NCBI GenBank assembly: GCA_963082975.1
Contig: OY720346.1
Location: 41,691,787-41,755,786 of the forward strand
Direction of reading: 5' to 3'
DNA from: Labia minor
Lineage: Eukaryota; Arthropoda; Insecta; Dermaptera; Spongiphoridae
Length of the DNA: 64,000 nucleotides
A program made the translations under genes and the position numbers. The notes under the pieces were generated by a model. That model was not told where the DNA came from. It was given only the letters and a program-made list of their open reading frames with translations, and did no database searches. This document shows, one piece after another, positions 1 through 64,000 of this stretch (position 1 is the first letter of the stretch; each line of letters begins with the position of its first letter).

Positions 1-269
1 AATCAAGATCAGGATAGGGAAAATTAGAACAATGTGGCTGCTACTACAACGAGCTTTTGTGACCATTAAACATTTTATAATATATGCTTGGGTGTTTTTT
101 ATTATGAATTTTTCATCTAAAAAAAAACTTAAAATTATATTTTCATATAATAATAAATCAATACATAGTTTATTTTCTGTTATTTCATTTTATTTACTTA
201 TATCTACCCGGAAATGAATTTAATTTGTGTATCTATCAATTGTTTACCGTTATCTATTAAACATTTGTT
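1..269. other. AT-rich intergenic, nothing recognised
   Basis: Low-complexity AT-rich sequence with short A and T runs. I see no convincing gene, repeat terminus or regulatory element here. Confidence 0.5.
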
Positions 270-540
270 TAGTCTGATAGCGAATGTAGTGGTAGATATG
301 TAACAGGAAGTAGATTTCGTTGAAGAGATTGAAAGTAATCGTTGCTGGGTTGAAAAGTTGAGAAAAGTGAGCAAGCAATCTTGGCAAAGGAATGAGCAAG
401 AAGCAAACGCCCGCGGGGTGAATGGAATGGGTTTAAGGGCCGAAGGTAGTTTAAAAGCCCCACCACTATCATGTTTAAGTAAAAAGGGCTGACATGAAAT
501 GGAACCTTAACGGTAGGCGTGGACTGAAAATACATTCATC
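270..540. other. Higher-GC unique island, candidate conserved non-coding element
   Basis: This block differs clearly from its AT-rich surroundings in base composition and contains no tandem repeat or TE terminus. An 88-codon frame on the minus strand spans it, but it has no signal peptide, domain or codon pattern that I recognise. The sequence is purine-biased on the plus strand (repeated GAAG, GGGTTTAAGGG and GGCCGAAGG-like words). The regulatory interpretation is inference; an unrecognised exon is the alternative. Confidence 0.3.
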
Positions 541-1589
541 AATCCCCTCCAATTCCACCCCTTCCACTGAGGAATACAACTAAAATCAAATTTCAAAGAA
601 TATGAAACACTATATTTTGTATTTCTTTTTTTTTTCTAAAAGAAAGTCAAATAAATAAATAAAGTTGTATTTTGTAAAATTATTGTAATTAGATCTCGAT
701 TAATAGCAATTCAAATGAAATAAATTTACGAATCAATTTCTATTAATTTTAGCTGAATCCACTTTACTTATATACAATTTATATTATATTTATTTATATA
801 TTTTTATTTTTATTATATATAAAATTGTTAAAATTCATTCAAATAAAATTATACAAATATTCATTTTGAAAATTGTTTTTTTATTTTTTTTAATAATTGT
901 AATTTTAATAATATTCCAATGTTTATTTTTTCAAAGTAAATATTAAACCTGAATATGGGTATATTTTCAGAAATATACATATTTATCTAGTAATATGTAG
1001 AAATGAAAATTCCTTCCTGAGATAAAAGGAATCATGTCACCTCGGTGATTTGATTGATCACCATCCATCATTTGAATTGTTTTGAGAAATTCTATCTCCA
1101 CCAGGAAATTAAAATTTCAACAGATCTATTGAAAATAAAAATATAATATTATATATTGAATAAACCAATCTTTCTACCTGAATAACACCCCCTCAAAATT
1201 ACTTATATTTCACAATGGTTTAGAATTAAAAATTGTTTGCACTATTAAATTATTATTTTTTCTTAAACTTATATAATTAAAAAATAGAAATATAAGAGTT
1301 TTAGTGTTATCAATTATTGTCCTTCTCTATCCAAACTTGAAAATTACAAAACAAATTCTTACTAGATTTCTAACATATTATTATAATAAATATTGAATAA
1401 ATTTATGAATATTACATTTATTAAAATTGTACTTATTTCTTTCAACGAATAGTTTAAGAAATTTGAAATCTTCCATATAATATGTTTGAATAAATAAAAA
1501 AAAACACAGATATATTTTTACAGAAAGCGAATAAGTTTATTATATAAGATTTATTTTATAATGTGATTTCAAATATATAATATAAATAT
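541..1589. other. AT-rich intergenic, nothing recognised
   Basis: About 1 kb of AT-rich sequence with homopolymer tracts. No coding frame, TE end or RNA gene can be supported. Confidence 0.5.
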
Positions 1590-2060
1590 CTTTCTATCTC
1601 TGTGGCTATACGGAACTCGAAAGTTCTTGGACGCAGTAACCACATTTTTCCAAGTGTCCCTATCCTGAGCCACAACCATCCAACCCCTACTCTCTCCCAT
1701 CTCTCTCACATCCTTTCCCTCATTATCCACCCACCGTGTCCTTGGTCTTCCAAGTGAACGTTTCCCACTCGGTCTCCCTACCAATATATTTTTTGCCATT
1801 CTATCTTCTCTCATTCTAGCCATGTGTCCTGTCCACCGTAGCGTTCTCGATTTTATAATTCTAACTATATTTGGAGATGCATAGAGGTCATGCAATTCCT
1901 CGTTTTGCAGTCTTCTCCATTTCCCGTCGACCTCATCTTTCTTTGACCCATAAATGCTCTTATTCTCAAATACTCTAAATCTACTCTTCGTCTCCCAGGG
2001 CCATAGACCATGCCTCACAACCATATAATACAACCCACAAAATAATTGTTTTATAAATTA
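1569..2060 (-). pseudogene. LINE reverse transcriptase C-terminal fragment (decayed)
   Basis: The minus strand encodes the C-terminal tail of a CFDP2/RTE-type endonuclease-reverse transcriptase, a protein that copies LINE RNA into DNA at a nicked target. Recognisable pieces are the FRVFEN block, KKDEVDGKWRRL, NEELHDLYASPN, a W-x-GHMARM block and the final GKRSLGRPRTRW motif. The endonuclease and catalytic RT domains are absent, so the copy is 5'-truncated as usual for LINEs. The frame has no ATG at its beginning and the upstream residues are garbled compared with the copy at 51.1-51.3 kb, so it is dead. The same segment recurs at 8.5, 17.4, 26.1, 27.5, 38.3 and 50.9 kb. Confidence 0.85.
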
Positions 2061-2730
2061 TACTTTGATAATAATTTGGACGAGATAAGCCTCAGTGCTG
2101 CATGATAACAGGCGTTACCCGATCGATTTAAATTCTTCTCGAATATTATTATCCTTCATGATACAGAATCTACGTATTTAATTTTTTTAAATTTTTCTAC
2201 ATTTTTAAATTCTAATAATATAAATATATTTGTTGAAAAATATTTTACCAATCCTCAATCCATAATTTTATTTGATTGATTACCTTTCTATATTGATTTA
2301 TTTAAAATTCATAATAGTTCAATAATAATTAGAAACAAAGGAATTGTATTCTTTGTTCCTCCTCTTAGAATTAAAAGAAATAAAATATCAATTAAATGCA
2401 CATTAATCCCATTTTTAAATTCACTTTATGCTCATTTGCACAAATCACTTGCCTTGAATTCTATATTTTCTTATCCCTTATTTGGAGTTTTCTTTTAATA
2501 AAATTTTAATCAATATTCATAAAATATTTTCCTCTCCTCTTCCATTGGGGTATCTAACGTATTAAAAATATATAAAAGATTCATTTGAACTCGCACAGAG
2601 TAACTTTAGGCATATTGCCAGGGAAGATTTATTAGAACAAGAATAATGAACAAACTTGTTTGATTAATTGCAATTAATCAAAATACACTCACACATAGAA
2701 CCAACAACATCCATTTATTCATTCCTCTCA
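2061..2730. other. AT-rich intergenic, nothing recognised
   Basis: AT-rich spacer between a LINE remnant and a dinucleotide repeat. No feature is supported. Confidence 0.45.
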
Positions 2731-2755
2731 AAATATATATATATATATGTATAAA

Positions 2756-2809
<54 letters not shown>

Positions 2810-2818
2810 AGAGAGAGC
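2731..2818. repeat. Microsatellite (TA)n followed by (GA)n
   Basis: Two AT-dinucleotide runs separated by a short interruption (GTATAAACGA) and followed by GAAAGAGAGAGC. The longer run covers about 2759-2805. Confidence 0.95.
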
Positions 2819-3540
2819 AAGGCAAGAATAAAGTAACCCTTATTAAATCAAAATGTTTATTACAAATTAGTGAGTTGCTTATGAGAATAATTTAATAATG
2901 AAATGTAATTAGTATAACCACCCTGGTTGAAAATAAAAATAAATACTCAATTGCTAAAGAGTATAAGGTCGTCGTCTAATTAATATCTCTTGACAAAAAT
3001 GTTGAGAAAAGTGAAAATGTAAAAATAATATTATATATTGTACTATTAGATAATAAATTTTTAAAATTTCATTTATTAATATTTATTTATACCAGTATAA
3101 TGAAAATTAAAAAAAAAAAAGTTTTATTGTTATTATAATTCCCCGGAATACAGAAATGGATATTTTTATCTTTTTTACAATTTTTGTTTTTTTAATTAAT
3201 TCTATAATTCTTTTTTTTTTTTAAAAACAAAATTATTTTTTGAGTTTTTGATTAAATTTATTATTATGTATTATAATTATATTTATTATATTTATATAAT
3301 TTAATTGAGGCCGATTTTTATCAAATAATCCCTTTCGTCCAACAAATGAATCAATATTTGAAAAATAACCTGAAAGTGTTATTTTTTTATTATTTTCAGT
3401 TTATTGTCGTCATTTTATAATCAATTTTTAGCTTTTGTGGTGGAAATAATTTTTTACATAAATGTTTCTATTAAATTTCAATTGTATAATTATCCAAATT
3501 AGAATATTTAATTGTAATTGATACAATCTAAACAGTAAGT

Positions 3541-3905
3541 ACTTTATCTACCATCCATGCTAAATATTGCTTTTGCTGTTAATGATAGAGAAGTCCTAAG
3601 CAAGCTTAGTTTATTTTAATATAATATAATTATTCAAATGATAGATGCATTTTGGGCAAACGACCCTCTCCAATCAAAATATCTTTATAAGCCTAACAGC
3701 AACGTTCATTAAAACAACCACTTGAATCCCTATATATTGTAAACGTCTTAAGGAACATTCAAACTAGTATAATAAAGGGTTTAAGAGGTTCGTCCACAGT
3801 TTAATTATATAAATAAGATATTGCGTTAAGACAACCACGTTAATCAACTGGCTAATGGAAAAGGTAATCTCCGACCGAGAACCCATTAGAATAATCATTA
3901 CAATT
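3541..3905. other. Higher-complexity unique island, candidate regulatory element
   Basis: The block is less AT-biased than its flanks and not repeated elsewhere in the window. It contains two similar words, TTAAAACAACCAC and TTAAGACAACCAC, about 125 bp apart, and several TAAT/ATTA homeodomain-type cores. There is no open frame of note. The regulatory role is inference. Confidence 0.25.
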
Positions 3906-4679
3906 ACTGATATATAATATCTATTTGAATACAATATATTTTTAATATATTTTGGGATATAATCCTAATAAAAACACTTAACACAAACGTTTAATAAATA
4001 ACAATCGTAAAACATAAGAATAAGATCTTTTGTTTTTGTTTTGTAGAATTCAATAATTAATTAATTTATGTAATTTGATAATAGTTTAGTTTAAGATTAA
4101 TATAAAAAACAATATAGATTATTATAATTTAGTTATTTTCTTTTCATTTATTTATGATATATTTAATTTTTATAAAAAAATTAAAATAAGTACTAATAGA
4201 TATACTAGTAAGCCTATACATTCACTAATTTGATACGTAAAACTATTCATAGGCGATAAATTTTATAATTCACTAGTAAATGTATATACTTATACTAAAA
4301 TCATAATAAAAAATATAGAAGTGTGCCCAAATTTGAATATTTAGTATGAATAAATGTACTGATCTTTTTCTAAGTATATGAAACTCTACTTACATGTTGA
4401 AAATCAGAAACAAAATATATACTTATGTAAAAGTAAAGAATGAATAAATTAAAATATATAAATATATTTAAGAGTTATACAAATCTTGTTGGTGTTTGAA
4501 TGGTAGGTGGTGATCAGGATAAAATAAATTATTTTCCAAATCCTCCTAAACAACCAAAAATTGGCATATAATCATAGAAACTTATATTTAAGTGAAAATA
4601 GGGATTAATTTAATTATATATTAATATTATATAAAAGCAACAAATTAACTTAATTTTTTTTTTAATTAAGTTGATTTTT
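3906..4679. other. AT-rich intergenic, nothing recognised
   Basis: AT-rich spacer up to the family A element. No coding or structural feature can be supported. Confidence 0.45.
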
Positions 4680-5264
4680 ACTATCTTCCCAGAGATAGTA
4701 TTGAGATCATGAAAATTTCGAGATTTGAATGTTTTTATAAGTTTTGTAGGTGCCTGAGTCATTTTCAGTAAGGTTGAGAAAAATGTCTCTCTCTGTGTGT
4801 GTGTGTGTGTGTGTGTATTGTGTATGTACACAAAAACGGTTTTAGCTAAAATAATGAACTTTGGTACACGGGCATTATTCAAAATTCGTAGTTTTCTATC
4901 AACTTTTGAGAAATGTAGCGGAAGAGGATCATTATTACCTATCACGTTTTCTTTTTTTTTCCTCTAAATATATGTTTGAGAGTTTTTCATTTGATTAAAA
5001 ATTTTATAAAACTGTTATATATCGAATTTCATCTTGATTGAATCGCTGAAAGTACCGGAATTAATTTTTTAACACGTTGACTGGCAATCAAGCGCCAGCA
5101 CGTGACGGGATGCCATCAACAAAGAGCCAATCACGTGCTGGTTTAATAAATATTATTTATTAATTTTAATTTATAATTTAATTAATTGAATTTAATTTAA
5201 ATATAATATATCTTAATTAATCCAATTCAAATTTACGAGATACTCGAGTGGAGACACTCCAGAT
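4680..5264 (+). mobile_element. Family A Helentron-like non-autonomous element, copy 1
   Basis: The 5' end is a near-palindrome of the ACTATCTCGCCAGAGATAGT type (here with two changes in the loop region). The 3' end has ACGAGATACT, inverted relative to the start, followed by the hairpin GAGTG-GAGA-CACTC and then CAGATTTTT. A (GT)n microsatellite lies near 4792-4817. T-rich edges, asymmetric subterminal inverted repeats, a 3' hairpin and a central microsatellite are the marks of Helentron-associated elements (HINEs; the DINE-1-like class). No protein is encoded. The element would have depended on a Rep-helicase supplied elsewhere. Family membership is supported by at least six further copies in this window; the class assignment is by architecture. 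Confidence 0.75.
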
Positions 5265-5559
5265 TTTTTCTAAGTGATATTACGAGATACACACTTAATA
5301 GTAATTGTGTTTATTTACTAGAAAATGTATTCACCAACTGGAACATAATATTATATATATACTATATATTAATAAATGAAATGATCATTTATTAACCACA
5401 TTAATCCATTGTTCCTTTACCTTTCTATGTATATAATACAAATATTCTTATGATTATTTATTAACCTCCACTTTTCTATTGTTTTCTATCGCAATTTTGA
5501 ATATCAAATGGATTTTTAATTAATCTGCATTGGTTTTTGATTAAGTTTTCAACGGTTAG
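5265..5559. other. AT-rich spacer
   Basis: AT-rich sequence downstream of family A copy 1. Nothing is recognised. Confidence 0.4.
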
Positions 5560-5880
5560 TTTGTCATTTTAATGGGATGAATATGTTTTCGCTTGAGTAA
5601 GCAATCAGACTAATAGAAAATGAAATGTAAATCACCGCAACCCCTTTATGAAATGGGTGCCTCCTCCTGTTTGTCAATTATAAAACTGACAAGCAATTAC
5701 AAGTTCGCTACCATCAACCAACACCCGTCTTTAATGGGGCAACTCCTATGGGGGGTGGCCCCGGTGGCGAGTGGGTGGAATGTTCTCAAGGCGGTAGTCT
5801 CAAGGCTGATTTGATTACTCCCCAAAGCGCAACTTTTAATTCGCTTCTCTCAAACCACAGATAAAAACTTTTTCCCTCTT
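5560..5880. other. Higher-GC unique island, candidate conserved regulatory element
   Basis: This is one of the most complex non-repetitive stretches in the window. It has GC-rich words (GGGGTGGCCCCGGTGGCGAG) beside homeodomain-type words (TCAATTATAAAA, CAATTACAAG, CTTTAATGGGG). A 64-codon frame from 5620 has no recognisable domain. It is not repeated elsewhere in the window. I infer a cis-regulatory or conserved non-coding element; an exon is the alternative. Confidence 0.35.
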
Positions 5881-5909
5881 CATACATACACACACACACA
5901 GACAAACAC

Positions 5910-5936
5910 TTTACCTCTCTCTCTCTCTCTCTCTTC
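5910..5936. repeat. Microsatellite (CT)n
   Basis: Run of CT dinucleotides following a short (CA)n tract at about 5887-5900. Confidence 0.9.
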
Positions 5937-6507
5937 TTTTTCTCTAACCTAGAAAATAATGGAAGTGGGGGAGGAAAGAGAATTACATCGAGATCGGTAG
6001 ACAAACAAACCTGGAGAATGGAATATTTGCTAAACAGTCTACCACTCTATGATTAAATTCATTCAATTTTTTATTTTATTTTTTTTAACAAAAAAAAAAA
6101 AGAAGATAATTAGAAATATTTTTGTATATTAATAAAAAAAAAAAAATAAAATAAATGAATCTCTCAGGTAAATGTTTAATTTAATTTAATTACTAAATAT
6201 TTATTTAAACACCTTTATTATTATTAACCATATCTAGATGAAAGAATAACTTTAATTACAATAAATAATTTAACAAAAAAAATTCATTAGATAATTTATC
6301 TAGTGTATATTATAAATAATTAATTGCGAGAATTAAATTAATACAAATTATATTTTAACTTTCCACAATCATATTATTAATGTGTATTATCCTTGACCAA
6401 ATTCGCTCACAACAAAAAATATAGTTTTTATATAAATTTAGTTAGGTTTCGACTAATAGACATGAATATGACACTTATATATAAATATATATAAATATAC
6501 ATATATA

Positions 6508-6999
6508 GGGTAGGTCTATAAGTCCGTGACTTTTTTTGAATTTCCAGTCTCTTAATTGAAATAGCAATACCGCTTCTGTTAGCAGGCAACTATCAGATGA
6601 CTTCTGTCGAAATTTGAACCAGCTGGGTCTTTTAGTTTTTGTTTGACATCCATTTATAGCAGACTACCTTGTGATTGGAGAAGAAAATGGAAAAAAGGGA
6701 ATTTCCATGAAAATCCATGAATTGAGCTAGAAATTGCTCCCTCATCCGCCCTATTCTCCGGAATTTATCCCGAATGACTATTTCTTGTTTCCAAACCTTG
6801 CCGGAAAGAGATTTGACTCCAAAAAACACACAAATACCTATTTTGATGTCCTCGACAAATCTTATTTTTTGGAAGAGATAAAAAAATTGGAGAAACGTTG
6901 TAAAGAGCTCAAAGGAGTCTAAGCTGAGAAAAATAAAGTAATTTTATATCCAAAAACTTGTGTTACATTGGAAAAGTCACGGACTTATTGACTTGTCAT
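6508..6999 (+). mobile_element. Internally deleted mariner element, family 1, copy 1
   Basis: Inverted ends of the form AAGTCCGTGACTTTT flank 0.49 kb. A full mariner is about 1.3 kb, so most of the transposase is gone. TA dinucleotides lie at the left edge, as expected for mariner target duplication. The interior still encodes the third catalytic region of a DD34D transposase (see 6734-6922). The same terminal sequence marks the elements at 21.66-22.47 kb and 57.25-57.73 kb. Confidence 0.85.
6734..6922 (+). pseudogene. Mariner transposase C-terminal fragment
   Basis: A 62-codon frame without an ATG reads LLPHPPYSPEF followed by PNDYFLFPN, the block around the third catalytic Asp (the D of NDY) of DD34D mariner transposases, and a C-terminal helix region ending in CKELKGV. 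The DNA-binding region and the first two catalytic Asp residues are deleted, so the product cannot be a transposase. Confidence 0.85.
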
Positions 7000-7231
7000 C
7001 ATTTATATTCATTTTTTACATAAACTTTATCGATTTCATCTATAGTAAATAATAAACAAAAACAAGAAGTACATTAATTGTTATTAATTTAATTGATTAA
7101 TTTTTTAATTAAATAAGTCATTAATTAAAAAATAACTGATTAATAGTAAATTAATATTAAAATATATATGATAAATTCATCTTGGTACACTATAAATTCA
7201 AATAACCTAAAATAAACATTATGCATTATAA

Positions 7232-7263
<32 letters not shown>

Positions 7264-8500
7264 TCTACCAATCAAAATAATTTTTTTTTTGAATAAGGTA
7301 GTTTATAAGGATAAAACAGTTGAAAGTTCTGAATTCAGTAACGCTATAGATAGATAATAATATAAAAGAGTAAACAAATATATCATACATATTCGTATAA
7401 ATATTCATTTTGAGGAAAAAGTTTGTATTTTATTCTTGTATTCTTGTAGGAATAATATCAAAAAGTTTTCTTTTAGTAAATATGTATATATAAATAAAGG
7501 TACTAGTTTAAAACAAAATATTAGTAAAAGGTGGATTAGATTAAATTTAATTTTACTATCATTTATTTGTTTTTCTTTTACGTTATATTGATTGGATACT
7601 TTTAAATTTTCACAAATATGAATCTAATTTTATATTTACAATTTCCTAAATATTGGATTCATATTTTATAAAAACAAAAATTTTGATTTAGAATTCGAAT
7701 AAAATAATTCAAAGCTAAAAATTATATGCTTTTTTATAGTGATTCAGTATTAAAGTGATCTAATCAAAAGTGGGAGCTCATGATTTCTTTATCCACTCTT
7801 CTTCTTAAATGGAGAAATCATGTCTTATACCTTCCATTTTCCTCTTTTCCAATATCTTACATATTATTTTCAAAAATGCAATAGCTAGAAAAATGGGCAA
7901 ACCCCTCCCTCTACATACCAAATAATCAAATAACAACATACTTAATTAAAAATAATTCAATTTTTTATGAGTTTTTTTCACAATATCTATACAAATATTT
8001 GAACATAATTTATAGAAATTTATTTAATTTTTTTTATATAAGAGGTGTTCTTTATTTTCGTGTTACTATATTTTATAAATAAAAACCCATTCATTATTTC
8101 TACCCTATTCAAAATTTTTGATGTTTATTAGGAAACGTTTCCAAGAAAAACATATATATATATATATATTGTATATAGAATAATCTTGTCATCAACCAAA
8201 AAATACATAACATTTTTTAATAAAGTTCATCTTTTATCAAATATATATATATGTATGAAACACATATAATGTCTGGTTGATTGATGATCAGGCATAAAAA
8301 ATTGCAATTTTGTTATAAATAACATTCACCAAAGCGCCGTATTGGAAATTTAATTATACATTCCAAAATTAACTCAATCAATGAAATCTCTCGTCTTTCA
8401 TTCATCTATCATGTTATAAAAATAATAATAAAAAACAATGTACAAGAAAAATACTCAAAAAGGAAATCATATTCTATTCAGTATTTTTTATAATTAATTC
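7000..8500. other. AT-rich intergenic with short microsatellites
   Basis: AT-rich sequence with (TA)n at 7237-7263 and about 8152-8170. No gene or TE terminus is recognised. Some moderately complex sequence at 7770-7930 could not be assigned. Confidence 0.45.
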
Positions 8501-8504
8501 AACT

Positions 8505-8600
8505 ATGTCTCTCTCTCGTGTCACAAAACTTGAAAGTTCTTTGCTTTAGCATCTACAATCCTCCATCCATATCTATCCTGAGCCACTTTCATCCATTTTT
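8505..8600 (-). pseudogene. LINE 3'-end remnant
   Basis: About 95 bp aligns by eye with the 3' end of the LINE remnant at 1.6 kb, sharing ACTTGAAAGTTCTT and TATCCTGAGCCAC-type words in the same orientation. No usable frame remains. Confidence 0.55.
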
Positions 8601-8746
8601 CGGATGTTTTTGATTAATATCTAAAAAAATTAAAATCATATTCTATCACAATTTCTATTTAAAAACAAATTCCTTTCTCATATAACTTATTATAAATTAA
8701 GTTTTAATTTAATTTATATAATATTCAAATTATATATCTGCTTTTT

Positions 8747-8961
8747 ACTATCTCACCAGTGTTAGTATTGTGAACATGAAAATTTTAGATGTCAAGATTT
8801 TGATGTTTTTATAAGTTTTGTGTTTTCACTAAAGCGACCGTAAAAATAAAGATATGTTTGATAGAGAGTTTTTCAAATGATTACAAATTTTATAAAATTG
8901 ATATACATATTTAAAGAATTTCAGCTTGATTGAATTACTGAAAGTACCGCTATTAATTTTT
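8747..8961 (+). mobile_element. Family A Helentron-like element, copy 2, 5' portion
   Basis: It starts with ACTATCTCACCAGTGTTAGT, a decayed version of the family A 5' palindrome, followed by the family body (GATTTTGATGTTTTTATAAG). It runs as far as GAAAGTACCGCTATTAATTT and is then interrupted by family B at 8962. The missing 3' half reappears beyond each of the two B units. Confidence 0.7.
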
Positions 8962-9584
8962 ACCGACCGACGATAGTAAGGGAGGTATTGTTTTCACACC
9001 AAATTTCACATGTGGAGATTTTTACATATCTCCACGAATCATGCATTTTCTTAACAGAAAAAAGTATTTTTAGCATGATGTCTGTCCGTCTGTCCGTCCG
9101 TCCGTCTGTCCGTCCGTATAGATGTGTACAGCCTGAACGGCTTAACGGATTTTGATGAAATTTGGTATATTTACTTAATGCATCAGTGGGATGAATTGAT
9201 CAACTTTTGGTGTAAATCCGGAAACCGGAAGTGGTAGTATTAGCGATCGACGATAAGAAGGGAAGGGTTATTTTCGCACCAAATTTCACATAAGGAGATT
9301 TTTTTACATATCACCACGAATGTATTGGTTTTATCCTCGGGAAAAATCATCTTCATTATGTTTTTCTTAATTTAAAATTATATGACGTCACCCAGCCCTT
9401 CATGACGTCGGCTACTTCAGCTATATATTATAAATAAAATAAAATTAAAAATATTTATGTTATATCCATATCTGTTTTTTATTACATTAATAGATATATT
9501 AAAATTATTTGAAATTGTTTCTGTTGCTGGAAATTAATTTATTTCAAACCGTCGGTCGGTTCGGACCTGGCCACAGGTCAACTT
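8962..9584 (+). mobile_element. Family B Helentron-like element, copy 1
   Basis: The 5' end is ACCGACCGACG (8962-8972) and the inverted partner CGTCGGTCGGT lies at 9550-9560. A 3' hairpin GACCTG-GCCA-CAGGTC follows at 9564-9579 and the element ends at about 9584. A (GTCC/GTCT)n tract lies at about 9080-9117. The sequence just inside the 5' end, including GTGGAGAT/ATCTCCAC, is duplicated about 280 bp further in (around 9242-9330). Length is about 620 bp, with no coding frame. The architecture fits HINE/Helentron non-autonomous elements. Confidence 0.7.
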
Positions 9585-9828
9585 ATTTAAATTTTGACTT
9601 AAAATTGAAGGCAAAGGTTTTAAATTTACTATATGTTAATTAATTAATTTAATTTAATAACAATAGTATACTGTAAATTGAAATTTTAAAAAAATAATTA
9701 ATCCAATTCAATTATATTTAATTTATAATTTATATATAATTAATTAAATTTAATTTAAATATAATATTTGTGTTAATTAATCCAATTCAAATTTGCGAGA
9801 TAGTCGAGTGGAGACACTCATGATTTTT
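9585..9828 (+). mobile_element. Family A 3' portion, first of two
   Basis: This AT-rich tail ends in GCGAGATAGTC and GAGTG-GAGA-CACTC (hairpin at 9806-9819), the standard family A terminus. It lies directly between two B units. The junction to the next B element is within a T run, as expected for insertion between T residues. Confidence 0.7.
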
Positions 9829-10469
9829 ACCGACCGACGATAGTAAGGGAGGTATTGTTTTCACACCAAATTTCACATGTGGAGATTTTTACATATCTCC
9901 ACGAATCAAGCATTTTCTAAACAGAAAAAAGTATTTTTAGCATGATGTCTGTCCGTCCGTCTGTCCGTCTGTCCGTCTGTCCGTCCGTATAGATGTGTAC
10001 AGCCTGAACGGCTCAACGGATTTTGATGAAATTTGGTATATTTACTTAATGCATCAGTGGGATGAATTGATCAACTTTTGGTGCAAATCCGGAAACCGGA
10101 AGTGGTAGTATTAGCGATCGATGATAGGAAGAGAAGGGTTATTTTCACACCAAATTTCACATAAGGAGATTTTTTACATATCACCACGAATCATGCACTC
10201 TGTATTGGTTTTATTCTCGAGAAAAATCATTTTTATTAGTTTTTTTCTTAATTTAAAATTATATAACGTCGTCCAACCATTCATGACCTCTCAGCCTGGT
10301 CTTACATATATATTATAAATAAAATAAAATTAAAATTATTTATGTTATATCCATATCTGTTTTTTATTACATTAATAGATATATTAAAATTATTTGAAAT
10401 TGTTTCTGTAGCTGGAAATTAATTTATTTTAAACCGTCGGTCGGTTCGGACCTGGCCACAGGTCAACTT
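9829..10469 (+). mobile_element. Family B Helentron-like element, copy 2
   Basis: Starts ACCGACCGACG at 9829-9839. The inverted partner CCGTCGGTCGGT lies at 10434-10445 and the 3' hairpin GACCTG-GCCA-CAGGTC at 10449-10464. It is nearly identical by eye to copy 1 over most of its length. The (GTCC/GTCT)n tract at about 9948-9986 has a different repeat number. Confidence 0.7.
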
Positions 10470-10700
10470 ATTTTATTTAAAATACACAGACCCAAATACT
10501 TATCAAGAATTTTAAATTTTATTAATTTTGACCCTTAAAATTAACAAAGAGCTAAACACGCGCTAGTTTAATAAATATTATTTATTAATTTTATATTTAT
10601 TAATTTATAATTTAATTAATTAAATTGAATTTAAATATAATATATGTTATTTAATACAATTCATATTGCGAGATAGTCGAGTGGAGACACTCCAGATTTT
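10470..10700 (+). mobile_element. Family A 3' portion, second of two
   Basis: Carries AACAAAGAGCTAAACACGCG and the AT-rich tail, ending in GCGAGATAGTC and GAGTG-GAGA-CACTC then CAGATTTTTTT. It keeps more of the family A 3' half than the copy at 9585-9828, so it is the better candidate for the true continuation of the 5' portion at 8747. Confidence 0.7.
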
Positions 10701-11373
10701 TTTAAGTATGAATTTATCAATCCGAACTAATTTATAAATATATATATATTGTATATATATATATTGCATTATTGCATATAATATGAAATATAAGATCGAG
10801 TTAATTAAGCCTCCAGTTGTCTCTAAACTTATTATATATTTTTATAAGTAATTAATCCTTCATTCCAAAGTGCTACCCTCTCACAATACCCTACCATATT
10901 TTCTTTTTATCTATTTAATAAAAATAAAGAAAGAATTTCACTTTTTCTTTATCCCCATTAAGATAGATATATTAAGTTGTACAAAAAAAAACATTAAAAA
11001 AATAATTCATGTTTAATAAAATTTTCTTTAACAAACTTTAATAAACTTTCCAAAACAGCGAGATGATTAAAACCAATTTATGTAAAATTAAATTATAATT
11101 TTCGTTGCTTTTAATATTGTCTACATGGAAAAAGACTCTTTAGGACGAAAGGTTGCCCGTTGAAAGATCTTTTTACGTACCAAACAAGTTTTAATTATCG
11201 ATTAATAAATTTAGATTATCATGAATAAGAATTATTTTTGCATAAACTCCCCTAATTATCATTGAATAGGTGTGTAATATATTTACATACATTTTCACTA
11301 ATTTTGTATGTATTATAAATATATATACTTATTAATTTAAATAACATTTTTTATTGTGATCATATATTTAAGT
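10701..11373. other. AT-rich intergenic, small complex patch at 11,110-11,230
   Basis: Mostly AT-rich. The patch contains GACTCTTTAGGACGAAAGG and TTAATTATCGATTAATAAAT-like homeodomain words. No gene or TE end is seen. Confidence 0.35.
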
Positions 11374-12119
11374 CAGTGGTTTTCAACCTTTTTGAACCGG
11401 CGACCCCTTTTTTTAAAAAAGATTCTTGCGCCCCGCCCCTCTTAAATTTTCTAATAATCTAATTTCATAAATATTCACATAATTTAGTAATCATATTGAA
11501 AAAATTGAAAAAAAAAATCGAAAATGTTCAAACGTCTTATCGAAAAAAACATTTTACCGTTTTTTTTTAATAACCATATTGAAAAAATATAAATATAAAA
11601 AAATTTTATAAAATAACGTTTATCCAATGGACTAAAGAGAATAAAATAATTTTTCTATAAGCCTGACAAAGTTAATGGATAAATTGTTTCATATTCAACG
11701 AAAAACGTTGGGCGCATTTAGTTTTATTTATTCATATGAAAATTCAAGTCAAATTTTTGTAATAATAAAAATTTTATTAAACACATAAACTGACACTTTT
11801 TTTTATCATGAAATAAAATTGTTAGGTTAAGAGCTAAGATATTATTTTTTTATTATTTTTCACTATAACATACTTATATCAAAGTATGTATCAAAATTTA
11901 AATGAATTTTTATTAAATTTACATATTATCAATCAAATCCAAAATGGTTGATTATATTTGAATGATGAAAAATCGATTTCAATTTGTCAAAAGAGCGAAC
12001 AGACAGACGCCAAGTGAAGTTGATAAAAACTTTATAAAATTGGACGACCCCTGCTATATATTTCTATAAATTTTAGAAAAAAAATTTGTATTTATTAAAG
12101 CTTTTGTGGTTATTTTGAT

Positions 12120-12237
12120 AATTATTAAGAGAATTTTTATTAAAAGACCACATTATTTGTATAAAATTATTTATTAAATTAAAATAATTGTACAACGTTT
12201 CAACTGCTTATTCTGCAGTCGTTTTCAAGTAACCGTA
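12120..12237 (+). repeat. Penelope-like terminal arm, left
   Basis: Inverted copy of 13208-13325. It contains ACAACGTTTCAACTGC. On the minus strand this reads as a short stem (ACTGC/GCAGT) followed by TTGAAACGTTGT, an arrangement seen in Penelope-like termini that carry hammerhead-like motifs. Confidence 0.85.
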
Positions 12238-12509
12238 CGCTTGCTCCGATTCAAGCGGACTGATGCATGTCGGGACACGTCACCTCTTATATAGGCAGTG
12301 ATATTGGCGCCAATTTTTGGTTCCAATTTTTACCGCCAATTCTTAATCTCAACATGAAGTCAGCAGCAATTGTCAAAGCAAGCGTTTACAATCAAGAAGT
12401 ATGATAGTGCATTATGTCTCTAAAATGAAGATACTAAATTATTTCCATAATCAAGATATATACACAAATACACATTAGATTAATTATATTTAATTTAATT
12501 TGACAAATT

Positions 12510-13208
12510 TTACTCATCCAACACTATGTTCCACATCTTATTAAGTCTATATCCATCCTCTTTGTTAATATTATTGGGATGATTATCAATTTCTATAGAT
12601 TCTTTTATTTTTCTTTTCCACCAATTATTTTCAATATGAAGTGTTTCTACATTATCTAAATTTATTTTATGTCCTGTTGTTAAGGCATGTTCTGCAATTG
12701 CTGATTGATTTGGATGTTTCAATCTAATGGCTCTCTCATGTTCAGACAGTCTTGTAGAAATCTTTCTACTTGTTTCACCAATGTATACTTTTTTGCATTC
12801 ACAAGTTACCTTATAAACTCCATTATTTTCGTTTTTAATTTTGTCTTTTATATTTGAGGTGAGAGAAGACATTTGTTTATGAGGTTTATATGTTACTCTG
12901 ATGTTGTGTTTCCTCAATTTTGACGCTATTTTTTCTGTTGTTCCTTTTATATAAGGTAATGTTATTTGTGATCTGTATATTGGTTTTTCATTTTCATTTT
13001 TGATTTCTGTCTTTTTTGTTTTACTGAATTTCCTAATTTCATATTCCGAGAAGCCATTGTTTATGAAAGCTTCCTTCAATCGTTGTTTTTCTTTTTTAAT
13101 GTTTTCATTTGAGCATATCTCTTCGGCTCTTTTGTGCAGTGTTTTTATCACTCCATATTTTTGTGATGGATGGTGGTGGGAATCTGCGTGGATATATCTG
13201 TTGGTGTG
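12510..13208 (-). pseudogene. Penelope-like RT thumb plus GIY-YIG endonuclease, truncated
   Basis: The frame is open from the inner edge of the right arm and has no ATG at its beginning, as expected of a truncated polyprotein. It begins VHTNRYIHADSHHHP, continues with KTLHKRAEEICS (end of the RT domain) and a linker LPYIKGTTEKIASKLRK. The GIY-YIG endonuclease core follows: GVYKVTCECKKVYIGET, with downstream Arg-rich helix SRKISTRLSEH and HALTTGHKIN. The endonuclease nicks target DNA for reverse transcription in this family. It ends KMWNIVLDE at a stop. The catalytic YxDD part of the RT is deleted, so the copy is not autonomous. Identification rests on the conserved RT-to-endonuclease linker and the GIY-YIG residues. 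Confidence 0.85.
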
Positions 13209-13325
13209 TACGGTTACTTGAAAACGACTGCAGAATAAGCAGTTGAAACGTTGTACAATTATTTTAATTTAATAAATAATTTTATACAAATAATGTGGTC
13301 TTTTAATAAAAATTCTCTTAATAAT
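13208..13325 (-). repeat. Penelope-like terminal arm, right
   Basis: Inverted copy of 12120-12237. The truncated coding frame begins right at the inner edge of this arm. Confidence 0.85.
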
Positions 13326-13408
13326 TAAAAAAAATTTGGTTCTAAACATTCGTGCCCCCCTTACAACAGTCTCGCTCCCCTCAGGGGTTGGAAAACGCTG
13401 ATTTAAGT

Positions 13409-14886
13409 TATTAAAGTTAATTTTCAAACCAATTTTCTATTTATATAATTTAAAAAAATATGTTATTTATATTTATAACATAATAATAAATAAAGTAAAA
13501 TAAATTTTATTTACTATTTTCAGTGCTTTCTTCTTTGTTGTATTTCATGTTTGCCAATTATCCTAATCAGTACGGGTTTTTGGTCGGTAATACAATAAAA
13601 AAAAGAGATTTTAAACTGTTTATTTTATGTTGTGACGTAGTAATAATATAATAGTATTATATACTTCCATTTTTCTGAAAATAATAAATTTAAAACTTTT
13701 TTCCTCTTTTAATGAATGAATTAAATTTAAAAATTCAGTCTTTTTTTTGTAAAACCTTCGTTAATTCAAAACAAAAAATATTATTATCATGTGTATGAAT
13801 TAACTTAATCTAAAATGAATATATTGTATGTATTTATATTGTATATATTTATAATACTACTATATTTAGAATTAGAAATCTAATTTATATCTAGAGGATA
13901 CAATTTTCTATGTTGAATATTGATAATCGTTTAAATTATGTTTTGAATTAATCAGTAAATACAACTTTTAATTACATATCGCTCAATACTATTAGTTCTA
14001 TACACGTTTGATAGATGTTTACATTAATTATTAAATGTAAATAATACTATTCCGGGGCAATAATAAATAAAAATACAACCCCTTCCTCTAAGTTTTCTTC
14101 TCATCCACTACCCTCCCTCTCCAATTTTTTCTTATGGTACAACCACCACCATTATCACCATCATTCAGAAGAGAATGTCACTTCATAATGGTAATTAATA
14201 TTTTAATTTACGATTTAGAATAATTAGCGTTAATTAATAGATTAATGGAAATATTAAATGAATCTGATAGTGAGAATGATTTGGAGACGGAATGCCAACT
14301 GGATAAATAACAATTATAATCCTCGAAATTCTATCATATATTATATTTGTATATAGATACCAGGTATGTATGAATAGGTTTATAGATCAATATTTAATTT
14401 TATATTAACTTATCGAGATAGATTATTTAATTTAATATTTATTTAATAATATATATATATAATATATTATACAATATATCTATTTTGAAATTCCATATTA
14501 ATAATATTCAGAATAATATTCTTGGGGCTTTCATTTATTACCAAACTAATATTTATATTTAGAGGTATAATATAATGATAATCTAGTAGGTATAATGATT
14601 ATTTGGTTATAAAAAAGAAAATTGAAATAAAAATAAATGATTGCTCTAGTAAAAATTTTTTTCCTAAATAACCCATCTTTTTAGAAAACACAATATTTTG
14701 AAAACAAAAATTAAATTAATCCCTATTAACTTGTATATATATTTAATCGAAAGGTACATTGATTTACCTACTTCTTCACTATATCCATCCAATTAACAAT
14801 TTATAATGAATATAAATATTTTCTCAAAAAATGTAAAATTTAATATAAATACCAATCTTCTTTTATATTTATCAATTCAAAATAAT

Positions 14887-14939
<53 letters not shown>

Positions 14940-15540
14940 ATTTTCCTTTTAATTAAATATTTATATACGTGTATTCTCAGTAAAAAATAGTAAAATTAAA
15001 AATTAAAATGATTACCTTATTACTTTTATGTTTTGTATAAAAAATACCATAAATTTTAATTTATATCTTTAAATTATTAAACAAAAAAAAACAACAACAT
15101 ATAATAAATAATAATCGTATAAAAAATTTATAATTACTTAATTTTTTTTAATTAATATTATATTAATAATAATTTTCTGTTTCTCTATTTATTAATTCAG
15201 TATATAGGTTTTATTTTTGTTTATAAAAAAAAACAGAAAACAAAGAGAATTGTAATAAAAAAAAAATTAATACATATACCGAGAGATATAATTATATTAA
15301 AAAAAGAGAGGATTAAAATTAAATTCTTTTACCTTTTTTTTTTATTAATTACTTTTAGAAAATGTCAAGTTTGTATGATTATGGTGAAGGAAAGAAGGTT
15401 AATTATACTTGGATTATTATATTCACCTTTTAAAGGGTTCTATTAAAACTCGAATCAAATGTAATGGATTCTTGGTTACCTCATTTCTTTTTTTTACTTA
15501 TATTTATACTATTATATATATATATATATATATATAGGGA
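13409..15540. other. AT-rich intergenic
   Basis: Two kilobases with no recognisable gene or TE end. A slightly more complex patch at 14,040-14,290 contains pyrimidine-rich sequence and homeodomain-type words (GGTAATTAAT, GCGTTAATTAAT) but nothing that can be named. Confidence 0.4.
14891..14936. repeat. Microsatellite (TA)n
   Basis: Uninterrupted TA dinucleotide run of about 46 bp. Confidence 0.95.
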
Positions 15541-15544
15541 GAGA

Positions 15545-15730
15545 GAGAAAGGGATAGAATCGGGTGTAGATGTGTTCATATAGAGATTCAACTCCTTTCC
15601 GCAACAGAATTTTGCACTTTGGTTTCGTTGACGATTCATTCATTGTGCCTGGAAAGAGACTAATGCTCCTCTCGATTGGATGCTGCCACATTGCCGTCTC
15701 TTTCTTCCTTTTTCACTGTTATCCAATTTA
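15545..15730. other. Higher-complexity unique patch
   Basis: Follows a (TA)n tract and a GAGAGAGAAAGGG run. It contains words such as GATTGGATGCTGCCACATTG and is not repeated elsewhere in the window. A 112-codon plus-strand frame from 15570 crosses it, but its second half is a lysine-rich low-complexity tail, which suggests a chance frame. A candidate conserved element by inference. Confidence 0.25.
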
Positions 15731-16055
15731 TGTGGTTATATTTTTAATTCTATTCAACAGTTTCAAAAAAAACAAAAACAAAAAAAAAAAAAATAAAAAT
15801 CATGATTATCCCAGATGTTTTTTTATGAAAATTCATAACTCGCCTGAGGTTATGCAACCGAGATATCTTCTCTGCACATTATATAAAAATGGAAGGTATA
15901 AAATATGACGATTTATCATATAAAATAAGGAAAAATAGCCTTATAAGGAGAAAAAAGATCCTTCTTGTAGAGATGTGTGAGATCACCTGGAATCATATCA
16001 GTTCATAATTTTTTTACTCATCCTGTCAACATGCAGGTACTTACTTACTTCAATT

Positions 16056-16080
16056 CTTTCTCTCTCTCTCTCTCTCTCTT
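16056..16080. repeat. Microsatellite (TC)n
   Basis: Run of TC dinucleotides. Short (TAA)n runs follow at 16137-16155, 16165-16181 and 16258-16274. Confidence 0.9.
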
Positions 16081-16651
16081 TTCATTATTTTCTATTTTCA
16101 ATAATACATTATGTGACAATAAATATGATCATAAATATAATAATAATAATAATAAACCCATATGATAATAATAATAATAACCTTTAAAAAAGAAAAGAAC
16201 AATCAGGGTACGTGAAAGTTTACTAGTTCGTAGTACTAAGTAAGTGTAACAACTTGGATAATAATAATAATAAAATATTGGCTTTAAAGGATAAGTATTT
16301 ACATAAATACTTATCGTCATGTCAAATAAGTTATTGTTTTATATTCATTCATTATATGATTGCTCTTAATCAATGTTTTAAAATTATAATTAATAAAAAA
16401 TTAAAATTTATACTACTATATAATTCTATGTATATTAACCAAAAAGTATAATAAAGGTTATCATTTTATTTTCTAATAACATACAAAATGAGATTTATAA
16501 TAACATTTTACATGTTAATTTGTGATTTTATATCATATAACAACTGTTAATCTCTTTGGTTGTTAAAATGGAATAAATTATATCACATTATATAAATTAA
16601 TATATGTCTAACAAAAAAAAACAAAAAAAAAACTATTAATATACAATGTCT

Positions 16652-16830
16652 TATTAAAGGGATTTTTATTAAAAGACCACACATATCGGTATAATTTATT
16701 TATTGAATTAAATAAACGGACAACGTTTCGACTGCTTATTCTAGAGTCTTTATCAAGCTTGCTCGGACTAAAGCGGACTAAATTATTCAAACACACATGT
16801 GGTCTTTTTATAACAATCCCTTTAATAATT
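16652..16830. mobile_element. Internally deleted Penelope-like element (two inverted arms, almost no core)
   Basis: TTAAAGGGATTTTTATTAAA then GACCACA at the left is matched in inverted form by TGTGGTC... ATCCCTTTAATAATT at the right. The left arm continues through ACAACGTTTCGACTGC and GCTTGCTCGGACTAAAGCGG, which correspond to the left arm and adjacent interior of the element at 12.1 kb. Only tens of bases separate the arms, and no coding sequence is left. Confidence 0.7.
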
Positions 16831-16834
16831 ATGA

Positions 16835-17096
16835 AAAAAACATCTGATTGTACGACCTACTCAAGGACAACGCGTACCAAGTCAGTTATATTAATTAAGT
16901 GTCCTATGATCAGTAGAACGGGTCCTATCACCCTTTACCTTGATTTTCTTTATCAAGTAGCTTCCCAATTTTGATTCCGGAGGTTGGGTTGACTCCGTCC
17001 CATATATCCCAGCTAGAGAAAGTCAGTTCCGGGACTTGAACCCGGACCACCAGAATGTGTGCCAACTACTCTACTTCTCACCCTGTGGCGCCTCTT
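16835..17096 (-). mobile_element. tRNA-derived SINE
   Basis: On the minus strand the element begins near 17096. A box-like sequence GTAGAGTAGTTGGC lies at about 17061-17076 and a strong B box GGTTCAAGTCC at about 17031-17042, with spacing close to that of a tRNA gene. Downstream is a non-tRNA body running to about 16835, next to the deleted Penelope-like element. SINEs are transcribed by RNA polymerase III from these boxes and copied by a partner LINE. I cannot name the tRNA of origin, and the 3' boundary is approximate. Confidence 0.65.
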
Positions 17097-17339
17097 AAAT
17101 AAACACAAAAGATTTAATAAATACATTCAATCTCTACTCTATTTGTTATAACTGAAATATTTATATAATTTTATAGTATTTATATTTTTAAAATAATAAT
17201 AATAATAATAAAGAATCTGATTAAATATTTATTTGATTGTTTAGTTTTTTTCATTTTAAATAATGTTCAAATGAAACAGAATTTTAAATTTATTTTTCTC
17301 AAAACAATAAAATTAGTGTTCTTTAGTGTTTATATTAAT

Positions 17340-17425
17340 ATTAATTCATTCGTCTTTGTCTATCCAGCGATTGGTCTTTTTTAAATGCATAGAGATTATG
17401 TAATTTTTCAATACACTGCATAAGG
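17340..17425 (-). pseudogene. LINE RT remnant, heavily decayed
   Basis: AAATGCATAGAGATTATG and the following TGCA block match the LYASPN/NEELHDL-coding part of the LINE remnants at 1.6 and 51.1 kb in the same orientation. Too decayed to read as protein. Confidence 0.4.
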
Positions 17426-18352
17426 CGTAGAGCCTTAGATCAATTTTCGATTAATTTTTTAGATTTAATTTTATTATTTCTAATATTTTTAATAAGAATT
17501 TTTTTTACTGATTAATACCATGCATTACATTTAAAATATTGAATTTTTTAATGTGTATTTGTTTTAATCCATACAAATAATTAAATATTAATCATAACGT
17601 GCAGATGTCGCCAATTTCTTTCGAATATAATTATTTTTAAAAATATTTCTCTCCATATATTCGAAAATTTCTTAAATTGATTATAAAAAACGAGACTGAA
17701 TGCATCTTAGCCAAATATTATCCATTAATCTATTTCATAAATTTTTCTAAAGCATTTTGAGGATTGGTTTAAAGTAGATGGCATTTTTTTTCGGCTCCCA
17801 AGGATTGCGTTATATGATAAATTTGTGTCGTGGTGGAATGAAATATCGAACCACCTACGATTTATTAGATACTTTTCTGTGTCAATATGTTTGTTGCTAA
17901 AACCTCTTCCTCGCAGATGCTAGAAGCCATGAATAGAAAAGAAAAATACTTTATTTAAAGTACATATGTTAATTTTCCATACAATATTAGATGTGGTATT
18001 TATTTATAAATTTATTAAATATTTTTAATAATAAAATTTGTATTCAGCTGATAATTAATTAAAGAAATGACAGTTTTCTTTTTCATCTGTTATTATTAAT
18101 AGATAAAATTCTCGGATGATCTGGTTACTAATTTAGCAACCAAAGAGCGTAGAAAATATTTTCATCACGAAATATGCCTGATAGATTTTATCATTGATAT
18201 ATAATACTATGAAAAGAACATTAATCTTCATATTCTCGTTATTCCTTGCATGGCATTACCGGGATAGTTCAGTTAAGAACGAAAATATCCATCATTATTT
18301 CAAATAAATAATCCTTTAAAAAAAATAATAAATACATTTTCCTTAATATTTA

Positions 18353-18385
<33 letters not shown>

Positions 18386-18807
18386 ATCTCTTCAATTATT
18401 TACTTTTCAGTGTTAATGTATACTTTTACTTAATTTTAAATTTCTGACTAATGCTTGGATGAGAAGAGCGAGGTTTGAATCAAAACCTTTCTGTTACTAA
18501 GCAACCACGATGAATATTATCCATTCCTGACAGACTGATTTTTGACTTGGTAAGATCCATTTTCTCTTCCTCTATATAATAATAATATCTAAGAAAAGAT
18601 ACATTATTAAATGAAAAAGAAATTTATATCTGATTCTAACAAATATATAGCGTAATATAGATATATAGATAATTAATTTTGACAATCTACTGAATAATGC
18701 ATGTTTTAATTATACTTATTCTTTAAAATTTTACAAGAAAAATAAAAAAAATATATCTAAAATGGCTAAGATTAATTGTTCAACTCACTATAATTAAATA
18801 TTTAATG

Positions 18808-18842
<35 letters not shown>

Positions 18843-18899
18843 AAGAAAAAATTTAAAGTGACTCTTCATAATTGATTTGAAAGATTGACTTTCCTTTTT
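17426..18899. other. AT-rich intergenic with microsatellites
   Basis: Contains (TTA)n at about 18351-18383 and (TA)n at about 18809-18842. No other feature is supported. Confidence 0.5.
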
Positions 18900-19412
18900 A
18901 CTATCTCGCCAGAGATAGTATTTCGATCACGAAAATTTTCATTGTCGAGATTTTGATGTTTTTATACGTTTTGAAGGTCCATGGATCATTTTCACTAAAG
19001 TTGAGAAAAATGTCTGTCTGTGTCTGTGTGTATTTAGTCAAGATTACGCAAAAACGGTTTGAGCTAGAATAAAAAAATTTGGTACACGGACATTATTCAA
19101 AATTCGTAGTTTTCTATCAACTTTTGAGAAATGTAGCTCATTCGGAAGAGGACCATTACCTACCACGTTTTCATTTTTTTACTATCAACAGTTTTACTAT
19201 CAGCTTGAATGAATGAAAGTACCGCAATTAATTTTTTAATAAGTGACGTGGTGCCATCAACAAAAGTCAAACACGGGCTTGTTTAATAAATATTATTTAT
19301 TAATTTTATTTTATAATTTATAATTTTTTAATCTAAATTAATTTAAATATAATATATGTTAATTAATCCAATTCAAATTTGCGAGATAGTCTAGTGGAGA
19401 GACTCAAGATTT
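18900..19412 (+). mobile_element. Family A Helentron-like element, copy 3
   Basis: The 5' end is the intact ACTATCTCGCCAGAGATAGT palindrome (18900-18919). The 3' end is GCGAGATAGTC at 19381-19391 followed by TAGTG-GAGAGACTC, so the terminal hairpin is slightly damaged. The body carries TCTGTCTGTGTCTGTGTG and GGTACACGGACATTATTC. It is shorter than copy 1 in the middle. Confidence 0.75.
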
Positions 19413-21657
19413 TTTATAATAATAATATTTATTAAAATATTAAAATATTGTGTAATGTATATATTCTACAATTGTTTTGTTTAACTGTTTTAAAATCTGT
19501 GAGTATAAACAAAATGTGTCACTTTGTGTTCGGTCTTGATCTATTATTGATGTTTTATTTTATGGAAGGTGGGATTTATTTATTTACCGGAAAACTTATA
19601 CTTATACCTAAATAAAAAATGTACGTTTTTATTTAATTTCTTTTTTTTAATGAAATCTTATTAAGACTTTTACTAAATTAAAACACAATTTAATAATTGT
19701 GATAGTAATAATATTATAAAATTAATTATTTTGATAAATAGCTATTTGGTTAAACTTAAATTTGTTTGCAATATTTCCTTAAGAATATCTCATATTCCAT
19801 CTGATATATATATATAGTCATTTACCAATACTATCTATACTATTCAGACGACGTTTGATCCCTCATGTTCAAATTCAGTCATTCCTGAGTTATGTCCATT
19901 TACCAATACTATTTATACTATGTAATAATCAAATAAATATAATTTAAATATTTAATAAATATGTTTAAATATTTTGGTGTTGATAAGGAGAGCAATGTTG
20001 GAATTTTGATTTAATATAAAAAGATTAAAATTAATGAATAAGTTCTATACAATTTGCAAAAGAAATAAAACATACAATATAGTATTAATACTAGATTGCA
20101 TACTACTTTCTCGCCACAAGCTTTGACTATTAGTTATTCGAAGAATGGATTAATATCTATTAAAATGTTTTTAAAATGGCTAATTGAGATTCATTGTTTA
20201 CCTGTTAATCAATTTTTGTTTTTATATTGTGCAAGCACACCTTGACAGGTTATTATCTAAATCTAAATTTTCAACTACAAGCGGTAGGGATTATGGCTCT
20301 GAAACTTGGTCTATAAATTGATCTCATTGAGCCAAGACTATTGCCGGTGAATTGGAGTTTGTAGTTATGGTTTTACCAAAGTTATGGGAATTAAAGTTTC
20401 AGAAACATTACATAGTAAACTATATGAAAAAATTAAAAATTTTCGAATTTTATGAGAATATCACCTTAAATTCAATATATGATAAATTATATTTAACTGA
20501 TGAATTTCAGATAAATCAGTGTTTTCTCTGTAATATTCTTGTTCTACTAAGTACTAAGCGCTCCCGTATAGTCGTAGAGCGCAATACCATTATAATAAAT
20601 AATTATCTTGATTTAAATAAACAAAATATATCTGAACAATTTACTTCGTTTAATAACATATGATATAAAAAAATACTAGATTACAATCTTTGTTGTCTGG
20701 TATATTTTTTTTTTGTGTGGAAATTTGTCACATCCTCTTTAATATGATTTTATAAAATCATTTGTACAGGCTGTCACCTGACGACGATTGAACAAACAAA
20801 ATGAAAATGAATCACTAAAACCTGTTATACCATGAAGATCCGTCTTCGTTTTTCAATTTTTCACGTTTCTCCTTTCCTATATCGTTTTTTTTTATACCTC
20901 CCTTTTCTCTTCTTCCACTCCCTCTCTCTCTTTTTTATTCGTCCTTCACTTTCTTTCAATTCAACCAATGTACTATATATATATTCACCAAATAGTGTAA
21001 AACTTTCCAAGTCTTAAATATGGTATTGAAATCAAGAGTCGATATTTTAGTGAGATATGTTTTTGACAGTTATTTGCACTCCCTCTCATCTCTTGCTTTT
21101 ATGTATTTATCTTCCTTAAAAAGTAAAATAAAATATTATCCCTAGTTGAATTTTAAATCAAATCAATGATTGGAAATTCATATAAAAGCCTATAATGGAT
21201 AATACTTTGACATTTTTAATTATTTGCCTGACATTTGTATATGTACAAGAAACCCATAATCATTAATAATTATTATGCAGATGAAATTTTTATGAATACT
21301 ATGAATATTTATTATTTTATATTGAAACAATCAAATTAATTTTCTATTTTCATGGTATTGATATGCATTAAGCAAGCGTGGATCTGGAATTTGTCTTTTA
21401 AGTGAGATTGGGGTTGATTCAATTATATATTTATATCCCTTAGAATTTTGATTATAAAAGTGATATTAATTTATGCATATTTAATAAAATTTTATTACTA
21501 GGAAAAAAATTAAGATTTTTTATGAATTTCTTCTTTTCTATAAATAGGAGTTTCTATAGTTTAGTCTCTTTTTATCATCTGAGACTTTTCGCATTAAAAA
21601 CACCTCATTTGATATTTTAATATTGAATTTTTTATATTTATATTTATATTCAATAAT
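19413..21657. other. Intergenic, no gene recognised
   Basis: Mostly AT-rich. The word CATTTACCAATACTAT occurs twice about 80 bp apart (near 19820 and 19900). A patch at 20,270-20,620 is less AT-biased and holds a 103-codon frame from 20352 with no recognisable domain. Pyrimidine-rich sequence lies at 20,840-20,950. Confidence 0.4.
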
Positions 21658-21730
21658 TACGAGGGTCCGTGACTTTTTGAATGAATCACAGGTTTTTGGT
21701 TAAAAAATTATTTTATTTTTCAACCTAGTC

Positions 21731-22411
21731 TACGAGGTGTGGCTATTAAATAACGAGACTGCTTACAAAAAATGGTTTAATTTAAAAAAATATCGTACAA
21801 TCGAACTTTCCCCCTCAATATACTCTCCTCCACTCGCCACACACCGCTTCATCCTTTTTTTCCACTGCTCAAAGCAGTGTTCGAAGTCGTTTTTTGTTAG
21901 GCCTTTCAGAAGCTCCACCGCTTTTCTTTTCACCTCTTCCATTGACTCGGCTTCACTTGACTTGATTTTCGGAAACATGTAGAAGTCGCAGGGTGCTAGA
22001 TCAGGGGAGTAAGGAGGGTGTTCCAGCAATGGAGTTGAAATGGAAACAGGACGGCCCGGACGCTGGTCATCTTCGGTGCTCTCTCGACCCTCAGAAAATC
22101 TTTTGTGCCACTCAAAAACACGCGCACGTGATAAAGAACTCTCACTGTATGCCTCTTTTAATAATTTATAGCACTCGGTCGGGGTTGAAACGTTGTTCGT
22201 GTTTTTCGTCACACATCGTTTTCGGCGTAGGAACAAAAACACGATTATTTTAAACCGCTACAGAAAAAAAACTACTTCACCGCCAGACATGTGTTCTCGT
22301 ACTGGAATAGTAGACCCTTCCAGCTGTACAACGGTGCATTAGGTCCTCGCCTACCCTCTCCTGGAGGCCGTCTGCGCGCGCAGTCTCGTTATTTAATAGC
22401 TACACTTCGTA
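21731..22411 (-). mobile_element. Internally deleted mariner element, family 2
   Basis: Inverted ends TACGAGGTGTGGCTATTAAA and the mirror TTTAATAGCTACACTTCGTA bound 0.68 kb, with TA at both edges. It is inserted in the outer mariner. The minus strand holds a fused transposase frame. Confidence 0.85.
21763..22242 (-). pseudogene. Mariner transposase fusion: DNA-binding half joined to C-terminal block
   Basis: A frame of 159 codons, opening at a GTG rather than an ATG, reads KLLKEAYSESSLSRARVFEW and GRESTEDDQRPGRP, the helix-turn-helix region that binds the inverted ends. It then jumps directly to LEHPPYSPDLAPCDFYMFPK, the block around the third catalytic Asp (D of CDF), and ends with a normal C-terminus. 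A full mariner transposase is about 345 residues, so roughly half is missing, including the first two Asp residues of the DD34D triad. The join keeps the frame open. No transposition is possible. Binding to element ends is conceivable but is inference, and the extreme N-terminus looks damaged. Confidence 0.85.
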
Positions 22412-22739
22412 CTTTGAGCTCTATACAAGAGCCGAAAATTCAAAAAGTCACTGACTTATTGACCTGCCCTCTTATCTATTCTTCAATTTCACTTCATTTT
22501 TTTTAATTAATATCTATTTCAATAAGTAATAATTTCAAAATATTGTTTATCAGGACATAGTTTAGAGCTTCTAGCTTAAAAACAACACGGGAGACAGATT
22601 GACTTTAGCATATTTTATATTCCTATTATATGTATATATATATATAGATAGATAGATATAGATATAGAAAGATAGTGAAGGTAGCAGTTTAAATGGTGTA
22701 GGAATGAATAAAATTTCTTTACAACTATTTTGCTTAAAA

Positions 22740-23100
22740 TAAACTATTTTTTATATTGCATTTGACAGCTCAAACGCCAATCATCAAGTTGTAGTGTAAA
22801 TCCTTGACATAGACTTGTTCTCGTGGATAGACAATACTGCAACCTCCCCCTCTTCGTCGTCGTTACTGCACCCTCTTTGTCTATTGTATCTAGCTCACTT
22901 CAATTCCAACCACATTTCCTCCTCCTATCATCTTTCGGCTAACACAATGCTTAATTAATTGACGTATATTACCCAAAGGACTTGGGCGGGTGGCAGGTGG
23001 GAGGAGGGAAATGGTGTGAGAAGCCAGGTTAGTCAGAAATGAACATCCTTCTCTACCTTTCTGCCATAGTCCCAAGACAATTTTATTCAAGTTACTGTTT
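22740..23100. other. Higher-GC unique island, candidate conserved regulatory element
   Basis: Complex, non-repetitive sequence with CCTCCCCCTCTTCGTCGTCG, TTACCCAAAGGACTTGGGCG and GGTGGCAGGTGGGAGG. A 66-codon minus frame has no recognisable domain. It stands out from AT-rich flanks. Regulatory function is inference. Confidence 0.3.
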
Positions 23101-23710
23101 GTTATAATAACAAAATTGATTTTCTACCAACCTACATCGAGACTAAAGCCATTTGAATGGATTACAAGCAACCATCAAGAAGATAAATATCAAAATGCAT
23201 TACGACAAATAACAATTTTTTTTTTTCTCTCTCACTCTCACTCCCTTTTACCCCCACACTCACTAACACACATTTCATTTACTCAATGAAATTAGATTCA
23301 ATTTATATTAACAAAATAACAATGCTTTGACTTTGACTATAACAATATTATCATTCTCAAATGTCTATATTCGAAATTCAATATCTTTATATCTATTTAT
23401 TATTTATTAAGGGAAGTGAAATTCTATTATATTAAAGGATTAAAAATTCCACAATGAAGGCAATTTATCTTCTAAAAATTATATATATAATGATTGTATT
23501 AATAATTTGGTGTCTGAAGACGACCAAATTGCCAGACTAACGATCTTGGATTTAATATCTGTTTGTCGTATTAGATTTTAATCTACAGACCTTTCCAATA
23601 ATATGAAGCTATTTATTTATTTATTTTATAAATTCTTCTAAAAATATTTTTTTTTAAATGAGATATGAATATAATCTGGTAGTGTGGTGGTCTTCATGAT
23701 CTGAAATGCC

Positions 23711-23731
23711 TATTACTACTACTACTACTAC

Positions 23732-23765
<34 letters not shown>
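23711..23765. repeat. Compound microsatellite (CTA)n(TAA)n
   Basis: About seven CTA-type units change directly into a longer TAA run. Confidence 0.95.
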
Positions 23766-23766
<1 letters not shown>

Positions 23767-24179
23767 CTTTTTTGTTTCTTATATTCTAGTATTTAATTAA
23801 AATTTATTATTAATTTATTTCCAGAATGGTTTTCAAGGAATAACAAATTAGTTTTTTTATTGGCTCTAGAGATCTAAGCCCGCAATAGTCAGTTTACATA
23901 TTTAGTTATTTTGATTCACATTTCAATATAATTTAAATATTTGTAAACTTGCTTAGGTTTTAACTTTCATCCTCAAGTTCATTAGTTCAGCATATTGATC
24001 ATTAATATGCTTAATGTAAAGAACAATAATATTTTATTGATATTTAAATGAAAGCTTTCATAATTAATTTAAATGATTTTCTAAAATCTAAATTGTTGGC
24101 TAATTTAACCAACTCTCTATCATCGCACATAGTTTTCGAGATTACCATTCTGTACATCTTCAAATGATGTATATATATA

Positions 24180-24720
24180 TTGTAAGGAGAGACTGTCCTA
24201 CGTTGGGTTCACCAGTGTAAGGAGACAAGATGTCGTCATCGAACTCCCCGATGAATGCACCAATTTGGAAGAGGGGATATTAGCTAGTCGGTCGTTATAA
24301 GGGGAAGGAGGAAAGAGAAAATAGAAAGAGTCTGTTCAGCTAATTTTTCTAAATTAGCAAAAGGAAGAAAAAGAAGAGATGAAAAGGGAAGTAAGTGAAA
24401 CAATGACAAGAACTATATACACCTGTAATATAATTGTATTAATTATCCAATTATATGGGAAGGGAAATTATGGTAAGATAACTTATAGAGTAAGTATAAT
24501 GAAAAACTAGCCTGATTTCGTTTAGCTAAAATATTCCTTAAAATAAGAAAGAGTTTAAATTCCTATTTTCAGTTAAAAGAAGAGAGAGAATTTCGATTAG
24601 AAAGAATTGTTAACACTTCACAAAATTCATTGCACGGGAAGACCTCGGTCCTCTCATACGAAAGACTCGGGTAGGACTGACTTTCGGGACTCGACTTTTT
24701 AGGACGGTGGTTGTTCCTTG
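24180..24720. repeat. Purine-rich, higher-GC block, possibly a decayed LTR
   Basis: It starts TGTAAGGAGAGACTGTCC and ends near TCGACTTTTTAGGACGG, with a purine-rich middle (GGAAGGAGGAAAGAGAAAAT). The composition and TG start recall a solitary LTR, but I find no matching short duplication at its edges and no second copy here. Unique sequence is equally possible. Confidence 0.2.
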
Positions 24721-26079
24721 TTTTTTAAAATAGTCAATAATATAATGGTTTTCATTTGTTTATTTATCCCACTTGAAGTAACCGTTAATATTGGCAACAA
24801 AGTAGAGAAAGACAAAATAAAAAAGAGAGAGATTTCCTCTTACAATATTAATAAAATATAATAACAATGTAATAATGGTATGAATCTTTTCACATTCCTC
24901 ATCTTTTCTCAACTTCTAAGTCAAATAGCTGTGTTTGTTGAAGGGCAATTAACCAAGTATATTGTCTTGAATAGTTGTTGAAAATGATGGTTATTAATTG
25001 GTAGGTTGGATAGAAGGTCTTTTCCACTTAATCTCTCCAAATACATATACTACATTAAGGTTGATTAGAATGAGAAGAGAAACATCTGCTACAAAAACGT
25101 TTCACCATCTACCTCATCTCATTTTCTTCCCGAGTCTATTTAAAAATGCAAATGGCACATTTAACAAATTAAAGAAAAAAAAGGTGGAAAGAGGGGGAAT
25201 GGTGAAAAATAAGAGACGTCAATGTAATTTAGAAATTACCGTCTGCCATTTATCAACTGTGGAAGAATTTAGCGTGCTTTGGTCGATAACAAATGACACA
25301 AAAATAACTTTTTTTAATATACAAATAAGAGATATTGACAATCGCCTCTCTTTTAAAATAAATATAATAATAATAATAATAATAAAATAATTTAATAAAG
25401 ACATACAAATTGTTGTTGTATGTTGTCATTTCAGAGGGTGAAAAAAACAACCCTTAGGAAAAGCGACAAAAAACGGCCTTTCTCATTTAATTTTCTGTCA
25501 AAATTAAATGGCGTGTAATTTAAAACTATTTAAATTAAGAATGGTGGGGATTGGAGTGAAATAGATCCGTTGTGTGGGTGTTTTAATCAAAAAAAGAATA
25601 AAAAAAGAGAGTCAACGTGTATTAAATTTTTCTTAAGACCCATATATTTTCATTTAATGTTTAATTTAATTTAAAAGAAGTCCAAGAATTCTTCACTTGA
25701 AATTAACTTAACGAAAATGCGTGACATGAATTTTTTCTTAAAAAAAGGAGGGTTGACTGATTATTTATTAAGAATCGATAATATAGCTGCAGCTCTGCAT
25801 AATCTATAACACATTATAATATTTTTTTTTTATAAAATACCATCTCTTTCTTTCATTATATGTATTATTATATTGTATATTTCATATCTTTTCGATCCAA
25901 TTTCTATTTTCTCCTAATTCCCTATTCATTCCTATATCTATCTTAAACAAATAATTAAAAAATTGTTTGGATTAGTTTAGTGTGTACAAGTATTTTGTTT
26001 TCCAACTCCTGGTTATTTATAAATTAAGCATTGAAAATTAACATTTCCATCTTACTGAGTTTGATCGATGACTAGATTT
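24721..26079. other. AT-rich intergenic
   Basis: No gene is supported. (AAT)n at about 25362-25388. A 130-codon plus frame from 24998 is low-complexity at its end and has no domain. Confidence 0.4.
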
Positions 26080-26220
26080 TCAGCCCACTATGTTCTTGTT
26101 TTACCCACCAATCTTTTCTCCATTTTCTTATAAACAAACTTCTCGTCAATATTTTTAAACCACTATGTTTGGGGATGCATTTCCTCGTTGTAGAATCTTC
26201 ACTGAATCTTTATTCGGTCA
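26080..26220 (-). pseudogene. LINE RT remnant, heavily decayed
   Basis: TTTGGGGATGCATTTCCTCG and the preceding ACCCACCAATCTTTTCTCC follow the order of the segment at 1.73-1.92 kb in the same orientation, with deletions. Not readable as protein. Confidence 0.4.
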
Positions 26221-26639
26221 TATATATAATGTCATGGAACTAGTCTCATTATCTTGAAATTTGTCCAAAATAATAGTTTTATTTTAATATTGAAATTTTT
26301 TTTTATAATTTTGATTAGCTCTTTAAAGCATATAAATTACTCTGATCTCAATTTTAAATTTAAGTTCTTCTCAAATTACTTACTATCTGATGTTTTTATA
26401 AATAAGTGGAGAAATGCTACCACCTTTTGTTAGTTCTTATTAAACCTGGGCAGTGCTGGAATATTTCTGGAAAACATTTCAATTCAAGACTATATCTATA
26501 TGACTTAAGATTCTTTTTTGTCTTTTTTTATCATTACAATTTTTCTTATAGAACACTTCTACACAGAACAATAACTGTCTTACTTTCCTCAGAGCTTTTC
26601 AGCATTCATTCTATCAAATTGTTATGATTCAATGTTCTC

Positions 26640-27370
26640 AAAAACGCAATACTCCTCATTGTAGACCACCTCTTCATTCAAATAGAGTTTGCTCAGGGGA
26701 ATCAAATACCTGCTCGATTCCGCAGTTTTCAGATTCACTAGACTTCCTAGTACGTATTCTATTTATCTTGGCGCAAATTTAGCTATTTTCACTATTTAGC
26801 TATTTTGGGTATTGATATGTTCACTCACTTGTTAAAAGATTGATAGGAGGGACTGAAGCAACCACCTGGATTGCAACGCAAGAAGATATTTCATACGCGG
26901 TGCATATTCCAACCAGTAATTGTCTTTGAGTTTTTAATCATAGAAATAGCGAGTGAGACAAATAATTTTCTTTTACTAGTCCTTTGTTATCAAAAGGTAA
27001 CCAATTTGTGAAATTTTATTTTGGGGATTTTCTTTCTTCCATTAAGTGAATGATCTCTATCTTTTTTAGGAGCTTTAGTTCCTTTTCTAGGAAACTTTTA
27101 GATAATTTGTTGGAATATACAAGCCACCAACACTTATCTCTCTATTTGTGCTTCTAACTGGTTGATCTACCCTATCTGAATCTATCCCCGCGTGTTGATA
27201 TTTTATCCGCTATTGTTACAATTAGTCTCATCTAGGACCTTTCTTCTTGCTTCCTTGATTTAGCTATTAAGCCATATTTCCAAGTCTCTGGTATAGTTGA
27301 ATAGTATGTGTTTATATCACCTCTGTTAATCATTATCTTACATGCTTCGTGTTTATAAAGTTATCTACCT
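26640..27370. other. Unassigned complex sequence, perhaps a decayed repeat
   Basis: Over 700 bp of clearly more complex sequence without a long frame. Read on the minus strand, short stretches are charged and have no visible homology that I can name. It could be a degenerated retroelement or intronic sequence. Confidence 0.2.
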
Positions 27371-27489
27371 TTTAAAATTCAATATCTTGTATTATAAGAA
27401 TTTATGGATTGACTGCTATCTGTAAGTTAATTAAGTCTTAATAAATTAAAAAGGTCCATGTTACCTGAACTAACAATCTATATTGTCAC

Positions 27490-27670
27490 TATCATAAGCC
27501 AGCCACCTATATCCAATTTCTATTCTCTCCCTCACCTTCTTTTATATATTGTCTGTACCTTCGCATCTTTGATCTACCAACCACTCACTCCACAAACAAG
27601 TTTCTAGCCACTTTTTCTCGTCTATTTTAGCTACGTGTCCCACCTATCACAATCCCTTTATTTATCTTAT
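27490..27670 (-). pseudogene. LINE RT remnant, heavily decayed
   Basis: CACCTATATCCAATTTCTA, CTCCCTCACCTTC, the Thr/Arg-coding CATCTTTGATCTACCAACC and TTAGCTACGTGTCCCACC parallel the 1.66-1.84 kb remnant in the same order and orientation. Confidence 0.5.
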
Positions 27671-29153
27671 ATTACTAATTATGTTATGGAAATTTTTGTA
27701 AAAATTTATTTCAATTTAATAAGATTCTAATTGAATAAGAAATGTTGGGCATTCACCAAAATATTGTATGAATTTTAATAAAATAATTATTTTTTTCCTT
27801 TATATATGTTTATATAATAATAATAATAATAATAATTTGTCTGAAGATCGAACTTGGATTCCCGTACCGCAAAATACACCCCATTATACGAATAAATGCA
27901 TTTATTATATATGATAAAATTATATATTCAAATAAGTTTCTATAAACTAATTTCAACATTTCCGTCGTTGATTTTTTTCCTCTCTTTCTCTCTCACTGTT
28001 TCTGTTCTTTCTTTAATGACTCTGCTTACATTTTTCATCAATTTTTTTTTCTATTTCCAGCAACGCCAACTTTTCTTATAGCTTTCATAACAATCCTATC
28101 ATATAATCAACTCTATAATCTTTAGATATTAACATTTGATTAGCATAAGAATTAATCTCAGGATCCTTCCTCGAAATAGTTATAAAATTCTAATTCTTTC
28201 TCTGTATTTGCTCTCTAATTACAATATCAAAAGTAAATAAACAGCCAAGAACAACTAAACTCCCCTTACTCTTTCAAAAAAAATTCATTTGCGTTTTAAC
28301 AAAATATTACTGTCCCTCTCCCTCTCCCTCTCTCTTACTCTTCACCTCCTTTCCTTTCATTCGCTTCTTCTCATGTCATCGGACTCTAAAATTTTTGGCC
28401 CCCATTCAATTTTCCGCTAAAACCTCCTAGTAAATTGAAATTTATTAAATGGAAAATGATGTGTAAAGGTGTTTATATTGAATGAAATTTAATGCATTGA
28501 GGAGAAAATAAATAAATTTTCAAATATAATTTTAATATTCATACATAAATTCTTTAGCATTGATCCAATGAAAAGTGGAGTAAGTCTAATATTACAATAT
28601 AAAGTACATGCAGTAATATATATATATACTATAAAATAATAATAATAACTATTAAATGTTAATGAATGAGAAACATTTCTATGTATATTATAGATAAATT
28701 TCATATAAAATTTTCCTAAATAATCAAGAATTATTATTACATTTTATTATCTTTTAATTTTAAACCTAATAATTGCAAAATAATATATTTAGATATTATT
28801 ATATATTTTGAATTTATACTACCAATTAGGAAATTTAATTTATAACATATAGAGAATCATTTATAATATTAAATGAGATAGAGAGGGGAAACGAAATATA
28901 GTAAATACGATAATTTTTTATAATGTTATATCACCATTTACTAAAAAATAATTAAATTTAATTAATCTGTTTAGGAGTAAATAATTAAATATATATATGG
29001 TTTCTCAGTTTATAGATTTATCAAAGAATGGTTTAGAAGAAAATACATAGAAATATACTCGAATACACATCATATATTAGTAAAATAAGTAAAATAATAT
29101 TTATTAAAGAAAGAGAATCAATTTTATTAAAATTTAATTACTTTAATTTAATT
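27671..29153. other. AT-rich intergenic
   Basis: Contains a (TAA)n at about 27816-27836 and a pyrimidine-rich CCTCTCCC tract at about 28315-28335. A patch at 28,240-28,430 is somewhat more complex. No gene is recognised. Confidence 0.4.
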
Positions 29154-29726
29154 ACTATCTCGCTAAAAGTATTGGGATCACGAAAATTTTCGATATCGAG
29201 ATTTTGATGTTTTTATACGTTTTGAAGGTCCCTGAGTCATTTTTACTAAGGTTAAGAAAAATATCTGGTGTGTGTATGTGTGTGTGTGTAGACAAGATTA
29301 CGCAAAAACGGTTCGAGCTAGTATAATGAAATGTCCTAAAAGGGCATTAGTCAAAATCATAGTTTTCTATCAACTTTTGAGAAATGTAGCGGAAGAGGGT
29401 CATTATTACCTATCAAGTTTTCATTATTTTTCCTCTAAATATATGTTTGAGAGTTTTTCATTTGATTAAAAATTTTATAAAACTGTTATATATCGAATTT
29501 CATCTTGATTGAATCGCTGAAAGTACCGGAATTAATTTTTTAACACTGCAAATCACGCGCCAGCACGTGACGTGGTGCCATCAACAAAGAGCCAAACTCG
29601 CGCTGGTTTAATAAAAAATAATTATTAATTTTAATTTATAATTTAATTAATTAAATTTAATTTTAATTTAATATGTGTTATTTAATCCAATTCAAATTGC
29701 GAGATAGTCGAGTGGAGGGACTAGAT
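29154..29726 (+). mobile_element. Family A Helentron-like element, copy 4
   Basis: Starts ACTATCTCGC at 29154 with the second half of the 5' palindrome damaged, and ends GCGAGATAGTC at 29699-29709 followed by an incomplete 3' hairpin (GAGTGGAGGGACTAG). A (GT)n tract lies at 29268-29289. The body matches copies 1, 6 and 7, including GGTGCCATCAACAAAGAGCC. Confidence 0.75.
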
Positions 29727-29762
29727 TTTTATTTTTATTTTATTTATTTAAGCCTTTTAAAT

Positions 29763-30122
29763 TAGTGTTTTTCAACCTTTTTGGACCAAACTCCCAATTC
29801 GTATAGCCGGCTTCATAATTCGCCCCCTATAAATTTTAACAGATAAAAATTGCATGATAATCCCTAATATAAGGTAGGTACACTTGGTGATACCTAGAGC
29901 CATATTGAAAAATCGAGTCTCAGAACCTGATCGCAAAATCATCTTACCTTTTTTCTAGAACCATATTGAAAAAAATTGAAAAAAGTGGAAATGTTTAAAA
30001 GCCTGATCACAAAATCATCTGACGTAATTTTTAGAGTTGAAAATGATTTCGCCCCCCAAATTCGTATAGTCAAATAATCGCCCCTTTTAAGATGTCGATC
30101 GCCCCCAGGTTGAGAATCACTA
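29763..30122. mobile_element. hAT miniature element
   Basis: The ends TAGTGTTTTTCAACC... and ...GGTTGAGAATCACTA are inverted and are flanked by TTTTAAAT and CTTTAAAT, a near-perfect 8-bp duplication. About 360 bp, non-coding. An internal segment (CCATATTGAAAAA... CCTGATCGCAAAATCATC) occurs twice in tandem and is shared with the hAT elements at 11.4 and 43.0 kb. Confidence 0.8.
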
Positions 30123-30234
30123 CTTTAAATACTCCATACACAAGAGTCAAAAAAATAATACAATATAATACATTATATAATATAGTAATTATATCATTTA
30201 CAATATCTTTATTTTTTTATTCTCTAATTTTTAG

Positions 30235-30445
30235 TTTTTGGATAGTCTTCACCCATTTTTTCCACATTTTTCTTTCATGAGCATCTCTTCTACACATTCT
30301 TCTCCTCATCTTCCTGAAATCATCATTCCATCTCTTAATTTTCCTTCCCCTCTTTCTCTTCCCATCCGCCAGACACCATTCCAATATTTGTCCATAATTG
30401 GTCCTTGGAGTGACCAGATGGTCTTCCCAATCCCTTTTCTTTTTT
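30235..30445 (-). pseudogene. LINE reverse transcriptase C-terminal fragment, second type
   Basis: Reading the minus strand gives WEDHLVTPRTNYGQILEWCL, then GKRKRGRKIKRWNDDFRKM and a tail with AHERKMWKKWVKTIQ. This is the typical end of a LINE RT protein: a basic RGR-x-x-x-RW block followed by W and DR/ER-x-x-W motifs. No upstream domains are present. It differs from the family at 1.6 kb. A truncated retrocopy. Confidence 0.65.
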
Positions 30446-30544
30446 TTAATAATGAATATTATATTTTTTAATTATGTTTTAACATATAAATAATCCTTTT
30501 TAATTCTATTTTTCCTTTTAACATTAAGGATGCTCTTTAACATA

Positions 30545-30805
30545 GCTCTTTTGATGTTCGGAATGATTTCACAAATCGTTGAGGAAAAACAGAAATATAG
30601 ATTAAAGTAGAATTATTTATTAGTGAATAAGAAATTGAATAAAATATATACAAGTAATAATTATAAGTAACATAAAGCTTCTTCGTGTTGGGAATATGGA
30701 GAGTCAGCGTACAAGTCAGTACAAGTGGACGAGATACTTTGGCCGGGTGAGCAATGCATCACATGCTAGTGACGTCATGGCATCATGGGTGCTGCCAATC
30801 TTACA
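30545..30805 (-). repeat. Possible solitary LTR or other repeat (weak)
   Basis: On the minus strand the block starts TGTAAGATTGGCAGCACCC and ends near CGAACATCA, with AGAAATATAG-type AT-rich middle sequence. The TG...CA boundaries suggest an LTR, but the flanking bases do not match as a target duplication and there is no second copy here. Confidence 0.2.
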
Positions 30806-32187
30806 ATTATAAATTCTCTACATTTTAAATTCTTCCAATATCTTTGAGATATTTATAGTCTATGTATTATTTATCTGCAAATTAATTTAATTAAAGAAAT
30901 GTTAATGGAAATTTCACTATATTTGATCAAATATTGATTTACTTTTTTCTTGTTAATGTATAAAATTCATAGAAATGGATGTGGAATGTTAATATTTGAT
31001 GGATCTTACTAATCTTACATTAGATGGAGGTTATTTCTAATATTAATGGCTGAGCCTCTTAACTGAACAAGTATTATATATATATATTGCATAATATGTG
31101 CTAAGCATAGTCCATAATTTGAATGCAATTAATAATCCCCTCAATTGGGTCAATTAACTCAGCCGTCATTCACACCCCTGTATTGACTCTAGATCTCTCA
31201 TCCCTTCTATCTTCAATTTGTGGAAGGGGATATTAAACGATTAATGCTTAAATTTTATCATGTTTTAAAGGGTACAATCAATTCGACTTATGTTTTCGTG
31301 TCCAGTATCTTCTACTTTAAGCTTCTATATTGTTTGCTTTCTATTGAGATAACAAATTATAGATATAGGGTAGATATAATTTCAACATGTTTTTTTTCTC
31401 TCTCTTTCTCCTTACTTTTCACACAATGTATATAAAAAGAAATTTTTTCTTCTTTTCATTTCATTCCAATTTCTCAAATGATTATTTTTTTTCTTTTTTT
31501 TTGTATATATGTGTGACTGTATCTTTTGTCCTTTAAGGATGGTGAAGAGGGGGTTAGGGTTAGTATAGAGTTGCATTAAGACATCACAAATGAGAGAGAT
31601 GCAGGAAGCATGGGGTTTGATGACTAATGTTCCTCTCCAGAGCTATTATCTAACTATGATGTTGTTGACCATGTCGGACATGATCATTTATAACAATTTT
31701 AAATTATGTTTTTATATAAGGAAAGAAAAATAATGCTTAGATATATGTATTTGTCATTATCATAAAAATATATCCTATCATTATGAATAGTTTTTCTATT
31801 TTTTTTTGTTAATTTATTATTTTACTTTTATATATATATATATATAGGATATTTTAATATTAAAATCTCATTATCCTTTATAATTTATTTTTATATAAAA
31901 AAAAACATTCCGTTTTATCTATTCATAATATAGTGTCAGTTGTTAAATATATATGCTTTCATTAATTCTTTTTATTAAAAATATTTTACTTTTTTTTTTC
32001 TTTTGTTTTAATGGAATGTAATATTATTTATTTATTATATTTTCAATAAACTAAATAAGATAGAAAAAAATCGATAGTTGAGTTTATATGTAATGATTAC
32101 TATTAGATTAACTTTCATCTCATTCACAAAATCAATACAAATTTATTTTTTATTAAATTTAAATAATTTTTCATGTAAGTATATAAA
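30806..32187. other. AT-rich intergenic
   Basis: Largely AT-rich. A patch at 31,535-31,690 is more complex (AGATGCAGGAAGCATGGGG). No gene is recognised. Confidence 0.4.
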
Positions 32188-33461
32188 AGGTTGGGGAAAA
32201 AGTAATCCATTATTTTTCCGGGAGATCGCGTTAGTGAATGACAGCTTCTGTTCTCTCGACTCCACAATCTTAAATTTTTGTTCATTGTCAGGTGACATTT
32301 CAAAGTAAATAAAACACTTTACCTTATTTTGTTTATAGCTGTTTATTATAGCTGTTAGTTACAGAGGGCTAAAAATGGAGCTCAACAAACAGAAAATTAG
32401 GTACATTTTACAGTTTTTTTTTGATAAAGGGGAGAATGCAAACCAGGTGGCTGAATTTGTTAACAGTGTTTATAGTGAAGGCACTGTAACAATCATGTAC
32501 AGTTCTGGTTTCGCCGATTCCGAGCCGGCATTTTTGATGTTGAAGATAACCTCGCTCAGGCAGGCCCGTCTTCGAAAATGCCGACAAAATCCTATAAATG
32601 ATCCAAGTTGACCGGCATGTTAGTTGTCGTAACATCGCACATGAGTTGAAGATCGACCACAAAACGGTTTTAAACCATTTGCACAAAGCTGGATTCAGAA
32701 AGAAGCTCGATGTTTGGGTAGCACACCAGCTAACCCCAAAAAACATCATGGATCGAATATCCATCTGCGAAGCCTTGATCAAACGTAATGAAATTCAGCC
32801 ATTTCTCAAACGGATGGTGACTGTTGACGAGAAATGGGTCGCATACGACAATATAGTGAGAAAAAGATCATGGTCACAGCGCGGGGAAACAGCTCAAACG
32901 GTGCCCAAACCAGGTCTAACGGCCAGGAAGGTCCTACCCTGTATTGGTGGGACTGGAAGGGTATAATTCATTACGAGCTGCTCCCATATGGACAAACACT
33001 GAATTCGAATCGTTACTGCCAACAACTGGACCGTTTGAAGCTAGCTATCGACCAGAAACGACCAGGATTGGCGAACAGAAGAGGGGTTGTGTTCAACGCC
33101 AGGCCACACACTTCAGTAATGACTCTCCAAAAACTCAGGTAGCATGGTTGCGAAGTCCTAATGCATCCACCTTACAGTCCGGACCTGGCACCAAGAGACT
33201 ACCATCTTTTTCTTTCATTACAAAATTTCTTTAGAGAAAAAAAATTAGGATCAAGACAAGATTGCGAAAATCGACTTTTAGAGTTTTTTGCCAGTAAGAA
33301 ACAAGACTTTTATGAGAGAGGTATTATGAAACTACCTCTAAAATGGCAAGAAATTGATGAACACAACAGTACTTATTTGACTTAAATCGGACAATCCAAA
33401 CTATGTTAATTATACTAATAAATTTCACTCAAAAATAATGGATTACTTTTTCCCCAACCTA
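32188..33461 (+). mobile_element. Nearly full-length mariner element
   Basis: Inverted ends AGGTTGGGGAAAAAGTAATC and the mirror GATTACTTTTTCCCCAACCT are essentially identical over about 28 bp. At about 1.27 kb this is the normal size for mariner. The transposase is broken (see next entry). Well-preserved ends and body length suggest it is one of the younger DNA transposons here. Confidence 0.9.
32375..33385 (+). pseudogene. Mariner DD34D transposase, inactivated
   Basis: The frame starts with a true ATG (MELNKQKIRYILQFFFDKGE) and can be followed through the whole transposase, but only by changing frame. Reading moves to another frame before NIAHELKIDHKTVLNHLHKA (second DNA-binding motif) and VDEKWVAYDN (first catalytic Asp). 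It shifts again in the KRSWSQRGE/LYWWDWKG region. An in-frame stop follows TLQKLR at about 33,140. The final piece MHPPYSPDLAPRDYHLF holds the third catalytic Asp, and the C-terminus (FYERGIMKLPLKWQEI) is intact. The second catalytic block reads VVFNARPHTS: compared with the family, the usual Asp and neighbouring residues are missing. Several independent lesions make it inactive. Confidence 0.9.
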
Positions 33462-33470
33462 ATATAATAG

Positions 33471-33965
33471 TACCTGGAACACCGAGCTATCGCTCGGCCT
33501 TTCAACAAATTTAAACTATTTATTATTATAAACTTTGAAAATTTTACAATTTATTAATTATTTATTACAATTGTGTTAAATGGGTTTTCTAAAAATTACC
33601 CAACACACATTATTAAAATAGTAGAAATAAATTAAAATAACTTGATTTTCATTTCAAGATGAAAAATTTATTCAAATTTACTTGATAAAATATTTGATTA
33701 TACATCTATTATATATATGTTGTTATAATTAGATGGCTTCAGTTTTATATTTTTCCAAGTAGCAATAGCTTGTATACTGTTTCGACAATACACGCAAGGA
33801 TTACTTTTGATAGTGATATAAATTCTGAAATTATATTGACATTTTTACTTGTCTATATTTTAATTAAGAAAGGTGGTTATATTTTTTTCATTTTATTTAT
33901 AATAATCAAAAATATCATTTAAATTATTTATAATTTAATCTAAAAAAACATTTTAATTAATATAA
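33471..33965 (-). mobile_element. Family D hairpin-ended repeat, copy 1 (Helitron/Helentron-like)
   Basis: The left edge TACCTGGAACACCGAG carries a perfect hairpin CCGAGC-TATC-GCTCGG at 33482-33497. Viewed on the minus strand this lies about 12 nt from the 3' end, the position of the terminal hairpin in Helitron-class elements. A second copy starts at 48383 and the two can be aligned for about 420-490 bp. The opposite end is unclear; it may extend into the minisatellite. The edge sits 10 bp from the end of the mariner. Confidence 0.5.
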
Positions 33966-34045
33966 TATAGTTATTACAGTGTTTTATTTAACTTGCTTGG
34001 TTGTCTGTATGGTTCAAATCTAGTAACTCATTTTTAACACAGTTG

Positions 34046-34376
34046 CAGTTGACCAATCGAACTAAAACTTTGCACACTTTTCAGATTTGGATGACAAAGC
34101 ATGAATATGAAATAAAGTTTTTCTTAATTAATTAATTAATTAATAATTTAAAGTTGACCAATCAAACTAAAACTTTGCACACTTTTCAGATTTGGATGAC
34201 AATACATGAATATGAAATAAAGTTTTCATTTTCTTAATTAATTAATTAATTAATATTTTAAAGTTGACCAATTGAACTAAAATTTTGCACACTTTTCAGA
34301 TTTGGATGAGAAAACATGAATATGAAATAATGATTTCATTTCCCTAATTAATTAATTAATTAATAATTTAATTAAT
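34046..34376. repeat. Three-unit tandem repeat, about 106-115 bp per unit
   Basis: Units begin AGTTGACCAAT at 34046, 34152 and 34262. Each contains ACTTTTCAGATTTGGATGA and ends in an (AATT)n run of about 20 bp. They differ by scattered substitutions. The unit wording (ACTAAAACTTTGCACAC) resembles the interior of Helentron-type elements, so it may belong to family D. Confidence 0.9.
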
Positions 34377-34420
34377 AAATTTTAACCCATCATTAAATAT
34401 CATTTATAATCTCAAAGTAT

Positions 34421-34932
34421 ATTCAAATAAAACTTAAAACCTTAAAAATTTATTTACTAAAAAATTACAAATAAAATAAATAATTTAAAAAAAATTAAGT
34501 TACAGTGATTTATTTATAAATGCACTAAAAACTAGAAAATATTTTTCCCTTAGCCTCAATAAGTATATTTTTCTTCATGGAGGGGTCCTACAAGGGTTCG
34601 CCTACTTCTTCAACAACAATGGTCTAGATACTTTGAATAAAGAGCCTAATTAAAATGAATTAGTTAATTAATTTTCTACTGATCTCTCAAATAAAACGCT
34701 TGCATTTAAATTAATAACAGTTATAAAATTAAAAAGTAAGCTAAGTAGGCGGACCCTTGTAGAACTCCTCCATGAACAAGAATATACTTATTGAGGCTAA
34801 GAGAAAAATTATTTTCTAGTTTTTAGTGCATTTATAAATAAAACACTGTAACTTAATTTTTTTTTTATTTATTTATTTTATTTTTAATTTTTTAGTAAAT
34901 AAATTTTTAAGGTTTTAAGTTTTATTTGAATA
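34421..34932. repeat. Long foldback element, arms about 190 bp
   Basis: 34421-34608 is matched in inverted orientation by 34743-34932 with only a few percent mismatch by eye, for example CTTAGCCTCAATAAGTATAT against ATATACTTATTGAGGCTAAG. A spacer of about 135 bp separates the arms. No coding frame and no clear target duplication. RNA from it would form a long double-stranded stem. Confidence 0.85.
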
Positions 34933-36890
34933 TGGATTTGATATGGAAAATAATTGATTATAATGATTCATGAAAAAGGAACTTTCCAATGGCGAAAACC
35001 GAATCAAAACGCTAGAAATGGCGTGTGAAATTTACCAAAAGTCTCATCCGCTTGTAATGCAAATCCAAATTAGGATTTGCAGAATGTATAAATTAATTTT
35101 AAATAAAATCAATTTTAAATTAGATATATTTAAAAACACTACAAATTTCTCCAATAGATAATGGAGGCTCAATCTTGCATAGTGGTCAGCGGATGGCGAT
35201 AGAATGAGAGAGAGGGTTGTATGTTGATGTCTGAGGTAAATTTCAAAAATAAAGAGTGGGGGTACGATTCGAAAGTGCCAACATCGGAAAATTCCTTTTG
35301 CATCCCTTATTTTTCTTTTTAAAAAATTACAATAATTAAATCAAATTTTCTTTTTGATATTTTGTTTACATAAATATCTATTAATAATATATACAATATA
35401 TATTTTTTTTTAAATTAAAAATTATGAAGGAAGGGGGTGGCAAATTTAAAATTTGCTAACAAATGTTGGAGCCATGCGCAAACAAATATATATACATATA
35501 CAATATTTGCTAGTATAATAAGATAAGATAAAATAATAATAGAAAAATATGTGTTAATTAAATTTAAAAAAAAACTTAATTATATCATATTTAACTATAA
35601 AATTCAATTTAATTATCTATAATAATTTTGATAAATGATCTACAAAAAAAAATTTCATTGTTTCTATAATATGTTTTTAAGATAATGAAAGTTGCTTTTA
35701 AACTTTATGCTAAATAATAATTATTTTGTTCACTTTCCCTCTTCTTTGGTTATATTTATTAGTATTAATATTTAATCTCTCTTTTCTAATATTCCTATAA
35801 ATTTGCAGAAGAAGAATAATTTTGAATGGTTATCTTTTGGTAACCAGTTGTTAGATGAGTACTCTCTCTATCTGGGGTAAACCATCACAATGTCTATTCT
35901 ACGACCAGAGACCCTTTTAACTCTTCTGCATTTCCATACTCTTAAATGTTTAAACAAACTAATTAAGAGACGTGCTATCTCAAGAAACTATCAAATGGCT
36001 TTTATACACAAAAGCTCGTGATTATGTTAATCCATCATCCTAGATTTTACTACCTTCACTTCTCCCACTCCTTATCTTTATCAAAGAATAATTGCAGAAT
36101 TTTAAAATAAAATATATCTATTGATATATATATATATATATATATAAACAAATTCTCCCAGTTAAGTTAACCATAGAGTTCGATCTGTGTTTTCCCCTAC
36201 CCATTTAACCGAGCAAAAAAAAGAAAGAAAGCGAACAAATACTAATTATGTAAATTTATTTTGTCATTATATTGAATTATTATTCAATTAAAATGTCTTA
36301 AAGTATTTCAATTTATAAATTATTTTTAACTTAATAAAAACACGAGAGGGGAGGTTGATAATTCATGGATTTTTCCCGCTCATCTCCTTTACTTTTTCAT
36401 TTTTTTTTTATATCAACACAGTTTTAATTGAAAATAATAAAACTTTTTGTAGTCCAAATAACATTTTCAACTTTTAACTTATTTTATAATGTAAATGAAA
36501 AATTAAGGTATGAATAATTAGAAGTAAAATAGAGGGGTTTGTGGAGGGGGAGGTAATGAATGTACAGGAGAGATGAATTGATGATTGATTACATTATATT
36601 TATTATATATATTATAATATATAAGGAGTATTCAGTACATGTTTAATCTTAATTTAGATATGTATATATAATAAAATGAAAAAGTAAATATGAAATAATT
36701 AAACTTTTATTGTCAATGAGAACTCCCAGGGAAGGGGATATCTCCTTAAAAGTGCACCTGTCCTCACTTGAGCTCATTATTTTACTATTCTAGAGCTTGT
36801 AATTTAACACAATTCTTATTTGACAATTTCTCTGTATCTATGGCCCAATCTCAACCCTCCCATGACTGGAAAATCTGGAACCCATATAGG
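34933..36890. other. AT-rich intergenic
   Basis: No gene is recognised. More complex patches lie at 35,160-35,310 (TAGTGGTCAGCGGATGGCG, weakly tRNA-like but unsupported), 35,820-36,080 and 36,720-36,890. (TA)n at about 36127-36146. Confidence 0.4.
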
Positions 36891-37012
36891 TATAGAGTAG
36901 GAAAAATGTTAACACTATGAGGGCACTGTTGTCGGGCAAACTGATTGAGGAAGTCCATTGCCATTGCCCGGCCAACGTGCCCTCATAGTGATAACATTTT
37001 TCCATCACTATA
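36891..37012. repeat. Short foldback (MITE-like), immediately beside a mariner
   Basis: GGAAAAATGTTAACACTATG at 36,900 is mirrored by CATAGTGATAACATTTTTCC at 36,985. The stem continues through AGGGCAC and GGGCAA towards a short loop. About 120 bp in all. It ends a few bases before the mariner at 37,019. Confidence 0.8.
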
Positions 37013-37018
37013 CATACC

Positions 37019-37905
37019 TACGAGGTATGTTAAAAAGAAAAGGTGAATTTTTAATTTTCCCGGGCTGTGTACATTCGATTACCGATTTTTTTTTCATATG
37101 TTTTTACAGATATGTTTCTCATAATATGTTGACATCTGCCATTTTGGATTAGTAGTTTTTTTTTGAAAAATTTAGTCACGTTTTTGTGTTCTTCGATTTT
37201 TTACTTAAAGCAAAATGGATCAAAGAATCTGTATTAAATTTTGCGTTAAAAATAGTACAAAGTACTCCAACGAACTTAAAAAGTTGACTGTGGTATTAGG
37301 CGAATCTACTTTGTCTCAAAAAAAATGTTTATAAATGGTACACGCGCTTTACAGAAGTCCTAGAAGAGCCGAAAAAACACATCAAGTTCGATCAAATGTG
37401 ATGGTTTTGCTGATTATTTTCTTCGATTACAATGGCGTGGGGCATCATGAGTTCTTGTTAACAGGTCGTACTGTTAATAAGAAATACTACAAGGAAGTTA
37501 TGCAACGTTTGCGTAAAGCAATACGGCTCAAATGATCGGAATTGTGGAAAAACAAATCATGGATTATGTATCACGGTAATGCACCAGCTCATACATCATT
37601 GCTTGTTCGTGATTTTTTGGCCAAAAACAACACCGTATTCACCATATTTGGCATCTTGCGACTTTTTCTTTTCCCAAAACTGAAGAGACCAATGAAAGGA
37701 AAGCATTTTGCCACAATTGATAAGATATAGTCGGAATTGAAGAAAGAGCTGATGGCCATACCGAAAACCGCATTTCAGAAGCGCTGGCATAAGTGCATTA
37801 TATCTGAGGGGAATTACTTTGAAGGGGACAAAATGAATATTGTTGAATAAATTAATACTTTTCGAAATAATTCAAAATTCACCTTTTCTTTTGAACAACC
37901 TCTTA
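37019..37905 (+). mobile_element. Internally deleted mariner element, family 3
   Basis: The inverted ends ACGAGGTATGTTAAAAAGAA and the mirror of TTCTTTTGAACAACCTCTTA share AAAGAAAAGGTGAATTTT and are flanked by TA. Length 0.89 kb against about 1.3 kb for the family, with transposase fragments inside. Confidence 0.85.
37214..37850 (+). pseudogene. Mariner transposase remnant, family 3
   Basis: Begins with an ATG (MDQRICIKFCVKNS) matching mariner N-termini, then LGESTLSQKK. A deletion removes the rest of the DNA-binding region and the first catalytic Asp, resuming near FDYNGVGHHEFLLTGRTVNK. The second catalytic block reads MYHGNAPAHTSLL, with Gly where Asp is expected. The third block is deleted before LFPKLKRPMKGKHFATI. 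Three reading frames and a stop are involved, so it is inactive. Confidence 0.85.
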
Positions 37906-38299
37906 CATACACTTATAAAGCTACTTAATATACTTGACTATAAATTTTACATACATGTTTTATGTCCTTTTATTGGAAATCAGTGAATATAATAATATAA
38001 AAAAGCTCATTTTTCTAATATTGGCAAATGTTTAACTTATAGACAATAGTTAAACATTTATAAAAAAAAAGTTTCTCGAGAATAAAATAAATTCTTTCTC
38101 GTTAAACAAATCAACAAACCAGCAAGATTATTTATTATTTTTGAAGGATAAGAAAGTATATGTAATATATATAAATTTCAAACAATCAAATATTTAAAAG
38201 ATAGTAATTCTCAATAACAATCTATTACAATGTTGTATAAATTATTTCAAGTAAAATTATTATTATTTATTACAAGCTGATCAGAGCGCCGCCCCCTGA
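37906..38299. other. AT-rich spacer
   Basis: AT-rich sequence between a mariner and a LINE remnant. Nothing is recognised. Confidence 0.4.
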
Positions 38300-38530
38300 A
38301 CCCCCCCCCCCCCCGAGTGTCCCTATTCTGAGCTATAACCATCTAACTCCTACCCTATCCTATCTCTCTCACGTTCCTTCCTACATTGTCCACCCTGTTC
38401 ACAATTGGTCGGGCGTTTTCCAATCGAACTCCCACCAATATATTTTCCTCTCCCATGCTAGCCATGTGCCCTGTCGGCCCCAGCCTTCTCTATTTTATGA
38501 CCTATAATTTAATAATTTTGATCCCCTTTG
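38300..38530 (-). pseudogene. LINE RT remnant beside a poly-C tract
   Basis: GTGTCCCTATTCTGAGC, CTCCTACCCTATCC, GGGCGTTTTCCAATCG and GCTAGCCATGTGCCCTGTC follow the segment order of the 1.63-1.86 kb remnant in the same orientation, with several deletions. It begins directly after a run of 14 C at 38301-38314. Confidence 0.7.
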
Positions 38531-39109
38531 ATAATAATTTCCCGATTGCAACCTCGATTTAAATTCTTTGCAAATATTATTCTCTCTGATACTAATTATT
38601 TTGTCTTATCACTATTAATTTCAAACCCCATCAATTTTCCTGCCTCGATTAATTTTTTTATGCTACTTTAAATCTTATTAATTTATTTAAAAAAAAATCA
38701 GAGTAAACAAAATAAAAATAAAATATAAAATTAGCATAACACTAAACTACTATAAAAATAATATTAAAAAATATATTATATATTAAAATCTTACGTGAAA
38801 ATCCAATTATGAGATCAAATTTTCTTAATTAAAATAATTTACTCACATAATCTTAAAAATTAATAGTATTAAATTATAGCCGTAATGTGAATGTTTTCAA
38901 AGTTTAAAAGGCCAATAAGATCAATTGAGATATTGTAAATATCAATAGATATATAAAAAGATTTTTATCTGCACATTGCTCAGAATTTAAATTACCGCCA
39001 AATTATCGCCACCAGCGCCTCTATGATCTAGTATGGTAACTAAACTATTTTTAATTAATTATTGTTTATAATTTTTTTAAAATTTTTCTAATTAAAAAAT
39101 CGAAAATCG
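38531..39109. other. AT-rich intergenic
   Basis: Nothing recognised beyond weak continuation of LINE-like words up to about 38,670. Confidence 0.35.
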
Positions 39110-39262
39110 GGCTTCGAGGTCTGGTGGCCAGCCCCTTTGTGCTTCCGTGTAAAAAATTCCAGGTCCCTGCGTGCGATAGTTTTTGCTGGAGAGCTCGGTC
39201 AAACAAACACACAGACAAACAGACAGACACATTACACTTGCTTTTATTATTATAGATTGTAT
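39110..39262. repeat. Unclassified retroelement-like 3' end
   Basis: A complex block (GGTCCCTGCGTGCGATAG, GCTGGAGAGCTCGGTC) runs into a CAAACA/CAGA tandem tract and ends in CTTTTATTATTATAGATT. This layout resembles the 3' ends of some insect non-LTR or Helentron-type repeats. Only one copy is in the window, so the class is uncertain. Confidence 0.3.
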
Positions 39263-40513
39263 AAGTAATATATGTTTAATATTATCATATTTTACTTTTA
39301 ATTGTACAAATAGGTATAAATTAATCCAAAACGATTAATTCAGTTTGGAAATTACTTTTAATAACTCATCTACTGAAACATTATTGTTATTTATATGTAT
39401 ATAATAAAATTCGAAAATATTATTTATTTATTAATATGTATTTGAACTTTATGATTAAATTTTAGTTAGTATTAAGTAGTTAAAACTATTTTAAATATAT
39501 ATATATATATACAATTGCTCAATGCTTTGTCATTATTATTTAATTTATAATTTCAAATTGACAATTATGTTTGGTTCTATTATAACATATCTACTTAAGT
39601 ATTTTAAATGGATATATAAAATAAAATAAATCTTATCCTTTGAGAACTTAATAATAATAAGTAAGTCTAATAAATTAACAAAATACTGTGGTATTTTAGG
39701 TTTTTTTTTTATGTTTATGCCATGATCTTAATATTTCATTAACGAAAAGCCTCTTTTGCGTCAGAACGAAAGAGCTCCATTTATAAACAAGCAAGCAACC
39801 AAATTAAATATCCACCATTTTTTTCTTTTTCTTCGTTATTCCTTCATCATTGTATATGTGAATGTATGCGTGTTCTGTTTAAGACTCTCGTATATATCAT
39901 GACACAGTAGAGAAAATGGAAGTGGAAGAGGAGGGGACCTGGTGAATATGCTGTTCCCGTATAAAAGTCTATATAGGATAGTAGAAAATTTATAAAAATG
40001 CATGATGATGTTTAAAAAGGATCTTGGATATAAATGTCATAAAATAAAAGATATTGGACGACATAATTTAAAACATATATATATATGCATTGCTAGTAAA
40101 ATCCAACATTTCAGGAAGAAATACGAGAATGTCAAAAGAAAATTATTAAAGTATTAAGTATAAAAAACACAAAAACACAAATAAATACATATGTTTATTG
40201 CAATGCAACTATATAATGTTTTTTAACTCTGATATACAACCGTTGAATATACCTACATTATATTATATTTCAGTTTTATATTAAAAAAATAATAATGGGA
40301 TATTAAGTAAGTATTTAATTTTTTTTAAATTGTTTTCTATAAAGGTTAAATAACTAAATTTATGTTTTTTTTAATTAACCAAACAAAAACATTTGAATTT
40401 TTTTAGGATTATATGCCATCATCACTTTAAGTAATTTATTTAACTGAATGATCTCCAAGAACTTTTCTAACCACCTTAATATATCCTAAATAGCCTCCAA
40501 AATAGGTGACCAG
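39263..40513. other. AT-rich intergenic
   Basis: No gene is recognised. A patch at 39,720-39,970 is more complex (CGAAAAGCCTCTTTTGCGTC) and may be a conserved element. A CAAAAACACAAATA tract lies near 40,170. Confidence 0.35.
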
Positions 40514-40808
40514 CAGTGATTCCCAAAGTGGGCGCTACCGCCCCCATGTGAGTGCTGCAGCGAATCAGGGGGGCGGTGATGGCCACAGGTGCACTTAGGG
40601 AAAATTAGTTGTATATTACTTTTCTATTTTGAGATCAATAAATTGATTCATAAATTTAATGTTTCTAATTTATAATATTTTGCGAATAGGTACATTTATC
40701 TTTCTGTTTAATTGTTATTAAAATTAAAAAAAGTTAATTTCCAGGGGACGATGAGTAAATGTTTTTCGGGAATGGGGGCGCTTAGCCAAATAAGGTTGTG
40801 AACCGCTG
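40514..40808. mobile_element. hAT miniature element
   Basis: The ends CAGTGATTCCCAAAGTGG and ...GTTGTGAACCGCTG are inverted with mismatches. The flanks GTGACCAG and ATGTACAG agree at five of eight positions, so the duplication is decayed. It contains GGGCGCTACCGCCCCC near one end. About 295 bp, non-coding. Confidence 0.65.
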
Positions 40809-41159
40809 ATGTACAGGATGAAAGACGATGAATGATAAATCAGTGATGATATTTTAACTTTTTTTTTTTTTGTTTTTATAATATCTATATAAGATTAGTT
40901 GCAAATGAAAAGTTTAAATTCAATTTATAAAATTATAATGATTATCAATCATATTACTGTTGATGTTCTTTATCTAAAATCTAAACAATATTTAATTTTT
41001 AATTTCTTTTACATTAGAAAGCTATATATATATTAAAGTATTAAGAGAGTTATAGAGAAAAAAAGCTACTAATCCAATTTTGTGTAGAATTAAATCTTTT
41101 CACCGTTGCGCTTCAAAGAAAAGTATTTTTATTCTGTGGTTTCGTGAAAGCTAATTAAT

Positions 41160-42060
41160 TACACTCTCCCTAAGTGCCAAGCTTCATTTAAAACCGAATC
41201 ATGGCGAGAGTTTGTCCAAAAGTAAACATTCGCACTTAAGTTTCCCTCCCTCATTCTAATTCAATTACAGACTAAAGGTTGGAATGGGAACAGGAGGATG
41301 GTGAACATATAACAAATAGAAAAACAAATACTGCACAAAATAAAAATAGTTTCAATTCTTTCAATTTGCAATTCAATTTATTATCTAATGTCTTGATTTT
41401 TTTTTCATTAAATGCTCTTTAATGTTAATGTTTATTTTGGCAAACATTGAATAGTGCATCTCCTCCTTTGTCCTCCTTCCCACTCTCAAACATTTCCCTC
41501 GTTGCTCTCCCCTTTCACCATGAAATGTCAACACCGTAATCGTCTCATTTGCATATTCGATTACACCAAGCGTTTGTTTTTAATAACAGCCGTATAGGAT
41601 GGGTGCTAATCTTACTGTTCCAATCTCTCTATCGAGGAAGAGTGCGGGGGTGGTGACACTTACACCATGCATACTAAATGCTTGCTTTGCTCTCACTCAC
41701 AAAAGCATCTATCAAACTCGCGTTTGAGTTAATCGGCTGTTTATTCGCGCCACGGAATGATGGAAGACGTTCGGTGTTATCTATTCGCCCATTTTTATTT
41801 TCGTGTGTTTATATGCGCACACTTCCACTTTGAATCAACGTCATCCCCTTGCACGTCCTTCCACACCTACCCTCTCCACCTAAAACCTTAGCACACGCTC
41901 TGTTTATCTTAGGTAATTGGTAACAGCTGTTAATATTAAATCCGGAGGTAACCGCGTGGCAATTATCTCCAGAGCCGGTGAAATTTCCACTCCTTTGAAC
42001 TTGGAATATTCACGGATGCTAGTTGAAAATCCATCCTTTTCAAGCTATAAATAAATCACT
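41160..42060. other. Large higher-GC unique island, best candidate for conserved regulatory DNA
   Basis: The longest stretch of complex, non-repetitive, non-TE sequence in the window, sharpest over 41,440-42,030. It holds a POU octamer-like ATTTGCAT, homeodomain-type TAATTGG and CGATTAC words, a CAGCTG E-box, and GGAGGTAACCGCGTGGC. No long open frame on either strand. It is bordered by AT-rich DNA. I infer a developmental enhancer or a cluster of conserved elements; a 5' untranslated exon is possible. Confidence 0.4.
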
Positions 42061-42805
42061 TTATCAATTTCATATTCAATTTCGGCTGTAATTGAAACCA
42101 ATAAGGGAGAAAAATAAATTAAAAGATTAAAGATGAATGAAATAAAACAGCAAAAGGGTAAGAATTTCATGGGGGAAGATATTCAGATCATAATTAAATC
42201 ATTTCCGATTAATATTGTTTAATTGGAATTTCTTCTCCTTTATTATCTGATAGATAGTAATTTTGTTGATCTCGAATACCACACCTTCATACTGACAGCA
42301 ATTCATGACGGAGTATAAAATACTGTTTACTAGTGTTTGTTCCACACTCCAGGTATCTCTACGACTCTCATAAACAAACATGATTATCAGATTACTTGGC
42401 ACTCTCACACTGAACCCGATTCATGATACAGAGAATCCATAAACAAACACGAGTGTCACAGTGTACTTGCTCCATAAACAAACATGATTATGAATATGAT
42501 CAAGGATCATCAATTGAGAACGCTTTAAGATATCATTCTGTTTCAATTATCATCAAAGCAATTGCTTAATGTTTTTATTTTCTAATGAATAATTATCAGA
42601 ACAGTAATCTACGATTTGAGTACATTTGTGTTAATCTAAGAGTAAGAAGTTTAGTTCAAAGAATAAAAATCAAATTCTAGTACAAATACTCGAAGAATTC
42701 AGAGTGCTTGGCTTTTATTATTATCATTTATTACAGGAATTTTAAGAGTCAAAATTGATTAAATTTAAAATTTTTGATAACTTTTACATAAAAGTTATAA
42801 ACAAT

Positions 42806-43430
42806 TTTTAATCATGTGAAAAACTATCAAACATATATCTTTATTTTTACGGTCAGTTTAGAGGAAAAAAATTGAAAACGTGGTAGGTAATAACCCTCTT
42901 CCGGATGAGCTACATTTCTCAAACAAAAACTAAGAATTTTGAATAATGCCCGTGTACCAAATTTCATTATTCTAGCTCAGTGATTCTCAGTCTCTTTTTT
43001 ACTGTGGCACACTTTTAACGGTTAAAAAATTTGGCGGCACACAAAGAAAAAGATAAGTGTAAAACTTATTTACTTATTTACCATATTGAAAAAATTGAAA
43101 AAAGTCGAAAATGTTTAAGAGCCTGATCGCAAAAACATTTTACCTTTTTTTTACATACATATAAAATAAATAAGTACTTTTTCTTAATTTGAACTTTACA
43201 TTTGTAAAATTTGGCGGCACATTTTAAAAATCTAGTGACACAGTTGTTGAGAATCACTGTTCTAGCTCTTCTACTTTTTGAGTATCTTGTCTTCATACAC
43301 ACACCCACACATGCTGACATTTTTCTCAACCTTAGTGAAAATAACTCAGGGACCTTCAAAACGTATAAAAACATCAAAATCTCGAAATCGAAAATTTTCG
43401 TGATCGCAATACTATCTCGCCAGAGATAGT
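42806..43430 (-). mobile_element. Family A Helentron-like element, copy 5, 3'-truncated, interrupted by hAT
   Basis: In minus orientation its 5' palindrome ACTATCTCTGGCGAGATAGT lies at 43411-43430, with the complete family A stem. The body is readable (CAAAACGTATAAAAACATC, a CA-rich tract at about 43,297-43,311) until a hAT miniature element interrupts it at 42978-43259. It then continues to about 42,806, where similarity stops. The AT-rich 3' tail and 3' hairpin are missing. Confidence 0.75.
42978..43259. mobile_element. hAT miniature element inserted in family A
   Basis: The ends CAGTGATTCTCAG and ...TTGAGAATCACTG are nearly perfect inverted repeats. They are flanked by a perfect 8-bp duplication TTCTAGCT at 42970-42977 and 43260-43267. 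282 bp, non-coding. It contains TTGGCGGCACA near both ends and the shared core ATTGAAAAAATTGAAAAAAG and CGAAAATGTT. Confidence 0.92.
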
Positions 43431-44419
43431 AAAAAAGGACATTTAATAAATAATGGAATATAATTTTTTTAATGAAAAAATAATTATATTAATAATTGAT
43501 TATTTTAAAGTTTCGATCAAAATTGATGAGTATTCTGGCAGTAATTTTTTCAGTACATAAAATACAAATCAAGTTACGTTCGACACATCCGTATTTCTCC
43601 GATAACACATCTTCTAATATTTTATTTCTTAGATTTGCTTTATTCTGGGTAATATAATTAAATTATTATTATATATCAACACATACTTCGTTACTGTGGT
43701 TTACGCTCCTTTGCTAGACGTGCAACTTCAACACTGCCACTGTAATAGAGATAATATTATGTTTTAGGTCCTTACTCATATACCTACTTGGTTGGTTTGA
43801 TTGGATATTGAATATCATTTTCAACTACCGATTTTTTAATCGTTTTGATGTTTTGTTGTTTTTAGGTAGGGGCACAAAATTTATACAAGTTCCTTTCACC
43901 AAACATAATAACTCATAACAAATTCGAAAAGGTCTTCTCTCCTGTTTTGGTTTAAGTTATTTAATCAAATTACTTGGCTCAAATACTCCTTTTCCCTTTA
44001 CTTAATTAACCAAATATACATATACCAGGGGCAGAAAATTAGGAGGGTGAGGAGGGGGGGGGAAAGATTGGTGGGCGTTGAATGTAATTTGCTTGAAGCC
44101 AATGACGCTAACCCTTTGTCTTTATACATTCTTCTGTTATCATGAAAAAATTTAAAAAATAACTTCTAGGCATAATAATTAATTAAACACAAAGAATTTC
44201 ATTTTATGCTATTAAATTAAAAAAAAAATTACGCTTTCGAAATTTAGAAGAGATATTTAATAAGTAAATGAAAGATGTAAGTTGAAAGGTGTAATGAACA
44301 TTTTAATTTAGAATGAATTTTATTAAATTGTTGTAAAATAATTTAAATTAGCCTGAATAAAAAAAAAGTAGGAGATTATTTAAAATTATTCCTATAAAAT
44401 ATACACTTGTTTTTTTTTT

Positions 44420-44453
44420 ACCGACCGACGATAGTAAGGGAGGTATTGTTTTA
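44420..44453 (+). mobile_element. Family B 5'-end fragment
   Basis: ACCGACCGACG and the following GATAGTAAGGGAGGTATTG match the first 34 bp of family B exactly and then stop abruptly in AT-rich DNA. No 3' end is nearby. Confidence 0.75.
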
Positions 44454-44636
44454 TTTTAATTGTAAATAAGTGAATATTTAATATAAATATAAATTATTAA
44501 AATATAAGCATATGGGAATTTTTCTTACAAATGGAATAATAAAAAAAGGATTTATAAAATAATTAGCGAGGAAAGAAAATTTATAAGACATTTTAAACAT
44601 ATTTAATTCTTATATAATAAACATATGCTTTTTTTA

Positions 44637-45199
44637 TTATCTTGCCAGAGATAGTATTGCGATCACGAAAATTTTCGATGACGAGATTTTGATGTTTTTA
44701 TACGTTTTGAAGGTCCCTGAGTCATTTTCACTAAGGTTGAGAAAAATGTCTGTGTGTGTGTGTGTATGTAGACAAGATTACACAAAAACGGTTTGAGCTA
44801 GAATAATGAAATTCGGTATACTGGCATTATTCAAAATTCGTAATTTTCTATCAACTTTTGAGAAATGTAGCTCAACCGGAAGAGGGTCATTACCTACCAC
44901 GTTTTGATTTTTTTTCCTTCTAAGTTACCGTAAAATTGAAGATATGTTTGATAATTTTTCACATGATTAAAAATGGAATTTCAGCTTGATTGAAAGGCTG
45001 AAAGTACCGAAATTAATTTTTTAACACTGCAAATCACGTGTCGTGGTGCCTTCAACAAAGAGTCAAACAAGGGCTGGTTTAATAAATATTATTTATTGAT
45101 TTTAATTTATAATTTAATTAATTAAATTTAATTTAAATATAATATATGTCTTAATTAATCCAAATCAAATTTGCGAGATAGTCGAGTGGAGAAATCACA
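44637..45199 (+). mobile_element. Family A Helentron-like element, copy 6
   Basis: Starts with the 5' palindrome, carrying a TTATCTTGCCAGAGATAGTA variant. A (GT)n tract lies at about 44752-44765. It ends GCGAGATAGTCGAGTGGAG at 45173-45191, with the last hairpin arm changed. The body carries GCATTATTCAAAATTCGTA and the AT-rich tail. Confidence 0.75.
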
Positions 45200-46070
45200 T
45201 ATTTCGTTTTTCCTGTTTTTTTGCTTCTGATGGACTATTTTAATCAAATTTCAAAATTTTATAAAGATTTTATCTTCGATTTTATGTATTTTAAATAAAA
45301 TAATTTTTTTTTTTAAATAAGATATAATGGACTTAATAATCACATTTGCAGTAAATATTAAAAGGATACTAATATTTGATTAGATTATTTTATTTTTATT
45401 TTTATTTTAAAACAAATGAAATTTCTACAATTGTTCTGACATGAACAAGAGGTTAGTTAAAAAAAAACATTTGTTTGTTTTTGTCATTTTTTTTTACCAT
45501 ACTCCAGTTTTTCTCATTCGCCCTTACGTTAGTACAACTCTTCAAAAAACATAAAAAGTGCTCTCTACTTTTTTTTTCTTTTGAGACATTAAAATGACAA
45601 ATTACTTTAGAATTATAGCGAATATTAATTGTAGGCTTAACTCAGTATCTGGAGACTATACTAGACGCATATGCATTAATGACAGAGGTTTTATAAAGTA
45701 ATAAATCCAAATAACACCTTGTCCTGGCAATTTTATAAACTCTCGCACTTTTGTTAGTACAAATATACTAGTATACTGTTTACACACTAACGCATATATA
45801 GAATAGAATAAAATCAATTTAATTTGGTTTTTTCTCCAAAGAGGGATCTATTTTCATTTTTTGGTTTCTGCTAGAACGAGGGTTCGCCATTATAATTCTA
45901 TTCTTCCTTTATTTCAGTTATCATTGAAAAATCAATAAAAATCTCACTTATTTATTTTTCATTTGTATGCTTCTACTCAAAATATATTCCTTATAGTACT
46001 TATTCAGGTAAACGCATTTTCGTGGATTTGGATAATACTTTACCAGTGGGCTCCTTTTGCAATTCCAAAT
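45200..46070. other. Intergenic, small complex patch at 45,620-45,760
   Basis: The patch contains GCATATGCATTAATGACAG and ACACCTTGTCCTGGCAA, unlike the AT-rich flanks. It may be a conserved element. No gene is recognised. Confidence 0.3.
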
Positions 46071-46335
46071 AAATTTTTCTTATGAAATTTTTTTGGACCT
46101 CTTTCAATTTACGAGGTAAAAATTATTAAAATTTGCAAATAAATCCATTGATACCGAACTTAGAAAAACCTAAAATTAGTGATTAAGTGAATAATTAATG
46201 AATTAGTCAATAAAACATTACTTAATGGCACATTTCGACGTTCATAACTAATCTTTCAAACTTAAAAAATCTTTATTTTAATCATTTTTATCTCGTAAAT
46301 TAGAAAAGGCCCGAAAGAATTTTATAAGAAAAGTT
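46071..46335. repeat. Foldback element, arms about 62 bp
   Basis: 46071-46132 is matched in inverted orientation by 46271-46335 with scattered mismatches (for example TTTACGAGGTAAAAAT against ATTTTTATCTCGTAAA). Spacer about 140 bp. Non-coding. Confidence 0.65.
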
Positions 46336-46440
46336 TATATACAATATATTCCTTTCATAGTTTCTTCCATTATCCATTTCATTAAATATGCTTTTTTTCC
46401 TTATTCAATCCTATCCTTTTCTAGTCCAAATTTATCTTAT

Positions 46441-46731
46441 CTAGTTTTCCATTTGATCAAAAATTGTATAAAACTGCTATATATAGAATTTCAGTTTGAT
46501 TGAATCTCTGAAAGTACCCGAATTAATGTTTTAACACTGCAAATCACGCGCCAGCACGTGACGTGGTGCCATCAACAAAGAGTCAAACACGCCCTGGATT
46601 AAACTATAAATATTATTTATTAATTTTAATTTATAATTTAATTAATTAAATTTAATTTAAATATAATATACCTATGTTAATAATCCAATTCAAATTTGTG
46701 AGTTAGTCGAGTGGAGACACTCCAGATTTTT
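46441..46731 (+). mobile_element. Family A Helentron-like element, copy 7, 3' half only
   Basis: It begins within the body (CATTTGATCAAAAATTG) and ends with GTGAGTTAGTC and the intact 3' hairpin GAGTG-GAGA-CACTC then CAGATTTTT. The 5' palindrome and microsatellite are absent. Confidence 0.75.
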
Positions 46732-47204
46732 AGTTATTAATTAATAAAAAATTGATATTTTATCTTCATATCAAGATAAAAGATAAGTTTTTATAAATTG
46801 TAAAAGAAAGATAAATAGAAAGTGAAACCACCTCACAAGAGGCACAAAAAGATACAGCAACTACAAAGAACAAGGAAAAAAATAGTAATATGTAATCGAA
46901 GTAGAAATAATGGTACTCATTCAGGCATTGATCTTTATCCAGATCAATAAACTATTATGTTTTTTATTCATTTTCTTTGACCTATATGACGAAAACAATA
47001 AAAACTAGTAGATTTCAATATAAAAAAATAAATAAATAATTATTAGCCTTGAACTAAATATAAAAATAACTTTCCCCTTCCTCCTTAGATAGATGTTTTG
47101 ATATTATAAATTTTACTATAATATTTCAAATATTAGGTCCAATGTTATCATTAAATTCCCACTCTTAAAGTATATATCTCTTTTTAAATAAAGAAACGGG
47201 AACC
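46732..47204. other. AT-rich intergenic
   Basis: Nothing recognised. Confidence 0.4.
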
Positions 47205-47310
47205 TTCACGTGATAATCAGACACATAGAAATAAAAATTATTTTATATTTGAATGCCGACGTTTCGAGTGCGAGTCGCACTCATCTTCAAGGCAACAAAA
47301 TTGTAATAAT
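47205..47310 (-). mobile_element. Penelope-like terminal-repeat fragment with hammerhead-like motif
   Basis: On the minus strand TTGAAGATGA is followed by the stem GAGTGCG-ACT-CGCACTC and then GAAACGTCGGC. GATGA, a helix, then GAAAC is the core order of hammerhead ribozymes found in Penelope-like terminal repeats. The first two bases of the CUGAUGA core are not matched in this copy, so activity is doubtful. No coding part is attached. Confidence 0.5.
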
Positions 47311-47570
47311 ATTTTACCATAAGTCGATGTATATATATATATTATTATCATCATTCACAATATGTACAAATAAAAACAAAATAAGAAATAAAAAACTATG
47401 TTACAAAATTAAATAATAAAAAAAAAACTAAAAAACTAAAAATCATGCGTTCCATTGAATGTAATGTATATTAAATCAGAATGAAAGAGGATTTGATTCA
47501 TTTGACTTTTAGATATGATTTTGGAGTAACCTTATTTCGAAATATATATTCTACAGCCATAAATCACAAG

Positions 47571-47606
<36 letters not shown>
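47571..47606. repeat. Microsatellite (TAA)n
   Basis: Uninterrupted TAA run of about 36 bp. A (TA)n run follows at about 47724-47743. Confidence 0.95.
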
Positions 47607-47607
<1 letters not shown>

Positions 47608-48382
47608 AGCCATACAAATTACAGCTTATATTTAATTAATTTATTTTTTAAATAAATAAATGTAATAATGTGATTAATCTACAGTAGGATTTCTTATACT
47701 ATTTTGTTACGAAAAGTGACTAATATATATATATATATATATAAGTTTATGAGACATGAAGAGTAATTTATCTTTCTTTTAATTCACCCGGTTTATATAT
47801 ATCTATAGAGGGTTGTTTACAGAGTTGTTTAGTGAAATAAAACAAAAAAAAAAAAAAATATGGAATTGAATAAAAAGATAACAACAAAACGGAAATATAA
47901 TCTAAATAAATATTTTTTATCCAAATATTCAATTGAATAATTTCATTTGGATGTCGTTTTTTATTCTTCATGTAAAATAAAAAAACAAAACTAGATATAA
48001 TTCCTAAAGAATGTTTTTTTTGTTTGTTATCAAAATGTTTTTTTGTTTTATTACAATTTTTCACTTATATATTAAAATATAAATTTTGTAAATTTTTTTT
48101 ATTTATTTGCCTACAGTTGAAGTAAACTTTGGATTAGGAGAAGAATGATAAGAAATTGGATTCGAAATTTTATCCATTTTTTTTTTATTTAAAATATTTA
48201 TATATATATAGATATTATTTGTTAATATCTATTAATTATAAGTTGCAATTGATCACATTAGAAAATTTTTATATATTTTCCTTAAATGTAATGAGACATA
48301 AAGAAAGGCAAGAAAAATAATTTTTTCTAGCATTCGATATCTAGTGGTATTTAAACAATTTATTCACTTAATTATTTTAAAG
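47607..48382. other. AT-rich intergenic
   Basis: Nothing recognised. A 98-codon minus frame (47,768-48,064) is low-complexity Lys/Phe-rich and looks like chance. Confidence 0.45.
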
Positions 48383-48800
48383 TACCTGGAACACCGAGCT
48401 ATCGCTCGACCCTTTACCATATTTATACAATTTATTAATTATTTATTACAATTGTTAAATGGGTTTTCTAAAAATTAGTCAACAAAAATTTGTTTACTAA
48501 AATAGTACAAATAAATTAAAATATATTCAAATTTACTTGATAAAATATTTGATCCTATATTATATATATATATGTTGTTATAATTAGATGGCTTCAGCTT
48601 TATATTTTTCAAAGTAGTAATAGCTTATAGACTGTTTATAGCAAGGATTACTACTGATAATAATATAAATTCTTAAATTATATTTTGCCTCTCTACATGT
48701 CTATATTTTAATTAAGAAAGGACGTTATATTTTTTTCTTTTTACTTATAATAATCAAAAATATCATTTATGTTATTTATAATTTAATCTAAAAGTATATA
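48383..48800 (-). mobile_element. Family D hairpin-ended repeat, copy 2
   Basis: The left edge TACCTGGAACACCGAG is identical to copy 1. The hairpin CCGAGC-TATC-GCTCGA (48394-48409) has one unpaired base. Similarity to copy 1 continues through AAATGGGTTTTCTAAAAATT and GTTGTTATAATTAGATGGC to about 48,800 and then fades. Confidence 0.5.
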
Positions 48801-49228
48801 ATATAATTATTTAATATTATTAGATCAAATTTATTCAATAATTTATTTAAAATTCCTTCCTTTATATGTTGCTAACTTCATGAATATTTTTTATGTGTGT
48901 GGTAAATATATTTAGTAATTTGATTCTAAAATATTATTGAAATAAATATTTTTAATTTTATTTCGAAATTAAATAAAAAATTTTAAAATATTTTAAATAG
49001 AAAAAAAATATTAATACAGCATCAATTAAAAAAGAATGGAAAGAGGCAAATATGAATGACGTTATTGATGAGGTCATTTGGATTTACTAATTTAAATTAA
49101 GAAAATACTAATAAAGTTAATTTTTCTTGAGGCTGAAACCAATACAAATCGATTTTTCTTTATAAATATGATTTCCATTGTGTGAATTACAAAACAATTC
49201 ATCGAGCGGTTTAAAATCTTAAAAATAT

Positions 49229-49264
<36 letters not shown>

Positions 49265-50859
49265 TGCTAGTATAATAAGATAAGATAAATTGTTTCTATT
49301 TATTTATTAAAATTAAAAAAAAAAAAGATATAACTTAACCTTAACAGAATAGCATTTAAATCACAGTTAAAATATCTATTTTTCTTGAAAACAAGGTTTC
49401 CAGAAGAATAATTATTTTTTTGATCTGATTTACTATTATATATAAGTTATTTTTAAACTTTCTTAATCGTTGTTCTTTTTTTTTAATAATTTCAGTAATA
49501 AAGATTTTGAACTGCATGGATGGTTATAATATTCCCAAAAACATGAGAGACATAGTTTTCTGAGAGTTACTAAATTAATACTAAACACCATTCTTGATTG
49601 TAAAGTAGCGTGTAAGACATTTTCTTTAATCAACTTTACCTCTTTGAAGCTTTGAAGCTTGTAGAAGTCAGCGAAGATGGAAGCTAAACTTCATTGATGC
49701 TATGAAAGTTGTATGAGAAACAAAGTTTCTATTTTCGTATTTTGATTTTACAAGTAATAATTTCCAATTAGATCTTTTTAATTAACATTTTAGAATCTTT
49801 TAGAAAGCAATGGCTTTGGGCTTGCTTATCTAAAACACTGTCAATTCCCTTGTCAAGTTAATATTCACGACTAGTTTGAAAAAAATGTAACTTGTAAGTT
49901 GTGTTATAAATTGACTTTTACTTATCATTTAATTATGATTGACTTTACTTTCAATTTCTTTAATATGATTTTAATAATTATTAGAGAAAGAAAGTATTTT
50001 CGTTTGAAATTCAAATAAATGGTAGACTTGTTAAAAAAAATATATATAATAAATAAATAAATAAGAACTCTAATCAATTCGGGGTTTCTATCAATTTATA
50101 TATATATATATATATATAAATATATGATAATTCTAAAATGAATGCCATATTTTATTCACCACGGCAAACCTTAAAAAGCCAGAATGGTTGAGTGCGAATC
50201 ACGCACAAGTGATATTAGTTCCGCATCCTGGACTTTGCAGCGATGACTACGTCTACGATGACGACTATGCCGTCTAGAGTGCACTCGTGCGAATCCCCTA
50301 GAAATACAGGCGCGACATTTTTTACCATCTTATTCCTAAGAAGTAAGTTAAAGATCGAAGGATAAAATAAAAATGGAAAAATAAGTTTGAGAAATTTCAA
50401 ATTCCAAGAAAATATGATAAATATAATCTAATTAGATAGAAAGTTTTCAAGAGGTATAAAACAAAAATAAGAGTTATATCACATATATATTACGTACGGT
50501 TCAAGTTATAAAGGTCACAAACGTATTTCGCTTCTAAATATATGTATATTCATATTTACTTAAAGTAAAATTCCGAACAATTCCTTCCGGATAGAGGATG
50601 AAGTTAACTACTCCTCAAAGCTCATTAACATTTATGAACTTTTTATACTAAAGAAATCAAAGACAAATATATTTTGTAATATGATTTTTATAAATTTATC
50701 TAATGGGTCACTTTCCAACAAAGTCTAATCCAAGAATCATGTTTTGTTATTCAATGATATCAGGTAACATGACTTTATGTCGTACAATCATGTTTTATGT
50801 ATGTGCTATCTATAAATTTCCAGTATTTCATGTAAATTTGTTTCTATCTATTTATCTAT
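48801..50859. other. AT-rich intergenic
   Basis: No gene is recognised. (TA)n at 49,234-49,259 and 50,095-50,118. A complex patch at 50,170-50,350 contains GGTTGAGTGCGAATCACGC and GTGCGAATCCCC, weakly tRNA-like, but the spacing is wrong for A and B boxes. Confidence 0.4.
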
Positions 50860-51300
50860 CTGTGGCTCTACGGAACTCGAAAGTTCTGGCCGCAGTAACC
50901 ACATTTCTCCAAGTGTCTATTCTGAGCTATATCCATCCAACTCCTACTCTCTTCCATCTCTCTCATGTCTCTTCCTACATGTCCATCCACCGTGTCCTTT
51001 GTCTTCCAAGAGGACGTTTCCCAATCGGTCTCCCCACCAAAATATTTTTCACCATTTTTTCCTCTCCCTTTGCCCTGCCCATCGCAACATTCTCGATTTT
51101 ATAACTTTATAATTTTATCTGGAAAGGCATAGAGGTCATGCAATTCTTCATTATGCAGTCTTCGCCATTCTCCGGTGACCTCATCTTTCTTTTCTCCATA
51201 AATTCTGCGAAAAATCCTATTCTCAAATACGCTAAAATTACTCTCGTCTTCCAGAGTCATAGACCAGGCCTCACAGCCATATAACACAAGAGACAAAATA
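50860..51300 (-). pseudogene. LINE reverse transcriptase C-terminal fragment
   Basis: The minus strand reads SLVLYGCEAWSMTLEDES, then FSVFENRIFRRIYGEKKDEV, GEWRRLHNEELHDLYAF before a stop. The remaining tail (51,090 down to 50,860) matches the 1.6-kb remnant in altered frames. It is the best preserved copy of this LINE family's LYGCE block, which follows the RT thumb. No ATG and no catalytic domain: a 5'-truncated dead copy. Confidence 0.85.
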
Positions 51301-51932
51301 ATTGTTATTTGTTTAAATCATGAGCTAAAAAATTGTAAATACATGTTATTTTTAATCATAATTATTAGCCAGATTTATATAACAATTTCTTAAGCAACTC
51401 AGTATCTAGTCTTTAAAACTATACCCTTCAAAAACTATTCAACGTATTTATTTAAAATAAAAAGATTATTATATTTTATATGAAACTTGAATGTTTTTTT
51501 TGTATATATATTCAATTTAAACATTTTTTATACATATTGGAATTAGAGAAAAGAAAATAAGAAAAATTGAACTAATCTGAATAATTGCAAATGCATAATC
51601 AGAGCACATAAGGAAGTAAGCTTTACTTTCCATCCTTAGGGACATTAGTGATAGTGACGAGAAACTTCTTAATAAGTTTTCAACCTGGACTAGTCGATAG
51701 AGTAAGTCGAGCTTATTTTTGATGATCTTTTCCATCTAAAATTAAACTCTCTCCTCCCCACCTTATAAATAAATTAATAGAATAAATAGAGGGGGTTTGA
51801 ATAATTGATTTATTTATATATAAAAAAAATGATTATTATTGAAATCAAATGGAATGAAAATTAATTATCAATAATGAATATATCAGCCTTAACATATCAT
51901 CTAATTTAGAGTGAATCTTTAATTAACAAAAT

Positions 51933-51963
<31 letters not shown>

Positions 51964-52298
51964 TAGATATCGAATTGGAATTGGAATGAAATTAGTTCGA
52001 TATCAGAGACAAAATTAAATAAGATAATTTTAATAAAATCATTGGTCGAAAATTTAAACGGAAATCCAATTAATAATATTAAATTAATTGAACATGCAAA
52101 GAGGACTTCACGAAAATTTCATATAATATTATTAATATAATTACCAATTATTTTCTCCCTAATTTCTTTCACTATATATTATTTGAACTTAATATATACG
52201 TAAGAAGTGTTTAAAGTGGATATTGATATATTCTTTAGATGCAATCTCCCCCGGAAAGAATTTTGACAAAATAATTTTTTTTTTTATAACGTTTAGAC
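51301..52298. other. AT-rich intergenic
   Basis: Contains (GA)n at 51,932-51,960. No gene is recognised. Confidence 0.5.
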
Positions 52299-52534
52299 CA
52301 GTGTGACGCAACCTTTTCTTACCTACGGCACACAATAATTGTTCCTAGAATTTTGCGGCACCTCAAAAGCTGAAATATATATATATATGTTCAGTGGCGT
52401 ACTTGGAACTTTTGCCGCCCGGGGCGATCTCCAGTTTGCCGCCCTTTTTATTATAAGTCAATCAAATAGTGGTATTTATAAATTAATGCACATAAATAAA
52501 TTATTAAGTTATTTAATCAATATTAATTAATACA

Positions 52535-52600
52535 GGGAGGCAGGGTAGCCGAGAGTGTAAGATACCAAGTTTCTACACAAGAAGTCGGCGTTCGAATCCA
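52535..52600 (+). promoter_or_regulatory. tRNA-like 5' head with RNA polymerase III-type boxes
   Basis: TAGCCGAGAGTG (about 52546-52557) matches an A box and CGTTCGAATCC (about 52589-52599) matches a B box. The distance between them is that of a tRNA gene. The T-arm stem around the B box is poorly paired, so this is not a functional tRNA. It lies inside the LINE target duplication, directly at the 5' end. I infer an internal promoter acquired from a tRNA or SINE. Confidence 0.6.
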
Positions 52601-52663
52601 ACTAAGAACAAAAATTTTCAATTTAATTTAATTTAACATCAGCTGCCTCCGACAAGCCCCACC

Positions 52664-52816
52664 ATGGATGTCACCTTTATTGTGTTGGGGGGCTTCGACT
52701 TAACTAAGAACATCCACGTCTCGGAGATGAAGACTAGCAATCTACTCAAGAGACGCAAATCACAATTGCTCAAAGAACCACACACAGCCTCGGAAATTGG
52801 ATTGATAACACATTGA
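52664..52816 (+). CDS. Short ATG frame overlapping the start of the LINE frame
   Basis: A 50-codon frame starts with ATG in the context ACCATGG, close to the best animal start context, and reads MDVTFIVLGGFDLTKN... to a TGA at 52814-52816. It overlaps the long LINE frame, which is open from 52738, in the frame one base back. It contains a basic stretch LLKRRKSQLLK. It may be an upstream frame, a vestigial first protein, or the true N-terminus separated by a one-base change. No domain is recognised. Confidence 0.45.
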   Translation: MDVTFIVLGGFDLTKNIHVSEMKTSNLLKRRKSQLLKEPHTASEIGLITH

Positions 52817-55653
52817 CGACACGGCAACGAACCAGGAACAGAATAAAGGAATTCAAAAGAAAAAACACTCTTAGATTTGGCAGTTGGAATATAATGTCAT
52901 GGAACTCGAAGAACCAAGACGTCATTATGGAGATGTCCCACAACAACATAGATATTTGCGCTGTTTCCGAAACAAAGAAGAAAGGAAAAGGATCCCAAAC
53001 CATCGGGGATTACATCTTTATCTACAGTGGAAAACCTAAAGATAGCAGAGGCTCAGCGGGAGTTGGTCTGATTCTAAACAAAAGATTCATAGACGAAATT
53101 CGTAATGTACGTTACATCAGTGACAGAATATTATCAGTTTCAATAACATTGAGAAACAAACATCTGCATATACTCAGTGTATATGCACCTGATATAAGCA
53201 AAAGCAAAGAAATTAGAGAAGAATTCTATGCCGACCTTCACGATGAAGTCCAAGCAATACCGAACGACGAATATTTAATCATCATGGGAGATCTAAATGC
53301 TAGAGTTGGTAACGAAACAATCCCGGGAGTAATGCAGCGCTTTAATGAGGAAACAAAAAATGAGAACGGTGATCTACTAATTGACCTTTGCTGCCAGAAC
53401 AGTCTGAGAATAAATAACACCTTCTTCTCTCACCAGTGGAAACACAAGTATACCTGGAGCAATAGCAGAGGTCAAAAGACAGTGCTAGATTACTTCATAA
53501 CAAACCGCTGCTTTCTACCCCATCAGATAATGGACGTACGTGCCCTTAATGCACCAGACATCGGGAGCGACCACAAACTCATGCTATTAAAAATAAGGCT
53601 TAGTCATAACATAAGCAAAAGACGGTCACCTATATATAGAGAGAAAATGAATATCGAGTCTCTAGAAAATGAATCTACTAGGAGCCTTTACAAAATGCGT
53701 CTTGATGGAAAAATTCTCCAAAACACCATAAGCCCGGATGACTCAGTGGATAGAGCCTGGGAAAAAATCAAGAACAATATTACCTCAGCGGCCGAAGAGG
53801 CGCTTGGAAAAAGAAAAGTCAATCTAAGGCAAAGACCTAATAAAACTTCTTGGTTTACATCTGAAGTTAAAGAAATAGCAGAGAGAAAAAGAAAGGCTTT
53901 CTTAAAGTGGAAGAATACAGGAAAACCAGAAGACAGAGAATCTTACGTTCATGAAAGAAACATAGCTAACCTTCTCATTCGTGAAATTAAACAAGACTAT
54001 TGGGAGAGATTCACCAAACATATGGAGAGCGATCTCTATGGTGCACAACGTAAAGTTTGGAAATTATTACGTGGCAATAAAGCACATATTAGTGAAAACC
54101 TAAATATCTTCAATATTAACAAAACTCAATGGCTTGAACATTTTAAGAAAATATATGACGCAGATCATCTAGATTTAGAGGATTATGAAAATAACATACC
54201 CGAAGCAGACACTCCTTACAGCCTCAATCAGACGACAGAAATAAACGAAATTGAAGTAGAAATGACTATAAATAAGTTAAAAAACAGAAAGGCCCCAGGG
54301 ATTGACGGAATCACAAATGAACTGATCAAATATGGGGGAAATAATCTGGCACTTGAACTGACTAAATTATTTAAATTAATTCTCCAAGAATCTCGGACTC
54401 CTAAGGAATGGAAAACAAGCATAACTATCCCAATCTTCAAAAGAGGTGATAAAAACCTACCAACTAATTATAGGGGTATCACGCTTCTCAGCGCAATATT
54501 AAAAGTATTAACCAAGATCATACTGAACAAACTAGAACCTATAATGAAGCCCAGTGAAGAACAACAGGGATTCAGAAAAAATCGCTCGATCATAGATGCT
54601 TTGTTCATCATCCGGCAAGTAGCGGAAAAGTCGATAGAATTCGCCAAACCTGCATTCATGTGCTTCGTTGACCTTACCAAGGCCTTCGATCGAGTCCGTT
54701 TAAAAGATGTCCTGACAATCCTGGAAAAGAAAAAGGCTCCTCGCGATCTATTGGCTATAATAAAAGAAATGAACACAGAAACTGAAACCAAGATAAGAAC
54801 AGAGGACGGGATTACCTCTTCAATCAAAACCACTATTGGCGTAAGACAAGGAGATTCCCTTAGCCCTGCTCTATTCAACTTGATAATGGACAAGATAATC
54901 TCGAAAATTAGACAAATGAACGGCTACTGGTTGGGCGACCACAAGTTAAATATCATTTGCTATGCTGACGACGCTGTCCTAATCGCCGAGTCAGAAGACG
55001 ACCTACAAAGATTGCTCCATCAATTTAACATCACCGCCAAGCAGTTTAATATGGCAATTTCGGCTGAAAAGACAAAATCACTCGTTATATCAAAAGAACC
55101 TTCTCGCTGTAAACTTGAGTTGGAACGGAAGGTCATCGAGCAAGTGATGTCGTTTAAATATCTCGGTTGCCAAATATCCAGCGACCGCAACTTGATCAAC
55201 GAGGTGAAAAATCAGACCATCAAAGGAAGCCAAATATCAGGCTACTTACGTGACGTAGTCTGGAGGAACAAATATATGAATATCGAAGCCAAGGTTAAAA
55301 TATACAAAACGATAGTAAGACCAGTTTTGACTTATGGGGCGGAAACTCGAGCTGACACGGAAAAGACGAAGCAGCTACTACGGGCGGCGGAAATGAATAC
55401 TATAAGGAGCATAACTGGAGTGACACGATGGGACAGAGTGAGAAACCAAGATGTCAGGGATGAGTGTGATGTGCAAGACATCGGCAAATGGGTTAAAGCT
55501 CGCCGTAAAAAATGGAACGAGCATGTAGGAAGAGCCAACGCGGAAGGGCTCTTGAGAATAGCCCGGGATGGAAGGCCAGCAACACGAAGACCAAGAGGAA
55601 GGCCACCGAAAAGATGGGCTGACAGCTGGGCGTCCTCTTCCCAAGAGACCTGA
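52738..55653 (+). CDS. LINE endonuclease-reverse transcriptase
   Basis: The frame is open after a TAG at 52735 and runs without a stop to 55653. Residues are numbered from the TTG codon at 52813, giving 946. An AP-type endonuclease occupies about 20-265: SWNI (N26), SETK (E53), YAPD (D127), GDLNARVG (D160, N162), TWSN, LDYF and SDHK (D253, H254). This domain nicks target DNA. The reverse transcriptase covers about 480-760: KAPGIDGI, GFRKNRSI, FVDLTKAFDRV (D620), RQGDSLSPALFN and YADD (717-720). The C-terminus has VLTYGAET and ends with the basic RPRGRPPKRW block; no zinc knuckle is seen. All catalytic residues are present. Oddity: the first in-frame ATG is codon 28, after the catalytic N26, so the start must be non-ATG, shifted from the 52664 frame, or lost. 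Confidence 0.92.
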   Translation, partial: QSTQETQITIAQRTTHSLGNWIDNTLTTRQRTRNRIKEFKRKNTLRFGSWNIMSWNSKNQDVIMEMSHNNIDICAVSETKKKGKGSQTIGDYIFIYSGKPKDSRGSAGVGLILNKRFIDEIRNVRYISDRILSVSITLRNKHLHILSVYAPDISKSKEIREEFYADLHDEVQAIPNDEYLIIMGDLNARVGNETIPGVMQRFNEETKNENGDLLIDLCCQNSLRINNTFFSHQWKHKYTWSNSRGQKTVLDYFITNRCFLPHQIMDVRALNAPDIGSDHKLMLLKIRLSHNISKRRSPIYREKMNIESLENESTRSLYKMRLDGKILQNTISPDDSVDRAWEKIKNNITSAAEEALGKRKVNLRQRPNKTSWFTSEVKEIAERKRKAFLKWKNTGKPEDRESYVHERNIANLLIREIKQDYWERFTKHMESDLYGAQRKVWKLLRGNKAHISENLNIFNINKTQWLEHFKKIYDADHLDLEDYENNIPEADTPYSLNQTTEINEIEVEMTINKLKNRKAPGIDGITNELIKYGGNNLALELTKLFKLILQESRTPKEWKTSITIPIFKRGDKNLPTNYRGITLLSAILKVLTKIILNKLEPIMKPSEEQQGFRKNRSIIDALFIIRQVAEKSIEFAKPAFMCFVDLTKAFDRVRLKDVLTILEKKKAPRDLLAIIKEMNTETETKIRTEDGITSSIKTTIGVRQGDSLSPALFNLIMDKIISKIRQMNGYWLGDHKLNIICYADDAVLIAESEDDLQRLLHQFNITAKQFNMAISAEKTKSLVISKEPSRCKLELERKVIEQVMSFKYLGCQISSDRNLINEVKNQTIKGSQISGYLRDVVWRNKYMNIEAKVKIYKTIVRPVLTYGAETRADTEKTKQLLRAAEMNTIRSITGVTRWDRVRNQDVRDECDVQDIGKWVKARRKKWNEHVGRANAEGLLRIARDGRPATRRPRGRPPKRWADSWASSSQET

Positions 55654-55688
55654 GGTAGTGAAGAAGAACAGGCCTTAGGCCTATAATA

Positions 55689-55707
55689 GAAGAAGAAGAA
55701 GAAGAAG
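55689..55707 (+). repeat. (GAA)n LINE 3' tail
   Basis: Six GAA/AGAA units end the LINE and abut the right target duplication. Confidence 0.9.
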
Positions 55708-56994
55708 AATTAATACACAGAGTAAATTTTAAACCTAGCAGACCGCCTTCCGCCGGCCCTGATTTTCAAAAGAAAAATCGATGATTTAAAAAAATATTGG
55801 TATATCACTTCAAAGTAATCATATAAACTTTTCAAAAGAAATGACATTTATAAACTGGTATCAAAAAATTTTAGTTAGGAAAAATTGCTGAACAAAATCG
55901 TAAAGATGCGTTTACGAATTCAACGAATTTTAATGAATACAATAAAATAAAATTATTATCCTGTTCTTGGAATTAGAATTCAAAATTTACACTAAATTGC
56001 ATTTATATACACCGAGGAATAATATTCGAAATCATATGTTGATCATAATTTATATAAATCAAATAGTAAACTTATAATAATCATAATAATCATTTATTAT
56101 TCAAGAAAGAAAAAAAATAAATATGAAATGAATAAGTTGCTTTTTACAACTATAACTAAATATAAAAAATGCCGCCCCAAGATAAGTGCCGCCCGGTGCG
56201 GACCGCACCCACCGCACCCCCCTAGGTACGCCACTGTATATGTAGGTTTGAAGGTAGAAATTAATTTAATAGGTTTGTTTGCGCAAGGGCGCGTATAGTA
56301 CGTGTGCTATACAGGTGACAAGCGCTTGTATTTATAATCTCAGAAAAATGTCACTAATAGAAATGACAATAAACTTACATATAAAATTATGCGGATTTCT
56401 AAAAGTTACTTTTGATCGCGGCGGCACACCTGTATCACCTTTAAGGCACACCGGTTGCGGAGCACTGTGGTTTAGACTATACTTATACGTAATTTAAAGT
56501 TATTTTCATTTCTTTTGGGTTCTCAGTTACAAAACTAATATATATATATATAGATAAATTTATAGATTATATTATGAATAAACATTTCAAATAATCTGTA
56601 AATAAATTATGAAAATACTGTAATCTGTTAGAACTAATCATTCATTTGAATTATATATATATAAGGCATAACTTGTTCTGAGTGACACTCGATGCTTTGA
56701 TTTATTTAACTTTAATTAGAAACGCCAGTGAATCTCCTTTCCATCCGTGTGACAGGTGTCAAATACTCATGGATATTCAGAACAATTTCAATAAATTAAA
56801 ATGAAATTTACCCTATGGAATCATTTTGAAAAAAATACAATCATTTTAGATAGGAATCTGAACTGATAATAAAAATAAATGAAATTATATTACTTTCCGA
56901 AAATTTAGATAGAATTTTAAGTATGTTATGTTTTATAAAAAGAGGAAGAGTACCGGTAAAGGTAATACATAATAAATATTTATGTTATTATTTA

Positions 56995-57140
56995 AACTAT
57001 GATTATAAATTAATATTCTTCTTCTTCTTTATGTGCCAAGTCCGTTCTCCCTGACGTTGACAACACTCCCCATAGCCATCCATTCTCTTATTTTTCTCAA
57101 CCAGGAATTTCCTCTGCTTCCCCTACTATCAATATTCTGG
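56995..57140 (-). mobile_element. LINE 3'-end fragment with GAA tail
   Basis: On the minus strand the block ends ...GAACGGACTTGGCACATAA followed by (AGA)n. A tandem GAA-type tail also ends the full-length LINE, but the body differs, so this is the 3' end of a related family. Severely truncated. Confidence 0.5.
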
Positions 57141-57248
57141 TAGTTCACTTAAGATATTAAATAAGTACATTTTATATATTTTACATTATGAATGAAATAT
57201 ACAATAAACTCTTTAGTAAATCTTGAATTAATACAATATTAATTGATA

Positions 57249-57733
57249 CGAGGGCAGGTAAATAAGTCCGTGAATTTATTACTTTCCCGTCTTTTAAATA
57301 AAAACGCAACACTGCTGCTGTCAGCAGGTAACCATTAGCTGACTCCTATCGATCTTTTAGTTTAGACATCCATTAATAGCAGACTACCTCGTGATTTGAG
57401 GAGAAAATGGAAAAAAGGGAATTTCCATGAAAAACCATGAATTAGGCTAGGAATAGCTCCCTCATCCGGCCTATTCTCCGGATGACTATTTCTTGTTTCC
57501 AAACCTGAAGAAATGGCTAGGCGGAAAGATTCCAACGATTAAATCATCTCACAAACAAATACCTATTTTGATGTCCTCGACAAATCTTATTTTTTGGAAG
57601 AGATTAAAAAATTGGAGAACCACGTTGGACCAAGTGTATAGAGCTCAAAGGAGACTACATCGAAAAATAAAATAATTTTTTATCCAAAAACCTGTGTTTC
57701 ATTCAAAAAGTCACGGACTTATTGCCCTGCCCA
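57249..57733 (+). mobile_element. Internally deleted mariner element, family 1, copy 3
   Basis: The ends GAGGGCAGGTAAATAAGTCC and the mirror of GGACTTATTGCCCTGCCC, with TA edges. 0.49 kb. The interior retains only the end of the transposase: CSLIRPILR near the third catalytic region and, in another frame, RWTKCIELKGDYIEK just before the stop. The deletion ends differ from copy 1 at 6.5 kb. Confidence 0.85.
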
Positions 57734-58131
57734 TATAATATTTTATTGAAATATATTGATATAATATTATAGATAATAATCGACACACTGATTTCAAGAT
57801 GTCTAAACTTTGTTTGTTTTTGTTTCTCTAATTTGAAAAATCATTTCATAATTGAATAGATTGAACCAATTTGAAGGTACTATGTAAATAGCAAATGCTA
57901 GAAAAATTATTGTTGGTTAAGGATGTGTGTGTGTATATGTGGGTGAGTTATGATGGATGTAGGAAGGGGTTGGATACGAATGAGACATGGACCATTTGTA
58001 GAACGGGGAGTGAAAGAGAGCGGGCGTTTGTTTTCAATTTCAAAGTTAAATCCTTTTCTTTGATCAGTGCTCCACTTCCTATTTATTTAAATGGATTTGC
58101 TCAATAGAAACTGTGGAAACTTTACTATTTA

Positions 58132-58344
58132 CTATGATTGAAAGGGCGGGCGGGCACAAGTGAATGTTCTATTTTGAATTGTGCTGATGTTAACTTTCAG
58201 AACAAAGTTCCTAGGTTGGATTTTGCAAGCTCGGATTATATCCGCCTCTGTTTCAAGATATATATCGTGCCAACACCTCGCACCACCGACGTCAGTAACT
58301 AACACGGCTGACGCTATTACTAAACATACTACGATTGAAATCAT
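58132..58344 (-). CDS. Candidate small secreted protein frame (hypothetical)
   Basis: A 70-codon frame with a true ATG starts MISIVVCLVIASAVLVTDVG, a short N-terminus followed by a hydrophobic stretch and a plausible cleavage site after GGA. The predicted mature part begins RCWHDIYLETEADIIRACK, includes NISTIQNRTFTC (two N-glycosylation-type NxS/NxT sites) and three Cys, and stops after RPPFQS. It lies in an island of higher GC without repeats. I do not recognise the family. It could be a single exon of a larger gene, since the odd Cys number is unusual for a complete disulfide-bonded peptide, or chance within a conserved non-coding element. Confidence 0.25.
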   Translation of the reverse strand: MISIVVCLVIASAVLVTDVGGARCWHDIYLETEADIIRACKIQPRNFVLKVNISTIQNRTFTCARPPFQS

Positions 58345-59976
58345 TTGCGGCTTAATTAATAATCCTTTTCGTTTATCCTTAATTCCCAATTACATATTGC
58401 AATCCTTATGGATCTATTTCATCAAACATATATGGATATTCTATCTACATTTAATTCTCTTGTTTCTATCTTTGATTCTTTTTTTAAGTTTCATCTTTAA
58501 TCTCAACTTTATTTTTATTCATTAATTTCACTTATGTATCTTTGAATATTCTCAAATAATTTTAAAATATTTATTGAAATTACAATTAAAGTTTGAACAT
58601 CTTATAAATGTCAAATAACTTATAGTATATATATCAAAGGTTAACTGTGTTTTGCAAAAAGTTTCAAAGAAAATTGGTGGGGATCAAAAGAGAATATAAA
58701 AATTCGATTTTACGAATAAATATAATACACCGGTAAAAAAATGAGTTTTTTAAACATTTGTTTTTAAATTTCATACTTTTTTAAAACTTGGAAGAAAAAA
58801 AATAAAAATTAAGATAAATCGAATTTTTTAAATAATTGAACTTTAAATTAGACAAAAATAAAGATTTAAGTTACATTAGGAAAATATTTTATCAATAGTT
58901 TGAGAACCATTATTTTTTGTAATTTATATTTTTATAAAATTTAATTTAAAATTAATTTGTTTTTTTTACAAAAAATTATTTTTTTCCTATTTATTTTAAT
59001 TAAATAAAATTTTATTCTATTAATATAGAATAATTGAGTTCTACTCTTCTAGGTGACATCAATACTCAGATATCATTCATAACTTATAAAATGATAATAA
59101 GTTTTAATCATTAAACATCATTTTATTAATTATAATATGTTTAATATTAGTGCCAAGAATTCTGCAACAGAGTAAGTGAAAAATCACTCCCCCCCCCCTT
59201 TCAACAAAAAACCCCAACAACAACTTTTGATCACACAAACTAAGACCCAGAATCACAAAATGTTCCTGAATAAACTTTCTTGAAAATATCGCCATAATAG
59301 GAACTGAAACGTCGAGGTGAAAATAACCCGGAAATAATGTTTACATACATGTACAGTACAATAAAGAAATCAATTTTTATTTGTAAAAATGACTTTATTT
59401 TTCATCGTAGTTTCCATAGGAGGTAATCCATAAACAAAATTTCTTTAGCATTCCAAAAAAACTAATAATAACACCTTCTTGGCTGATTTTTGCATACGAT
59501 AGATGGCGCTCCTCGGACTTATTGAACAATCGAGTATATATATATATATATATATCGTATTGTCATTCAACACAATCGTGTATAGAAAATCTCAGCTCAA
59601 TTGAATGCATTAATATGTGAGAAAAGAGCTTTTAAAGTTTTGATCCAGTTATATAGTAATGTGAATAAAACAAAACCAATCAATAAATAGAGTATGCAAA
59701 TAATTCAAGATTTATGGATGAACCCTTGGGAAGATGGCGTACTGTTATAATTTTATTATTTTAATTATTAAAATAAGAACGTGGATCGTAGAGAATATTA
59801 TAATAATTGTAATGAAAAATTGAAAGGGATTAGGAATTTTGGATATAAGTAGCTCTAAATAGGATTGTAGGAATGTAGTGACTTTAGTTAATATTTTTTA
59901 TATCCATTTGCATCACAGAGAAATATTAGACATTTATTAGCACATTTTTTTTTCTAATTAATTAATTTATTTAGAG
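58345..59976. other. AT-rich intergenic
   Basis: No gene is recognised. Contains a C9 run at about 59190 and (TA)n at 59,535-59,556. Confidence 0.45.
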
Positions 59977-60271
59977 CAGTGATTCCCAAAGTGGTCTATA
60001 TCGACCCCCATGGGTGTAAGGCAACCTTCAAGGGGTCTACCTCAACGAATAAAAAATTTGAGGGTCCATGAAATGAAAATGCGGGTCTACGATAGTGGAT
60101 CTCAAGCCTATTTACTTACATTATACTATCTTATAATTCAATTCAATATGGCTCTAAAAAAAAGGTAAAATTTTTTTTACAAAAAATCAATTTCAGGTTT
60201 AGTAAGGGGCCTACTCAAAACCGAAAAACATGGCAAGGGGTCTACGACACAAAAAAGTTTGGGAACATATT
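59977..60271. mobile_element. hAT miniature element
   Basis: Flanked by a perfect 8-bp duplication ATTTAGAG (59969-59976 and 60272-60279). The left end is CAGTGATTCCCAAAGTGG and the right end ...GTTTGGGAACATATT, inverted but decayed in its last six bases. About 295 bp. It contains GGGTCTAC words and a CAATATGGCTCT word shared, inverted, with the other hAT elements. Confidence 0.85.
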
Positions 60272-60279
60272 ATTTAGAG

Positions 60280-61719
60280 GCTTCTACTTCTAAATAAATC
60301 TTTAGAATTGTATTAATCTTTGAACAAGTAATTATTAATTCTCTTTCTGAATGTTTCAATCTTTAAACCATTAAAAATAAAATTTATTGGGCTTGTAAAT
60401 TAATCAGAGGATATACATTTAAACCCCCTCCCCCCTCACTTATTTGTTTATCATTAACATTAATTTTGTTTTAATATATATATATTATATTTCAATTGAA
60501 AGTGTCTTTATAAAGATATTCGGTACAATCAAGATAATGATAATAAACATTAACACCAAGAAAAAGAACATCTTGAACTTATATCAGAGAGCTTCTTTAA
60601 TCCTCATTCACATAAATTACAAGCTAAAAAGCAAACAAGCCAGCCAACCACCCAACGAGCTGCTACTTTTTGGTAATGAATTGCCTCACTTTTACTCAGT
60701 TATTATTTATTTTCATCCGGGTCTAGTCTTTCTTTTATCTTATTTATTATTATTCTTGTCTGATTTTAAATGAATGAAATATACTTAATAATCAAATTGA
60801 TTTGAAGTATTTGAAAGAAAAGGAATTTTGTTATAATAAAAGTATCTAAGTAATATTTGTTGTGTATAAGAATATGAAATAAACAAAACAAAATTAAACC
60901 TTTTCCCTTGTATTGTTATTAATCAATTTAATATTAATCCTACATATATTTGGAAGTTTTTAATTAGATTTAAAGATTGGATGGACAACTCTCTTTGAAA
61001 CATTGAATTACACAGGCCAACGATGAAAAAACTTTTTTAATGAATATACCTTATTATTATGTTTTTTAGGTTGCTGAATCCAAATATGATGCTTAAAAAA
61101 CTGAATCACCTACCATTTCTTCACATTTTATAGTTAAATGCATTTTTTTCGAGATTTTTGCGTTTAGCGATATTTAAAGAATTTAAACAGATTTATAGTA
61201 TTATAATATTTATAAGTAAATTGGAAAAGTAGGTCTAATGCATGTAGATGATGTCCAGTTCGTAGATTATGTTCTGCATTCATTAATAATTCAAAATCAA
61301 CCATACTCCACGTTAATTAATTAATTCAACTTAATTTATTCAATAAATTGCATAAAATTTAAAATTCATTTTTACTAATTAGAAATATCATGGGTAACGG
61401 GTGATTTCTTCTCTAGCTGCAAAGATATCTATTTCAGATCAGATTAGATCTATCTATTTCAGATCAGATATTCTTAAACCTTTGACTCGTTTTAATTGAT
61501 TCTCTTACTATGATTATTCCTATATTTTATTCATTTCTATATTATCTAAATTTAATTGAAATTATTTTTCAAATATATATATATATTTGTTAAAACCTAA
61601 TAGTGAAAGTTAAAAAAAAAAGAAAGAAAGTAAAAATGTGAAATGTATTTTGTGTGCCTGGGAATTTATGTTTATATCTATCACCGGGTGAATTAACAAT
61701 GACAATGGAAATGGAATAT
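60280..61719. other. AT-rich intergenic
   Basis: No gene is recognised. CTATTTCAGATCAGAT is directly repeated at about 61,427 and 61,455. Confidence 0.45.
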
Positions 61720-61965
61720 ATTAGTTTATTTGGGTGTAGTCTTTAGCGGGGTGGGTCCCCAGGTGGGCTGAAACAAAGCCACGCGAAGCCTTCAATTCGC
61801 ACCAAGAAATTCTAATTATGCACCCGTTTGAATCATTGACTGGCAACGTACAAAGTTTTACTCTTAACGGCATCCCCTTAAGTCTTGCCGCCTTTCTTCT
61901 TTGCTGACGTTTTCCTTCCTCTTCTATTACTTGCGAAATCAGCTTGTTTCTAGTTCAACTAGAAT
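61720..61965. other. Higher-GC unique island, candidate conserved regulatory element
   Basis: Complex, non-repetitive sequence with GGGGTGGGTCCCCAGGTGGG, TCTAATTATGCACC and TTGACTGGCAACG words, a homeodomain core TAATTAT among them. No long frame. Regulatory role is inference. Confidence 0.35.
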
Positions 61966-62639
61966 GTACTATCTCTCTCGTTTTCTCTATACCAACGAGA
62001 TCTAATAAAGAAAATTAATCAACTTTATGATTGAAACTTGGTGCACATTTTATTATTCATGATTGGAATTGATAAATTGAAAGATGTGAATCTATTTAAT
62101 GAATAATCAAGATAAGTTAATGAAAATAGGTTTTATTGTATAAGCAAAAAACAATTGAGAAAATAACTATCATTATTTAGTACTCAAAATTTTAGAAACC
62201 TATGAATGTAGAAAAGGTGGTCGTGGGAATAAGAAAGATATATGTAGTCTATATCAAAGGCACACAACAGCTCTAAAGGAGCAAGAATAGAGAGAGAGAA
62301 ACAATATTATTATAATATGCAGTTAGTAAATACAAAACCCCATCAAGGATTTTTAGAATATAAATCAAAAGTCCATGTCCTACTAATATTGATATTCGAT
62401 GAAATTTACACAATAATGTGCATTTTAATAATAAATAAATGTTGATATATATATTTCATCATTCTAAATTTCTTCTTCTTTTAAAATTTCTCTGTATCTC
62501 CATTATGCCTCAATCAATACAATAATTTGAGTGCGTTTCTCATACTCAAGATGAGTATACATGATATAATCATATTTTTTCTTCGCTTTTTTTTAGAGCA
62601 TCAGATATTAAAGATTTATTAGAAATATTTTCTTCATTT

Positions 62640-62760
62640 AAATAGTGTGATGGGTCGCGCCCAGGTTTGAGAGAGATTCGATTTATTCTGTTTCCTTGAA
62701 AGGGATCGAATCCCGAGACCTCACAACTCATTCTCGAGAGTCATAATCGATTAAATAAAA
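62640..62760 (-). mobile_element. Possible tRNA-derived SINE fragment
   Basis: On the minus strand TCTCGGGATTCGATCCC resembles a B box of a tRNA. An A box is not clear and no second copy was found. The assignment is weak. Confidence 0.25.
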
Positions 62761-64000
62761 TAAAAATATGTAAAAGTAGGAGGGGAGGGGTATTTTTTCA
62801 TATTGCACCACCTAGGCCTAAAGGGGAGAGTTCAGTAAGAAATGGAGAGGTCTTGGTCGGGGAAAATAAAAGATATAGATAAGAATTTATCATATAAATT
62901 TGCATGTTGTTCTTTTGTTATGTGAAAACTTGTGTTAACTAACTTATATTTATAAATATTACATATTAAAATTATTCCCTTGATGAGATCATTACTTTTG
63001 ATTAATTGTTTAAGAACCATAATCAAAATCTAATCATTATAGGATATTCTTTAACTAAAAATAATATCAAATTTTAATATATTAATTGTATTATAGATTT
63101 AGTATATTGATATTAGTGTTTTTTTTTAAATTCTTGTCAAAAATGATCTTGATCTAATTTTGATTATTTATCTATAACGTAATTACATGAAATGAATCTA
63201 TTATTTTATTTAACATAATTCTACATTTGGAAGCCTAAACTAAGCAAATTCTAATTAATTAATTAATTCAAATAATATAGGAAAAGGCTGAGTTAGTTAG
63301 GTTTTGAAGTAGAAGAGGTACGACCCCTTCCCAAGTCGTATCACTGACATATTAAAGAATTTAATATACAAAACTCAATTTATTATAGTATTATAATATT
63401 AGGTCAGCCTTATAGCTTATTGGTAACATTCATAATAAAAACTCATGACTTTTAAGAATTCTACCAAAAAGTATACATTTATTCTTATTGATGTAATTTT
63501 CTACATAATTATACATATATACATATATATTATGCAAGTATAATGTTTGTTTATTGATATTTATTTTTTAATGAATAAAAATATTTTCAATAAAGATATT
63601 TCAAATTTGCTTATAGGTAAGTGCTTTGAAGGTGTGATATTTCTTATGTCGTACCTAGATCAGATTCCAAGGTCGTACCTGTAAGATTTAGCTTTTAGTA
63701 GATCTTAACTGAATTTGTAATTTCAATTTAGTAATTTCTAAAATGATTGAAAAAAATATATGGTTTTAAATCCCCCTCCCCTCCCTTTATCTCTTTCTCT
63801 CTCTCTTCCACTAAACATGATATAAATTAATGTCAGATATTTTATATTATTCAAAACAAAATTTGTAAGTAAAATAAAATTTAATATTTTATATATTTTA
63901 ACCTACTTACCTATTGCTTACTTTAAATTAATGAAATAAAATTTCATACGTATAATATTTTACTTAGAGTAAATCAATTTCAAAACTACGCACTTCATTT
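62761..64000. other. AT-rich intergenic to the end of the window
   Basis: Nothing recognised. GTCGTACCT words recur near 63,652 and 63,672, and GGTACGACC with GTCGTATC lies at about 63,315-63,345; no structure could be assigned. Confidence 0.4.

What the first reader, a model, noticed from the sequence alone, without database searches (positions are those of the whole stretch)
52535..55707. Full-length LINE whose 5' end is a tRNA-like pol III promoter head, inside one target duplication
Seen: a 10-bp duplication AATTAATACA brackets a 3.17-kb unit that begins with tRNA-like A and B boxes at tRNA spacing and ends in (GAA)n. Known: tRNA heads belong to SINEs, while LINEs normally use internal pol II promoters. 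Inference: either this LINE family uses a tRNA-derived promoter, or a SINE-LINE template switch made a chimera that inserted as one unit. Such a unit could be a source of new SINEs sharing the LINE tail.
Basis: partly seen in the sequence, partly recalled or inferred. Interest (0 to 1): 0.7.

Follow-up and report, generated by a model that had tools for sequence, protein, structure and literature searches.

The report
LINE wearing a SINE promoter head
A complete, protein-coding jumping gene in this eukaryote starts with the promoter-like head of a short parasitic element, and shortened copies of it look like newly born parasites of the same kind.

Summary
A 10-bp duplication (AATTAATACA) brackets a 3,173-bp unit, and its empty site occurs 269 times elsewhere in copies of the surrounding repeat, so head, coding region and (GAA)n tail inserted as one piece. 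The unit is an RTE-like LINE (endonuclease plus reverse transcriptase, one open 971-aa frame). Its first ~117 nt are a tRNA-like head (A and B boxes, no cloverleaf match) plus an AT-rich linker.

Both copies found that reach the 5' end carry the head. Yet the head mostly occurs without the LINE: 1,825 heads against 281 LINE-type bodies. Of 20 sampled heads, 17 belong to a different ~286-bp SINE ("SINE-X"), 2 to a ~520-bp SINE made of the LINE's two ends, 1 to neither. The join lies about where a sister RTE family begins.

Older and younger shortened derivatives follow older and modern LINE sequence. Pol III transcription of the LINE is plausible (same start site, few T-runs) but unproven. My ten paper searches showed no headed autonomous LINE.

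The parts
52525..52534 (.). left copy of the target-site duplication AATTAATACA
   Evidence: empty site found 269 times
52535..52609 (+). tRNA-like head (unit 1-75); A box at 52546-52556, B box at 52590-52598
   Evidence: shared with SINE-X and with the bipartite SINEs
52610..52651 (+). AT-rich linker (unit 76-117), still shared with SINE-X up to ...CATCAGCTGCCTCC; holds the TTTT run at 52615-52618
52652..52672 (+). join between the SINE-type head/linker and the RTE 5' region
   Evidence: SINE-X similarity ends at unit ~117-119; sister RTE family A begins 10-18 nt before the next motif
52673..52695 (+). RTE 5'-region motif (ACCTTTATTGTGTTGGGGGGCTT): 18/23 identical here and 20/23 in sister family A to the SINE form CACCTTGTCGTGTTGGGGGGCTT; best chance matches in other loci 12-13/23
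52664..52816 (+). 50-aa ORF1-like frame (MDVTFIV...LITH) overlapping the long frame
   Evidence: significance not tested
52738..55653 (+). 971-aa open frame: endonuclease (Pfam Exo_endo_phos, aa 48-279) and reverse transcriptase (RVT_1, aa 570-813)
55482..55707 (+). 3' segment (unit 2948-3173, includes the last ~170 nt of the frame) that the young bipartite SINE keeps
55689..55707 (+). (GAA)n tail
55708..55717 (.). right copy of the target-site duplication AATTAATACA
52392..56236 (.). host repeat into which the LINE inserted: CAGTGGCGTAC-type inverted ends, TATATGTT/TATATGTA flanks (hAT-like by eye)

Best explanation
This is an RTE-like LINE lineage that carries the promoter-type head of a tRNA-like SINE in front of its own RTE 5' region. 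Shown: the head and linker (unit 1 to ~117) are shared with a separate, much more numerous SINE (SINE-X) whose body and tail are unrelated; the join lies about where a sister RTE family starts; both full-length LINE copies found carry the head; the window copy inserted as one unit; and a ~520-bp SINE consists of the LINE's 5' ~299 nt and 3' ~226 nt. Inferred: an RNA-level template switch or recombination joined SINE head and LINE; the head supplies a type 2 pol III start (A box at +12, the same first base in LINE and SINE copies) from which full-length LINE RNA is at least sometimes made; the LINE protein copies it back by target-primed reverse transcription; and internal deletions of the headed LINE give SINEs that keep the promoter at one end and the recognised 3' end at the other, so that they spread with the LINE's protein.
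For: Single insertion: duplication and 269 empty sites. Head without LINE: 1,825 head vs 281 LINE-body matches; 17/20 sampled heads have SINE-X body or tail, 2/20 the bipartite SINE, 1/20 neither. RTE start: sister family A has the 5' motif (20/23) 10-18 nt from its own 5' end. Persistence: 2 of 2 copies reaching the 5' end carry the head; derivative L090 carries it too. Same start: the window LINE starts at unit base 1, the C24 LINE at base 2, and the 30 young SINE copies match from base 1-3. Congruent histories: modern LINE + young SINE + L058 + L059 separate from old bipartite derivatives with support 100 (head), 85 (body) and 100 (tail), and the old LINE fragment L094 falls with the old derivatives in body and tail. 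Body is LINE-native: L094 is about equally far from LINE (86.3%) and young SINE (85.4%). SINE birth: L090 (327/3056) is 100% identical to the LINE. Pol III hints: coding frame has 2 TTTT runs and no T5 in 2,913 nt, against 27 TTTT and 8 T5 runs in 7,062 nt of three sister RTE frames, P = 0.0037 and 0.063; the TTTT at position 34 present in 16 of 17 SINE-X copies is absent from modern LINE and young SINE.
Against: No transcript data. No tRNA cloverleaf by Rfam. A TTTT run remains 16 nt after the B box in LINE and young SINE, and SINE-X has T5 or T6 there in 15 of 17 copies yet spread, so T-runs may be poor terminators here, which weakens the T-run argument; within the LINE alone the TTTT shortfall is only P = 0.06 (2 vs 5.3 expected). 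Two of the three sister frames were cut by locus ends. Pol III RNA is normally uncapped, a problem for a 971-aa protein. No old LINE copy with head survives: L094 starts at unit 196. Divergence between LINE and young SINE is uneven (head 90.7%, linker 98%, 5' body 97.5%, frame-derived tail 89.5%), though L059 shows 95.0% and 95.3% for 5' and 3'. L090 has no target duplication, so it could be a deletion in place. In the body tree L102 falls among modern LINE copies with low support (30-33). Trees are unrooted.
Confidence: 0.6

Rival explanations
1. Recent capture by the LINE: the head belonged to SINE-X and to bipartite RTE-derived SINEs, as in the published pattern of tRNA heads on bipartite RTE sequences, and the autonomous LINE was headless until it recently took the 5' end of a bipartite SINE through recombination in the shared 5' body.
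For: Heads are far commoner on SINEs than on LINEs. No old headed LINE is seen. LINE and young SINE are more alike in linker and 5' body (97-98%) than in the frame-derived tail (89.5%). Kojima 2020 describes heads being added to bipartite RTE derivatives (Discussion read).
Against: Head, body and tail give the same split of modern against old elements, which needs no exchange if the LINE had the head all along. The LINE head is not nested inside the young SINE clade. L059 is equally distant from the LINE in its 5' and 3' parts (95.0%, 95.3%), and SINE-to-SINE comparisons also show faster tails.
Confidence: 0.3
2. Passenger head: the LINE is transcribed by pol II (own 5' region or neighbouring promoters) and the SINE-type head is only carried along at the 5' end.
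For: A 971-aa frame needs translation; a TTTT run follows the B box; LINEs generally use pol II (established knowledge).
Against: LINE and SINE insertions begin at the same base, ~11 nt before the A box, so the template RNA started at the pol III-type start; a pol II start would have to coincide. Fewer T-runs than sister LINEs.
Confidence: 0.35
3. One-off chimera or assembly artefact at this locus.
For: Only two full-length headed copies, one of them on a 27.8-kb contig.
Against: Two independent sites with different duplications, the derivative L090, and 269 empty sites.
Confidence: 0.02

Closest known systems
Bipartite RTE-derived SINEs with small-RNA heads (hagfish SINE1-1_EBu, SINE2-9/10_EBu; Kojima 2020, PMC7245038: abstract, passages and Discussion seen; Kojima 2018, PMC5786205, not held, known from citation and recall)
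   Same: Head from a pol III gene type, then 5' part and 3' part of an RTE LINE; formed by internal deletion plus chimera. The young SINE here fits this plan.
   Different: There the head is described on the short non-autonomous element; here the intact autonomous LINE carries it too.
RTE-clade LINEs such as HaRTE1.1 of Helicoverpa armigera and its partner SINE HaSE1 (PMC3272025, passages seen)
   Same: RTE reverse transcriptase, short 3' UTR ending in trinucleotide repeats, partner tRNA-related SINE sharing the 3' end.
   Different: In the passages seen HaRTE1.1 is a 1,645-bp element with no tRNA-like head mentioned, and the shared 3' stretch is 43 bp; here both LINE ends are in the SINE.
U6/LINE-1 and tRNA/LINE-1 chimeric insertions in mammals (PMC13174262, passages seen)
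   Same: Small-RNA sequence joined to the 5' end of a LINE and inserted as one unit with a target duplication.
   Different: Those are single loci; the tRNA pieces are mostly halves and mostly antisense. Here a sense, complete head is inherited by at least two full-length copies and a derivative.

Membership tests
RTE-clade LINE | apurinic-type endonuclease and reverse transcriptase in one frame | tested here: met
   Exo_endo_phos and RVT_1 in the 971-aa frame
RTE-clade LINE | no long ORF1, short 3' UTR ending in a short tandem repeat | tested here: met
   no other sense frame of 80 aa or more in the unit; frame stops at 55653, (GAA)n ends at 55707
RTE-clade LINE | reverse transcriptase falls in the RTE clade of a tree with named references | not tested
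   no named RTE references at hand; assignment rests on anatomy, about 49-50% aa identity to three other families of this genome and recall
RTE-clade LINE | target-primed insertion: target duplications and 5' truncation | tested here: met
   duplications at C4, C24 (7 nt), C1 and C9 (with a 13-nt filler); C1 and C9 5'-truncated
tRNA-derived SINE (SINE2) | A and B boxes at tRNA spacing near the 5' end | tested here: met
   positions 12 and 56
tRNA-derived SINE (SINE2) | head recognisable as a tRNA by structure model | tested here: not met
   no Rfam tRNA match in head, SINE or SINE-X copies tested
tRNA-derived SINE (SINE2) | short and non-coding | tested here: not met
   the unit is 3,173 bp with a 971-aa frame; it is not filed as a SINE
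bipartite RTE-derived SINE (for the ~520-bp derivative, not for the unit) | head + LINE 5' part + LINE 3' part, uniform junction in many copies | tested here: met
   30 copies fetched, mean 98.5% alike; 193 exact junctions
pol III-transcribed element | transcript starting at the head made by pol III | not testable with these tools
   no RNA data

The most novel reading that the evidence does not exclude
An autonomous protein-coding LINE has taken over the pol III promoter of a SINE, reversing the usual direction of parasitism: pol III makes its full-length RNA, terminator-like T-runs have been reduced along its 3 kb, and the lineage repeatedly sheds ready-made SINEs that already hold both promoter and LINE-recognised tail.
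Probability: 0.3. Interest if true: 0.85.

Novelty: new variant of a known kind. Interest (0 to 1): 0.6.

Why it matters
SINEs are usually explained as a small-RNA head joined to a LINE tail, with the LINE as the exploited partner. Here the intact LINE itself carries the SINE-type head, so an internal deletion suffices to make a SINE. It gives a concrete natural case for two open questions: how bipartite RTE-type SINEs are born, and whether pol III can drive a LINE. The second has a mechanistic edge, because in human cells pol III-made RNAs need only ORF2p for retrotransposition while pol II-made ones also need ORF1p (Kroutter et al. 2009, PMC2666806, abstract seen), and this element has no long ORF1.

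Tried and rejected
Rejected: (1) Three independent deletions giving the main SINE, L058 and L059. I first read them so, but an older derivative with junction ~311/2940 exists, and the younger junctions could descend from it by small deletions; only L090, L094, L102 and L103 have clearly different junctions. (2) C9 copy (L091) as a headless LINE variant: it starts at unit ~135 next to a target duplication with a 13-nt filler resembling the reverse complement of LINE sequence (10 of 11 by eye), so ordinary 5' truncation fits. (3) Head as a true tRNA gene: no ARAGORN or Rfam support. (4) Sister family B as having the same 5' motif: 13-14/23, no better than chance. (5) Fold of the head: z = -1.6, not informative. 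(6) Octopus LINE paper PMC9115989: passages seen, not relevant. (7) Pfam on the 12510-13268 frame: no hit.

Not obtained: count of SINE-X bodies, count of old-derivative junctions, and a tRNA gene scan of the genome; the search machine did not answer.
Full report
OBSERVATION. The unit is exactly 52535-55707, bracketed by AATTAATACA at 52525-52534 and 55708-55717. It sits inside another repeat (52392-56236, inverted ends CAGTGGCGTAC). The sequence expected before insertion, left flank plus right flank with one AATTAATACA, occurs 269 times in the genome at up to 3 mismatches; the 100 places listed are exact and the reversed control gives 0. So head, coding part and tail arrived together. The A and B boxes lie at unit positions 12 and 56; by shuffling, such a pair has a chance of about 0.5% in 130 nt (110 of 20,000). 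No tRNA model fits the head.

THE LINE. A 971-aa stop-to-stop frame (52738-55653) has endonuclease and reverse transcriptase domains and matches LINE-1 and R2 proteins of known structure. A 50-aa frame overlaps its start. Anatomy is RTE-like; the clade was not tested by a tree with named references. In this genome of 604 Mb (71 contigs, organism unnamed) the family is rare: at 97% identity or more the DNA searches found the window copy, C24 (full length, 97.8%), C9 (from unit ~135, 98.8%) and C1 (from unit 970, 99.9%); fragments are L095 (96%), L094 (83%) and more distant L096 and L097 (74% and 69%). The longest frames of the C24, C9 and C1 copies are 459, 797 and 715 aa. Both copies that reach the 5' end carry the head. 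One search scored 40 of 2,029 candidates; (endonuclease region) scored all 37 of its candidates and all 23, so these two are the better basis for 'no headless full-length copy found'.

THE HEAD ELSEWHERE. A 30-nt stretch of the head with the B box matches 1,825 places at up to 3 mismatches, while a 30-nt stretch of the LINE 5' body matches 281 (controls 0). I took 20 head places from the exact matches listed on contig C1, so the sample is from one contig and from exact matches only. By body and tail, 17 of 20 belong to SINE-X, about 286 bp, mean pairwise identity 91.8% for the 16 aligned; 2 of 20 (L105, L115) are the young bipartite SINE; 1 of 20 (L116) has neither. SINE-X shares unit 1 to ~117 at 84-88% identity, and nothing after it matched the LINE.

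THE JOIN. SINE-X similarity ends at unit ~117-119. At unit ~139 begins a motif that sister RTE family A (L013-L024) has at 20/23, only 10-18 nt from its own 5' end; other loci give 12-14/23. Thus the head and linker sit where a headless relative would begin. Sister families A and B showed no such head at their 5' ends by eye.

BIPARTITE DERIVATIVES. The young SINE (30 copies fetched, 96-100% alike, mean 98.5%; L079 and L080 share flanks, so 29 independent) is unit 1-299 joined, with a few extra bases, to unit 2948-3173, which includes LINE frame sequence. A target duplication of 9 nt or more flush with the element was found in 24 of 30 by script. Its junction occurs 193 times exactly. L058 and L059 are close relatives with other junctions. 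Sequence past the young junction occurs 12 times: five known loci plus seven that I fetched; five of these share a junction near 311/2940 at roughly 72-85% identity (L098-L101, L104; L098 keeps only unit 278-311 of the 5' side), and L102 and L103 differ. L090 joins unit 327 to 3056 with 100% identity to the window LINE but has no target duplication; L094 joins 782 to 2994 and has one.

HISTORY. Separate trees of head, 5' body and tail give the same split: modern LINE, young SINE, L058, L059 and L090 against old derivatives, with support 100, 85 and 100. The old LINE fragment L094 goes with the old derivatives in body and tail. L102 is inconsistent: among modern copies in the body tree with support 30-33, with L094 in the tail tree with support 69. 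The trees are unrooted. In the head tree the SINE-X heads lie beyond the old derivatives. The simplest reading is that a headed LINE lineage produced bipartite SINEs at two times. Because no old LINE copy retains its 5' end, recent capture of the head by the LINE is not excluded.

HOW IT MIGHT WORK. The two full-length LINE copies and the 30 young SINE copies start within two bases of each other, about 11 nt before the A box, as expected of type 2 pol III initiation (established knowledge). The LINE frame has 2 TTTT runs in 2,913 nt; three sister frames have 7, 9 and 11 in 2,241, 2,130 and 2,691 nt (27 in 7,062; binomial P = 0.0037), and 0 against 8 runs of T5 or more (P = 0.063). Against codon-shuffled versions of itself the LINE's shortfall is weaker, 2 against 5.3, P = 0.06, and the first two sister frames are cut by locus ends. 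TTTT at position 34 is present in 16 of 17 SINE-X copies and T5 or T6 near 78 in 15 of 17; the modern lineage lacks the first and has TTTT for the second. This may reflect selection for read-through, but it also shows that elements with T5 spread, so T-runs may not stop pol III well in this organism. The LINE protein would recognise the shared 3' end of LINE and SINE; this is inferred from the shared tail and duplications.

LITERATURE. Ten searches of the held library showed no autonomous LINE with a tRNA-like head among the listed titles and abstracts and the passages that I opened. Kojima 2020 (PMC7245038; abstract, passages, Discussion) describes bipartite RTE derivatives and their acquisition of heads from tRNA, 5S and 7SL RNA. 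Kojima 2018 is not held; I know it from citation and recall. Mammalian tRNA/LINE-1 chimeras are described in PMC13174262 (passages). Subscription papers and Repbase were not available, so absence from print is not established.

VERDICT. Real and unusual: new variant of a known kind. The parts (tRNA-like head, bipartite RTE SINE, LINE chimera) are known; their combination in an intact LINE lineage that also yields SINEs is what stands out. Pol III drive of the LINE remains the open step.

Noticed in passing
window 52392-56236: The LINE is nested in a repeat with inverted ends CAGTGGCGTAC and TATATGTT/TATATGTA flanks (hAT-like by eye); its empty site is present 269 times, and another copy (L085) carries a young SINE inserted at AAATAGTAAACT.
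   Followed up: partly
window 12510-13268 (-): A 252-aa open frame that recalls by eye the GIY-YIG part of Penelope-like elements; Pfam gave no hit.
   Followed up: partly
L079 and L080 (C4:66665120-66666240 and C4:40139960-40141090): The same young SINE insertion with the same flanks at two places about 26.5 Mb apart on C4: segmental duplication or assembly error.
   Followed up: no
L098 1-320: An old derivative in which an inverted piece of SINE-X tail (97 nt, 93.8%) lies just before the LINE 5' body piece: another chimera between the two families.
   Followed up: no
L103 349-400: A derivative that runs from LINE unit ~309 almost directly into the GAA-type tail, an extreme internal deletion.
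   Followed up: no
SINE-X body, e.g. L109 from about position 135: The body stretch GCGGAAGGCAACGGGAAACCACCGC recalls RTE/BovB 5' sequence (from memory), so SINE-X may itself be a bipartite RTE-type SINE of another LINE.
   Followed up: no
L091 (C9 copy), before unit ~135: 13 extra nt between target duplication and 5'-truncated LINE, resembling an inverted bit of LINE sequence.
   Followed up: partly
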